Shown in pieces: positions 1-40,851 of a stretch of DNA of 40,851 nt. The stretch covers positions 1 through 40,851 of IMG/VR virus record IMGVR_UViG_3300046471_000248, one strand, 5' to 3'. The stretch is from a virus. The notes beneath the pieces are model-generated. The model was not told where the DNA came from. It was given only the letters and a program-made list of their open reading frames with translations, and made no database searches. Within the stretch, counting starts at the first letter, position 1. The number at the start of each line of letters is the position of its first letter. The position numbers were made by a program, and so were the translations under genes.

Positions 1-1101
1 TTATGCAACCGAGACGAGTTTCCAGCCACCCCGCAAATCGTCATATTTTTCGGTCATTGCCGCGTTCTTGTGGCCCAAAATCGACTGCGCAAAGGCGGCT
101 CCGAATTCCTCTCGATATAGACGCTCCGACAGGCTTCGGATTTCGTGCAGCGTGATGGCCGTGCGTCCCACTTCCGGCTCGATGCCGGCCGCCTGGCGCG
201 CGGTGATGAACGCGTCAGCCAGTCCATTGCCGGCCACCTTCTGCCCTGGCTTCGTCGTGCCCTTGTGGCGAACATGGTGCACCAGGTAGTGGCTGGCCAC
301 GTCGTCGCGGCAAGCCCTGACGACCTCTGCAATACTCAACCCGACCTTCGACAGCCGGATTGCGCCATCGAGGGCCAGTCGGGTTGTTCCGCCGCTCTTA
401 CCCTGAGCCACGTGCAGCCGGCCATCCTTCCAGTCCGAGAACTTCATCGACAAGATGTCCTCACGGCGCTGCCCGGTCAGCAAGGCCAGGTTCATCGCAT
501 TGCGCAGCCAGACCGGCGCCTGCTCTCGAATCGCCAGGAACTGTTCCAGACTCATTCGCTCTCGGACCACCGTCACTTTATGCGCCCGCGTAGCGGTCAC
601 TGGACTGCGGCCCGCTTCGATCAGCCCCTGGGTTTCGGCCCATCGGAAAATGTCGGCCATCTTCGATCGCATCTGCCTGGCCGACGTAGCGCCGCGCTCT
701 ACCTTGTACGTTTCGAGGTACTGCGCCACCATCGCCGTCGAGACGTCCACCAGGCGCCGATCCGCGAAATTGCATTCCTCCAGCCGTCGCATGTAGGAGT
801 CGGCGGCCGCCACCGTTGCCGGCTTCGGCTCTACCTTCTCCATCCAGAGCTGCTTGTACACCGGCAGCCACTCGGCCAGCGTGTACTCGACCTTCCCCGC
901 CACCCAGTCGGCCAGCGACGACGGCTTCATCGTGGCCAGCACCGCATTCGCCGCCCGCGCCTCGCTGAATGCGTGCGCGCGATCGCGGCCGAGTCCCTTT
1001 TGCGCCTTCGTCATCGGGTTCTTGTAGTAGAAGTATCCCGCCGGGTTCTGGTACAGGTTCGGCGGGAACCCTTTGTTTTTTGCCAGTCTCTTGCGTCCCA
1101 T
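1..1101 (-). CDS. int: Lambda-Int-type tyrosine recombinase (prophage integrase)
   Basis: This 366-residue protein should catalyse site-specific integration and, with the excisionase next door, excision of the prophage. The first ~55 residues match the lambda-Int arm-type DNA-binding domain (KGFPPNLY, then GYFYYKNP and GLGRDRAHA). A core-binding domain follows at ~70-175 and the catalytic domain at ~180-355. The catalytic set is complete: R212 (TGQRRED), K235 (GKSGG), H319 and R322 (LHEIRS), H344 (LGH) and nucleophile Y353. The gene ends exactly at the window edge, so the attachment site next to it, if on this side, lies outside. It starts one base after the stop of xis, as the last gene of the leftward early operon. 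Family and completeness are clear; the integration target cannot be read from the sequence. Confidence 0.97.
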   Translation of the reverse strand: MGRKRLAKNKGFPPNLYQNPAGYFYYKNPMTKAQKGLGRDRAHAFSEARAANAVLATMKPSSLADWVAGKVEYTLAEWLPVYKQLWMEKVEPKPATVAAADSYMRRLEECNFADRRLVDVSTAMVAQYLETYKVERGATSARQMRSKMADIFRWAETQGLIEAGRSPVTATRAHKVTVVRERMSLEQFLAIREQAPVWLRNAMNLALLTGQRREDILSMKFSDWKDGRLHVAQGKSGGTTRLALDGAIRLSKVGLSIAEVVRACRDDVASHYLVHHVRHKGTTKPGQKVAGNGLADAFITARQAAGIEPEVGRTAITLHEIRSLSERLYREEFGAAFAQSILGHKNAAMTEKYDDLRGGWKLVSVA

Positions 1102-1102
1102 A

Positions 1103-1288
1103 TCAGCTCACGTAGCGCGCGTCCCGCTTCACCTGCCACTTGCGGCCGATCTTCTCCGGCTTCGGCTGGATGTGGCCGTTGTGCACCCAGCTCAGCAGGG
1201 TGTTCGTGTGCGGCACCTTCGAGAACTGCAGCGCGGCCCACTCCTGCAAGGTGACGTACCGCGATTGAATTTGTTGTGTGCTTGCCAT
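1103..1288 (-). CDS. xis: Excisionase (Xis-like directionality factor)
   Basis: A 61-residue basic protein that resembles lambda Xis in length, in its YVTLQEWAA opening, in the short winged-helix pattern (TLLSWVHNGHI) and in the PPP-like turn followed by a basic strand (PKPEKIGRKWQV). Xis proteins bend attachment-site DNA and direct the integrase toward excision. The gene lies one base upstream of int and follows a purine-rich ribosome-binding stretch (GAGAAAGG), so the two are surely co-transcribed. Assignment is by motif resemblance and position, both strong. Confidence 0.88.
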   Translation of the reverse strand: MASTQQIQSRYVTLQEWAALQFSKVPHTNTLLSWVHNGHIQPKPEKIGRKWQVKRDARYVS

Positions 1289-1294
1289 TTTCCG

Positions 1295-1471
1295 TTACCT
1301 TTCTCTCGGATTCTGCCGGCGCTCGCCGAACAGCTGCTGCTCGCGGGTCAGCGGCGCCGCCGCCGGCACCGTGCCGCGGCGCTCGTAGGCAGGCCGGCGC
1401 CGGTCGTTGACCGGGCTGGTGAAGTGCGACGACACGCCGCTGCGGCGGTCTGGTCCTCGTTCAGTCGACAT
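1295..1471 (-). CDS. Small basic hypothetical protein (58 aa)
   Basis: Reading from the ATG at 1471 gives 58 residues, starting MSTERGPDRRSG, rich in Arg and Pro, with an LTREQQLFGERR segment near the C-terminus. The ATG lies inside the last 11 bases of the upstream gene (1461-2324) and the stop is 6 bases before xis, so the frame fills the only gap in an otherwise tightly packed operon. No family is recognised. Tight packing is the main support for it being real; composition alone could arise by chance in GC-rich DNA. Confidence 0.5.
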   Translation of the reverse strand: MSTERGPDRRSGVSSHFTSPVNDRRRPAYERRGTVPAAAPLTREQQLFGERRQNPRER

Positions 1472-2324
1472 GGCTGCCTTCGCTGTGGTCGTGCTCGGTG
1501 GCGGCCGGTGCTATGCCCTCCTTCTTGGTGGCCAACATAGCGGCGTCGATGGCTCCCCGAAATCCCGCCACTGTCGCCGGCTCCTGCTTTCCCATTTCGT
1601 CGGAGATCGAAACCGTGAGAGGCGCCCACGCGCTGCGTGGCTGATAAGCGGTTTCAAGCATCATCGTCACCAGCGGTTCAAAGCGCACTGCATCCTTTGC
1701 ATCATCTGCTGGCGCTGCTGCTTGCTGTGCTTGCGCCGCCTGTCCGACCAGCTTCGTGATTGCGGTTTCCAGGCATTGCCCCTCTGGCGTCACGGCCAAG
1801 TGCTCGGCCCATTCGCCGGCGTCCAGATACTGATACATGGTGCTGACCTCGCGGCGCAGCATGGCGTCCAGATCACGGCGCTCATCGGGCCGCGCCTCTA
1901 CCGCCTGTGCAGCTACAGGCGCAGCAAACTTCCGCACCCGATCAGCAGCATGATTTACCAGGATCGCCAACTCCTCGGCGTTGAACTTGAGGCTGTCGCC
2001 ATCACGCATCGTGCGCATGCCGCTGTCGGTGAGCAGTTCGTGCTCCAGCATGTCTAGCACCTCGTCGCGGGTGAAGATTCCGGCCGAGCCCGCGTCACGG
2101 TCGTCTTGTTCGAGATCGACGCCGGCGGTGGCAGATGCCGCACTCGGCGTCGGCGCCACCTCCAGCAGCCGCGCCACCTCGCCCGCCGTGCCGATCGCCA
2201 CGAAGCGCCCAGTGCCCGGCAGCGGCACGATGTTGGCCGCCGTGCTGGTGGCCTGCTGCAGCGCGAGCGCGGCGCCGATCAGGCGCAGGGCTTCGGGCGT
2301 GAATCCGTTGTTTGTTTGGGTCAT
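1461..2324 (-). CDS. Phage hypothetical protein, 287 aa
   Basis: No family recognised. The chosen start (MTQTNNGFTPEAL) overlaps the methyltransferase stop by 4 bases (ATGA) and follows an AGGACAGG-like ribosome-binding site. An upstream ATG would add ten residues that lie wholly inside the methyltransferase gene. The protein is soluble, with an Ala-rich helical N-terminus, an acidic segment near residue 80 (EQDDRD) and a helical middle containing MLRREVSTMYQYLDAGEWAEHL. There is no signal peptide or membrane span. Position between the methyltransferase and xis/int fits an accessory early protein. Confidence 0.75.
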   Translation of the reverse strand: MTQTNNGFTPEALRLIGAALALQQATSTAANIVPLPGTGRFVAIGTAGEVARLLEVAPTPSAASATAGVDLEQDDRDAGSAGIFTRDEVLDMLEHELLTDSGMRTMRDGDSLKFNAEELAILVNHAADRVRKFAAPVAAQAVEARPDERRDLDAMLRREVSTMYQYLDAGEWAEHLAVTPEGQCLETAITKLVGQAAQAQQAAAPADDAKDAVRFEPLVTMMLETAYQPRSAWAPLTVSISDEMGKQEPATVAGFRGAIDAAMLATKKEGIAPAATEHDHSEGSHVD

Positions 2325-3062
2325 GTCCTGTCCTCGTTCGTTAAAATTTGCCATGCTGCCGCTGCCACTCGCGGAACTTGTCCATTTCCAATGGCCGCAG
2401 TTCGGTCCACTGAGTGGGCCAACCCATCATCCATTCGCAAAAACTCGCTGGCCAACGCCACCCAACGGCTTTCACGATTGCATGGGTCGCCTGCGTAGCC
2501 CCAAGGCTCATACGCAAGTTGTCCATGTTGTAGCTGATCCCTGGTCCGCGACGAGACCAGCTCCGGGTCGGAGTAGGCAGCAATCCAGAGGCGTTCGCGC
2601 AGGTGGTCGGCGCCCAGGTCGGCCGCAGATAGCACGCCCCATCGCGCATCGAACCCCATCTCGGCCAGGTCCCCAAGGACTCGGTCGAGTCCTCGAGAAG
2701 TGAGCATTGCGGAGTTCTCCACAAACACGCCTCGCGGTCGTACCTCGCGAATGATCCTTGCCATGTGCGACCAGAGCCCGCTTCGCTCCCCAGAAAGGCC
2801 GGCACCAAGCCCCCCCCTGACTGATGTCTTGGCAGGGAAACCCGCCAGAAACGACGTCAACAATTCCGCGCCATGGGCGTCCGTCAAAAGTTGTAACGTC
2901 AGACCAAATCGGGAAAGGTCGAAGGAATCCATCATTTTGTCGTTGCGCCAGAACTTGTGTTGCGTAGGCATCACGTTCAACTGCGACGACGGTTCGCCAG
3001 CCAAGGAGGTGCCCGCCGAGTATTCCTCCACCAGCGCCTGCGAAAAGAGCCAGCTCACGCAT
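2321..3062 (-). pseudogene. C5 cytosine DNA methyltransferase, frameshifted at a G8 tract
   Basis: Read through one extra base, this is a compact 246-residue C5-cytosine methyltransferase. Motif I is LALFAGAGGG (~5-13), motif IV is GGFPCQDIS with catalytic C77, motif VI is VFVENS (~113-117), motif VIII is HLRERLW (~153-159) and motif X is AIGNGQVP (~223-230). Only ~60 residues separate VIII from X, so the target-recognition region is very short. The start at 3062 follows GGAGGGG and overlaps the upstream stop by 8 bases. As written, a run of eight G (minus strand) after DISQ shifts the frame; seven would give DISQGGLGAGLSGERSGLW, the family norm. The written frame stops at 2508 after ~184 residues and lacks motifs VI-X. 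The enzyme probably protects phage DNA from host restriction. Whether it is phase-variable, dead or mis-sequenced is open. Confidence 0.88.
2810..2817 (-). repeat. G8 homopolymer at the methyltransferase frameshift
   Basis: Eight consecutive C on the plus strand, G on the coding strand, lie exactly where the C5 methyltransferase changes frame, just after the catalytic FPCQDIS motif. Seven G would restore a full-length enzyme. Tracts of this length are prone both to slipped-strand mispairing and to sequencing miscounts. Confidence 0.9.
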
Positions 3063-3441
3063 GCCCCTCCCTTGCCGGCCCGAACAGGGCCACATCCAGC
3101 CAGTGCCGCTGCATACCCACCTGGCGCGCCGGCACGATCACCGGGCCCCGGAACGCGCTCGCTTCCTTGCGGACAAGCGGTCCCTTCGTCTCCAAGCCCA
3201 GCACCCACAGCTGCTGGTTCTTCGGCCCGATCTCGTCGGCTCTGCGCGCTTGGCCGGCGTCGGCCATGTGACGCAGGTAGCCGTAGGCGGTGTTGACCGG
3301 TATCGCCAGCTCGGCCGCGACCTCGGCGACCGTCATCGGCCGCCGGGCCAGCAGGATCAGGATTTGCTGGATGCAGGCCTCGCGGCGCGCGACCTGCGCG
3401 GCGTTGGAGAAGCCGCCCTTGTTGAAATTGTTCTGCCCCAT
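3055..3441 (-). CDS. Winged-helix-like phage protein (128 aa)
   Basis: Residues ~18-70 look like a helix-turn-helix of the MarR/IclR-like winged type: ARREACIQQILILLARRP, MTVAEVAAELAIPVNTAYGYL, then a wing-like RHMADAGQARRADEIGPKNQ, and a strand QLWVLG. The rest is short and basic. It may be a DNA-binding regulator of the early region or an adaptor protein; no specific family is recognised. Its stop overlaps the methyltransferase start by 8 bases and the upstream gene ends 2 bases before its ATG, so it is part of the leftward operon. Confidence 0.75.
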   Translation of the reverse strand: MGQNNFNKGGFSNAAQVARREACIQQILILLARRPMTVAEVAAELAIPVNTAYGYLRHMADAGQARRADEIGPKNQQLWVLGLETKGPLVRKEASAFRGPVIVPARQVGMQRHWLDVALFGPAREGHA

Positions 3442-3443
3442 CG

Positions 3444-4175
3444 CTATGCCTCCGCCAGCAGCGAGCGCTGATCAGGATCCGCCTTCAGCGCGTCGCCTTC
3501 GTCCAGCAGCTTCGAGCGCTCCTCGATCACGACAGTGACGTAGCCGCCCTGGACGTCGGCCAAGCTGTGCGCCTCGGACGACTTCGCCAGGGTCAGCGTC
3601 GCCTTCACGCCATCCTTGAACACGACCTGGTCGACGGCCGCCTGGAACGTCATGCGAGCGTTGCCGGCGATGAGGTCGCAAGCGCTCTGCGTGGCCGCGC
3701 GGCAGTCCTGCGCCACCTTGGCCAACACCTGCTGCTGCTCGGCTTCCTTCAGGTTGATCCAGGGCTTCGACAGCGTCTTCAGGTGCTTGGTGGCCGCCTT
3801 GATCAGCTCGCCCAGCAGGAATTCCTGTGCATGTGCCTTGCCGTCGGCGACGCCGTGCACGCCGGGGCGGGCGAAGACGGCGAACGGGCCTTCTTCACCC
3901 TCGATCACGGCGGCCAGGCGCCAGTTGTCGCCCTCGGGCGGCACCGGGATCCATTCGCTGATGTCGCTGTCGCCACCGACCCATGCCGCCGCGATTTCCT
4001 TGGCGCCGGCGTCATACAACAGCTTGGCGACCGCGATCTCGTTGCCGTTGATGACCGCGCCGGGCGCAAGATCCTCATCTGGCAGAGTAAAGTCGCGGAA
4101 GGCCGGCAGCACGCCGTAGCCGTGTGGGTCGCGTTTCAGGGCGGTTTCAGGTGCTGCTGCGTTCTTGGTTTTCAT
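3444..4175 (-). CDS. Phage hypothetical protein, 243 aa (recombination cluster)
   Basis: No family can be named with confidence. The protein is soluble. An N-terminal part (LPDEDLAPGAVINGNEIAVAKLLYDAGAKEIAAAW, quoted here only as its first and last motifs LPDEDLAPG and AKEIAAAW) precedes a Gly/Pro-rich region and a helical C-terminal half with LKEAEQQQVLAKVAQ. It ends in a beta-like segment (YVTVVIEERSKLL). The ATG follows CAGGAG at good spacing. It sits between the exonuclease cluster and the winged-helix gene and is likely an early accessory protein of recombination or host takeover; that role is inference from position. Confidence 0.75.
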   Translation of the reverse strand: MKTKNAAAPETALKRDPHGYGVLPAFRDFTLPDEDLAPGAVINGNEIAVAKLLYDAGAKEIAAAWVGGDSDISEWIPVPPEGDNWRLAAVIEGEEGPFAVFARPGVHGVADGKAHAQEFLLGELIKAATKHLKTLSKPWINLKEAEQQQVLAKVAQDCRAATQSACDLIAGNARMTFQAAVDQVVFKDGVKATLTLAKSSEAHSLADVQGGYVTVVIEERSKLLDEGDALKADPDQRSLLAEA

Positions 4176-4178
4176 CGT

Positions 4179-4409
4179 TCAGTTCTCCTGGGGGTTATGG
4201 TGTTGGTACTGCAGGTAAGCCTTCCGGATCTGCTCGTTCCAGCGCGCCTGGGCAGTCGGGTCGGTGTCCAGCTGCTTGCGTGTGTCGACCTCGCAAACTT
4301 CCTTCACGCGGCGCGCAGCGGCTGCTTCGCCGTCGACGCCGAGGAACTGCTGGAAAGACTGCTCGCGGCACCGCTGCACGGTCCAGAGGCAGGCGGCGCC
4401 GGCTTTCAT
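4179..4409 (-). CDS. Small hypothetical protein (76 aa)
   Basis: A 76-residue helical protein (VQRCREQSFQQFL, AAAARRVKEVCEV, ARWNEQIRKAYLQYQ) with three cysteines. Its ATG overlaps the stop of the exonuclease-like gene by 4 bases (ATGA), which argues for translational coupling. No family recognised. The 3' end lies 3 bases before the next ATG. Confidence 0.65.
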   Translation of the reverse strand: MKAGAACLWTVQRCREQSFQQFLGVDGEAAAARRVKEVCEVDTRKQLDTDPTAQARWNEQIRKAYLQYQHHNPQEN

Positions 4410-6217
4410 GCTGCCTTCGCCTGGGACACGGCGCTAATGTGACGCTGCAGCGCCGCGCAGATGCGCTGGAAGTCCGAGTCGCGGTACAGCTTGGCTGACT
4501 TGTCGGTGGTGACATGCGCGAAGCCCAGGCGAGCCAGGCCCTCGGCGGTCAGCGTGATCGGCGCGAGGCGCTCGTTGATCTGACCGAGGCGCAGCATGGC
4601 TTCGTCCGATACTGGCGCGCGGGCGGCGTCGATCGGCATCACCTGGGCGACCGGCACTTCCAGGAAGTCAGGGTCGTCCGTCGGCATGCTGGCAACAGGT
4701 GCCGGTGCGGCGCTGGCGGCGGCCGCCGCCTTGTTCGCCGCCGCGATGCTGGCGGCCTGCTCTTCCAGCTGACGCTTCGTGTCGGCGGCAACGCGCGCAC
4801 GCTCCACTGCCGCAGCCTCCTCGGCGACGCGCGCAGCTTCGGCCTGCGCCTGGCGCGCGGCTTCCGCTGCAGCGCGCTCCGCCTTGACCCGCTCTTCCTC
4901 GGCGATCTGGGCGCGCAGTGCTTCCGCCTTCGCGGCCTCGGCGCGCTCATGGTCGGCGATGCGCAGCTTGATCAACGCGGTCAGGTCGTCGGCAGCCTTC
5001 AGCACGATCTGCGGCGTGTCGGCGAACAGGAAGGCGTGCGCGCTGGCCAACTCGCGCAGCAGGCCCAGGTTGATCTGGATCCGGTCGGCCACGGCGTTGG
5101 CCTCGATCTTGAAGCGCGCCAGCTCAGTGTCGACCGCATCGCGCAGGCTGGTGACGGTCTTCTTACCCTTCATGGCGCCGGCGAAGTCGGCGGCCACGGC
5201 CGGCATGTACGGCTTGCCGAGACGGGCGTTCAGCGCGGCGATGTGCGCCGCGGCCTTGTCCTTCGCCACCTGGTGGATCTCGACGCGGATCGTTTCCTTG
5301 CGCGCCTTGACGACCTTTTCCAGCATCAGGCGGGTCTTGCGCGCCAACTCCTTGTAGCTGGCCACCGTGCGCACCATCTCGTCGACGGTTGCCACCTGGC
5401 CCAGGGCGGATGCCTCGGCGGCGCCCAGCGCAGTCTCGGCGCGCTCCATGACCTTGATGGCCTGCTCGGCGTCGGCGAAAGCTTGGTCGTCGCTCGGGTT
5501 CGTGTCGATGTCGGCAATGAAGGATTGCAGTCGCTCGCCGAACACCACCAGGTTGTGGTTCAGGGTCAGCTGGCCGTCGACGCGGATCGACAGCGCCGGC
5601 AAGTCCTGCACGGCGGCGGCCACCGGCGGCGGCAGAACTTCCACGTACTCGTAGGCGGCCAGGTCCTTCTCGAACTGCTCCCAGCCAGCGCGGATGCGCT
5701 CCTGCCAAGCCGGATCCGGCGTCACCACCAAGTAGACGAAATTGTCGCGGGTACCATCCGAGCAGACGAACACCACGCTACTGCAGCCGGTCACCATCAT
5801 GATCTGCTGCGGCTGGGGCATGTACTCATCCGGAAGCTGGCCGGCGGCGATCGCATCGGCCAGCGCCTGGTTCCACTGCTTGTGTTCGAAGGCGACGTCT
5901 TCCGCCATGGTCAGGCCGTCGCAGGATGCCGACAGCAGACCGTCCGAGCAGGTCACCGGGTAAAGGTCCTCGCCGATCAGCTCCTCCACCAGCGGGCGCG
6001 CCATCGCCTCCACTTCGTGGCCGTAGTCCAGAATGTACTTCTGCACCCAGTCGCTGAATTCCTGGGCGGTGGCGGTCGCTTTCATGTGCAGCAGCTCGGT
6101 GCGCTTGATGAGCGTCGAAATGCCCAGCATGGCAGCGGCTTCACTGGCACCGCGGTGCTCGAGGCGGAATGCGGCCCAGTCGGGGCTGCCTTGGATGAGG
6201 TCGTGGATAGTTGCCAT
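4406..6217 (-). CDS. YqaJ/lambda-exonuclease-like recombinase with long helical C-terminal extension
   Basis: Residues 1-190 match the YqaJ viral recombinase fold, the lambda Red exonuclease family that makes 3' overhangs for RecT. Visible are HRGASEAAAMLGIS (~21-34), YGHEVEAMARPLVEE (~65-79), the metal-site pattern D100 with E111-H-K113 (AFEHKQ) and the PQPQQIMM strand (~135-141). Residues ~200-420 are helical and resemble the DUF1351-type region sometimes found in phage recombination proteins. A charged Ala/Glu coiled coil (~425-500) and a C-terminal AEGLARLGFAHV/RDSDFQRICAAL segment follow. At 603 residues it is over twice a typical YqaJ exonuclease. The start at 6217 is chosen for GGAG six bases upstream; a start at 6274 would overlap recT and add a Pro/Lys-rich tail. 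It is coupled to RecT (10-base gap). Confidence 0.88.
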   Translation of the reverse strand: MATIHDLIQGSPDWAAFRLEHRGASEAAAMLGISTLIKRTELLHMKATATAQEFSDWVQKYILDYGHEVEAMARPLVEELIGEDLYPVTCSDGLLSASCDGLTMAEDVAFEHKQWNQALADAIAAGQLPDEYMPQPQQIMMVTGCSSVVFVCSDGTRDNFVYLVVTPDPAWQERIRAGWEQFEKDLAAYEYVEVLPPPVAAAVQDLPALSIRVDGQLTLNHNLVVFGERLQSFIADIDTNPSDDQAFADAEQAIKVMERAETALGAAEASALGQVATVDEMVRTVASYKELARKTRLMLEKVVKARKETIRVEIHQVAKDKAAAHIAALNARLGKPYMPAVAADFAGAMKGKKTVTSLRDAVDTELARFKIEANAVADRIQINLGLLRELASAHAFLFADTPQIVLKAADDLTALIKLRIADHERAEAAKAEALRAQIAEEERVKAERAAAEAARQAQAEAARVAEEAAAVERARVAADTKRQLEEQAASIAAANKAAAAASAAPAPVASMPTDDPDFLEVPVAQVMPIDAARAPVSDEAMLRLGQINERLAPITLTAEGLARLGFAHVTTDKSAKLYRDSDFQRICAALQRHISAVSQAKAA

Positions 6218-6227
6218 GGTGTTCTCC

Positions 6228-6995
6228 TTATTCGGCTTCGTGGGCCCAGCTGTCGATGGTGTTCTTCTGGTCATCGCTGAGGATGGCTTTCGTGCTCAGC
6301 ATCGCTATCAGCGCGGCCGGTGTTTTCTTCTTCGAGAGGATCATTTCGCGCCAGGCCGGAGTGTTCTCGGTGAATTTCTCGGGCGTGCACTCCACCAGAG
6401 CGGCGCGGGCCGGTGCTGGAACTGCGGCGGCCGCCGGCGCCGGCGTGATGTCGTGCTCGACGCGCTGGTCGTCCGGGTAGTCACGCAGCTCCTCGATCGA
6501 CTTGATGCCCTTGAGCGCGTCGGCGAACAGGTCGCGCGCGGCGAAGGCGAAGGCGCGCATCTGCAGCATCCGCTTCGGGGCGGTCTGCCATGGCCCCTGC
6601 TTACCGGACAGGCCAGCCTTCTTCGCATCGTCCATGGTGTAGGTGACGATGACCTGCGACCGGCCACGGCGTTTCAAGGTGACGGTGCAGTAGCTGTCGG
6701 TCTTCTCTTCGTTCAGGTCTTCGAACTCCGGGTGGCTGATCACCAGGGCGCGCATCGCGTCACCCCACACGCCCGGGTTGCCGTTGATGATCGCTATACC
6801 TTGCAGCGACTGCATCGGCTTCAGGCCCAGCTCGGCGCCGGTCTGCACGGCCACCAGGACGTTGCCCGGCTTGCCGATGTAAGCCTTCGGCACCATGTCC
6901 GAAGAGGCGATGATTTTCGCGAATTCCATGGCCTCGGCCAGGCTGCGCGGGGAAAGGGAAAACGTCGGTTCGCCCTGGGTGGTCAGCTCGTTCAT
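6228..6995 (-). CDS. recT: RecT-family single-strand annealing protein
   Basis: This 255-residue protein resembles phage RecT/Bet-like annealases, which anneal single strands produced by the partner exonuclease. Typical elements are AMEFAKIIASSDMVPKAY near the N-terminus, a glycine-rich VQTGAELGLKPMQSLQGI segment (~52-70) and the conserved basic PKRMLQMRAFAFAARDLFADAL helix (~141-162; core MLQMRAFAFAARDLF). A Pro/Ala linker (~185-198) joins a small C-terminal domain. It directly precedes the YqaJ exonuclease gene, the usual exonuclease/annealase pair. Upstream GAGAAAG serves as a ribosome-binding site. Confidence 0.93.
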   Translation of the reverse strand: MNELTTQGEPTFSLSPRSLAEAMEFAKIIASSDMVPKAYIGKPGNVLVAVQTGAELGLKPMQSLQGIAIINGNPGVWGDAMRALVISHPEFEDLNEEKTDSYCTVTLKRRGRSQVIVTYTMDDAKKAGLSGKQGPWQTAPKRMLQMRAFAFAARDLFADALKGIKSIEELRDYPDDQRVEHDITPAPAAAAVPAPARAALVECTPEKFTENTPAWREMILSKKKTPAALIAMLSTKAILSDDQKNTIDSWAHEAE

Positions 6996-7010
6996 GGTTT
7001 CTTTCTCGGG

Positions 7011-7139
7011 TTAAAAATCGTTGTTCTCGATCGCGGCCGGCGAGGCCTCAATCTGCGCGTCATCGGCGCGCTGCACCTCGGCCAGCAGGATCAGCAGGGT
7101 CAGCACGATGACCAGGGCGCGGGCGAAGTCGCGGATCAC
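7011..7139 (-). CDS. Tiny single-span membrane protein (42 aa, GTG start)
   Basis: From a GTG at 7139 the frame encodes 42 residues: a short basic start (VIRDFARA), one hydrophobic span (LVIVLTLLILLA) and an acidic tail ending NNDF. The GTG overlaps the preceding stop as GTGA, the same arrangement as the gene before it. It ends 16 bases before recT. Coding status is supported by packing and by a well-formed membrane segment; function is unknown. Confidence 0.5.
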   Translation of the reverse strand: MIRDFARALVIVLTLLILLAEVQRADDAQIEASPAAIENNDF

Positions 7140-7306
7140 AGCAGCTGCTCCACCACGCCGGCTGCGATGAACGTCAGCACGGCGCCGACGATGCCGAAGG
7201 CCGGGTGCTTGTTCGTCCAGTCCATGCCGCCCAGCAGCAGGATGTCGAGCAGGCTGCGGTGCGGGGCTGGCTCGGCCGCTCGGCTGGTCGTGCGGGCGGC
7301 GATCAC
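7136..7306 (-). CDS. Small single-span membrane protein (56 aa, GTG start)
   Basis: A GTG at 7306 overlaps the stop of the zinc-finger gene as GTGA and opens a 56-residue frame. It has a polar N-terminus (IAARTTSRAAEPAPHRS) and a C-terminal hydrophobic span (GIVGAVLTFIAAGVVE). Position between early genes and the GTGA coupling support translation. Phage early membrane proteins of this size can act in exclusion or host-function inhibition, but nothing here shows that. Confidence 0.5.
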   Translation of the reverse strand: MIAARTTSRAAEPAPHRSLLDILLLGGMDWTNKHPAFGIVGAVLTFIAAGVVEQLL

Positions 7307-7575
7307 GCGGCCACCTTGCCGGTGCCGGCGCAGGCCTTGCACGGGTCGAATTGCTTGCCGCCGGAGCCGTGGCAGGCGCGGCAACCCTTCAGTTTCTTGC
7401 TGACCGGCGCCGGCTCGACCGCCTTGTAGCCGAGCGCTCCGTACACGGCGGTGAACTCGTCTGCCTGCTCGATCGCGGCGATGGCGGTGTCGCGCGCATC
7501 GTTGTTCGGGTTCGCCGCCATCAGTTCCAGGAATCGCTCGCGGGCGATGTCCATGTGGGCTTGTGCGATGTTCAT
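7303..7575 (-). CDS. DnaJ-type zinc-binding protein (90 aa)
   Basis: The C-terminal third carries two CxxCxGxG-like units, CRACHGSGG and CKACAGTGK, the repeat that forms one zinc centre in the DnaJ cysteine-rich region. The N-terminal half is helical (AHMDIARERFLELMAA, TAIAAIEQADEF). There is no J domain, so it is not a co-chaperone by itself. Comparable lone DnaJ-type zinc domains occur in phage early regions and may bind protein or nucleic acid. GAGGAGCAGCAGG precedes the ATG. Confidence 0.75.
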   Translation of the reverse strand: MNIAQAHMDIARERFLELMAANPNNDARDTAIAAIEQADEFTAVYGALGYKAVEPAPVSKKLKGCRACHGSGGKQFDPCKACAGTGKVAA

Positions 7576-7616
7576 CCTGCTGCTCCTCGTTCTGGCCGGC
7601 TCCGCCGGCGGTTGGT

Positions 7617-7808
7617 TTATGGGTTCTGGCTGGCCAGCTCAGCCTGGCTGCGCTCGTATTTCAGCTCGCGATCGACCGCATCGACAGCAATCCGGATGCC
7701 CGACCGCAGCGCCTCGACGGTGTCCAGCTTTCCCGGGTTGGAAAGTTGCGTCGCAGCTTCCAGGCTGGATTTCAGGCGCGCCAGGCACTTGATGGCTTCG
7801 GTGCTCAT
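7617..7808 (-). CDS. Small helical hypothetical protein (63 aa)
   Basis: A 63-residue soluble protein, predicted mostly helical (IKCLARLKSSLEAATQL, TVEALRSGIRIAVDAVDREL). Its ATG overlaps the stop of the upstream gene by 4 bases (ATGA), supporting translation coupling in the leftward early operon. No family recognised. Confidence 0.65.
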   Translation of the reverse strand: MSTEAIKCLARLKSSLEAATQLSNPGKLDTVEALRSGIRIAVDAVDRELKYERSQAELASQNP

Positions 7809-8197
7809 GCTGGCACCCGCGAGAAGAAGCGGTTCCAGACATGCAGCTCGATCCGGCTGTGCTGCGCCGCCTCTTCGCGCTTGCGCTCGGCGTCCGCCAG
7901 GTCGGCCTGGGCCAGCGGCAGCACATAGCTGTAGATGGCGAACGAGACGACCTCGGCGATGCGGGCGCCGACCAGCACCGAGCGGCCCGCTACGGCGGCG
8001 CGCACCAGCGCTTCGGCTTCGTCGGCGTCGCAGTTGAGGCCACGGTCGCCCGGATGTGCGGAGGCTAGCTCGGCGACGGCGCGCACGATGGCGGTCCGGT
8101 TCGTGAAGATGTCTTGCTCGGTGGCCTGGCTGCGCGCGTCGATCAGCTGCTGCAGCTTGTCGTCGCGGGCGGCGGCGTCGTAGGGGAAGCGGTCCAT
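7805..8197 (-). CDS. Phage early hypothetical protein (130 aa)
   Basis: A 130-residue helical protein with charged N-terminus (AARDDKLQQLIDARSQ), a moderately hydrophobic middle (VLVGARIAEVVSFAIYSYVLP) that is too polar to be a clear membrane span, and a charged helix LADAERKREEAAQ. It starts 2 bases after the preceding stop. No family recognised. Confidence 0.7.
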   Translation of the reverse strand: MDRFPYDAAARDDKLQQLIDARSQATEQDIFTNRTAIVRAVAELASAHPGDRGLNCDADEAEALVRAAVAGRSVLVGARIAEVVSFAIYSYVLPLAQADLADAERKREEAAQHSRIELHVWNRFFSRVPA

Positions 8198-8199
8198 GG

Positions 8200-8493
8200 T
8201 CAGGCCCTCGCCAGCATCAGGGCTTCGTCAATGCGGCCGATGATTTCGTCGGCGCGGCCGTTGCCGTAGTCGGCGGTGTCGGCGCTGGTGACACCGACGT
8301 TGGCCAGCAACTCGCGAGCATCCTCCAGCACTGTTACGAGATGCTTCTCACGGGTGGTGCGCTTGCCGTGAACCACGGCATTGAGGTCGCCCCACTGCTC
8401 GGGACTGATGGTGGCGCTGCAGTCGGCGCTATATCCGGTGCTGGCTTCCAGCAGCATCGTCAGCTTCGCGCTGACCGCTTCCGTCTTCGACAT
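8200..8493 (-). CDS. First gene of the leftward early operon, hypothetical (97 aa)
   Basis: A 97-residue soluble protein (MSKTEAVSAKLTMLLEA...) of unknown family, mildly acidic and probably helical at both ends. The ATG follows GGAGAG. It is the first frame downstream of the pL-like promoter, where lambdoid phages carry N-type antiterminators or other immediate-early genes, but it lacks the Arg-rich N-terminus expected of an N protein, so that role is not supported. Confidence 0.7.
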   Translation of the reverse strand: MSKTEAVSAKLTMLLEASTGYSADCSATISPEQWGDLNAVVHGKRTTREKHLVTVLEDARELLANVGVTSADTADYGNGRADEIIGRIDEALMLARA

Positions 8494-8546
8494 CGTTCTC
8501 TCCAGGTTCGCGGCTCGGCGGGTGCTGAGCTCGCTGCGATGGAGCT

Positions 8547-8591
8547 ATTAAACACCATGTTTATAAACGGTGTCAACAGTTTGTTTATACA
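8547..8591 (-). promoter_or_regulatory. pL-like promoter with operator OL
   Basis: Read on the minus strand, TTGACA (8576-8571) and TTTAAT (8552-8547) are 18 bases apart. An imperfect palindrome at 8552-8573 (ACACC, 12 bases, GGTGT) overlaps the spacer and touches both boxes, the expected layout for repression. It matches the operator at 10574-10595 closely (same ends and the TTTAAACAT/TATAAACAT core). A further TAAACAA-containing stretch upstream (to 8591) resembles one beside pR. It drives recT, exo, xis and int. Confidence 0.85.
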
Positions 8592-8657
8592 TCAACGACC
8601 TTGGGTGAATTGCTCTTTGTCGAGCACCTTGCGCGCGCTGCCCCGGGGTAAAGACGT

Positions 8658-8683
8658 AAAAAAGCCCGCTCAAGGGGCGGGCT
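8658..8683 (-). terminator. Intrinsic terminator (minus strand)
   Basis: On the minus strand GCCCGC and GCGGGC pair around a 7-base loop and are followed by six T. It sits between the lipoprotein gene and pL, so it would end transcripts of the repressor operon before they reach the early operon. Confidence 0.8.
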
Positions 8684-9150
8684 GTTGAAAACCAATAGGA
8701 TGAAGTATAGAGTTCGGTCAGTGGTAGGCGGACCAAGTTGCCCTGGCCGGCCTCCCTCTCAGGTCACAAGAGACCGATCTGGTGCAGAACGACGAGCAGC
8801 CCTGATACCGCATGGATGCACTTCGCTACATCAATCGACCACTTCACCTGTGTTGCTTTCGTCAGTTTCAACATGGCTTTGAGCCCTATTTACGCTGGCG
8901 TGCACGCCAACTGATTAGGTCGGCATTTATATCGCGCCTTGCCAGGCGCTAGCCGGTGCAGCTGCAGCTGCGTGGCTCCAGCCCCTGCCTCGCACAGGGC
9001 AACTGGCTCAGCTGAAACGTTCCGAGGGAATTGCATCTCGTCGTGGACTGCACGGCGGCACAGCCTCTTTCCGTCCCAACCTTAAGCGGATTGATGGTCC
9101 GCAGTCCGGGCATCACCCCGGATTCTTTCCTCCCGCTATTCCGGGAACTA
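8684..9150. other. Non-coding or weakly coding stretch after the lysogenic operon
   Basis: About 470 bases with no convincing gene, presumably transcribed leftward from the repressor operon up to the terminator. Two minus-strand frames were considered: 8764-8874 (36 residues with an SGLLVVLHQIGLL hydrophobic end) and 8949-9113 (54 residues, cysteine-rich). Neither has a well-placed ribosome-binding site. Short inverted repeats such as TCCCGGAATAGCGGGA near 9134-9150 and a GCAGCTGCAGCTGC run near 8960 could fold as RNA. A small regulatory RNA or a decayed gene are both possible. Confidence 0.4.
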
Positions 9151-9501
9151 TTATTTCGCAGGCCAGCGAGAATCAATTTTCGCTTTATAGGTGCAGTGAG
9201 ACTCATCAGAAAACTGTCCCGTCTGCACGCCCCGACAAGCCCACACCAGCTGGTAATTCGCGTTATAGAACTGGTCCCAGTCCCAATCGTAATCGGCGGC
9301 CTGCGCCGGCGCATACCCGCCGCCACCACTGCCTTTGCTTCCGTAATATGCTGCGGCGCCGATAGCGACAACAGCCAGGCCAATTCCGACCTTCTTCAGC
9401 GTGTCGTCGTTATCGCCAGATTCCCTCATGCGCCTCTCGGCCGCAGTCGTTGCGCAACCCGAGAGTGTGCAAACGATGAGTAAGGCAGTTATTCTTTTCA
9501 T
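9151..9501 (-). CDS. Putative phage-encoded lipoprotein in the repressor operon
   Basis: From the ATG at 9501 the 116-residue product begins with a lipoprotein signal: basic start (MKR), hydrophobic ITALLIVCTLS and lipobox LSGC with Cys at ~16. A second hydrophobic, glycine-ending segment (VGIGLAVVAIGAAAYYGS, ~40-57) and a Gly-rich linker follow, then a Trp/Asp-rich DYDWDWDQFYNANY domain with two cysteines. The ATG overlaps the preceding stop by 4 bases; an upstream start would mask the signal peptide. Being downstream of the repressor on the same strand, it is probably made in the lysogen. Envelope lipoproteins in that position often alter phage adsorption or DNA entry; this is a hypothesis here. 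Confidence 0.78.
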   Translation of the reverse strand: MKRITALLIVCTLSGCATTAAERRMRESGDNDDTLKKVGIGLAVVAIGAAAYYGSKGSGGGGYAPAQAADYDWDWDQFYNANYQLVWACRGVQTGQFSDESHCTYKAKIDSRWPAK

Positions 9502-9791
9502 GCTTTCGACACTTCCGCATCGTCTACGCGATCCGTTAGATCGGAAAGCTTGCCCCATAGATGCTCAATTTCTTTTTGAGACTCGTCTAATCGTCTATAG
9601 AGACTTTTAACATCCATCTCCGCTGTCTCAACGCGGTTGGATGCTGACGTCGCATCGACCGATATGTAGCCAAAGAAAGCGCTTGCCCAAAAACCGAAGT
9701 CGGTAAGAGCGTGGACAATTATTCCAGTTATGACAACGGCTATAAGCGTAGACCAAGCGGGCGTGCCAAAAAAGTTTCGAAGGAATTTCAT
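9498..9791 (-). CDS. Membrane-anchored coiled-coil protein in the repressor operon
   Basis: This 97-residue protein has an N-terminal membrane segment (STLIAVVITGIIVHAL, ~14-29), a second weakly hydrophobic stretch (FWASAFFGYI) and a C-terminal charged coiled coil (~55-95; VETAEMDVKSLYRRL, DESQKEIEHLWGKL). It lies 10 bases after the repressor stop and overlaps the lipoprotein ATG by 4 bases, so the three genes probably form one lysogenic transcript. Superinfection exclusion is the most plausible role by position, but no exclusion family is recognised. Confidence 0.78.
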   Translation of the reverse strand: MKFLRNFFGTPAWSTLIAVVITGIIVHALTDFGFWASAFFGYISVDATSASNRVETAEMDVKSLYRRLDESQKEIEHLWGKLSDLTDRVDDAEVSKA

Positions 9792-9801
9792 AATCGCTCG
9801 A

Positions 9802-10524
9802 TCAGATATGCGTGCTTTCTTTTCGAATTACCTTGCCGACCACGATACATTCCGCACCCTTGCAAAGCTGCCTGTGATATTTCCGCTGATCTGCGTTATC
9901 TGAAACCAGCCACCATTGGCCGGCATCGCGAAGCATCCGCTTTACGATTGCTTCACCCTCGTAATTCACCACGTAGACAAATCCGGAAACGATATTTTTA
10001 TCGGCCGTGTTCACCACGATGGAATCGCCGTCATACAAGCTTGGCTCCATGCTGTCGCCCCGCACCAGGATGGAGATGAGCGACTCCGGCCGTAGGCCCT
10101 CTCGCAGCACCCAAGCCGTCGGCACGCCCAGGGTCTCGCCCTCGTAATGCTCGGGCTCAGTTTGGAATCCGGTTACGCCGGCCTGAACCTTCAACTTCAC
10201 TTTCATGATCTGCGTCATGGTCGGGTCGCTGCGCCCGGACATGTGGACAGGCTTCGCGCCCGGTACCAGATGCAGTGCGTCGGCCGCGCTCGACGGCGCC
10301 ACGGGTGCCGTTGGAACCATCGCACCTTCGCCAGTCGATAACCAGGTCGCCGAGCAGCCGATCACCGCCTGCGCCGCGATCATTCCCGCCTTCGATATCC
10401 CTCTGGACTCCCAGTTATTCACGGTCTGCTGCGACTGGTTCAGCGCGCGCGAAATTTCCGCCTGCGTGGTGAGTCCCTGTAATTCCTTGGCCGCTTGGTA
10501 GAGCCGTTCCATCTGTATGTGCAT
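9802..10524 (-). CDS. CI/LexA-type prophage repressor with S24 autocleavage domain
   Basis: From the ATG at 10524 this is a 240-residue repressor. The N-terminal helix-turn-helix covers ~6-60 (TTQAEISRALNQSQQTVNNW). The C-terminal S24 domain (~110-235) has the cleavage pair A115-G116 (KVQAGVTG), catalytic S158 (GDSMEPS) and K195 (AIVKRM). All parts for RecA-stimulated self-cleavage are present, so the prophage should be SOS-inducible. The ATG at 10512 is an equally possible start; an ATG at 10608 would run through the operator and is unlikely. It maintains lysogeny by binding the operators at pL and pR. Confidence 0.93.
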   Translation of the reverse strand: MHIQMERLYQAAKELQGLTTQAEISRALNQSQQTVNNWESRGISKAGMIAAQAVIGCSATWLSTGEGAMVPTAPVAPSSAADALHLVPGAKPVHMSGRSDPTMTQIMKVKLKVQAGVTGFQTEPEHYEGETLGVPTAWVLREGLRPESLISILVRGDSMEPSLYDGDSIVVNTADKNIVSGFVYVVNYEGEAIVKRMLRDAGQWWLVSDNADQRKYHRQLCKGAECIVVGKVIRKESTHI

Positions 10525-10540
10525 GGTGGAAATTATCGGC

Positions 10541-10600
10541 TGTACTAAACAAGATGTGTTACACGCCTTGTTGACACCGAGTTTAAACATAGTGTTTAAT
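10541..10600 (+). promoter_or_regulatory. pR-like promoter with operator OR
   Basis: TTGACA (10571-10576) and TTTAAT (10595-10600) are 18 bases apart, the same geometry as pL. The palindromic operator at 10574-10595 (ACACC, core GAGTTTAAACAT, AGTGT) fills the spacer and overlaps both boxes. A TGTACTAAACAAGATGTG segment at 10541-10558 lies between it and the repressor start and could be a second site controlling the repressor gene. Transcription would begin about 14 bases before the Cro-like ATG. Confidence 0.85.
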
Positions 10601-10620
10601 GTGACCATCTAAACCAATCC

Positions 10621-10830
10621 ATGAAAAAGACGATGCCTTCCGACAAAGACCTCATCGAAAGCCTGGGCGGCGCCACGAAGGTGGCTGCACTGCTGGGTTG
10701 CAGCGTCCAGCGTGTGCAGAACTGGAAGGAGCGCGGCATACCTGCGCAGGTGAGGCTGGACCACCCTGACGTTTTCCCGCTGCCTCCGAGGTCACCAGAG
10801 CTCGCTCAACCCGAATCCCAGCCGCAGTAA
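10621..10830 (+). CDS. Cro/YdaS-like DNA-binding protein
   Basis: A 69-residue protein with a helix-turn-helix (DLIESLGGATKVAALLGC, then SVQRVQNWKERGIPAQVRL, ~8-44) and a Pro-rich tail. This is the pattern of YdaS-like/Cro regulators. It is the first gene after pR and faces the repressor gene, the position of Cro in lambdoid phages. No Shine-Dalgarno sequence is evident and the leader is very short. Confidence 0.87.
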   Translation: MKKTMPSDKDLIESLGGATKVAALLGCSVQRVQNWKERGIPAQVRLDHPDVFPLPPRSPELAQPESQPQ

Positions 10831-10946
10831 CCCCTGTGGCATTTTTTGCGCCAAAAAGTTGCGCAGGGGCTCTTGCCCAGTACCACCCGTCGGCCACCTG
10901 GCCGCCCACCGAAGTCCTGAACCACCGCATCAACTGGAGAACCACC

Positions 10947-11192
10947 ATGGCACCACGCAACATCGAAGTGAAGACCCTGTTCAACGCCGACGAATTCGTC
11001 GACCTGCAACAGGAATGCGCCGCCGCCGACGTCAAGCACAGCACCTTGCTGCGCACGTTGGCCAAGGGGTGGCTGGCCGACCGCAAGGATAGCCGCCGCC
11101 AGCAGCAAACGGAACGGCCGACCTATGGCCAGAACATGGCCATGCTGCTGCCCGGCCGCGCCGCACGCCCGCAGCTGCGCATGCGTCTTTGA
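10947..11192 (+). CDS. Small protein with ribbon-helix-helix-like N-terminus (81 aa)
   Basis: The ATG at 10947 is chosen because GGAGA lies eight bases upstream; an upstream ATG at 10836 has no such support. Residues ~4-40 (NIEVKTLFNADEFVDLQQ, then AADVKHSTLLRTLAKGWL) follow the strand-helix-helix pattern of ribbon-helix-helix proteins, suggesting a small DNA-binding regulator. The C-terminus is basic and Gln/Arg-rich. Fold assignment is tentative. Confidence 0.68.
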   Translation: MAPRNIEVKTLFNADEFVDLQQECAAADVKHSTLLRTLAKGWLADRKDSRRQQQTERPTYGQNMAMLLPGRAARPQLRMRL

Positions 11193-11236
11193 GGCCGGGG
11201 TGTGGGATGTCGAACTGCTTATTTAAGGAACGCCAC

Positions 11237-11431
11237 ATGCAAGACCAGGCCAACAGGCCGGATCCGGAGACGAAGATTCTGGACCGCGCACGAATCTGGC
11301 GCCGGAAAGACCGGATCGCCATTGCAGACAAGACCAACCGCGTCAAAGGACGCGAGGAATACAACGCGCGTCAGCAGCTGCGTGACGCGATCGACCAGGC
11401 GCAGGCACCGGCTGCGGAGTGCCCGCCATGA
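11237..11431 (+). CDS. Small charged hypothetical protein (64 aa)
   Basis: Starts at an ATG preceded by AAGGAA at seven bases; an earlier in-frame start near 11189 lacks such a site. The product is highly charged (LDRARIWRRKDRIAIADKTN) and helical at its end. Its stop overlaps the Dam-like start by 4 bases (ATGA). No family recognised. Confidence 0.62.
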   Translation: MQDQANRPDPETKILDRARIWRRKDRIAIADKTNRVKGREEYNARQQLRDAIDQAQAPAAECPP

Positions 11432-12312
11432 CGACCACCAGCGACGTGCTCGAGGCGCCGGCCCGGCCGGTGCTGCGCTACCACGGCGGCAAGTTCCGCC
11501 TGGCGCCGTGGATCCTTTCGTTCTTCCCCCGCCACACCGTCTACGTCGAGCCATTCGGCGGCGCGGCGTCCGTGCTGCTGCAAAAACCGCGCGTCGGCGC
11601 CGAGTGCTACAACGACCTGGACTCGACCATCGTCAACCTCTTCCGCATCCTGCGGGATCCAGAGCGCGCGCTCGAGCTGCAGCACCTGGTGGAGCTGACC
11701 CCGTTCGCGCGCGACGAATTCGACTGGGCCTATGAGCCGGCCGCCAGCGACATGGACCTGGCCCACAAGACCATCATCAAGTCCTTCATGGGCCACGGCT
11801 CCGACTCGGCCACCCGCAGTTGCCGCACCGGGTTTCGATCGAAGCTGACCGACGGCCGCGTGCTGCCGGCCGTGGAGTACTCCACCTGGCCGCAGGCCAT
11901 CCCCGCGTTCACGCGCCGGCTGCGCGGCGTGCTCATCGAGAACCGCAACGCGATCGAGGTCGTCGAGCGTATGGATTCGGCGTCGACCCTGATCTATGCC
12001 GACCCACCCTACTGCCACAGCACCAGGTCGGCAATCATGGGGCGGTCATCCGGAACACATGGATACCGCCACGAGATGACCGACGACGACCACCGCGCGC
12101 TGGCCGCAGTACTGCACAAGGCTAAAGGCATGGTCGTGCTGTCCGGGTACCCCAGCGCGTTGTATGACGAGGAACTGTATCCGGACTGGATCCGCCACGA
12201 ACGCCGGCACATGGCTGATGGCGCCAAGGTGCGCATGGAAGTGGTCTGGTTGAACCCGGCCTGCGCGATCGCTCTTGATCAACAGCGCGCACAAATGGGA
12301 ATGTTCCCATGA
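11428..12312 (+). CDS. Dam-type N6-adenine DNA methyltransferase
   Basis: A 294-residue D12-class adenine methyltransferase. The order of motifs is that of the Dam/alpha class: motif X YHGGKFRLAPWIL (~18-30), the AdoMet-binding motif I YVEPFGGAASVLL (~39-51), a central recognition region (~60-165) and catalytic motif IV ADPPYCHS (DPPY ~192-195). Length is close to the family norm. The start at 11428 is chosen for its ATGA overlap with the upstream gene. It probably methylates phage DNA to evade restriction or mark origins; the target sequence is not readable. It is co-transcribed with the replication genes. Confidence 0.93.
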   Translation: MTTTSDVLEAPARPVLRYHGGKFRLAPWILSFFPRHTVYVEPFGGAASVLLQKPRVGAECYNDLDSTIVNLFRILRDPERALELQHLVELTPFARDEFDWAYEPAASDMDLAHKTIIKSFMGHGSDSATRSCRTGFRSKLTDGRVLPAVEYSTWPQAIPAFTRRLRGVLIENRNAIEVVERMDSASTLIYADPPYCHSTRSAIMGRSSGTHGYRHEMTDDDHRALAAVLHKAKGMVVLSGYPSALYDEELYPDWIRHERRHMADGAKVRMEVVWLNPACAIALDQQRAQMGMFP

Positions 12313-13157
12313 ATTTCTACAAACGCCACATCGGCGACTACACCAAGAAGGCCGCTCACCTGACGCTGCTCGAGCACGGCATCTACGCGCGCCTGATGGA
12401 CGTCTACTACACCCGCGAGGCCGGCATCCCCCAGGACAAGGCAGCACGCCTCATCGGGGCCAGGACGAAGGACGAGCAGCAGGCCCTGGCCAGCGTGCTG
12501 GAAGAGTTCTTCGACCTCGTCGACGGCGTGTGGCAGCAGAACCGCTGCGAGGAAGAAATCGCGGCAGCAAGCGCACAAGCCGACGCAAACCGAACCAACG
12601 GCAAAAAGGGTGGAAGGCCAAAGGGAAAGAAAACCGATTCGGAACCCGGAAATAACCCATTGGGTTTTGATTCGGATAGCGAAAAAAACCTTAGCCAGAC
12701 TCCAGACTCCAGACTCCAGACAAAACCCTTGGCTGACAGCGCGTCTACTCAACCGGAGTTGGGCGCGCTGGAAGCTGTTGAGCACACCGCCCCAGCCCTG
12801 CTGAGCAAGGCAATGCGCGACACCGGGATCATGGCTCAGCCTGCCGACCCTCGCCTGATCGCCCTGGCTGCGCAGGGAGTGACGCCAGAGACCGTGGCCG
12901 CGGCCTGCCTGGAGGCTCGCCAGTCCAAGCCGAACGAGTCGATCGGCCCCGGCTACGTGTTCGCCATCCTCGAGCGCTGGGCCAAGGACGCCGCCTCGCT
13001 GCGAGCTGGCGGCGCCACGCAACCCCGCTCCACCACCCGCCAATCAGCCAACGACCGCGCCATCGAATGGGCCGCAGGTCTCACCGGAAGGAACCGCAAT
13101 GAACGCGATGACGCACCCGAATTCGTCGACATCAACCCCGCTCCAGGCGTGGGTTGA
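12309..13157 (+). CDS. DUF1376 (YdaU-like) phage replication protein
   Basis: Residues ~1-85 match the DUF1376/YdaU domain: MNFYKRHIGDYTKKAAHLTL, EHGIYARLMDVYYTREAGIP, then the helical KDEQQALASVLEEFF. A basic linker (KKGGRPKGKK, ~98-107) and a low-complexity segment encoded by the heptamer repeats at 12695-12722 follow. The C-terminal domain (~165-282) is helical. The gene overlaps dam by 4 bases and precedes a lambda-P-like gene, so it occupies the position of the lambda O initiator. Initiator function is inference from context and the repeats. Confidence 0.88.
   Translation: MNFYKRHIGDYTKKAAHLTLLEHGIYARLMDVYYTREAGIPQDKAARLIGARTKDEQQALASVLEEFFDLVDGVWQQNRCEEEIAAASAQADANRTNGKKGGRPKGKKTDSEPGNNPLGFDSDSEKNLSQTPDSRLQTKPLADSASTQPELGALEAVEHTAPALLSKAMRDTGIMAQPADPRLIALAAQGVTPETVAAACLEARQSKPNESIGPGYVFAILERWAKDAASLRAGGATQPRSTTRQSANDRAIEWAAGLTGRNRNERDDAPEFVDINPAPGVG
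12636..12722. repeat. Iteron-like array inside the replication gene (candidate origin)
   Basis: Three perfect tandem copies of CCAGACT plus a fourth ending CCAGACA lie at 12695-12722. Just upstream is a perfect palindrome, AACCCA-T-TGGGTT (12654-12666), flanked by two direct GATTCGGA copies (12636-12643 and 12669-12676), then an A-rich run at 12681-12688. Lambda places its origin iterons inside gene O; this cluster is in the equivalent spot. Origin activity is inferred. Confidence 0.55.
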
Positions 13158-13779
13158 GAAGCTGCTGCAGTACATGCTCGCCTGCTACGGGAAGCGCTTC
13201 ACGGACCAGTGGTGCATGGTCGAGCAGCGCGACATCGTCGAGGTGTGGGCGGAAGAGCTGCAAGGCCTCACGCGCGCCGAGCTGAAGACCGGCAAGGAAG
13301 CGCTGGCTGATCGCCCGTTCCCGCCGACGCTGCCCGAGTTCAAGCGCCTGTGCAAACCGCCGGTCGACCCGCTGAAGGCGTACTACGAGGCCGTAGCCGG
13401 CGTGCAGGCCCGAGTGAACGGCGAGATGGGCGAGTGGTCGCATCCGGCGATCTACTGGGCCACCGTGCCGCTGGGCGTCGAGCTGCGCGAGCAGACCCAC
13501 ACCCAGGTCCGGTCCCGCTGGGAGGCCGCGTTGGCGCAGCAGTTGGCCAAGAGCGAATGGCCTGCGATCCCGCAGCCGATGCTCGCGCTGGTCGCGCCCG
13601 GCAAGTCGACCACCAGCACGGAGAAGGCGCGCACCGCGATCAAGCAGGCCGCCGACCAGGTCATGCGCAGCTTCGCCAGCACCGACTGGGCCAAGAAGCT
13701 CCTGGAGCGGCACCAGGCCGGCGAGCAGCTGACGCCCACCCAGTTGCTGTTCGCACGACAGGCACTCGGCCAGGCATGA
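13099..13779 (+). CDS. Lambda-P-like replication protein (helicase loader)
   Basis: A 226-residue protein like the phage replication protein P group. It has a helical N-terminal domain with YGKRFTDQW (~31-39), the characteristic VEVWAEELQGLTRAELKTG (~47-65) and a DRPFPPTLPEFKRLC segment (~71-85; note PPTLPEF). It has a helical C-terminal half. Such proteins recruit the host DnaB helicase to the phage origin. It starts 59 bases inside the DUF1376 gene with AAGGAA at good spacing. Confidence 0.82.
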   Translation: MNAMTHPNSSTSTPLQAWVEKLLQYMLACYGKRFTDQWCMVEQRDIVEVWAEELQGLTRAELKTGKEALADRPFPPTLPEFKRLCKPPVDPLKAYYEAVAGVQARVNGEMGEWSHPAIYWATVPLGVELREQTHTQVRSRWEAALAQQLAKSEWPAIPQPMLALVAPGKSTTSTEKARTAIKQAADQVMRSFASTDWAKKLLERHQAGEQLTPTQLLFARQALGQA

Positions 13780-14030
13780 ACCGCGAGCACCCGCCATGCT
13801 CCGCCTGCGCACGGTTCATTCCCGCAAAAGCGGGAACCGGCCACTGCGAGGGCAACGACAGGCCAGCGAATGCGGATGACCACCCGTGTCCGCTGTTCGT
13901 CGAGCGGGGATCGAGAGCCGCAAGGATGCTGGCCAAGAGCAGCCGGGAAGTGCTGGCTGAGCTGCAGCGGCGGTACCCGGCGAAGCAAGAGACCATTTCG
14001 CGCGCGAGCGCAACAACCCGTAGAACTTAG
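13776..14030 (+). CDS. Small zinc-ribbon-like protein (84 aa)
   Basis: The ATG overlaps the replication-gene stop by 4 bases. The N-terminal half contains CSACARF, HCEG and HPCPLF, a spacing of Cys/His that suggests one zinc site, followed by a basic helical tail (ARMLAKSSREVLAELQRRY). Compact Cys-rich proteins occur among the nin-region genes of lambdoid phages. No exact family recognised. Confidence 0.7.
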   Translation: MNREHPPCSACARFIPAKAGTGHCEGNDRPANADDHPCPLFVERGSRAARMLAKSSREVLAELQRRYPAKQETISRASATTRRT

Positions 14031-14042
14031 GAGAAAAGCAAC

Positions 14043-14318
14043 ATGGGCATGTACTACAAGGCAAAGCTGATCGTCGGCTTACCGCAGGACGAGCTCGAGA
14101 TCGATGACGAGGACATCCTCGACGACATGGATCGCGCATGCGGCTACTACGACTGCGATTCGGACGCCCGGATCCTGGGCGTGACCGTCGCCAGCAGCGA
14201 AGACTACTCGGCCACCGAGATCGCTCTCGACTCGGCCAAGGTCGATGCGGCCAAGGCGAAGTTCCGCGAGCTCACCGGGCAGGAGGGGAAGCTGTACCTG
14301 TCGCCGCACGGCTACTGA
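14043..14318 (+). CDS. Acidic hypothetical protein (91 aa)
   Basis: A strongly acidic protein opening MGMYYKAKLIVGLP with a run of Asp/Glu (DELEIDDEDILDDMD) and a C-terminal LTGQEGKLYLSPHGY. AGGAGAAAA lies before the ATG. The charge pattern could suit a DNA mimic or a metal-dependent protein, but no family is recognised and this is speculation. Confidence 0.7.
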   Translation: MGMYYKAKLIVGLPQDELEIDDEDILDDMDRACGYYDCDSDARILGVTVASSEDYSATEIALDSAKVDAAKAKFRELTGQEGKLYLSPHGY

Positions 14319-14376
14319 TCGCCACCACCCGCCCGGCCAGCCCGGGCAACAACAACGACAAGGGAGAACCTGAACG

Positions 14377-14808
14377 ATGATGACCACCTTCACGATACCC
14401 GGCCAGCCCGTGGCCAAGGGCCGCCCCAAGTTCGCCCGCCGCGGTGCGCACGTCGTCGCCTACACGCCCGAGAAGACGGCCAGCTACGAGAACCTGGTCA
14501 AGCTGGCGGCCAGCACGGCGATGCGCGGCATCGAGCCCACGGCCCGCCCGATCGCGCTCCAGGTGACGCTGAACTTGCAAGTGCCGGCCAGCTGGTCGAA
14601 CAAGCGCCGCGCGGCCGCCGTCGCCGGCACCATCTGCGCCACCAAGAAGCCCGACGCCGACAACGTGCTCAAGGGGATCAAGGACGGCTGCAACGGCATC
14701 GTGTGGAAGGACGACGCCCAGGTGGTCGACATCCGGCTGCAGAAGCGCTACAGCGACGCGCCGTGCGCGATCGTGCATGTGATCGAGGTTGCTGGGGAGG
14801 CGGCATGA
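14377..14808 (+). CDS. rusA: RusA-type Holliday junction resolvase
   Basis: A 143-residue RusA family nuclease that would cleave Holliday junctions during phage recombination and replication. The family signature is clear: IPGQPVAKGRPKFAR (~7-21), then KPDADNVLKGIKDGC (~91-105) with the metal-binding D93, D95 and D103, and the WKDDAQV strand (~110-116). Length is typical. It is placed in the nin-like block, as in many lambdoid phages, and overlaps the next start by 4 bases. Confidence 0.95.
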   Translation: MMTTFTIPGQPVAKGRPKFARRGAHVVAYTPEKTASYENLVKLAASTAMRGIEPTARPIALQVTLNLQVPASWSNKRRAAAVAGTICATKKPDADNVLKGIKDGCNGIVWKDDAQVVDIRLQKRYSDAPCAIVHVIEVAGEAA

Positions 14809-14987
14809 CAACGCTCGCCAACAAAACAGACGGGGAGCTGGCCGCCGACGCACGCATGCTGGTGGCCGAGCTGAGCAAGGTGTGTGTCGAGCTGAGCAAG
14901 CGCGGCATCGAGGTCAACACCCTCAACTACGAGGGCGGCGAGCTCAAGGTCCACAGCATTGAGCGCATCACCAAGGAGGTTCTGTGA
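14805..14987 (+). CDS. Small hypothetical protein (60 aa)
   Basis: Starts with ATGA overlap on rusA and encodes 60 residues, a helix (DARMLVAELSKVCVELSKRG) followed by two strands (NTLNYEGGELKVHSI). It ends GTGA into the next gene. No family recognised; the stop-start chain is the support. Confidence 0.6.
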   Translation: MTTLANKTDGELAADARMLVAELSKVCVELSKRGIEVNTLNYEGGELKVHSIERITKEVL

Positions 14988-15172
14988 TCTGGCTCTTCTT
15001 CGAAGAAATGGCCGCCGGCTGGGCTGCGTCGACCGCGCGCGACGAGGCCGGTGCTGCGCGCGCCACCACCAGGGCGCAGGCCTACAAAGGGCCGCTGCGC
15101 CGGCGCGATGACGCGATCGACGTTGAGGCGCGCGTTGTGCCGGATGCGCCGCTGCTGGAGGCTGAGCCTTGA
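14984..15172 (+). CDS. Small hypothetical protein (62 aa, GTG start)
   Basis: A GTG start inside GTGA overlaps the upstream stop and has a very strong AAGGAGGT at five bases. The 62-residue product begins with an aromatic segment (IWLFFEEMAAGWAAS) and continues Arg/Ala-rich. It ends TTGA into the next gene. No family recognised. Confidence 0.6.
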   Translation: MIWLFFEEMAAGWAASTARDEAGAARATTRAQAYKGPLRRRDDAIDVEARVVPDAPLLEAEP

Positions 15173-15384
15173 GCGCCGAAATCCTCGACTTCAACGGTGT
15201 CACGTCGCTCGACATTGATCCGGACCGCGTGCTGACCAAGGCTGTCGGCAAGATGCAGGGCGTGGTCGTGCTGGGCTACGACCAGGATGGCGACTTCTAC
15301 TTCGCCAGTAGCTTTTCCGATGGCGGCGATGTGGTGTGGCTCTTCGAGGTCGCGAAGAAAAAACTGTTGGAGGCCGCATCTTGA
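15169..15384 (+). CDS. Small hypothetical protein (71 aa, TTG start)
   Basis: The TTG start overlaps the upstream stop (TTGA), preceded by GGAGG at some distance. The product is beta-rich (VVVLGYDQDGDFYFASSFSD) with a helical end (WLFEVAKKKLLEAA). The GYDQDGDFYFASS pattern is seen in several small phage proteins of unknown role. The stop overlaps another TTG start. Confidence 0.68.
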   Translation: MSAEILDFNGVTSLDIDPDRVLTKAVGKMQGVVVLGYDQDGDFYFASSFSDGGDVVWLFEVAKKKLLEAAS

Positions 15385-15887
15385 CTGAACGCCGCACCAC
15401 GATCGGCCTGAACTGGCGCCCGGCAGGCCAGCCTGCGCGCCGCTACGACGATTTCGCCGAGATCGCCTACGAGAAGCCGCCAACGCCGGAAGCAGCGCCT
15501 GAGCGCCAGGTCGAGCGCCGCAGCATAGGCCGCCGCCTGGAGAACTGGGGAGCCTGGGCCAACGCTGGGCCAACCCGCGGCGGCGGCGCCGACTGCATGA
15601 CCGGCGTCATCTGCGACAGCATGCGCAGGAACGCTGTAGGCGAGCTGCACCCGCCTGGCCCGGTGAACGACCGTATCGACATCCCGGACGCCGAGACGAT
15701 CAACCGCTCGATCACGAAGATCCCGGAGATTCACCGCTGGGTGCTGCACTGGACCTACGTGGTCTGCGCGAAGCCCTGGGGCGTGGCTGGCGCCTGCGGC
15801 TTCCCCACGCGCGAGTACGGCGTGCGACTGGGCGACGCTCAGGCCGCCATCGAGGGGGTCGTCGGCGGGGTTGGCGATCGCCGGTAG
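15381..15887 (+). CDS. Candidate Q-type late antiterminator
   Basis: From the TTG at 15381 (TTGA overlap with the preceding stop) the product has 168 residues. After a short basic N-terminus and a Pro/Glu-rich linker it carries RRLENWGAWANAGPTRGGG (~49-67), close to the opening of phage antitermination Q-like proteins (RLxxWGxW...). It then has a helical C-terminal part with ITKIPEIHRWVLHWTYV and a short helix-turn-helix-like FPTREYGVRLGDAQAAI. It is almost the last early gene, followed by a promoter and three terminators, just where lambda Q lies. Family match is partial, so the role is probable, not certain. Confidence 0.65.
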   Translation: MTERRTTIGLNWRPAGQPARRYDDFAEIAYEKPPTPEAAPERQVERRSIGRRLENWGAWANAGPTRGGGADCMTGVICDSMRRNAVGELHPPGPVNDRIDIPDAETINRSITKIPEIHRWVLHWTYVVCAKPWGVAGACGFPTREYGVRLGDAQAAIEGVVGGVGDRR

Positions 15888-15926
15888 GATAGAATCGATG
15901 CTCGAAAGACCAACGGAGAGGCGGAG

Positions 15927-16133
15927 ATGAGCATATTCGGAGAACGCAGGGCGCAGGGATCGTACGAGGATGCTCGCTGGCAGCAATCGCAGGGCCAGCA
16001 GTACGGCTCGTTGCACGCCTGCGGCACCTGTAAACGTGAAATCTGGCCGGCCAACTCACTACCAGGTATTACCTACCGCAGCGAAAACTATTGCTCCTGC
16101 GTGCGAGTCCAGAGTCCGCAAGAAAAACGATGA
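15927..16133 (+). CDS. Small Cys-rich protein (68 aa)
   Basis: The ATG follows GGAGAGGCGGAG. The protein has a Gln/Arg-rich N-terminus and four cysteines as CGTC and CSC (HACGTCKREI, then NYCSCVR), suggesting one metal-binding knuckle. Its stop overlaps the next ATG by 4 bases. No family recognised. Confidence 0.68.
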   Translation: MSIFGERRAQGSYEDARWQQSQGQQYGSLHACGTCKREIWPANSLPGITYRSENYCSCVRVQSPQEKR

Positions 16134-16523
16134 ACTACGACGAGAGCCAGGACGACCTGGACGAGCTGCCGGCGCGACCGCGCAAGGAAATCCCGGAGTC
16201 GGACTTTGAGCTGCTTGTGCTGGCCGCACGCGCAATTAATGCCGACTTCGAGGAGGTAGACGGCGAAGGCTACGGGAATCTGCACTTCCCGGGGGGGCTC
16301 GGTCGTCAATGCCTGGAACCCACTGCTGTTCAGCGGCGATGCCCTGGACCTTGCAGTGCGCCTGCGTATGAAAATCGGCTTCGAGCCCGAAGGCATGGTA
16401 TCCGCGAACGACACCTGCTCCGAACCGTTGGGCGACGATCAGACCGTCGCCACATGCCGCGCCATCGTCCGTGCTGCTGCCGAAATAATACGCTTCAATA
16501 AGTTCCTCAACGAAAGTTATTGA
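16130..16523 (+). pseudogene. Conserved-type phage protein, frameshifted at a G7 tract
   Basis: The start overlaps the upstream stop (ATGA). The written frame fits a phage protein up to NLHFPGG and then turns into an Arg/Cys-rich sequence ending at 16501. If the run of seven G at 16291-16297 had six, the reading would continue GGSVVNAWNPLLFSGDALDL to a stop at 16521-16523, a 130-residue product. The WNPL...GDALDLAVRL pattern is a familiar opening of a small phage-protein family of unknown role. The repaired C-terminus (AAAEIIRFNKFLNESY) is helical. The last codons overlap the late promoter -35 box. Phase variation, decay or a sequencing miscount are all possible. Confidence 0.8.
16291..16297 (+). 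repeat. G7 homopolymer at a frameshift
   Basis: Seven G sit exactly where the gene at 16130-16523 leaves frame; six would restore it. With the G8 tract in the methyltransferase these are the only G/C runs of seven or more noticed in the window. Confidence 0.88.
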
Positions 16524-16548
16524 CAACAGGAAAACTCAGCAGTAAATT
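16520..16548 (+). promoter_or_regulatory. Candidate late promoter (pR'-like)
   Basis: TTGACA (16520-16525), a 17-base spacer and TAAATT (16543-16548): a perfect -35 and a 4/6 -10 at ideal spacing. It overlaps the end of the last early gene and lies directly upstream of three terminators and the late operon, matching the lambda pR' arrangement. Confidence 0.68.
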
Positions 16549-16622
16549 CCTGTTCACAACATTTTCCGATCGGACAGCAGTGGTTTGCCTGGTGGCAGAC
16601 CTTGCCACATCCGAACAATAGA

Positions 16623-16655
16623 AGCCCCGCGATCAGCAATGACGTGGGGCTTTTT
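16623..16655 (+). terminator. Intrinsic terminator 1 before late genes
   Basis: AGCCCC pairs with GGGGCT around a 17-base loop and is followed by a run of T. It lies about 70 bases after the expected start of the late transcript, where lambda has tR'. Confidence 0.75.
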
Positions 16656-16933
16656 GCTTTCCGCTCCCCGGACATGGAGGCAATCATGTAACCGCTGCCC
16701 GCCCCCTCGTAGATGAACGAAGCGCAGCGCGTCGGCACCGCTGCATCCAATCCGTATCTGAGCGTCGTTGCCAGAACCCTGCCTGATGGGAGCTTCTGAC
16801 AGCCGGGAACAGCACCGGCACCAATTCGGCGAAAGCCACCAGCGCATTGGGTGCGCAAGCCGCGGGCCTTGAATGGCTTCGCGCGGCTCGCCTCACCCGC
16901 CGACTGGCCGGACGTAAGCGGCTCATTCTCTCC
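16656..16933. other. Late leader without a convincing gene
   Basis: About 280 bases between terminators. One short plus-strand frame from about 16711 (28 residues, MNEAQRVGTAASNPYL...) has no ribosome-binding site. No tRNA cloverleaf was found. The stretch most likely serves as an untranslated late leader and may hold a cos or pac site. Confidence 0.4.
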
Positions 16934-16934
16934 A

Positions 16935-16958
16935 GCCCTGGTTGAAAGCCGGGGTTTT
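16935..16958 (+). terminator. Intrinsic terminator 2 before late genes
   Basis: CCCTGG pairs with CCGGGG (one G-T pair) around a TTGAAAG loop and is followed by TTTT. It directly abuts the next hairpin. Confidence 0.55.
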
Positions 16959-16984
16959 GCCCGCCGCGTGCGGGCGTTTTTATT
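16959..16984 (+). terminator. Intrinsic terminator 3 before late genes
   Basis: GCCCGC and GCGGGC close a 5-base loop followed by GTTTTTATT. It ends eight bases before the terminase small-subunit start, so late transcription must read through it. Confidence 0.8.
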
Positions 16985-16992
16985 CCAAGGCC

Positions 16993-17433
16993 ATGACGAA
17001 CACCACCTATACCCCCGAACTGGCCGCCAAGTTCTGCGCCGCCATCTCGGACGGTGGCTCGCTGCGGTCTGTGTGCAGCCGCGCCGGCATGCCCAGCAAA
17101 GCCACCGTGTTCCGCTGGCTCGGCGCGAACCCCGACTTCGTCACCATGTACGAAAAGGCAACCGACGAGCGCGCCGACGCGCACATCGACGAGATCGTCG
17201 ACATCGCCGACAACTGCAAGGCCGACAAGGACTCGATCCGGAAGGCCAAGCTGCGCATTGACGCGCGCGTCGAGCAGGCCCAGCGCATGAAGCCGCGCAA
17301 GTACGGCCGGCAGCTGCAGCTCACCGGCGAAGGCGGCGGCGCCGTGCACCACAAGGTCCAGATGATGACGGACGAAGAACTGGACGCGGAGATCGCGAAG
17401 GCCACCGCGGCGACCCATGACGGCCACGAGTAG
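16993..17433 (+). CDS. terS: Terminase small subunit (Sf6-like)
   Basis: From the ATG at 16993 the protein has 146 residues. The N-terminal helix-turn-helix (SLRSVCSRAGMPSKATVFRW, ~24-43) and the following NPDFVTMYEKATDERADAHIDEI-type helix (here up to ~70) are typical of the Sf6 gp1-like small terminase family, which recognises phage DNA and recruits the large subunit. It has a long central helix pair and a short acidic C-terminus (MMTDEELDAEIAKA). An earlier ATG at 16942 would lie before terminator 3 and is rejected. It overlaps the large-subunit start by 17 bases. Confidence 0.9.
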   Translation: MTNTTYTPELAAKFCAAISDGGSLRSVCSRAGMPSKATVFRWLGANPDFVTMYEKATDERADAHIDEIVDIADNCKADKDSIRKAKLRIDARVEQAQRMKPRKYGRQLQLTGEGGGAVHHKVQMMTDEELDAEIAKATAATHDGHE

Positions 17434-18871
17434 GGCCGAGAAGGAAAAGCTGCTGGCCCTGCTCGAGGAGAAGCGGCGCCGGGCCCATGTGTACCGGTAC
17501 CGCGCGCTCTACAGCCAGCTCTACGCATGGCAGCGCGAGTTCAACGCCAACACCGCCAACTACAGCCAGGTGTGCCTGATCGCTGCAAACCGGATTGGCA
17601 AGACCTACACCGGCACCTACCTGGACGCGATCCACGCCCTGGGCGACTATCCGGACGACTGGGAGGGCCACACCTTCGGGCACGCCCCGCTGATCTGGTG
17701 CCTGGGCTATTCGGGCGAGAAGACGCGCGACCTGCTGCAGGAGCCGATCATCGGCCGCAAGGACGGCAGCAAGTTCTCCGGCGGCCTGATCCCGCCCGAG
17801 CACATCAAGGGCTATGAGGCGATGTCCGGCACGCCGAACGCGCTGCGCACCGTGTACGTCCGCCAGATTGGCGGCGGCGACATCCAGGCCAGCGACGCCG
17901 CCATCCAGTTCTGGTCCTACTCCCAGGGCCAGCACGCCCTGATGGGCGACAGCGTCGACTGGTACCACATCGACGAAGAGCCGCGCGACCCGAACATCTT
18001 CCCCCAGGTGCTGGTGCGAACCGCAACCGGCGACAAGGGCCAGGGCGGCCGCGGCATCCTGACATTCACCCCGGAGAACGGCCGCACCGACCTGGTCATC
18101 CAGTTCATGGACACGCCGTCGCCGGCCCAGATCTGCATGCAAAAGGGCTGGGACGATGCGCCCCACCTTAGCGAGAAGGCCAAGGCTGACCTGCTGGCCA
18201 GCTTCCCGGTGCACCAACGCGAAATGCGTACGAAAGGAGTTCCGATGCTTGGTCACGGACGAATCTACGACCTGGCCGAGGATACGATCACCTGCGAGCC
18301 GTTCGACATCCCGAAACACTTCCGCGTCATCGACGGCATGGACTTCGGCTGGGATCACCCGCAGGCGCAGGTGCAGCTGGTGTTCGATCCGGAAGGCGAC
18401 ATGTTCTATGTCACGAAGGCCTGGAAGAAGGCGCTGACAAAGCCGATCGAGGCTTGGGGCGCCGTGAAGTCGTGGGCCAAGGATGTGCCCACCGCCTGGC
18501 CTCACGATGGTCTGCAGCACGAAAAGGGCAGCGCAAAGCAGCAGAAGGCCTATTACGAGGAAGCCGGTTTCAAGATGCTGCTCGAGCAGGCCACCTGGCC
18601 GGACGGCGGCAACGGCGTCGAGGCCGGCCTGTTCGAACTGCGCGACCTGATGCTCAGCGGACGCTTCAAGGTGTTCGCCGGCCTGCGTGACTGGTTCGAC
18701 GAGTTCCTGCAGTACCACCGCAAGGAGACGGGCGAGATCAGTAAGACGCGCGACGACTTGCTGGACGCCACGCGCTACGCCTACATGATGCGGCGCCACG
18801 CGATCGCATACGGCGACATCGGCAGGCCATGGGGCGGCTCCCTCAACTACAGATCACTCGGAAGCACCTGA
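17417..18871 (+). CDS. terL: Terminase large subunit
   Basis: A 484-residue DNA-packaging ATPase/nuclease. The Walker A motif is AANRIGKT (~56-63), Walker B is WYHIDEEP (~182-189) with the catalytic glutamate, and the coupling segment GRGILTFTP lies at ~211-219. The RNase-H-like nuclease domain starts around 300, with metal-binding D309 and D313 (GMDFGWDHP) and a late DDLLDATRYAY (~449-459). Size and order are normal for headful-type large subunits of podoviruses. It sits between small subunit and portal. Confidence 0.95.
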   Translation: MTATSRAEKEKLLALLEEKRRRAHVYRYRALYSQLYAWQREFNANTANYSQVCLIAANRIGKTYTGTYLDAIHALGDYPDDWEGHTFGHAPLIWCLGYSGEKTRDLLQEPIIGRKDGSKFSGGLIPPEHIKGYEAMSGTPNALRTVYVRQIGGGDIQASDAAIQFWSYSQGQHALMGDSVDWYHIDEEPRDPNIFPQVLVRTATGDKGQGGRGILTFTPENGRTDLVIQFMDTPSPAQICMQKGWDDAPHLSEKAKADLLASFPVHQREMRTKGVPMLGHGRIYDLAEDTITCEPFDIPKHFRVIDGMDFGWDHPQAQVQLVFDPEGDMFYVTKAWKKALTKPIEAWGAVKSWAKDVPTAWPHDGLQHEKGSAKQQKAYYEEAGFKMLLEQATWPDGGNGVEAGLFELRDLMLSGRFKVFAGLRDWFDEFLQYHRKETGEISKTRDDLLDATRYAYMMRRHAIAYGDIGRPWGGSLNYRSLGST

Positions 18872-21147
18872 TGGCAAAAATGACAGACGACCAGCTGCGC
18901 GCGCTCACCGACGCGGAGATGCAGGACGCCAGCGCCGAAGCCGGCTATGGAGGCCTATTGGCCGCGGCGCGCGCCAAGGCCGAATACTATTTTCAAGGCA
19001 TCCCCAAGGGCGACCTGGCGCCGCCGGAGATCGAGGGCCGCTCGTCGGTCGTCGACACCACCGTGGCGAACACAGTCCTGGGCATGCACGGCCCGCTGAT
19101 GAAGATCTTCTGCGGTACCGATCACGTGGTGGAGTTCGAAGCCACACATCCGGACGACGAGCCGAAGGCCAAGCAGGCGACAGAATACCTGAACCACCTG
19201 CTGCGGAAGAAGAACCCGGGTTACATGATCATCTACACCTGGATCTTCGATGCGCTGAAGTCGAAGGTCGGCTTCATCAAGGTGTGGTGGGACGATGCGC
19301 CGGTCGAGACGACCGAGGAATACCGTGGCCAGACCGACGTGCAGCTGGCCATCCTGCTGGACGACGCCGAGATCGAGGTCACCGGCCAGCGGTCATACCC
19401 GGACGAGGATGCGGCCAAGCAGCGGGAGCAGATGCTCCAGCAGGCCGCGCAGCAGCTGACCCAGATGGCCGCAGGCGACCCGAACCAGTACGCCCAGGCC
19501 CAGCAGCAGTTCGCCGCGATGCAGGCGCAGCCGGTGCCAATGCTCTACGACGTCACCGTCAAGATCACCCGCAAGGGCGGCCGGCTGTGCATCGAGAACA
19601 TCCCGCCCGACGAGATGATGGTCTCGCGCAGCTGCAAGGACATCGACGACAACACCTTCAAGGGCCACCGCGTGCGCCGCACCGTCGGCTACCTCAAGGA
19701 GCGCGACTACGACGTGGAGGGCCTGAGCTTCGACGACCCAGCCGAGACGCAGGAAGCGCGCGAGCGCGATGTGTTCGGGCTGCAGTCGCAGTTGATCGCC
19801 CCGGCCGAGGCCCAGGACGAAGATTCGCGCTTGGTCTGGCTGGAAGAGTGCTACGTGTACGCCGACCTCGATGGCGACGGCCCTGCCCTGTTCAAGGTCA
19901 TGCGCGCTGGCGGCAAGATCCTCGATCGCGAGAAGGTGGACGCCAATCCGTTCGTGGACCTGGCCTCGATCCCGCTGCCGCACCAGTTCTTCGGCTGGTC
20001 GCCGGCCGACTTGGCCATGCCTCACCAGAAGCTGAAAACGAGCCTCAAGCGCTCGGTGCTGGACAATCTCTACCTGCAGGTGAATGGCCGCTACTTCGCG
20101 GTGGCTGACCAGGTCAACATCGACGACCTGCTCAACAGCCGCCCGGGTGGCGTGGTCCGCATCAAGCAGGCCGGCGCCGTCGGGCGACTCGACCAGGGCA
20201 CCGGCGACATCGGCAGCGCGATGACCATGATGGAAGCCGCCGAGCGCGACGCCGAGGAGGCCACCGGCTACACCCGGCAGAGCCAAGGCGGCGGCATGCA
20301 GGTGGCGCAGACGGCGACGCAGTCGAACATCCTGACCAACCGGGCCGACGAGCGCCTGGAGCTGGTGGCGCGCACGATGGCTGAAACCGGCTTCGCGCGG
20401 CTCTTCAAGAAGATGCTGCGCTTGGTCACCCAGTACCAGAACAAGGCCGACCAGGTGAAGCTGTCCGGCGGCTGGGCCAACATCGATCCGCGCGAGTGGA
20501 CGAACCAGTTTGACCTGACCCCCAACGTGGGCCTGGGCACCGGCAACAAGGACCAGTTGATCCAGCACCTGACCGTGCTGGGCCAGAAGCAGGTGCAGGC
20601 GCTGCAAATCGGCTACGCCACGCCCGAGAACCTGTTTGCCACCGACAAGAAGCTGGCCGAGGCCCTGGGCTTCCGCGATGCCGACCGGTTCTTCACGGAC
20701 CCGAGCAAGATGCCGACAAAGCAACCCCAGCAGGACCCGGCGGTGGTGAAAGCGCAGTTGGACGACCAGGCGCATCAGCGCGAAATGCAATACAAGGCGC
20801 AGGCCGCAGAGGCCGACCGCCAGGCGGCGATGCAGACGGCGCAGATCAACGCCCAGGTGCAGATGCAGGTCGACCGCAACCGCCAGGAGCTGGAAGCCCA
20901 GCAGCAGCAGTTGAAGGCCGAGCACGAACAGAACCTGGCCGCCATCCGCGAGCAGCACGCGCACGAACAGCAGCTGGCCCGCCTGGACCTGCAGCGCGAA
21001 CAGATGGCCTTCGAGAAGTACAAGGTCGACCTGCAAGCGCAGACCGCGATCGTGACCGCCCAAATCTCGGCAAGGCAGCAAGGCGACGCCGACCTGGCTG
21101 CCGCCGAGGAAGCCGCCAACCAAGGAGCCGCAGATGGAAACGCTTGA
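18871..21147 (+). CDS. Portal protein
   Basis: A 758-residue portal forming the dodecameric DNA gate at one capsid vertex. The start at 18871 overlaps the terL stop by one base (TGATG). The N-terminal body has RAKAEYYFQG and EIEGRSSVVDTTVANTV, the form seen in P22/Sf6-like portals. A Gln-rich insertion lies around 185-215. The middle has MPHQKLKTSLKRSVLDNLYLQ and ATGYTRQSQG. The last ~150 residues form a long Gln/Ala/Glu coiled coil (barrel-like tail). Following TerL directly is diagnostic. Confidence 0.92.
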   Translation: MAKMTDDQLRALTDAEMQDASAEAGYGGLLAAARAKAEYYFQGIPKGDLAPPEIEGRSSVVDTTVANTVLGMHGPLMKIFCGTDHVVEFEATHPDDEPKAKQATEYLNHLLRKKNPGYMIIYTWIFDALKSKVGFIKVWWDDAPVETTEEYRGQTDVQLAILLDDAEIEVTGQRSYPDEDAAKQREQMLQQAAQQLTQMAAGDPNQYAQAQQQFAAMQAQPVPMLYDVTVKITRKGGRLCIENIPPDEMMVSRSCKDIDDNTFKGHRVRRTVGYLKERDYDVEGLSFDDPAETQEARERDVFGLQSQLIAPAEAQDEDSRLVWLEECYVYADLDGDGPALFKVMRAGGKILDREKVDANPFVDLASIPLPHQFFGWSPADLAMPHQKLKTSLKRSVLDNLYLQVNGRYFAVADQVNIDDLLNSRPGGVVRIKQAGAVGRLDQGTGDIGSAMTMMEAAERDAEEATGYTRQSQGGGMQVAQTATQSNILTNRADERLELVARTMAETGFARLFKKMLRLVTQYQNKADQVKLSGGWANIDPREWTNQFDLTPNVGLGTGNKDQLIQHLTVLGQKQVQALQIGYATPENLFATDKKLAEALGFRDADRFFTDPSKMPTKQPQQDPAVVKAQLDDQAHQREMQYKAQAAEADRQAAMQTAQINAQVQMQVDRNRQELEAQQQQLKAEHEQNLAAIREQHAHEQQLARLDLQREQMAFEKYKVDLQAQTAIVTAQISARQQGDADLAAAEEAANQGAADGNA

Positions 21148-21427
21148 CCAACGCATCACCCAGGGCGAGCAGGCCCGCCAGGTGCTGGACAACCCGGCCT
21201 TCATCAAGGCCTTCGACGATATCGAACAGGAGCACGTAGAAGCATGGAAAAACTCGCCAGCCCGCGACCCCGAAGGGCGCGAAACGCTGTGGATGACGGT
21301 CAAGCTGCTGCACAAGCTGCGCTCGACGCTGGAAGCGGCGATGACGGACGGGAAGCTGGCCAACCTGGAGCGGGAGCACGAAGCGAAGATGTTGGCCCGG
21401 GACCGGGCGGAGGGGATCCGGCTGTGA
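21134..21427 (+). CDS. Small virion-region hypothetical protein (97 aa)
   Basis: A helical, charged 97-residue protein (LDQRITQGEQARQVL, TVKLLHKLRSTLEAAM, ANLEREHEAKMLARD). The ATG follows AAGGAG and lies 14 bases inside the portal gene. Small helical proteins between portal and scaffold are common in podoviruses of this type; role unknown, possibly assembly-related. Confidence 0.78.
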   Translation: METLDQRITQGEQARQVLDNPAFIKAFDDIEQEHVEAWKNSPARDPEGRETLWMTVKLLHKLRSTLEAAMTDGKLANLEREHEAKMLARDRAEGIRL

Positions 21428-21636
21428 TGGCCGCCCTGCCGCAGCCCGGCCGCGTGCGCGACTGGCTGGATGTGATTGAAGCCGCGCGCGCCGATGCGCG
21501 CTTGGCCACCCGCGTCTGGTACCCGGAGCCGCGCGGCGAACTGCTCGACATCGGCAACGGCATCAATGCCGTGGTCCTCATCGGCGCGCCCGCCTACCAG
21601 GTCTCTACTGGCGAAATCGTCAACATCGAAGGATAA
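21427..21636 (+). CDS. Small hypothetical protein (69 aa)
   Basis: Starts TGATG, one-base overlap with the previous stop; a GTG three bases upstream is an alternative. The 69-residue product is beta-rich toward its end (ELLDIGNGINAVVLIGAPAY) with a helix DWLDVIEAARADARL. No family recognised; located between portal and scaffold. Confidence 0.68.
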   Translation: MAALPQPGRVRDWLDVIEAARADARLATRVWYPEPRGELLDIGNGINAVVLIGAPAYQVSTGEIVNIEG

Positions 21637-21639
21637 CGA

Positions 21640-22662
21640 ATGCACCCGAAATACTGGAAATTCCCCGGCGCGGCCTACCGCAACGCCGACAACGGCGACG
21701 GCAACCAGAACGCCGGCGGCGGCTCGCTCGATGCGTTCAGCGCGGCCAGCGCCTTTGAATCGGTGCTGGACGACGAGCCAGCGCCTGCCGCGCAACCGGC
21801 CGCCGCTGCCGAGGCGGAGACCGAAGACCAGGCCGCCGAGCGCCTGGCGCGCGAGGAGGCCGAGGGCAACACCCCGGCCGATCCTGCCGCTGGCGACGCC
21901 CCGCAATCGTTCACGATCAAGGTCGACGGCAAGGACGTCACCCTGACCGCCGACGAGATGGCCGAGCACGTCAAGGCCGGCATGCGTCACCAGGACTACA
22001 CGCGCAAGACCACCGAGGTGGCCGAGCAGCGTAAAGCCGCAGACGCCGAGATCACCCAGGCGCGCGCCAAGCGCGACGAATACGCGGTCAAGCTGGAGCA
22101 ATTCTCCGGCCAAGCCAACTACGAGCTCAACGCCTTGCAGGCGCAGCTCACAGACGAACTGTTACAGACCGACCCGGTGGCATACCTGTCGACGCAACGC
22201 ATCGTTGAGAAACGACACGCCGAGCTTCAACAGGCCCAGCGGGAGCTGCAGCAGATCAACGGTCAACGCCAAACCGAGGCGGCCGAAGCCCAGCGTCAGA
22301 ACCTCCAGCAGCAGCACGAGCAACTCGTCGCCAAGCTGCCGGAGTGGAAAGACCCGGCCAAGGCCAAGGTGGAAGCGGCGAAGATCAAAGACTACTTGGC
22401 GACCCAGGGCTACGAGGCCGGCGATGCGGACTTCTCCGACCACCGCCAAATCGTCCTGGCCAACAAGGCGATGCAGTTCGACGCGCTCATGGAGCGTGCG
22501 CGCGGCGCCGCCAAGAAGGTCGCCGCAGCACCGCCGAAGGTCGAGCGCCCGGGCAACGCCGAGACGGCCAAGCCTGGCGACGGTCGCACCACCGCGATGA
22601 AGAACCTGCAAAAGTCCGGCTCGATCAACGATGCCGCTGCAGCTTTCACCGCATTCATGTAA
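21640..22662 (+). CDS. Scaffolding protein
   Basis: A 340-residue acidic protein with Ala/Glu-rich disordered N-terminus (~30-85), a small beta segment (SFTIKVDGKDVTLTADEM, ~89-106) and a long coiled coil (~115-260) rich in Gln/Glu. It has a basic C-terminus (AAKKVAAAPPKVERPG) that likely contacts the capsid protein. That architecture, and the place immediately before the major capsid gene, identify an internal scaffold. AAGGA precedes the ATG. Confidence 0.87.
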   Translation: MHPKYWKFPGAAYRNADNGDGNQNAGGGSLDAFSAASAFESVLDDEPAPAAQPAAAAEAETEDQAAERLAREEAEGNTPADPAAGDAPQSFTIKVDGKDVTLTADEMAEHVKAGMRHQDYTRKTTEVAEQRKAADAEITQARAKRDEYAVKLEQFSGQANYELNALQAQLTDELLQTDPVAYLSTQRIVEKRHAELQQAQRELQQINGQRQTEAAEAQRQNLQQQHEQLVAKLPEWKDPAKAKVEAAKIKDYLATQGYEAGDADFSDHRQIVLANKAMQFDALMERARGAAKKVAAAPPKVERPGNAETAKPGDGRTTAMKNLQKSGSINDAAAAFTAFM

Positions 22663-22680
22663 CCAATTTAGGAGCCTCAA

Positions 22681-23607
22681 ATGGCCGCACCAACCAACAC
22701 CTACCAGAGCACCGGCGCCGTCGGTAACCGCGAAGACCTGACCGACGTCATCTCGCGCATCTCGCCCTCGGAGACCCCCTTCCTGTCGATGATCGGCACC
22801 GGCAAGGCTACTAACACCCTTCACGAGTTCCAGACCCAGGCCCTGGCCGCGCCCGGCGACAATGCCCAAGCTGAGGGCGACGATGCCACCAACGTGGTCG
22901 TGATCCCGACCCAGCGCCTGCAGAACCGCACCCAGATCGCCAGCAAAACCGTCCAGGTGTCGGGCACCCAGGAAAAGACCGACAGTGCCGGCCGCAAGTC
23001 GGAAATGGCCTACCAGATGGCTCTGAAGTCGGCCGAGCTGAAGACCGACATCGAATTCGGCCTGACCCAGAATGCCGTCTCGGCTGCCGGCCCGCGCAAG
23101 TCGCGCGGCCTGGTCGGCTGGGTCGATTCCGCCAACGCCAACGGCGGCACCGGCTACGCGGCGCCGAACTACGTGACCAACGTCGCGCAGACCGATGGCA
23201 CCACCCGCGCATTCACCGAATCGCTGCTGAAGGACGTGCTGCAAAAGTGCTACAGCTCGGGCGGCAACCCGAACGTGATCATGATGGGCCCGCTGCAGAA
23301 GCAGGCATTCTCGACCTTCACCGGCAACGCGCAGCGCCGCACCAACGCGGAAGACGAAAAGCTGTTCGCCTCGGTTGACGTGTACGTGTCCGATTTTGGC
23401 ACCCTGCGCGCCGTCCCGAACCGCATCCAACGCGCACGCGACGTGCACGTGCTGGAAAGCGGCAAGTGGAAGATGGCCTGGTTCCGCCCGTACTTCACCC
23501 AGGACCTGGCAAAAACCGGCGACTCGATCCGCAAGCAGATCCTGTGCGAATACTCGCTGGAAGCCATCAACCCGAAGGCCAACGGCATCATCGCCGACGT
23601 CCAGTAA
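22681..23607 (+). CDS. Major capsid protein (SU10/DUF5309 type)
   Basis: A 308-residue capsid protein of HK97 fold, SU10-like family. Family marks are YQSTGAVGNREDLTDVISRI (~8-27), SPSETPFLSMIGTGKA (~28-43), RLQNRTQIASKTVQVSGTQ (~79-97) and the C-terminal KTGDSIRKQILCEYSLE followed by NPKANGII. AGGAG lies seven bases upstream and an intrinsic terminator directly downstream, consistent with high expression of this structural gene. Confidence 0.94.
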   Translation: MAAPTNTYQSTGAVGNREDLTDVISRISPSETPFLSMIGTGKATNTLHEFQTQALAAPGDNAQAEGDDATNVVVIPTQRLQNRTQIASKTVQVSGTQEKTDSAGRKSEMAYQMALKSAELKTDIEFGLTQNAVSAAGPRKSRGLVGWVDSANANGGTGYAAPNYVTNVAQTDGTTRAFTESLLKDVLQKCYSSGGNPNVIMMGPLQKQAFSTFTGNAQRRTNAEDEKLFASVDVYVSDFGTLRAVPNRIQRARDVHVLESGKWKMAWFRPYFTQDLAKTGDSIRKQILCEYSLEAINPKANGIIADVQ

Positions 23608-23627
23608 TCCACCCCGCTGCAGCACAG

Positions 23628-23650
23628 ACGGCCCTACGGGGCCGTTTTTC
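23628..23650 (+). terminator. Intrinsic terminator after capsid gene
   Basis: ACGGCCC and GGGCCGT pair around a 4-base loop, followed by TTTTT. It would end part of the late transcripts after the capsid gene and lower expression of the genes that follow. Confidence 0.85.
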
Positions 23651-23668
23651 GTTTCTGCTGGAGAAAAC

Positions 23669-23962
23669 ATGACACTAAAAGCTTTCGCCCCGAGCGGCGA
23701 CGACAGCGACACGCTGGCCGTTACGACCGCCTCGGCCCGGGCTCAGCTCGATCCGAATTCCAACGCCGTGCGTGTGGTGAACGACGGCACCGCTACCGCG
23801 TTCATCCAATTCGGTGACGCGAACGTCGTCGCCACCACCGCGAAGATGCCAATCCGGCCAGGCGCGTCCGAGACCTTCACCAAGGGCTCCGCCGGCTACG
23901 TCGCGGCGATCTGCGCGAGCGGCTCCACCACGCTCTACGTCACCTGCGGCGAGGGCCTGTGA
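23669..23962 (+). CDS. Small beta-rich virion-region protein (97 aa)
   Basis: Starts at ATG after GGAGAAAAC. The 97-residue product is almost all beta-prone (AVRVVNDGTATAFIQFGDAN, GSTTLYVTCGEG) with no charge clusters. Small beta proteins directly after the capsid gene are often head decoration proteins; no family is recognised, so this is suggested by context only. The stop overlaps the next ATG by one base. Confidence 0.75.
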   Translation: MTLKAFAPSGDDSDTLAVTTASARAQLDPNSNAVRVVNDGTATAFIQFGDANVVATTAKMPIRPGASETFTKGSAGYVAAICASGSTTLYVTCGEGL

Positions 23963-24792
23963 TGAAGCGCGTGATCATGCTCACCGCAGCCCTGCTGCTG
24001 GCCGCCTGTAGCGCCGCACCGGCCGTTGCCGGCCCGAACTCGCTGATCATCACCCAGCGCAACGACGCCGACACCGGCAACATTCTGCGCACGCTGGAAA
24101 ACCCGGCTACCGACGGCATTCTGGTGTGGCGCAAGAGCACCCAGCGGCCTGCCTACATCACCCTCGGCTCGGGCTTTTCCGTCAGCGGCGGCATGCTCAC
24201 GGTGTCCGGCGCGACTGGTCCACAAGGGCCTGCTGGCACCGCCGGCGCGGATGGCAAGTCCGCCTACCAGGTCGCAGTCGACACCGGCTATTCCGGAACC
24301 GTGGCCGCCTGGCTGGCATCGCTCAAGGGTGCGGATGGCGCCACGGGCGCCACCGGTGCCACCGGCAAGGACGGCAAGGACGGCTTGAGCATCACCGGCC
24401 CCGCTGGCCCAGCCGGCACGCCCGCACCGCCGTTCAACTTCGGTCTGCCGGTGGCGCGCACGCTCGCCGTGTCGACCGCCTACCAAGCGCTGGTTCCCGC
24501 GAAACCGGGAATCGTTACCGTCAGCCCGGTATGCACCGCAAGCCTGTCCCTGTCCGGTGGCGGCACGTGCACGCTGCAGGCGCGCATTGGCGCAGCCGGC
24601 CTGACCTGCTCCACCGGCACGGTGGTCGCCACCTGGGCGAATGGGAACACCGGCGCGCTGACGGTGGGCCTGGCCCTGAACCAGATCATCGGCAGCCCGT
24701 ACGGCATCAACATGCCGACCGGTGCCTTTTTCGTGCTGTGCCCCACGGCCGGCACCTTCACCATCACCGCGGTCGACCAAACCGCTGGCTGA
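23962..24792 (+). CDS. Collagen-like lipoprotein in the structural operon
   Basis: A 276-residue protein with a lipoprotein signal (MKRVIMLTAALLLAACSA, Cys ~16), a ~40-residue lead domain and two short runs of Gly-X-Y triplets (GATGPQGPAGTAGADGKS ~74-91; GATGATGKDGKDG ~118-130 and GPAGPAGTPA). A beta-rich C-terminal domain with cysteines follows. Collagen triplets trimerise phage fibres, but a secretion signal is abnormal for a virion protein. It could be a cell-surface protein made late in infection, or the N-terminus may serve another purpose. The ATG is chosen for the TGATG overlap; GTG at 23959 is possible. Confidence 0.82.
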   Translation: MKRVIMLTAALLLAACSAAPAVAGPNSLIITQRNDADTGNILRTLENPATDGILVWRKSTQRPAYITLGSGFSVSGGMLTVSGATGPQGPAGTAGADGKSAYQVAVDTGYSGTVAAWLASLKGADGATGATGATGKDGKDGLSITGPAGPAGTPAPPFNFGLPVARTLAVSTAYQALVPAKPGIVTVSPVCTASLSLSGGGTCTLQARIGAAGLTCSTGTVVATWANGNTGALTVGLALNQIIGSPYGINMPTGAFFVLCPTAGTFTITAVDQTAG

Positions 24793-24808
24793 TCCGAAAG
24801 AGCAAGCA

Positions 24809-25093
24809 ATGAAACTCGACACCCGCATTTTCACGCAGGACGACAAGCTGGTTGTCGGCCGCTCGCAGGACTGCACGGCCATCCTCGAGGATGCCGTCCG
24901 CCGCCACAACGAAGGCCACCACGGCACCGCCGACGTCAAGCACGCTGCCCGCATCCCGAACGTGATCGTCGAGAAGTACTGCAACGACAACGGCATCAGC
25001 TTCCACGAATTCATGGGCGACGAGGTGCACATCAAGCGCCTGGTGCAGCACCCGGACAACAGCATGTTCCGCATCTGGAAAGGTAAATTTTGA
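24809..25093 (+). CDS. Small virion-region hypothetical protein (94 aa)
   Basis: A 94-residue soluble protein with many His residues (RRHNEGHHGTADVKHAARI) and a C-terminal HIKRLVQHPDNSMFRIWKG. The ATG is preceded by AAGAGCAAGC, a weak ribosome-binding site. Its stop overlaps the tailspike start. No family recognised. Confidence 0.7.
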   Translation: MKLDTRIFTQDDKLVVGRSQDCTAILEDAVRRHNEGHHGTADVKHAARIPNVIVEKYCNDNGISFHEFMGDEVHIKRLVQHPDNSMFRIWKGKF

Positions 25094-27438
25094 TGCAGGC
25101 ATATCAAGAAAACATCTCGGCCAAGGTTAGCGGCGTACTGTCGCCTGTGCTGGGCGTGAAGGTCACTGTCGTCGACACCGCCACCGGAAACCCCGCGACC
25201 CTGTACAGCGACAACGGCGTTACCGGCATCCAGCAACCGCTGGTGACCGACGAAACCGGTTACTTCGGCTTCTACGCCGCCAATGGGCACTACAAGGTGT
25301 CGTTCAGCAGCGCCCAGATCACGCTGGCACCGCGCGTGGTGCAGCTCTATGACCCCGCCGACGACGCCCCGCTGACCCAGTCGCAGGCCGCCGCGGCGAG
25401 CGGCTCCTCGCGAATCGGCTACCAGCCAGCCGGCGGCGTGTCGCGCTCCATCGAGAACAAGCTGTTCGAGACCATCAGCATCCACGACTACGGCGGCCGC
25501 GACGACTTCAGCAACGCCGGCGGCACCGACAACGCGGTGGCGCTGGCCAAGGTGACCGCCGCTTTCCCGAATGGCTGCATCATCCGGTTCCCGAAGACCA
25601 ACACGGGCATGTACGACTTCAAGAGCTACGGCGCCGGCAACCTGAACCTGTACACCTACGACGTCGAAGACGGCGTGACCCTGCGCTTTCCTGTGAACGC
25701 GATGATGGGCCAGAGCTTCAGCAAGTGGACCCGCGACACCGTTTGCTACTTCAAGGACCTGAACACCCGCTACACGATGAAGTCGAGCTTCCCGAGCACC
25801 GGGCAGGCACGGTTCCATCTGAACAAGACGCAGTACATGGGCCCGGGCGACCGCGACACTACTGTCGCCTCGGTGGTCGACCTGACGGCAGCCAGCATCG
25901 AGAAGTTCGACTGCGCGTGGCCCGACGGCCCGCTAACCGTGAGCAGCTCGATCACCACTACGAACAAGAAGGCCAGCATTGCGCTGGCCGCAGGTAACAA
26001 CGGCATCAAAGGTATCGCCCTGCCGGCGTTCCCTGGCGCCGAGTATTCGTGCACGTTCGAGACGCCCGCGGGCTGGGATGGCTTCTACATCCTCGGCGCG
26101 CTGACGCAGAACGGCTTCGACGTCATGTACGAGGCGACGGCCCCCGGCACTGGCGCATCCCGTATGGTGAAGGAATTTGGCTCGCCAGCAGTGAACAGCG
26201 CAGTCAAGTTTCGTGGATCCGGCAACACCGCCTCGACCTGGGTAAAAAACAGCTATTGCACGGTGCGCTGCCTGACCAGCAACAGCTTTGAAGTCTTGGT
26301 CAATGGCGTAAGGCGCTACCGTGCCTGGTCGACCAATTCCGCCCTGCGCAGCGTCTTCATCGGCGCCGGTTTTGGCTCGGCGGCGGCCACCATCGGCGTG
26401 CGTGACGTCTTGCTGTCCCGCTCGAAGCTGACGGCCGGGCAGAAGCCGCTGAAGATCATGTCGGTCGGCGACTCGATCACCGACGGCCAGATCCACGGCA
26501 ACTGGCCCAACTTCATGGCGCAGGCCCTGGAGGGCACGATGGGCATCCGCGTATCGCGCCTGGTCAACATCGCGGTGTCCGGCGCCAAGACCAGTGACCA
26601 ATACGCCAGCCTGCTCACGGCCGACATCAGCGATATCGACGTGGCCGTGATCCTGATCGGCGTGAACGACATCCAGGCGCAGACCGACGTCGAGAATGAT
26701 TTCATCTTCAACATCGGACGCATCCTCGACCGGTTCAATAACGCCGGCATACCGTGCGTGGTCGGCATTCCCACCATGTTCTATTCGCGTGCACTGGCGG
26801 CAGGGATCACGGGTTTTGCGACGCAGGGCGTTGATGCGCTGAACTACGACAGGGGCGGACTGTACCGAGGTCGCCTGGCGTACGAGGTGGCCAGCCGAAA
26901 CCCGGTGATGAACCGCCTTTGCTCCAGCACGCTCGAGGATCTCGGCCCGGTGCTGGCTGACTGGCTCGCGGACGCGGAAGGCGTTGACTCCATCGTGGTC
27001 GACAACATCCACCCGACCAGCCACGCGCGCCGCCTGATCGGCTACGGGATCGCACGTTCGGTGGCCGGCCTGCTGGCGCCGCACACGTCGCGCGCCTACC
27101 CGCGCACCGGCATTCAGCCGTCGTGGTTCCTCAACAGCTGGTCGAACACCAACGGATCGGCCAGCTACGAGATCGACGAGGCCGGCACCCTGGGGCTGCG
27201 CGGGCTGATCGACAAGGGCGCGGGCTCGATCGCGGACGGCACCGACCTGTTCGTGCTGCCGCCGAACCTGCGACCCACGACCAGCATCACCTTGCCCTGC
27301 ATCGTGACCGGCGCGGCGTTCAACGCGATTGCGCGCGTGCTGATCGACAACAACACGGGCAAGGCGACGCTGTTTGGCGCGCCGACGGGCACCACTGGCA
27401 TCTACCTGGACAGCATTCATTACAAGCTGAACTGGTGA
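25093..27438 (+). CDS. Tailspike with SGNH/GDSL esterase domain
   Basis: A 781-residue receptor-binding protein. The N-terminal ~100 residues form a beta domain (VKVTVVDTATGNP, TDETGYFGFYA) likely anchoring it to the virion. A pectate-lyase-3-like opening follows (ISIHDYGGRDDF then TDNAVALAKVTAAFP, ~130-165), as in spike beta-helices. A jelly-roll-like carbohydrate-binding region spans ~260-440. An SGNH hydrolase domain runs ~450-670 with block I GDSITDG (Ser ~461), block III GVNDIQ (Asn ~525) and block V DNIHPTSH (Asp ~637, His ~640). The final ~90 residues form another beta domain. It probably deacetylates a capsule or exopolysaccharide during adsorption. The ATG overlaps the preceding stop; TTG at 25090 is possible. 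Confidence 0.9.
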   Translation: MQAYQENISAKVSGVLSPVLGVKVTVVDTATGNPATLYSDNGVTGIQQPLVTDETGYFGFYAANGHYKVSFSSAQITLAPRVVQLYDPADDAPLTQSQAAAASGSSRIGYQPAGGVSRSIENKLFETISIHDYGGRDDFSNAGGTDNAVALAKVTAAFPNGCIIRFPKTNTGMYDFKSYGAGNLNLYTYDVEDGVTLRFPVNAMMGQSFSKWTRDTVCYFKDLNTRYTMKSSFPSTGQARFHLNKTQYMGPGDRDTTVASVVDLTAASIEKFDCAWPDGPLTVSSSITTTNKKASIALAAGNNGIKGIALPAFPGAEYSCTFETPAGWDGFYILGALTQNGFDVMYEATAPGTGASRMVKEFGSPAVNSAVKFRGSGNTASTWVKNSYCTVRCLTSNSFEVLVNGVRRYRAWSTNSALRSVFIGAGFGSAAATIGVRDVLLSRSKLTAGQKPLKIMSVGDSITDGQIHGNWPNFMAQALEGTMGIRVSRLVNIAVSGAKTSDQYASLLTADISDIDVAVILIGVNDIQAQTDVENDFIFNIGRILDRFNNAGIPCVVGIPTMFYSRALAAGITGFATQGVDALNYDRGGLYRGRLAYEVASRNPVMNRLCSSTLEDLGPVLADWLADAEGVDSIVVDNIHPTSHARRLIGYGIARSVAGLLAPHTSRAYPRTGIQPSWFLNSWSNTNGSASYEIDEAGTLGLRGLIDKGAGSIADGTDLFVLPPNLRPTTSITLPCIVTGAAFNAIARVLIDNNTGKATLFGAPTGTTGIYLDSIHYKLNW

Positions 27439-27461
27439 CCAACATATAACGCGGGAAGAAT

Positions 27462-28103
27462 ATGGCCCTCATCGGCGTAACCATTGGCACAAACTCATCG
27501 CGCGACTACGACTGGCTGCGCGCCTCGGTCGGTAAGTGGCTGCATCGCACCGACCTGGCGGACCTCATCCCGGACTTCGTCATGCTGGCCGAAAAGCGCA
27601 TCAACGGCATGCTCGAGGCGCGCGCGCAGGACCTGGCGGCGATTCTGACCACCGAGGCCGGGGTGTCCACCGTCGATCTGCCGCGCGACCTGAATGCAAT
27701 TCACTCACTGTCGCTGCCTGTCTACGGCGACATCGACCACATGGACACGCGCACCTTCGAGCGCGTCTATGCGGCCAGCGGCGCCGGCGCGCCACGGCAT
27801 TACGCCATCGTCGGCAACTCGCTGAGACTGGGCCCGGCGCCGGACGCGGTATATAGCATCGAATGCGTCTACCGTGCGGGGGTGCCAGCCCTGGCGGACA
27901 ACGCCGGTACGAACTGGCTCATCGAGCAGCACGCGGAGATTTACCTGGCCGCGACGATGTGCGAGGCGCTGATCTATATCGGCAACGCCGAAAAGCTGGC
28001 CACCTGGGAAGCCAAGTACGGCGCCGCGGTGACCGCCCTGAACTCGACCGACTCGGAAGTCGCCGGCCCGCTGGTGGTGCGCACCGATTCCAGCAAACCG
28101 TAA
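27462..28103 (+). CDS. Head-tail adaptor protein
   Basis: A 213-residue protein with the pattern of podovirus adaptor proteins: WLHRTDLADLIPDFVMLAEKRING-type opening (~27-50) and LPRDLNAIHSLSLPVYGD. The C-terminal helical part has NWLIEQHAEIYLAATMCEAL followed by a basic/aromatic helix. Adaptors join the portal to the tail. Placement after the tailspike rather than next to the capsid genes is unusual. Confidence 0.8.
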   Translation: MALIGVTIGTNSSRDYDWLRASVGKWLHRTDLADLIPDFVMLAEKRINGMLEARAQDLAAILTTEAGVSTVDLPRDLNAIHSLSLPVYGDIDHMDTRTFERVYAASGAGAPRHYAIVGNSLRLGPAPDAVYSIECVYRAGVPALADNAGTNWLIEQHAEIYLAATMCEALIYIGNAEKLATWEAKYGAAVTALNSTDSEVAGPLVVRTDSSKP

Positions 28104-28112
28104 GGACACAAC

Positions 28113-28970
28113 ATGGCTGTAGAAAATGTCACCTATGTGGGCGACCTCGATCCACTGCGTCCGGATGGCGCCTCGCCGAAAAATGAGGGCGACGATCACC
28201 TCCGCAATCTCAAAAAGGCGATCTCGAACAGCTTCGCCGGCTTCGTGGGCGCTGTGATGGTCACCGGCGTCGACGCCGGTCCGGCCAACGCCTATACCCT
28301 GGCCCCGGCCGACCAGCTGCCTGGCTACGTCGCGCGCATGCTCGCCGTGTTCGTGCCGACCGTCAGCAATACAGGCCCGTCCACCCTGAACATCTCGGGG
28401 CTCGGTGCCAAGCCGATCCTCTCGGTGTCGGGCGCGCCGCTGGTGGCTGGCGACCTGACGGCGGGCCGGTTCTACTCCGTCTTCTACGACGGCGCGGCCT
28501 TCCGCCTCGACAACGTCACGCAGAACTACGTCGACCAGCTGGTGATCAGCGGCTCGGTGCCAGGCGTGAAGGACCCGGCCAACGCCGGCAAGGTCTTCGG
28601 CTCGACCGGCTCGGCCGGCCAGTGGGTTGCCCTCGACGGGCGCGGCGACCCATCCCTCAGCAAGGGCAACAGCGGCACCTCGCCGCAGGTCGTTGACTAC
28701 CGGGATGGCGAAGGTCAGACGATCATGGCAACCGGGGCATTCACGCTGTCGGCAGCAGGCTTCCCCTCCGGCCGCTTCGCGTCGGTCCTGGTGCGCGGCT
28801 TCGCTCTGGGCGCCTACTCGATCATCACCAGTGGCATTACCTGGGTGAAGACGGACGGCACGACCACGAGCAACTTCAGCGCGTCGGGCATCACGTTCCC
28901 GAGCGTCGGCGAAGCCTTCTTCGCCCTGTTTTCCTACGGTGACGGGACGATTTACGGGAAGGCCGCATGA
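28113..28970 (+). CDS. Tail fibre-like protein
   Basis: A 285-residue protein opening ENVTYVGDLDPLRPDG followed by NEGDDHLRNLKKAI, a conserved virion-anchoring N-terminus of many phage tail proteins. A beta-rich middle (STLNISGLGAKPILSVSGAP) and a C-terminal Gly/Ser/Thr-rich beta domain follow. AAGGAC precedes the ATG. It probably forms an accessory fibre together with the next product; receptor unknown. Confidence 0.78.
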   Translation: MAVENVTYVGDLDPLRPDGASPKNEGDDHLRNLKKAISNSFAGFVGAVMVTGVDAGPANAYTLAPADQLPGYVARMLAVFVPTVSNTGPSTLNISGLGAKPILSVSGAPLVAGDLTAGRFYSVFYDGAAFRLDNVTQNYVDQLVISGSVPGVKDPANAGKVFGSTGSAGQWVALDGRGDPSLSKGNSGTSPQVVDYRDGEGQTIMATGAFTLSAAGFPSGRFASVLVRGFALGAYSIITSGITWVKTDGTTTSNFSASGITFPSVGEAFFALFSYGDGTIYGKAA

Positions 28971-29488
28971 ACCCGGCCACGCAGGCAGTGATTTGTGGCC
29001 GGCGCCGCCAGCAGGTCACCGAGACCTTCATGACCAATGCGGGCTGGGCGGCGCCTATCACGACCAGTCGCATCGAAAACGCTTCGGGAAAGGGGGTGGC
29101 TGGGGCCGCAGGCACGCCGGCAACTCCGGTGCAGAAGACCGAATACCAGTACGGCTTTTATAAAAAGTCGGGCGGCATTGACTACGAAACGGCAGTCGTC
29201 GACGGCTGGCCGAAAGGCTCGTCGTACTACTGCGATCCATACAGGGCCTTCGACAACAATCCGGATTACAGCGGCTATTACGTCTGCTACCGACCGTACA
29301 CGGATTACGTCGGCGGATCCGGTCCCACCACTGGCGCCGCCGCAACCGCATTCGGCCAGGACTTCCCGGGAGGGACCGGCGGGCCGGCGCAGACAACCAG
29401 CATCAACAACATCGCGATCACGCCGGGGGCGACCTACACCATCGTGGTGCCGGCAGGTGGTTCGCTGACGATCACCTACTTCAAGTGA
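28967..29488 (+). CDS. Probable tail/fibre accessory protein (173 aa)
   Basis: The ATG overlaps the fibre stop by 4 bases. The protein has an N-terminal basic helix (VICGRRRQQVTETFM), a Tyr-rich region (YQYGFYKKSGGIDYE, DNNPDYSGYYVCYRPY) and a Gly/Thr-rich beta C-terminus (TYTIVVPAGGSLTITYF) typical of fibre tips. It may be an adhesin tip paired with the upstream fibre. No specific family recognised. Confidence 0.75.
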   Translation: MNPATQAVICGRRRQQVTETFMTNAGWAAPITTSRIENASGKGVAGAAGTPATPVQKTEYQYGFYKKSGGIDYETAVVDGWPKGSSYYCDPYRAFDNNPDYSGYYVCYRPYTDYVGGSGPTTGAAATAFGQDFPGGTGGPAQTTSINNIAITPGATYTIVVPAGGSLTITYFK

Positions 29489-29494
29489 GGGCGC

Positions 29495-31057
29495 ATGCCA
29501 AACATCAGGTTCGACAAGGTCGGCGCCGTCGGCGTGATCAAGGACATTTCGCCGGCTGAGCTGCCGGCTGGAGCGTGGTCGGACGCGCAGAACATCCGGT
29601 TCCAGGATGGCGCAGCACTCCAGTTCCTCGGGCATGGTCAGGTGTACCTGTCGCCGTCCGAGGCTCCGCAGTACCTGCTGCAGGCCAACGTGGCCGGCGC
29701 CCGGTACTGGCTGTACGCCACAGCCGGCAAGCAGTTCGCAGCATCCAACGCCTCTGGCGCCTCGGTGCACACGAACATCACCCACGCGACCCCGCGCACC
29801 GGCACAGTCAACGCTTGGTCCGGCTGCGTGTTCGGCGGCGTGCCGGTGCTGAACGCGGGCGACGGCAAGCCGCCCATGTATTGGGACCAGAACCTGACCC
29901 ACAAATTTGTCGATCTGCCAGCCTGGCCGGCGGGCGCGTCCTGCAAGGTGCTCCGCCAGTACAAGAACTTGCTGATCGCGCTAAGCGTCACGAAGGGCGC
30001 GACGCCCTACCCCTTCATGGTGAAATGGTCGTCGCTGGCCGTCGCGGGATCGCTGCCGGCCACCTGGAACGAGGCGGACGCCACGCAGGACGCCGGCGAG
30101 TTCGACCTGGCCGAGGGACAGGATCCCATCGTCGATGGTCTGGGCCTGAAGGACAGCTTCATCGTCTACAAGGAAAGCAGCACCTGGGCAATCGACTACA
30201 TCGGCGGCCAGTTCATCCTGAAGAGCCGCAAGGTGTCGGGCATGAGCGGGCTGCTGAACATGAACTGCGCGGTCGACTTCGACAGCGGCATGCAGAACAT
30301 GCACTTTGCGGTGACCGGCAGCGACATCGTGATCCACGACGGCTTTTCCGCCCAGTCGGTGCTGAGCAAGAAGGCGCGCCGCTTCTTTTTCCAGGACATC
30401 GACGTGGCCAACAAGGGCAAGGTGTTCGTCTTCAAGAACCCGTTCCTGAACGAGATTTTCGTCTGCTACCCAACGATTGGCTCGACCTGGTGCGATACCG
30501 CGCTGGTCTACAACTACGGCGACGGAACGGTCAGCTTCCGGTCCCTGCCCAACGTGACGCACGCGGCCTATGGCCCGGTGGACAACTCGCTGGCCGGCAA
30601 CTGGAATCAGGACAGCGCGCCGTGGGACACCGACCTGACGGCCTGGAACGGGCCGGATTACACGCCCGATACCGCTCGCGTGATGATGGGCAGCGCCGAC
30701 GTCAAGCTGCTGCTGCTCGATGCGTCGGCCAGCTTCGATGGCGCGCTGCCCGACGCTTTCCTCGAGCGCCGCGGCCTGGCTTTCGACGCGCCCGAGCGGA
30801 TCAAGGAAATCAGCGGCGTGCGCCCGCGCATCACCGGCAACCGCGGCGGCACCGTGGTCGTGCGCCTGGGCTATGCCGACGGTCCGGACGACGATCCCAC
30901 CTGGGCGCCGCCGCTGACATTCACCATCGGGAGCACGCTCAAGCTCGACCAGTTCGTGTCCGGCCGCTACCTGGCGATCCGCTTCGAAACCGGCACCGCA
31001 TTCAGCTGGAAGCTGGACGGCTTCGCGCTGACCGTCAACGACGCAGGGGAATTCTGA
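29495..31057 (+). CDS. Tail nozzle / packaged-DNA stabilisation protein
   Basis: A 520-residue beta-rich protein with repeated blades (WYATAGKQF-like LYATAGKQFA, VPVLNAGDGKPPMYW, KDSFIVYKESSTWAIDYI, VFKNPFLNEIFVCYPTIG). This is the pattern of the P22 gp10/nozzle propeller family that closes the tail channel. It opens PNIRFDKVGAVGVIKDISP, a common start in these proteins. GAGG lies before the ATG. The position after fibres and before ejection proteins fits. Confidence 0.83.
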   Translation: MPNIRFDKVGAVGVIKDISPAELPAGAWSDAQNIRFQDGAALQFLGHGQVYLSPSEAPQYLLQANVAGARYWLYATAGKQFAASNASGASVHTNITHATPRTGTVNAWSGCVFGGVPVLNAGDGKPPMYWDQNLTHKFVDLPAWPAGASCKVLRQYKNLLIALSVTKGATPYPFMVKWSSLAVAGSLPATWNEADATQDAGEFDLAEGQDPIVDGLGLKDSFIVYKESSTWAIDYIGGQFILKSRKVSGMSGLLNMNCAVDFDSGMQNMHFAVTGSDIVIHDGFSAQSVLSKKARRFFFQDIDVANKGKVFVFKNPFLNEIFVCYPTIGSTWCDTALVYNYGDGTVSFRSLPNVTHAAYGPVDNSLAGNWNQDSAPWDTDLTAWNGPDYTPDTARVMMGSADVKLLLLDASASFDGALPDAFLERRGLAFDAPERIKEISGVRPRITGNRGGTVVVRLGYADGPDDDPTWAPPLTFTIGSTLKLDQFVSGRYLAIRFETGTAFSWKLDGFALTVNDAGEF

Positions 31058-31329
31058 TGCGATCGATCAGCAGCAGCACCGCCAGCTACCAGCCCGGCGA
31101 CCCGCCAGCGGACCCGGCGCAAATGCAGCGCTTCCTGCGCGAAGAGCTGGCGAGGATCAAGGCGGCCTACGACGTGCTGGCTGCCGGTTACGCACCGGTC
31201 ACCTACATGCCGCCGGCGAAACCGCGCATGGGCATGACCCGCTACGCGGATGGCGTCCAGTGGGACCCCGGCAGCGGCGAGGGCTTCTATTACTACAACA
31301 GCCACGGCGTATGGACGCCGTTCGGCTAA
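31057..31329 (+). CDS. Small tail-region protein (90 aa)
   Basis: Starts TGATG, overlapping the nozzle stop by one base. It has a Ser-rich N-terminus, a helix MQRFLREELARIKAAYDVL (~23-41) and an aromatic, Gly-rich end (GEGFYYYNSHGVWTPFG). Such small proteins with a terminal aromatic beta segment are common between tail and ejection genes. Family not certain. Confidence 0.75.
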   Translation: MRSISSSTASYQPGDPPADPAQMQRFLREELARIKAAYDVLAAGYAPVTYMPPAKPRMGMTRYADGVQWDPGSGEGFYYYNSHGVWTPFG

Positions 31330-31344
31330 CCTGAAAGGAATGAC

Positions 31345-32628
31345 ATGGGACTCCTCAGTAGCATCGCAAGCATCGCGGCACCTATCGCCGGCACCATCTT
31401 CGGCGGTCCAGTGGGCGGCGCAATCGGCGGCGCCATCGGCGGCTTGCTCGGCTCGAAGGACGCGCCGTCGTCGGCGACCGCCACCAGTCAGCAAAAGCTG
31501 GACCCGCGTATCGATGGCATGCTGTTCGGCCAGAACGGCTCGCAGGGCCTGCTCAGCCAGTACCAGGGCATGTTGAACACGCCGCAGTCGCAGGCGCTCC
31601 AGGGCTACGGCACGGCAGCCGGCAACTACCTGACCAACAACGGCGCCGCCGACATGGACGCGATCCGCAGCGCGGCTGGCGGCCTGCTGAGCCCGAACGG
31701 CACCCCGACCACCAGCCCATCGGCCTGGGCCGTCGGCAACCAGGTGCAGGCGCCCAGTCAGAACAATATCGACCTGACCAGCTCGTATAACAACCTGCTG
31801 AGCGGCGGCAACACCGCTGCGCTCGACAAGTCGCTGCAAAGCGCGGTCGACCTGACCAGCCAGGCGTTCCAGAAAAACCAGACCGATCTGACGAATAACC
31901 TGCAGCGTAATATCCTGCCGGGTATCCGCAGCAACTCGGTGCTGGCGGGCCAGTACGGCGGCAGCCGCCAAGGTGTGGCGGAAGGTCTCGCGCTGAGCGA
32001 CTACACGAACCAGCTTACCAACGCGAACACCACGCTGGGCATGGCCAACAGCGCGAACACCACCGCGCAACAGGCGCAGGCATACCAGCAGGGGCAGGAC
32101 CGCGCGCTGGCGGCGACGCAGGGCCTTGGCGCCCAGCAGTACGGCGTGGCCAGCCAGAACGCCAACACGAAGAATCAAGCCGAGTTCATGAACGTCGGCA
32201 ACGTGCAGCAATCGAATCTGGCGAACCAGGGCGCGCAGCTCCAGACCAACGCGCAGAACAACAGCGCAGCGCTCGGCGGCGCCGGCCTGCTGGCCGGCCA
32301 AAGCAGTGCGGCATACGGCGCGGCGACTGCTGACCAGAACTACGGCATCAACCGTGCGACCCAGGTGAACGGGCTGCTGGCGCCGTACCTGAACGCGAAT
32401 GGCTCCAGCTCCACCACGCAACCGCTGTACCAGAACACCGGAAACAACGTGCTGGGCGGCGCGCTGGCTGGCGGCCAGTTGGCTGGCATGTTCGGCGGTA
32501 TGGGCAGCTCGCCCGGCTCGAGCTCGGTGTCGGCCGGCACGGCGGGGAACTTGCTGAGCGCGCAGGATCTCGGCAATCAGCCCGTCAACACCGGCCTGCT
32601 GTCGAACGCATTCAATTTCAAATTCTAA
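31345..32628 (+). CDS. Probable DNA ejection protein 1 (Gln/Asn-rich)
   Basis: A 427-residue protein with an N-terminal glycine-zipper, hydrophobic segment (IASIAAPIAGTIFGGPVGGA and a repeat GGAIGGLLGS, ~7-36). Long Gln/Asn/Ser/Ala-rich helical regions follow. This composition, and position directly before two other large Ala-rich proteins at the end of the virion block, fit the P22 gp7/gp20/gp16 class of pilot proteins that form a channel across the cell envelope. No exact family. AAGGAA precedes the ATG. Confidence 0.7.
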   Translation: MGLLSSIASIAAPIAGTIFGGPVGGAIGGAIGGLLGSKDAPSSATATSQQKLDPRIDGMLFGQNGSQGLLSQYQGMLNTPQSQALQGYGTAAGNYLTNNGAADMDAIRSAAGGLLSPNGTPTTSPSAWAVGNQVQAPSQNNIDLTSSYNNLLSGGNTAALDKSLQSAVDLTSQAFQKNQTDLTNNLQRNILPGIRSNSVLAGQYGGSRQGVAEGLALSDYTNQLTNANTTLGMANSANTTAQQAQAYQQGQDRALAATQGLGAQQYGVASQNANTKNQAEFMNVGNVQQSNLANQGAQLQTNAQNNSAALGGAGLLAGQSSAAYGAATADQNYGINRATQVNGLLAPYLNANGSSSTTQPLYQNTGNNVLGGALAGGQLAGMFGGMGSSPGSSSVSAGTAGNLLSAQDLGNQPVNTGLLSNAFNFKF

Positions 32629-32637
32629 AGGGAAGCC

Positions 32638-34308
32638 ATGCCAGGATTGCTCGACTTCTTCAACCCGCAGGACCCCGCCAAGCAGCAGGGGCTGCTGTCC
32701 GCCGCCGCCGCCCTGCTCCAGGCCGGCGGCCCAAGCCGCCTGCCAATCTCGACCGCCCAGGGCATCGGCGCGGCGCTCGGCGCCTACCAGCAGGGCACGC
32801 AGGACTACCAGGACCGTGATCTGCGCAACCGCGCGCTGGGCCAGTCCTTCGAGATCAACGACATCAAGCTGCAGGACGCGAAAAGCGATCTCGCGAACCA
32901 GCAGCTGGTACGTGAGCGAGATGCGCGCGTGGCTGCGCGTGTAGCCAAGGCCAACAGTGCGCAACAGCCGGCACAGCCCGGCCAGCAGACTCCCGCAACC
33001 TCGGTGATGTACGGCGGCAGCGCGGTACCCACCCCCGGCATGCCTGATTGGATGCGACCGTTCCAGCAGCAACCCACCGCGCCAGCAGGACAAGCCGGCG
33101 CGCCGCGCGCGAACATGACCGACGCGGTCGTGCAGCGGATGATGGTAGAGGCCCAGGCGCGCGCTGATGAGGGCGATGCCAATGGAGCGGCTAAACTCAT
33201 TTCGGACATCCAAAAGCTGCGACCAAAATTCAACACTACGCTTCAGAAGGCGATCGGAGTAGACGGTAAGCTGCATTACTATCAAGCCTCGGACGATGGC
33301 TCGCCTCCGCAGGAGCTAGCACTTGGCGTTGCCCCGGACCTCACCGAGGTGGACCTGGGCGGCACGAAGCAGTTTGTGGACAAGAATGCGGTGGCGCCGG
33401 GCCAGGTCTTCAAGAAGACGATGACATTCGCCGACCAGCAATCTGCTGCGCGCCTCGCGTTCGACAAGTCGCAGGCGAGTAGTGGCGACGACGCGTCCAG
33501 CTTCACCGCGCAGGCGATCGACAACGCGGCAGCGCGCTACAACACTGACGGCTCACTGCCGCCGATGGGAATGGGCGCAGCGGCCGCAACTGGTCGCACG
33601 AAGATTCTTAACCGGGCGGCCGAGCTGAAAGCCGGTGTCGATCCTGTTCAGCAGCGCCTTGACCAACTGAACAACAAAGGCGATGTCGCCGCGCGCAACG
33701 CCGCAGTGCGCTCGTTCGGTGTCGGCAAGGATGGCCAGGCCGTCCAGTCTGCGAATACGGCGCTGAACCACCTGGACACGATCCGTCAGCTGGCAATCGC
33801 GCAGAAGAGCGGCGACGTCCGCGCGTTCAACCAGGTCGCCCGCTCGCTGGGCGCCCAGTTCGGCCAGACCGCGCCGACGAACCTGAACGCCGCGCTGATC
33901 ATGGTCGCGCCGGAGGTATCGAAAGCGGTCATCGGCGCCGGCGGCACCGGCCACGAGCGCGACGAGGCAATCAAGGCGCTCAACCCGAATGGTTCGCCAG
34001 ACCAGATCATCAGCGGTACCGGCGTTATGCAGGAGCTGTTCGGTGGCCGCCTGACGGAGGCGAAGCGGACCTACGAGCGCACGACCAAGCTGAAGGATTT
34101 CGACTCGACCATGCTTTCTCCAGCCGCCCAGGCAGTCTTGAGCCGCGCGGAACAACACACCAGCTCGGGAGCGGGTGCGCCAGGCCCGGCCGCCAGTAAG
34201 GTGGCGACGCTGTCCGACATCGCTGCTACCGCCCGCGCAAGCGGCCGCAGCACCGCAGAAGTAACCGCCGCCCTTCGCGCCAAGGGCTACACTATTGGAG
34301 GCCAGTAA
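32638..34308 (+). CDS. Probable DNA ejection protein 2
   Basis: A 556-residue helical protein starting MPGLLDFFNPQDPAKQQG, with Ala/Gln-rich segments, a Pro/Gln-rich linker (~110-155) and a charged helical C-terminal half including NTALNHLDTIRQLAIAQKSG (~370-390), a pattern seen in internal virion proteins. Stop overlaps the next ATG (TAATG). It likely travels with DNA into the cell; this is from composition and place. Confidence 0.7.
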   Translation: MPGLLDFFNPQDPAKQQGLLSAAAALLQAGGPSRLPISTAQGIGAALGAYQQGTQDYQDRDLRNRALGQSFEINDIKLQDAKSDLANQQLVRERDARVAARVAKANSAQQPAQPGQQTPATSVMYGGSAVPTPGMPDWMRPFQQQPTAPAGQAGAPRANMTDAVVQRMMVEAQARADEGDANGAAKLISDIQKLRPKFNTTLQKAIGVDGKLHYYQASDDGSPPQELALGVAPDLTEVDLGGTKQFVDKNAVAPGQVFKKTMTFADQQSAARLAFDKSQASSGDDASSFTAQAIDNAAARYNTDGSLPPMGMGAAAATGRTKILNRAAELKAGVDPVQQRLDQLNNKGDVAARNAAVRSFGVGKDGQAVQSANTALNHLDTIRQLAIAQKSGDVRAFNQVARSLGAQFGQTAPTNLNAALIMVAPEVSKAVIGAGGTGHERDEAIKALNPNGSPDQIISGTGVMQELFGGRLTEAKRTYERTTKLKDFDSTMLSPAAQAVLSRAEQHTSSGAGAPGPAASKVATLSDIAATARASGRSTAEVTAALRAKGYTIGGQ

Positions 34309-36257
34309 TGCCAGGACGAGACCTTTCCGCCGAACTGTTCGGTAGTGCGCCGACGACCCCTGCCAAGGGCCGCGACCTCTCCGCCGACCTCGATGCGAGC
34401 GCAGGTGCCGACACGCTGTCTACCGTCGGCGCCCTCGGCGCTGGCTTAGGCCGCGGCTTTGGCTCGACCCTCCTGACCCTGCAGCAGTACCTCGGCAAGG
34501 GCGTATCGGCCGTGGCGCCGGATAGCTCGATGGTCGGCAAGGCCGCCAAGTGGCTGACCGACGACGCAGTGAGCGGCAAGCAGAAGCTGGCCGCCGAGCT
34601 GGCGCCGTACGAGAGGGCTCACCCGATCGCGTCTGGTCTTGGCGACCTGGGCGGCGGAATCGCCGCAACGTGGCCAGTCGGCGGCGTCATCGCCAGTGGC
34701 TTGCGCGGCGCTGCTGCTGCTCCGCAGGTGGCCAGGGTCGCCCCACAGTTGTCGCGGCTCGCCACCGCCATCGAGACAAGCGGACTTCGCACTGGCGCGC
34801 CGCTGGCTGCTGATGCTGCGCTCGCAGCGCGCGCCGGCGACCTGGCAATCCGCGCTGGCGGCGGCGCAATCACTGGCGGCGCCTCGGCAGCTTTTGCGGC
34901 GCCCGATCACATTGAGCGTGGTGCGATCCTTGGCGCCGCCCTGCCTCCGGCCCTGATTGGCGCCGCCAAGGTAGCGCGCTACGGCGGCAACGTGGCCAAG
35001 GCGGTTACCCAGCCATTCACCGAGGCCGGCCAAGATGCGATCGCCGCCGGCATCATCCGCAAGTTCGGCGCTGGCAGCCCAATGGCGATCGACGCTGCCG
35101 AGCTCGTCCCGGGCTCGATCCCGACCCTTGCCGAGGCCACCGGCAATGCGGGCATTGCAACGCTGCAGCGCGCTGTGCGTGACCTGCGTCCAAATGCCTT
35201 CGCCGATCGAGAGGCCGGCAACGCCGCCGCGCGCCTCTCTGCTTTCGACAACATTGCCGGTGACGCAAACGCGCTTCACGCGGCCACCGCCGCCCGTGGT
35301 GAAGCTGCTGAGGCGCTCTACGGGCAGGCCTTCGCCGCCGATGCCATGCGCCGCAATCTGGCCCAGAGCGCCCAGCAAATGCGCGCGCCCTTCTCGGGGG
35401 TCGGCCTGTCCGGGGCGCCAGAAGACCTTGCCACGCCAGGTCTCCGCGCGCTGGCGCAGCGCCCGCAGTTCAAAAGCGCGGTTCAGGCAGCGAAGCAGCT
35501 CGCCGCCAACAATGGCGTGCAACTGAATGATCCGCTGCAGTCGCTGCAAGGGTTGCACTATGTAAAGCTCGCGCTCGATGATGCACTGAACCCGGCGGCG
35601 ACGACGGCGATGGGCCGCAACGCGACCGCAGCGGTGATGGGTATGCGCAACCAGCTGGCCGACGAGCTGGCGAAAATCGCACCGCTCTACGGCAACGCGC
35701 GCCAGACCTTCGCGAGCATGAGCCAGCCGATCAACGCGATGGAGGCGCTACAGGGCCTGCGCCTGACGAACGCGCCCGGCAACATGACGCTGTCGAAGGT
35801 GAAGAACGGTATCGAGGGGTTGGAACGATTGCAGGCGGCGCCAGGCGTCAACCCGGCCAAGTCCGTCACATCTGAACAGATGCAGGTGTTGAACTCGATT
35901 CATGCGGATCTGCTTCGCCAGGACCTGCTGGGCGCCGGCAAATCGGCAGGGTCGGGAACGTTCCAGAATATCTCGACGGGCAACCTGCTGGAATCCCTCA
36001 TGCCTGGCGGGCTGGGCGCCACCGTGAAAGCAAAGGTTGGCACGCCGATCGGCCAACTTGGCAAGCTGGCGTTCAGCAGCTCTGACGAGGCGATCCGAAA
36101 CCGCCTGACGGACATGATGCTGACGCCTGGGCTGTTGGAACAGGCGCTGGCGCGCCAGCCGGCTATTTCTGGTCCAAGCGCCCTGGAGCGCTTCCTTCAG
36201 CTTCCTGGCGTCGAGCAGTCTCTTGTCCGCTCTGCCCCCGTGGCGTCCGACCGGTAA
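34308..36257 (+). CDS. Probable DNA ejection protein 3
   Basis: A 649-residue Ala/Gly-rich protein with several amphipathic or hydrophobic helices (GDLGGGIAATWPVGGVIASG ~107-126, then GGGAITGGASAAFAAP). A long helical C-terminal part holds DNA-ejection-like repeats of Ala, Leu and Gln. It starts one base inside the preceding stop. The last 95 bases overlap a small gene on the other strand. Probably the largest of three ejected proteins. Confidence 0.7.
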   Translation: MPGRDLSAELFGSAPTTPAKGRDLSADLDASAGADTLSTVGALGAGLGRGFGSTLLTLQQYLGKGVSAVAPDSSMVGKAAKWLTDDAVSGKQKLAAELAPYERAHPIASGLGDLGGGIAATWPVGGVIASGLRGAAAAPQVARVAPQLSRLATAIETSGLRTGAPLAADAALAARAGDLAIRAGGGAITGGASAAFAAPDHIERGAILGAALPPALIGAAKVARYGGNVAKAVTQPFTEAGQDAIAAGIIRKFGAGSPMAIDAAELVPGSIPTLAEATGNAGIATLQRAVRDLRPNAFADREAGNAAARLSAFDNIAGDANALHAATAARGEAAEALYGQAFAADAMRRNLAQSAQQMRAPFSGVGLSGAPEDLATPGLRALAQRPQFKSAVQAAKQLAANNGVQLNDPLQSLQGLHYVKLALDDALNPAATTAMGRNATAAVMGMRNQLADELAKIAPLYGNARQTFASMSQPINAMEALQGLRLTNAPGNMTLSKVKNGIEGLERLQAAPGVNPAKSVTSEQMQVLNSIHADLLRQDLLGAGKSAGSGTFQNISTGNLLESLMPGGLGATVKAKVGTPIGQLGKLAFSSSDEAIRNRLTDMMLTPGLLEQALARQPAISGPSALERFLQLPGVEQSLVRSAPVASDR

Positions 36258-36336
36258 AGCCCAGCCAGAAGTTGTAGATCACAGCCAGGCCGACCAACAC
36301 CAGCAGCTTGACCCATAGGTAATCGGTGTAATCCAT
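36163..36336 (-). CDS. Small membrane protein on opposite strand (moron-like)
   Basis: The only minus-strand gene inside the late block. It encodes 57 residues with one membrane span (WVKLLVLVGLAVIYNFWLGF, ~9-28) and a polar tail rich in Gln/Arg. AGGAGAG lies seven bases before the ATG, and a consensus TATAAT lies 41 bases upstream. Its 3' part overlaps the end of the ejection gene by 95 bases. Such independently expressed genes in late regions are often morons expressed from the prophage; role unknown. Confidence 0.68.
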   Translation of the reverse strand: MDYTDYLWVKLLVLVGLAVIYNFWLGFTGRTPRGQSGQETARRQEAEGSAPGRLDQK

Positions 36337-36349
36337 CGATGCTCTCCTA

Positions 36350-36370
36350 GCCCTTTCGGGCGTTTTCTTT
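36350..36370 (+). terminator. Short intrinsic terminator after virion genes
   Basis: GCCC-TTTC-GGGC hairpin followed by GTTTTCTTTT. The stem is only four pairs, so strength may be modest. Confidence 0.55.
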
Positions 36371-36376
36371 TCATCA

Positions 36377-36382
36377 ATTATA
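36377..36382 (-). promoter_or_regulatory. Consensus -10 box for the 57-aa membrane gene
   Basis: TATAAT on the minus strand lies between two hairpins, 41 bases before the ATG at 36336. No good TTGACA lies 17 bases upstream (AAAGGC there), so it would depend on an activator or the strong -10. Confidence 0.45.
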
Positions 36383-36412
36383 GGCCACCCGCTGCGGTGG
36401 CCTTTTCTTTTC
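36382..36412 (+). terminator. Strong intrinsic terminator between virion and lysis genes
   Basis: AGGCCACC and GGTGGCCT form a perfect 8-bp stem around a 6-base loop, followed by TTTTCTTTT. It separates the virion genes from the lysis cassette, so lysis genes are read through or have another promoter. Confidence 0.85.
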
Positions 36413-36453
36413 CTGAAAGCCACCATGATTCCACCAACTATCCCGGTGCCGAC

Positions 36454-36702
36454 GTGAGCACCACCATCACCGAGCAGCAGAACGCAATCACCCTGGCCGC
36501 CCTGCAGGTCGAAGTCGCCTACATGAAGGTTGCCGTCGCGGACCTGCGCGCCACGAACACGCAGCAGAACGAGAAGCTCGACCGGGTGCTCGCCCAGCTG
36601 GCTGAAGCGCGCGGCGGCTGGCGCACGCTGATGCTGATCGGCGGCGCGGCCGGCTCGATCGGCAGCGGCCTGACCTGGCTCTTCTCCCACATGAAGGTCT
36701 GA
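36454..36702 (+). CDS. Holin-like coiled-coil membrane protein (82 aa)
   Basis: From the GTG at 36454 the product has a helical coiled-coil N-terminus (VEVAYMKVAVADLRATNTQQ, ~19-38) and one C-terminal membrane span (LMLIGGAAGSIGSGLTWLF, ~59-77) with a basic end. This is the layout of XhlA-like lysis proteins. It directly precedes the endolysin. An 11-codon frame at 36425 (MIPPTIPVPT) ends GTGA on this start and could couple translation. The in-frame ATG at 36397 lies within the terminator and is rejected. Confidence 0.68.
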   Translation: MSTTITEQQNAITLAALQVEVAYMKVAVADLRATNTQQNEKLDRVLAQLAEARGGWRTLMLIGGAAGSIGSGLTWLFSHMKV

Positions 36703-36704
36703 CC

Positions 36705-37253
36705 ATGAAAAGCATTGACCAGATGATCGACGAGCTGGTCGGCCGCGAAGGCCGGTTCAGCGACAACCCGAATGACGCCGGCGGCGCCACGATGTGGGGC
36801 ATCACCGAGAAGGTGGCGCGCGCGAATGGCTACCTGGGCCGCATGCAGGACATGCCGCGGTCGACGGCGGATGCCATCTACCGCCTGGAGTACTTCACCC
36901 GACCCGGCTTCGATCAGGTGTATCCCCTGTCGCAGCGCATCGCCGAAGAGATGTTCGATACCGGCGTGAACCAGGGCGTGGGCCTGCCCGGCCCTTGGCT
37001 GCAGCGCATCCTCAACGCGCTGAACCGCCAGGGCCGCGACTACCCCGACATCGGCGTCGACGGGCGCATCGGCCCGGCCACCATCGCCGCCCTCCGCGCC
37101 TGCCTGAACCGCCGCGGCGCCGACGGCGAAACCGCCATCCTTCGCGCCCTCAACTGCCAGCAGGGCGTGCGCTACCTGGACATCACCGAGGCCCGTTCGC
37201 AGAACGAGGACTTCTACTTTGGCTGGCTGCTCAACCGTGTGGAGATTGCATAA
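36705..37253 (+). CDS. Endolysin, GH108 muramidase
   Basis: A 182-residue peptidoglycan hydrolase. The GH108 domain shows catalytic E15 in GREGRFSDNPNDAGGATMWGIT-type motif (~13-34; core GREGRF, NDAGGATMWGI) and YRLEYFTRPGFDQV. The C-terminal part has the partner peptidoglycan-binding domain (GVDGRIGPATIAALRA, ~120-135). There is no signal peptide, so release depends on the holins. It lies between two holin candidates and overlaps the 3TM holin start by one base. Confidence 0.95.
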   Translation: MKSIDQMIDELVGREGRFSDNPNDAGGATMWGITEKVARANGYLGRMQDMPRSTADAIYRLEYFTRPGFDQVYPLSQRIAEEMFDTGVNQGVGLPGPWLQRILNALNRQGRDYPDIGVDGRIGPATIAALRACLNRRGADGETAILRALNCQQGVRYLDITEARSQNEDFYFGWLLNRVEIA

Positions 37254-37663
37254 TGTGGCCGACCCTTATCCCTGTCCTGGGCAACCTGATGGACCGCCTG
37301 CTCCCTGACCCGAAGGCGGCGGCCGACGCAAAGCTGGAGATCATGCGCATGGCCCAGGCCGGCGACCTGGCGCAGCTGAACGCTGACCTGCAGCTGGCCA
37401 CCGGCCAGATCGATGTGAACAAGGTCGAAGCCGCCAGCAGTTCGCTGTTCGTCTCCGGCTGGCGCCCGGCCATCGGCTGGGTGTGCGGCGCTGCCTTCGC
37501 CTTCAAGTTCATCGTCGGCCCGTCTGCCGTCGTCCTGATGGCCATGGCCGGCCACCCGATCACCCTGCCCGTGTTCGACTTCACCGAGATGAGCACGATC
37601 CTGATGGGCATGCTCGGCCTGGGTGCGCTGCGCACGGTCGAGAAGGTGAAAGGGCTGCCGTGA
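37253..37663 (+). CDS. 3TM-type phage holin
   Basis: A 136-residue membrane protein of the three-transmembrane holin type. An N-terminal amphipathic lead (LGNLMDRLLPDPKAAADAKL) and the family signature SLFVSGWRPAIGWVCGAAFA (~62-81) precede two further spans (VVLMAMAG..., TILMGMLGLGALRTVEK). It makes the inner-membrane lesions that let the endolysin out. It starts TAATG, overlapping the endolysin stop by one base. Confidence 0.88.
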   Translation: MWPTLIPVLGNLMDRLLPDPKAAADAKLEIMRMAQAGDLAQLNADLQLATGQIDVNKVEAASSSLFVSGWRPAIGWVCGAAFAFKFIVGPSAVVLMAMAGHPITLPVFDFTEMSTILMGMLGLGALRTVEKVKGLP

Positions 37664-37803
37664 TGGACTTCCACATCATCACCAGCGCCGGCGCCGAGCT
37701 CGTCGCCCGCAAGGTCGACGGTCAGCTCGTCATTGTTCCGCCAGCACCGCGACCGCCTCCCGCACCCGCCGTCGCGTCGGCTCCTGCAGCACCCGGCAAA
37801 TAA
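37663..37803 (+). CDS. Small lysis-cassette protein (46 aa)
   Basis: The ATG overlaps the holin stop by one base (TGATG). A 30-residue beta-like part (MDFHIITSAGAELVARKVDG) is followed by a Pro/Ala-rich tail. It has no signal or membrane span, so it is not a spanin. Last gene of the late operon; its 3' part overlaps the next minus-strand gene by 74 bases. Function unknown. Confidence 0.6.
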   Translation: MDFHIITSAGAELVARKVDGQLVIVPPAPRPPPAPAVASAPAAPGK

Positions 37804-37927
37804 GCGCGAAGTCGGCGCCGTACACGGTTAGAAACGCGGCGGCGAAACGCACGCCCCGCTGTTCGGCCAAGGCCAGCGCGTGGTCGACGGCGGCGGCAAG
37901 TTGTTGATTTGGGCGATCAAGGTTCAT
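37730..37927 (-). CDS. Small minus-strand gene under LexA control (65 aa)
   Basis: A 65-residue helical protein (MNLDRPNQQLAAAVDHAL...TRRRVREAVAVLAEQ). The start lies 55 bases from the LexA box, on the opposite side from the plus-strand gene, so both may share SOS control. TTGAG before the ATG is a weak ribosome-binding site. No family recognised. Confidence 0.6.
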   Translation of the reverse strand: MNLDRPNQQLAAAVDHALALAEQRGVRFAAAFLTVYGADFALICRVLQEPTRRRVREAVAVLAEQ

Positions 37928-37981
37928 AGCTCAACAATACCCGCTGACCGGCGCCGGACCTTGCGCCAGGGCAGCGCGTTA

Positions 37982-38001
37982 TACTGTGTATTCATACAGT
38001 A
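37982..38001. promoter_or_regulatory. LexA (SOS) box
   Basis: TACTGTGTATTCATACAGTA matches the consensus CTG-N10-CAG with flanking TA on both sides. It overlaps a TATACT -10-like box (37980-37985) of the rightward gene, so LexA binding would block it. It lies between two divergent small genes at the prophage right end. Confidence 0.87.
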
Positions 38002-38011
38002 TGAGCAAGCC

Positions 38012-38242
38012 ATGAGACCGCCCCTTACCCGTGAAGAACTGATCGAGATCCGCGACCGCAATCGCGGCCATGAGGATGTGGCCGCCCTGCTGTGGGAGGT
38101 CAAGCGCATGCGCGCACTGCTGCTGCGCTCGCACGATTACCTGCGCGTCGCGCCGACGTCATCAACTGCGCAGATGGTCGGCGACGGGCTGCGCCGGCAG
38201 CTGGACGATGAGCCTGTCGTCAAGGAGCAGCCGAGCCTGTAG
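38012..38242 (+). CDS. Small SOS-controlled phage protein (76 aa)
   Basis: A 76-residue charged protein with two helices (LTREELIEIRDRNRGHEDVA, LLWEVKRMRALLLRS) and a polar tail ending VVKEQPSL. It begins 11 bases after the LexA box. A 5-codon frame at 38001 (MSKP) ends ATGA on its start. SOS-induced small proteins at the prophage end can act as antirepressors or inhibitors in other phages, but this one has no recognised family. Confidence 0.6.
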   Translation: MRPPLTREELIEIRDRNRGHEDVAALLWEVKRMRALLLRSHDYLRVAPTSSTAQMVGDGLRRQLDDEPVVKEQPSL

Positions 38243-38664
38243 CCAATCGTCAAATAAGTCCGCGCGGAATTACTGAAATACAGCTGTAAGTCATTGTTTT
38301 TAGATGGGTTATACAGTGGTTTATTGTGTGCGTGTGTACACATGAAAAACACCTGTAGAGTGTTGATCTACATAGGTAAACCATCTTCATTACAATCGTA
38401 ACAGGGGGTTACATGTGTCCACCAAACTGCGTGCGCTGCCTAACCCTCCGTTACACACCTGTACCACAAATGGCACACTTTGTCGGTAATTTCAGCAAAT
38501 CCTACAGGACTGAGTCTGACCCCCTTGTCAGAAAATTCGCACAAAGCCATGCAAAACAAATAGTTAGCGAACTGGTGCGTGTAGCTGGCACGTGTTGTGC
38601 AAAGTGAAAGTGGTCGGTACTACCGCCGGCCCACTTCCAACCAATACCCAGAGGGGAAACTCGA
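38243..38664. other. AT-rich intergenic junction, probable prophage right boundary
   Basis: About 420 bases, clearly lower in GC than the rest, with no convincing gene. It holds a TACAGCTGTA palindrome near 38279, a CCTGTAGA/TCTACATAGG inverted repeat (~38351-38374), GTAAC-AGGGG-GTTAC (~38398-38412) and two copies of ACACCTGTA (~38348 and ~38454). The right attachment site is likely here but cannot be named because its partner is outside the window. The remainder is a regulatory region for the next gene. Confidence 0.5.
38586..38601 (+). promoter_or_regulatory. Candidate sigma-54 promoter
   Basis: TGGCAC-GTGTT-GTGCA closely follows the TGGCAC-N5-TTGCA consensus with the invariant GG and GC ten bases apart, 64 bases before the ATG of the large secreted protein. 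Its only mismatch is in the -12 element. Palindromes upstream could be activator sites. Confidence 0.5.
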
Positions 38665-40851
38665 ATGAACAAGACTTTGCTCGTGACCGCCATTTCGCTC
38701 GCTTTCTCGCTGAGCGCCCAAGCTGACGATTCCGTCGCCACCCGCGGCAGCAGCACGGCCACGCAGACCACCACGCGGTCTACCGACAGCAGTACCGACA
38801 GCAGCAACCGCAGCACCAACACCAGCTACGCCAACGACAACAGCAACCGCAGCACCAACAACGCCAACGACAGCAGCAACCGCAGCACCAACAACGCCAA
38901 CGACAGTTCCAACCGCAGCACCAACACCAGCACCACCAACGCCAACGACAGCAGCAACCGCAGCGTCTCGACCGACAACAGCAACCGCAGCACCAACACC
39001 AGCACCACCAATGCCAACGACAGCAGCAACCGCAGTGTGTCGACGGACAATAGCAATCGCAGCACCAATACCACCAACGCGAACGACAACAGCAACCGCA
39101 GCACCACCAACAACGCCAACGACAACAGCAACCGCAGCACCTACGCCGACAACAGCCAGCGCACCACCAACACCAGCACCAGCACCGACGACAACTCGGG
39201 CCAGACCCACAACAGCGGCAGCTCGACCTCGTCGGGCATCGGCGCCGCCGCGTCCAACAACGGCGCGGCCACCTCGAACCTGAACAACTCCTTCAACACC
39301 TCGACCACCAACGCCGTCAGCAACCTGAACGGCAGCGTCTCGGGTAACCAGATCTGGGGCATCGGCAACTCGGCCACCAACAGCGGCAGCAACAACGGTG
39401 CGGCCGGCAGCGGCGGCGCCGGTGCGGCCGGTACCGGTGGCGCGGTCGCCGCCACCTCGGGCGCGGGCGCCGCGGCCGGCGGCTCGACCGGCGGCGCCGG
39501 TGCGGCAGGCGGTACGGCAACCGCGGGCGGCGTGACCGCCGGCAGCGCCACCGCCGGCCCATCGACCGCCGGCAGCGGCGGCGCGGGCGGCATCGCCTCC
39601 AACGCCAGCTCGGGTGCCGGCGGCGCCGGCGGCAGCGGCGGTTCGGGCGCAGCGGGTGGTGCATCGACGTCCACCGGCGGCCTGAGCGGTGCCGGCGCAG
39701 CCGGCGGCACGGCATCCGGCGGCAACGGCGGCGCGGCCGGTTCGCTGACCGGCGGTAACGGCGGCAGCACCGGCGCTTCCTACGCCGGCACCGGCGGCGC
39801 CGGCGGCGCGACCGGTTCGGCCACCGGCGGCGCCGGCGCGGCGGGCGGCATCGGCGGCATGGGCGGTTCGGGCGCGGCTGGCGGCCTGGGCGGCATGGGC
39901 GGCGCAGGTGCGGCAGGCGGTACGGCAGGCAATGCCGGCGCCGGCACCGGCACCAATGGCGCAACCGGCGGTTCGAGCACCTCGGGCGGCAGCTGGGCCA
40001 CCACCGGCGCCGGCGGCATGCCAGGCAATGGTTCGGGCACGGGTTCGGGCACCGACGGTGCCGGCACCGGCGGCGCCAGCGGCGGCGCGACCTCGGGCGC
40101 CCCAGCGGCCACCGGCGGTGCAGTCACCAGCGGCACCAACCGTGCAACCGCAGGCACCTCGACCGGCGGTGCCGGCGGCACCGGCGGCGCGGGTGCGGCA
40201 GGCGGCATGGGCGGCAACGGTGCGGCTGGCGCGGCCGGCGGCACCGGCGGCTCGGGCGCCATGGCCCAGAACAGCAGCGGCGCCGGCGCGGCCGGCGGCA
40301 GCTCGACCAGCGGCAACGTCGGCGCAGCGGGCAGCCTGACCAGCAATGCAGGCGCCGGTGCCGGCAACACCGCCGGCAATGGCGGCTCGACCGGCGCGGG
40401 CGGCGCAGCCACCTCGGCCGGCGGCAACGGCGGTTCGGGTGCCGGCGGCGCGGCAGGCGGCACCAGCGGCTATGCTGCCAACACCGCAGGCAGCGGCGCC
40501 ACCGGCGGCAACGCCTCGACCGGCGCGGCCACCACCGGCAACGCCACCTCGGGCGCCTCGACCGGCGGTAACGGCGGCAACGGCGGCGCTGCCGGCTCGA
40601 CCACCGGCGGCCGCGGCGGCGACCTGGCTTCCATCAGCACCGGCTACGGCGTCGGCGGTGCCGGCGGCGTTGGCACCGGCGGCGCAGGCGGCAATAACAA
40701 CGTCAGCACCGGCAACTTCAACATGTCGAACACCATGGGCGGCGCCGCCGCGAACGCGGCCGGCATCACGGTGATCAGCCAGAACACCGGCATGTCGTCC
40801 CTGGTGCAGCAGAGCGTAAGCGTGCAAGCCAACCTGGGCAGCCTGCAGTAA
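38665..40851 (+). CDS. Secreted PGRS-like repeat protein, probably host surface/matrix protein
   Basis: A 728-residue protein with a Sec signal (MNKTLLVTAISLAFSLSAQA, cleavage after ~20). Residues ~25-170 are Asn/Ser/Thr/Arg-rich with repeated NANDSSNRSTN units and a variant with SVSTDNSNRSTN. Residues ~175-245 are Ser/Asn-rich with SNLNGSVSGNQIWGIGN. Residues ~245-680 are Gly/Ala-rich with GGAGAAGG-type motifs, as in PE_PGRS proteins. The last ~45 residues (NFNMSNTMGGAAANAAG, then ITVISQNTGMSSLVQQSVSV) are a short non-repetitive domain likely to be functional. GAGGGGAAACTCGA precedes the ATG. This looks like a host extracellular or amyloid-like adhesin, not a phage gene. Exact family unknown. 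Confidence 0.82.
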   Translation: MNKTLLVTAISLAFSLSAQADDSVATRGSSTATQTTTRSTDSSTDSSNRSTNTSYANDNSNRSTNNANDSSNRSTNNANDSSNRSTNTSTTNANDSSNRSVSTDNSNRSTNTSTTNANDSSNRSVSTDNSNRSTNTTNANDNSNRSTTNNANDNSNRSTYADNSQRTTNTSTSTDDNSGQTHNSGSSTSSGIGAAASNNGAATSNLNNSFNTSTTNAVSNLNGSVSGNQIWGIGNSATNSGSNNGAAGSGGAGAAGTGGAVAATSGAGAAAGGSTGGAGAAGGTATAGGVTAGSATAGPSTAGSGGAGGIASNASSGAGGAGGSGGSGAAGGASTSTGGLSGAGAAGGTASGGNGGAAGSLTGGNGGSTGASYAGTGGAGGATGSATGGAGAAGGIGGMGGSGAAGGLGGMGGAGAAGGTAGNAGAGTGTNGATGGSSTSGGSWATTGAGGMPGNGSGTGSGTDGAGTGGASGGATSGAPAATGGAVTSGTNRATAGTSTGGAGGTGGAGAAGGMGGNGAAGAAGGTGGSGAMAQNSSGAGAAGGSSTSGNVGAAGSLTSNAGAGAGNTAGNGGSTGAGGAATSAGGNGGSGAGGAAGGTSGYAANTAGSGATGGNASTGAATTGNATSGASTGGNGGNGGAAGSTTGGRGGDLASISTGYGVGGAGGVGTGGAGGNNNVSTGNFNMSNTMGGAAANAAGITVISQNTGMSSLVQQSVSVQANLGSLQ
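38817..39170 (+). repeat. Tandem Asn/Ser-rich coding repeats
   Basis: Repeats with a core of AACGACAGCAGCAACCGC and AGCACCAACA, about 33 bases (11 residues) or longer per unit, run through the N-terminal region of the secreted protein. Copy number may vary between strains by recombination or slippage. Confidence 0.75.

Follow-up and report, generated by a model that had tools for sequence, protein, structure and literature searches.

The slot directly behind the CI/S24-type repressor gene (P0003) holds, on the repressor's strand, a gene for a membrane protein with a coiled-coil tail (P0002), a lipoprotein gene (P0001) and a conserved element that contains a small ORF, and is closed by a terminator (Table 1). 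The window, that is, the whole stretch of DNA that was analysed, is the 40,851-base IMG/VR virus record IMGVR_UViG_3300046471_000248, from a P22-like phage. Its terminase shows ~67% DNA identity with P22-like phages and 88% identity with that of a Massilia sp. YIM B02769 prophage, the nearest relative found among named cultured strains, and by sequence we assign the prophage to the P22/lambda-like phages of the Massilia group of soil bacteria. The start of P0003 was set at 10512, with an alternative upstream ATG being possible.

Table 1. Features of the accessory operon behind the repressor and of its flanks
Feature	Position	Strand	Basis
OR/PR: operator-like sites TTTAAACAnnnTGTTTA and rightward promoter TTGACA-18-TTTAAT	10546..10600	.	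Pattern matches
CI/S24-type repressor P0003	9802..10512	-	Pfam PF00717 5.7e-20, phrog_4 2.8e-40
Membrane and coiled-coil protein P0002, 97 aa	9498..9791	-	ORF, composition, AlphaFold
Lipoprotein P0001, 116 aa, C-terminal W-CRG-QTG domain	9151..9501	-	ORF, lipobox LSGC
P0001-type domain copies	Window 9151-9290; L169-L183; L105:2611-3120; L198		
Boundary hairpin after lipoprotein stop	9130..9147	-	Conserved junction in relatives
Two tandem leader hairpins with complementary (kissing) loops	9086..9122 (9122-9105, 9102-9086)	-	Covariation
Leader hairpins GCAGCTGCAGCTGC (8958-8971) and GCGCC-loop-GGCGC (8934-8949)	8934..8971	-	Covariation
Two mutually exclusive hairpins sharing GTTGGC	8894..8924 (8906-8924 or 8894-8911)	-	By eye
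Ribosome-binding site AGGG inside GGC/GCC hairpin ahead of peptide ATG	8872..8887	-	Sequence reading
Hydrophobic peptide ORF MLKLTKATQVKWSIDVAKCIHAVSGLLVVLHQIGLL, 36 aa	8764..8874	-	Conserved in element members
Predicted antisense RNA, facing promoter to boundary hairpin (approximate ends)	8720..9155	+	Inferred
Facing promoter TTGAAA-17-TAGAGT, into peptide ORF	8685..8713	+	Sigma-70-like; spacer constant in relatives
Operon terminator, rho-independent-like	8663..8683	-	Terminator prediction
OL/PL: operator-like sites and leftward promoter TTGACA-18-TTTAAT	8547..8589	-	Pattern matches

Position of the slot and its two envelope genes

The operator-like motif at OR and OL matched 8 times, where 0.15 matches were expected, and the layout of PR is also that of PL; the sites at both places put the P0002 and P0001 genes between cI and OL/PL. 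With its place on the CI strand and its short gaps, the slot occupies the rex position, and the cI-adjacent interval of lambdoid prophages is a mosaic accessory site, as exemplified by lambda rexAB and BTP1 cI-bstA (PMC7067206). The slot is presumably transcribed together with the repressor.

The first-pass annotation had described two envelope ORFs chained to a CI-like repressor, and this arrangement is real: the ATG of P0002 lies 10 nt past the repressor stop, and the ATGA overlap between P0002 and P0001 is present at 9501-9498. The identities that it gave to the two proteins are likewise borne out, by the hydrophobic segment (residues 11-30) and heptads of P0002, with 92% of the a/d positions of the tail hydrophobic, and by the lipobox of P0001, but their status as a unit is not. 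The AlphaFold model of P0002 is a single long helix (mean pLDDT 72), and that of P0001 is unusable (pLDDT 45). P0002 is probably an acquired 'moron', because its GC3 is 0.46 versus 0.82-0.89 in the PL-side genes and the terminase. No PADLOC anti-phage defence model matched P0001, P0002 or P0003, and neither pattern scans of viral and genome contigs nor tblastn against phages returned a match to P0001 or P0002; against plasmids, P0001 gave weak matches in its C-terminal part only. This C-terminal domain (WD-F ... W-CRG-Q[ST]G ... D--W), which no Pfam model matched, is a widespread uncharacterised lipoprotein domain, both chromosomal and phage-borne.

Mosaic content of the slot

Repressor relatives with 57-77% identity have different genes at the same position. 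In 21 related loci, the 35 slot proteins, whose starts and boundaries were picked by hand from ORF lists, fall into 27 families by BLASTP, 21 of them singletons. A membrane- or signal-like hydrophobic segment is present in 31 of the 35, and about seven have a credible lipobox (a regular expression gave 8, that of L005 probably being false). A control on the hydrophobicity of neighbouring genes (1/24 versus 31/35) was set aside, as its ORFs came from a crude greedy call in which few genes survived. One secreted family with the motif HV-GY-KK-G-YV---R recurs in the slots of L083, L087, L121 and L194.

The sibling contigs L197 and L198 have closely similar repressors and an identical downstream stretch of at least 474 nt; the slot of L197 contains two coiled-coil membrane genes, and that of L198 one lipoprotein with the P0001-type C-terminal domain. 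By their sequences, coiled-coil genes and P0001-type lipoprotein replace each other here, and this swap, together with the number of families, gives the slot the mosaic content of a rex-position site. The two-component superinfection-exclusion device proposed by the first-pass annotation should be conserved as a pair, and it is not: in no other locus found are the P0002 and P0001 types adjacent, and the two types occur separately. A relative of P0002 (35% identical) stands alone in L092, and another is found in G009 (28% identical). Among 288 family genomes, a P0002-like protein occurs in one, not adjacent to a P0001-like protein in the loci examined, and the P0001-like C-terminal domain (W-CRG-Q[ST]G ... 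D--WP-K) in 15, generally in other lipoproteins or secreted proteins. P0002 and P0001 are real genes but ordinary moron cargo by sequence, most likely serving exclusion or lysogenic conversion each on its own and not as an obligate pair.

A conserved element in the distal half of the slot

The operon does end at a rho-independent-like terminator, as had been annotated, but this lies ~470 nt past the lipoprotein stop and not at the lipoprotein gene, and the interval is the conserved element. The region had also been singled out as the best candidate for an undescribed system in the window; the candidate does lie inside 8658-9791, but the novelty resides in this previously unremarked peptide unit and not in the pair.

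The element recurs in about 14 prophages and genomes, behind different genes. It is 76% identical to its counterpart in L005 over 285 nt and also homologous to those in L015 and L117, and a different envelope gene precedes it in each of these three. A promoter-pattern scan added L121, L126, L133 and the remnant L131; genome searches added G036, G165, G292, G274, G022 and G1020; and two leader-pattern scans added L194, L197, L198 and L204, the last with the same peptide and leader as G292. The copies in G274 and G022 are diverged and stand free, outside the slot, and that of G036 is also free-standing, on a contig with an integrase-like gene; the setting of these three is chromosomal or that of an island. 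The remnant (L131:12321-12443) keeps the boundary hairpin, the facing promoter and the 5' hairpin and has lost leader and peptide. The free-standing peptide copy of G022 (L192, G022:C1:3816354-3817094, - strand) adjoins a gene with an FRG-like domain, recognised by eye, and has integrase-like ORFs in its vicinity, a setting like that of a genomic island. The peptide was searched for in 294 family genomes, which gave 5 clear members, in 75 from the genus of G292, which gave one more, and in 62 genomes at the level of the genus, 349 at that of the order and 321 at that of the class. No credible member appeared outside this group: the one match in the order-wide sample (L185) was false and lay within another gene, and the class-wide sample added no credible member; tblastn of phages and plasmids gave nothing relevant.

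The peptide is conserved in all members as a protein of 31-37 aa with a GRAVY of 0.2-1.3 and a net positive charge. Its maximum 15-residue hydropathy of 1.5-2.5 and its size agree with the small hydrophobic peptides of type I systems (<60 aa, putative transmembrane helix). Two subfamilies can be distinguished, VAK-I-A---LL--LH-IG-L, which includes the window, and TKAVKVEINLW--AALLQV. At the nucleotide level, members differ chiefly in third codon positions, a sign of selection for the peptide that is encoded. No Pfam, PHROGs or NCBIfam family matched, and we regard the peptide as a new family on this basis.

Leader, facing promoter and predicted antisense RNA

The leader of the peptide ORF is predicted to fold into a series of hairpins. 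In the RNAalifold structure of 10 leaders, 94.6% of cells are paired and 14 of 24 pairs show changes on both sides, and none of 500 shuffles scored as high on any measure. Slid controls reached 31-54% pairing, a comparison in which the structure is favoured, being derived from the alignment on which it was tested, although the count of double changes is hard to explain in this way. The kissing loop-loop helix is 81% paired, with 4 of its 5 pairs doubly changed; it is not clearly formed in L015, L133 and L157, and the leader as a whole has diverged in L117, G274 and G022. The exclusive hairpins that share GTTGGC constitute a possible switch, and in one group of members a hairpin that would mask the ribosome-binding site can be read from the sequence. 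No Rfam family reached threshold for the element, and no tRNA or tmRNA identity was found for it.

A promoter facing the peptide ORF (-35 TTGTAA-like, 17-nt spacer, -10 TAGAGT-like) is present in all 11 phage-type elements tabulated, and in L194 and L197/L198 it was recognised by eye as TTGTAA-17-TAAAGT; it was not found in G274 or G022. The spacer is invariant in length and variable in sequence, as a promoter spacer would be. This strand of the element showed no conserved ORF, and the phage copies yielded no sense promoter of their own. The boundary hairpin comes directly after the stop codon of the upstream gene. On the + strand, opposite the sense strand, it is followed by ACTATTATTT in the window and, across the element, by tails of the ATTATTT type, with which it can, as judged from these sequences, act as the terminator of a predicted antisense RNA.

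The same hairpin junction is found where other genes follow, namely in L093, L003 and L082. In L093, the distal half-slot past the hairpin contains a gene for a PemK/MazF-like toxin (1729-2136, + strand; PF02452, 1.9e-13). A Cas2-like protein of 90 aa lies past the boundary hairpin in L003 (~2840-2600, - strand) and after the peptide unit in L134 (~1064-790, - strand), the PADLOC Cas2b score of 3.1e-4 having been measured on the L134 copy. A 45-aa basic protein rich in Lys and Ala (NNKQTS ... AATALAQ) is found at the distal end of the slot in L082 (6204-6341, + strand) and L015 (~1962-1825, - strand).

Discussion

Membrane type I toxin-antitoxin systems are characterised by a peptide of <60 aa with a hydrophobic helix, a structured leader and an overlapping, opposing RNA gene (PMC8309996). 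The small cationic hydrophobic peptide, the folded leader and the opposing RNA gene of the element would together give it this layout. We propose a slot of two parts, with interchangeable envelope genes in the proximal part and, in the distal part, a type I toxin-antitoxin-like module of a new family, a proposal that we consider evenly balanced between being right and wrong. The expression of the distal unit, its antisense control, its toxicity and its role, as we infer them from the sequences, would then be as follows. The sense RNA would come from PRM, through joint transcription with cI, and the facing promoter would give an antitoxin RNA that spans the peptide gene and stops at the boundary hairpin. 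Silencing of the peptide in the lysogen would rest on the antisense RNA and on the folding of the leader, with the ribosome-binding site folded away. If the antisense RNA were lost or shut off, upon loss of the prophage or upon take-over or host shut-off by another phage, a membrane-active peptide would be set free. The PemK-like and Cas2-like occupants of the half-slot lend circumstantial backing to a toxin-antitoxin guild.

The main rival reading takes the product to be a small membrane protein without toxicity that serves exclusion or lysogeny, its dose being set by the antisense RNA and the folding leader. The envelope genes in the same operon argue for it, as does the P22 exclusion gene sieB, which is controlled by the sas antisense RNA (PMC7067206); the free-standing copies outside the slot and the toxin-like alternates in the half-slot, however, fit a toxin-antitoxin module better, and we hold the non-toxic protein to be a serious but rather unlikely account. 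The strong covariation could also suggest that the leader serves mostly as a cis-regulatory RNA or as a stand-alone non-coding RNA, the small ORF being incidental, and the absence of an Rfam identity leaves room for an unknown class of RNA. This is improbable, given that the peptide is kept, with its codon-position-3 bias, where the leader has diverged (L117, G274, G022).

For the envelope genes themselves, the ATGA overlap, the place behind CI and the anatomy of a membrane protein with a lipoprotein would suit a two-component exclusion device, but each type occurs without the other and they are exchanged between L197 and L198, which makes such a device more improbable still. An inner-membrane coiled coil with an overlapping lipoprotein also resembles a spanin pair, and very weak PHROG spanin scores (E 0.34-0.67) were obtained, from the signal sequence only. 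A displaced Rz/Rz1-type pair is nonetheless scarcely credible: the genes sit in the cI operon, away from the lysis cassette with the endolysin and holin at 36.7-37.7 kb, and their types are not conserved together. For the accessory operon as a whole, it is reasonable to suppose expression in the lysogen and a role in conversion or exclusion, because of the rexAB/bstA position and the small envelope proteins that almost always fill it in relatives.

Prophage regions expressed in the lysogen are the home of exclusion and addiction genes, and the order of the slot described here is readable: repressor, swappable envelope genes, conserved hairpin, swappable toxin-like unit. We further suggest, more tentatively and at somewhat less than an even chance, that temperate phages of the Massilia group routinely carry, as cargo of the repressor operon, a previously undescribed family of membrane peptides under antisense control. 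These would act as a phage-borne addiction or infection-abort switch at a swappable junction, one open to PemK-like and Cas2-like genes as well, and a dedicated toxin-antitoxin half-slot would lie beside an envelope-protein half-slot. The region contains what would be a new family of small membrane peptides under RNA control, their RNA structure backed by covariation, in a bacterial group whose phages have received little study, and the siblings L197 and L198 offer a natural swap experiment on which cargo excludes which phages.

Among known systems, hok/sok and tisB/istR are examples of membrane type I toxin-antitoxin systems, and the distal unit resembles these and bsrG/SR4 of prophage SPbeta in its small hydrophobic peptide and, as predicted, in a structured leader and an overlapping, opposing RNA gene. 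It differs from them in that no homology to known type I toxins or antitoxins was found for peptide or element in Pfam, PHROG, NCBIfam or Rfam, that its sense RNA seemingly comes from the repressor operon, and that the predicted antisense RNA, at ~430 nt, is longer than usual type I antitoxins. An antisense antitoxin of the kind predicted here is also represented by ptaRNA1, a family of proteobacterial mobile DNA; membership was rejected, with L121 reaching 15.5 bits, far below the 47-bit threshold. P22 sieB/sas is a prophage exclusion gene under antisense control, as proposed for the peptide unit (PMC7067206); SieB differs in having its own position and sequence. Lambda cI-rexA-rexB and BTP1 cI-bstA resemble the window in that accessory genes follow CI immediately and in the same orientation, within a mosaic stretch that precedes the leftward early operon (PMC7067206), whereas the window has other genes, a slot in two parts, a conserved hairpin junction and a putatively riboregulated peptide.
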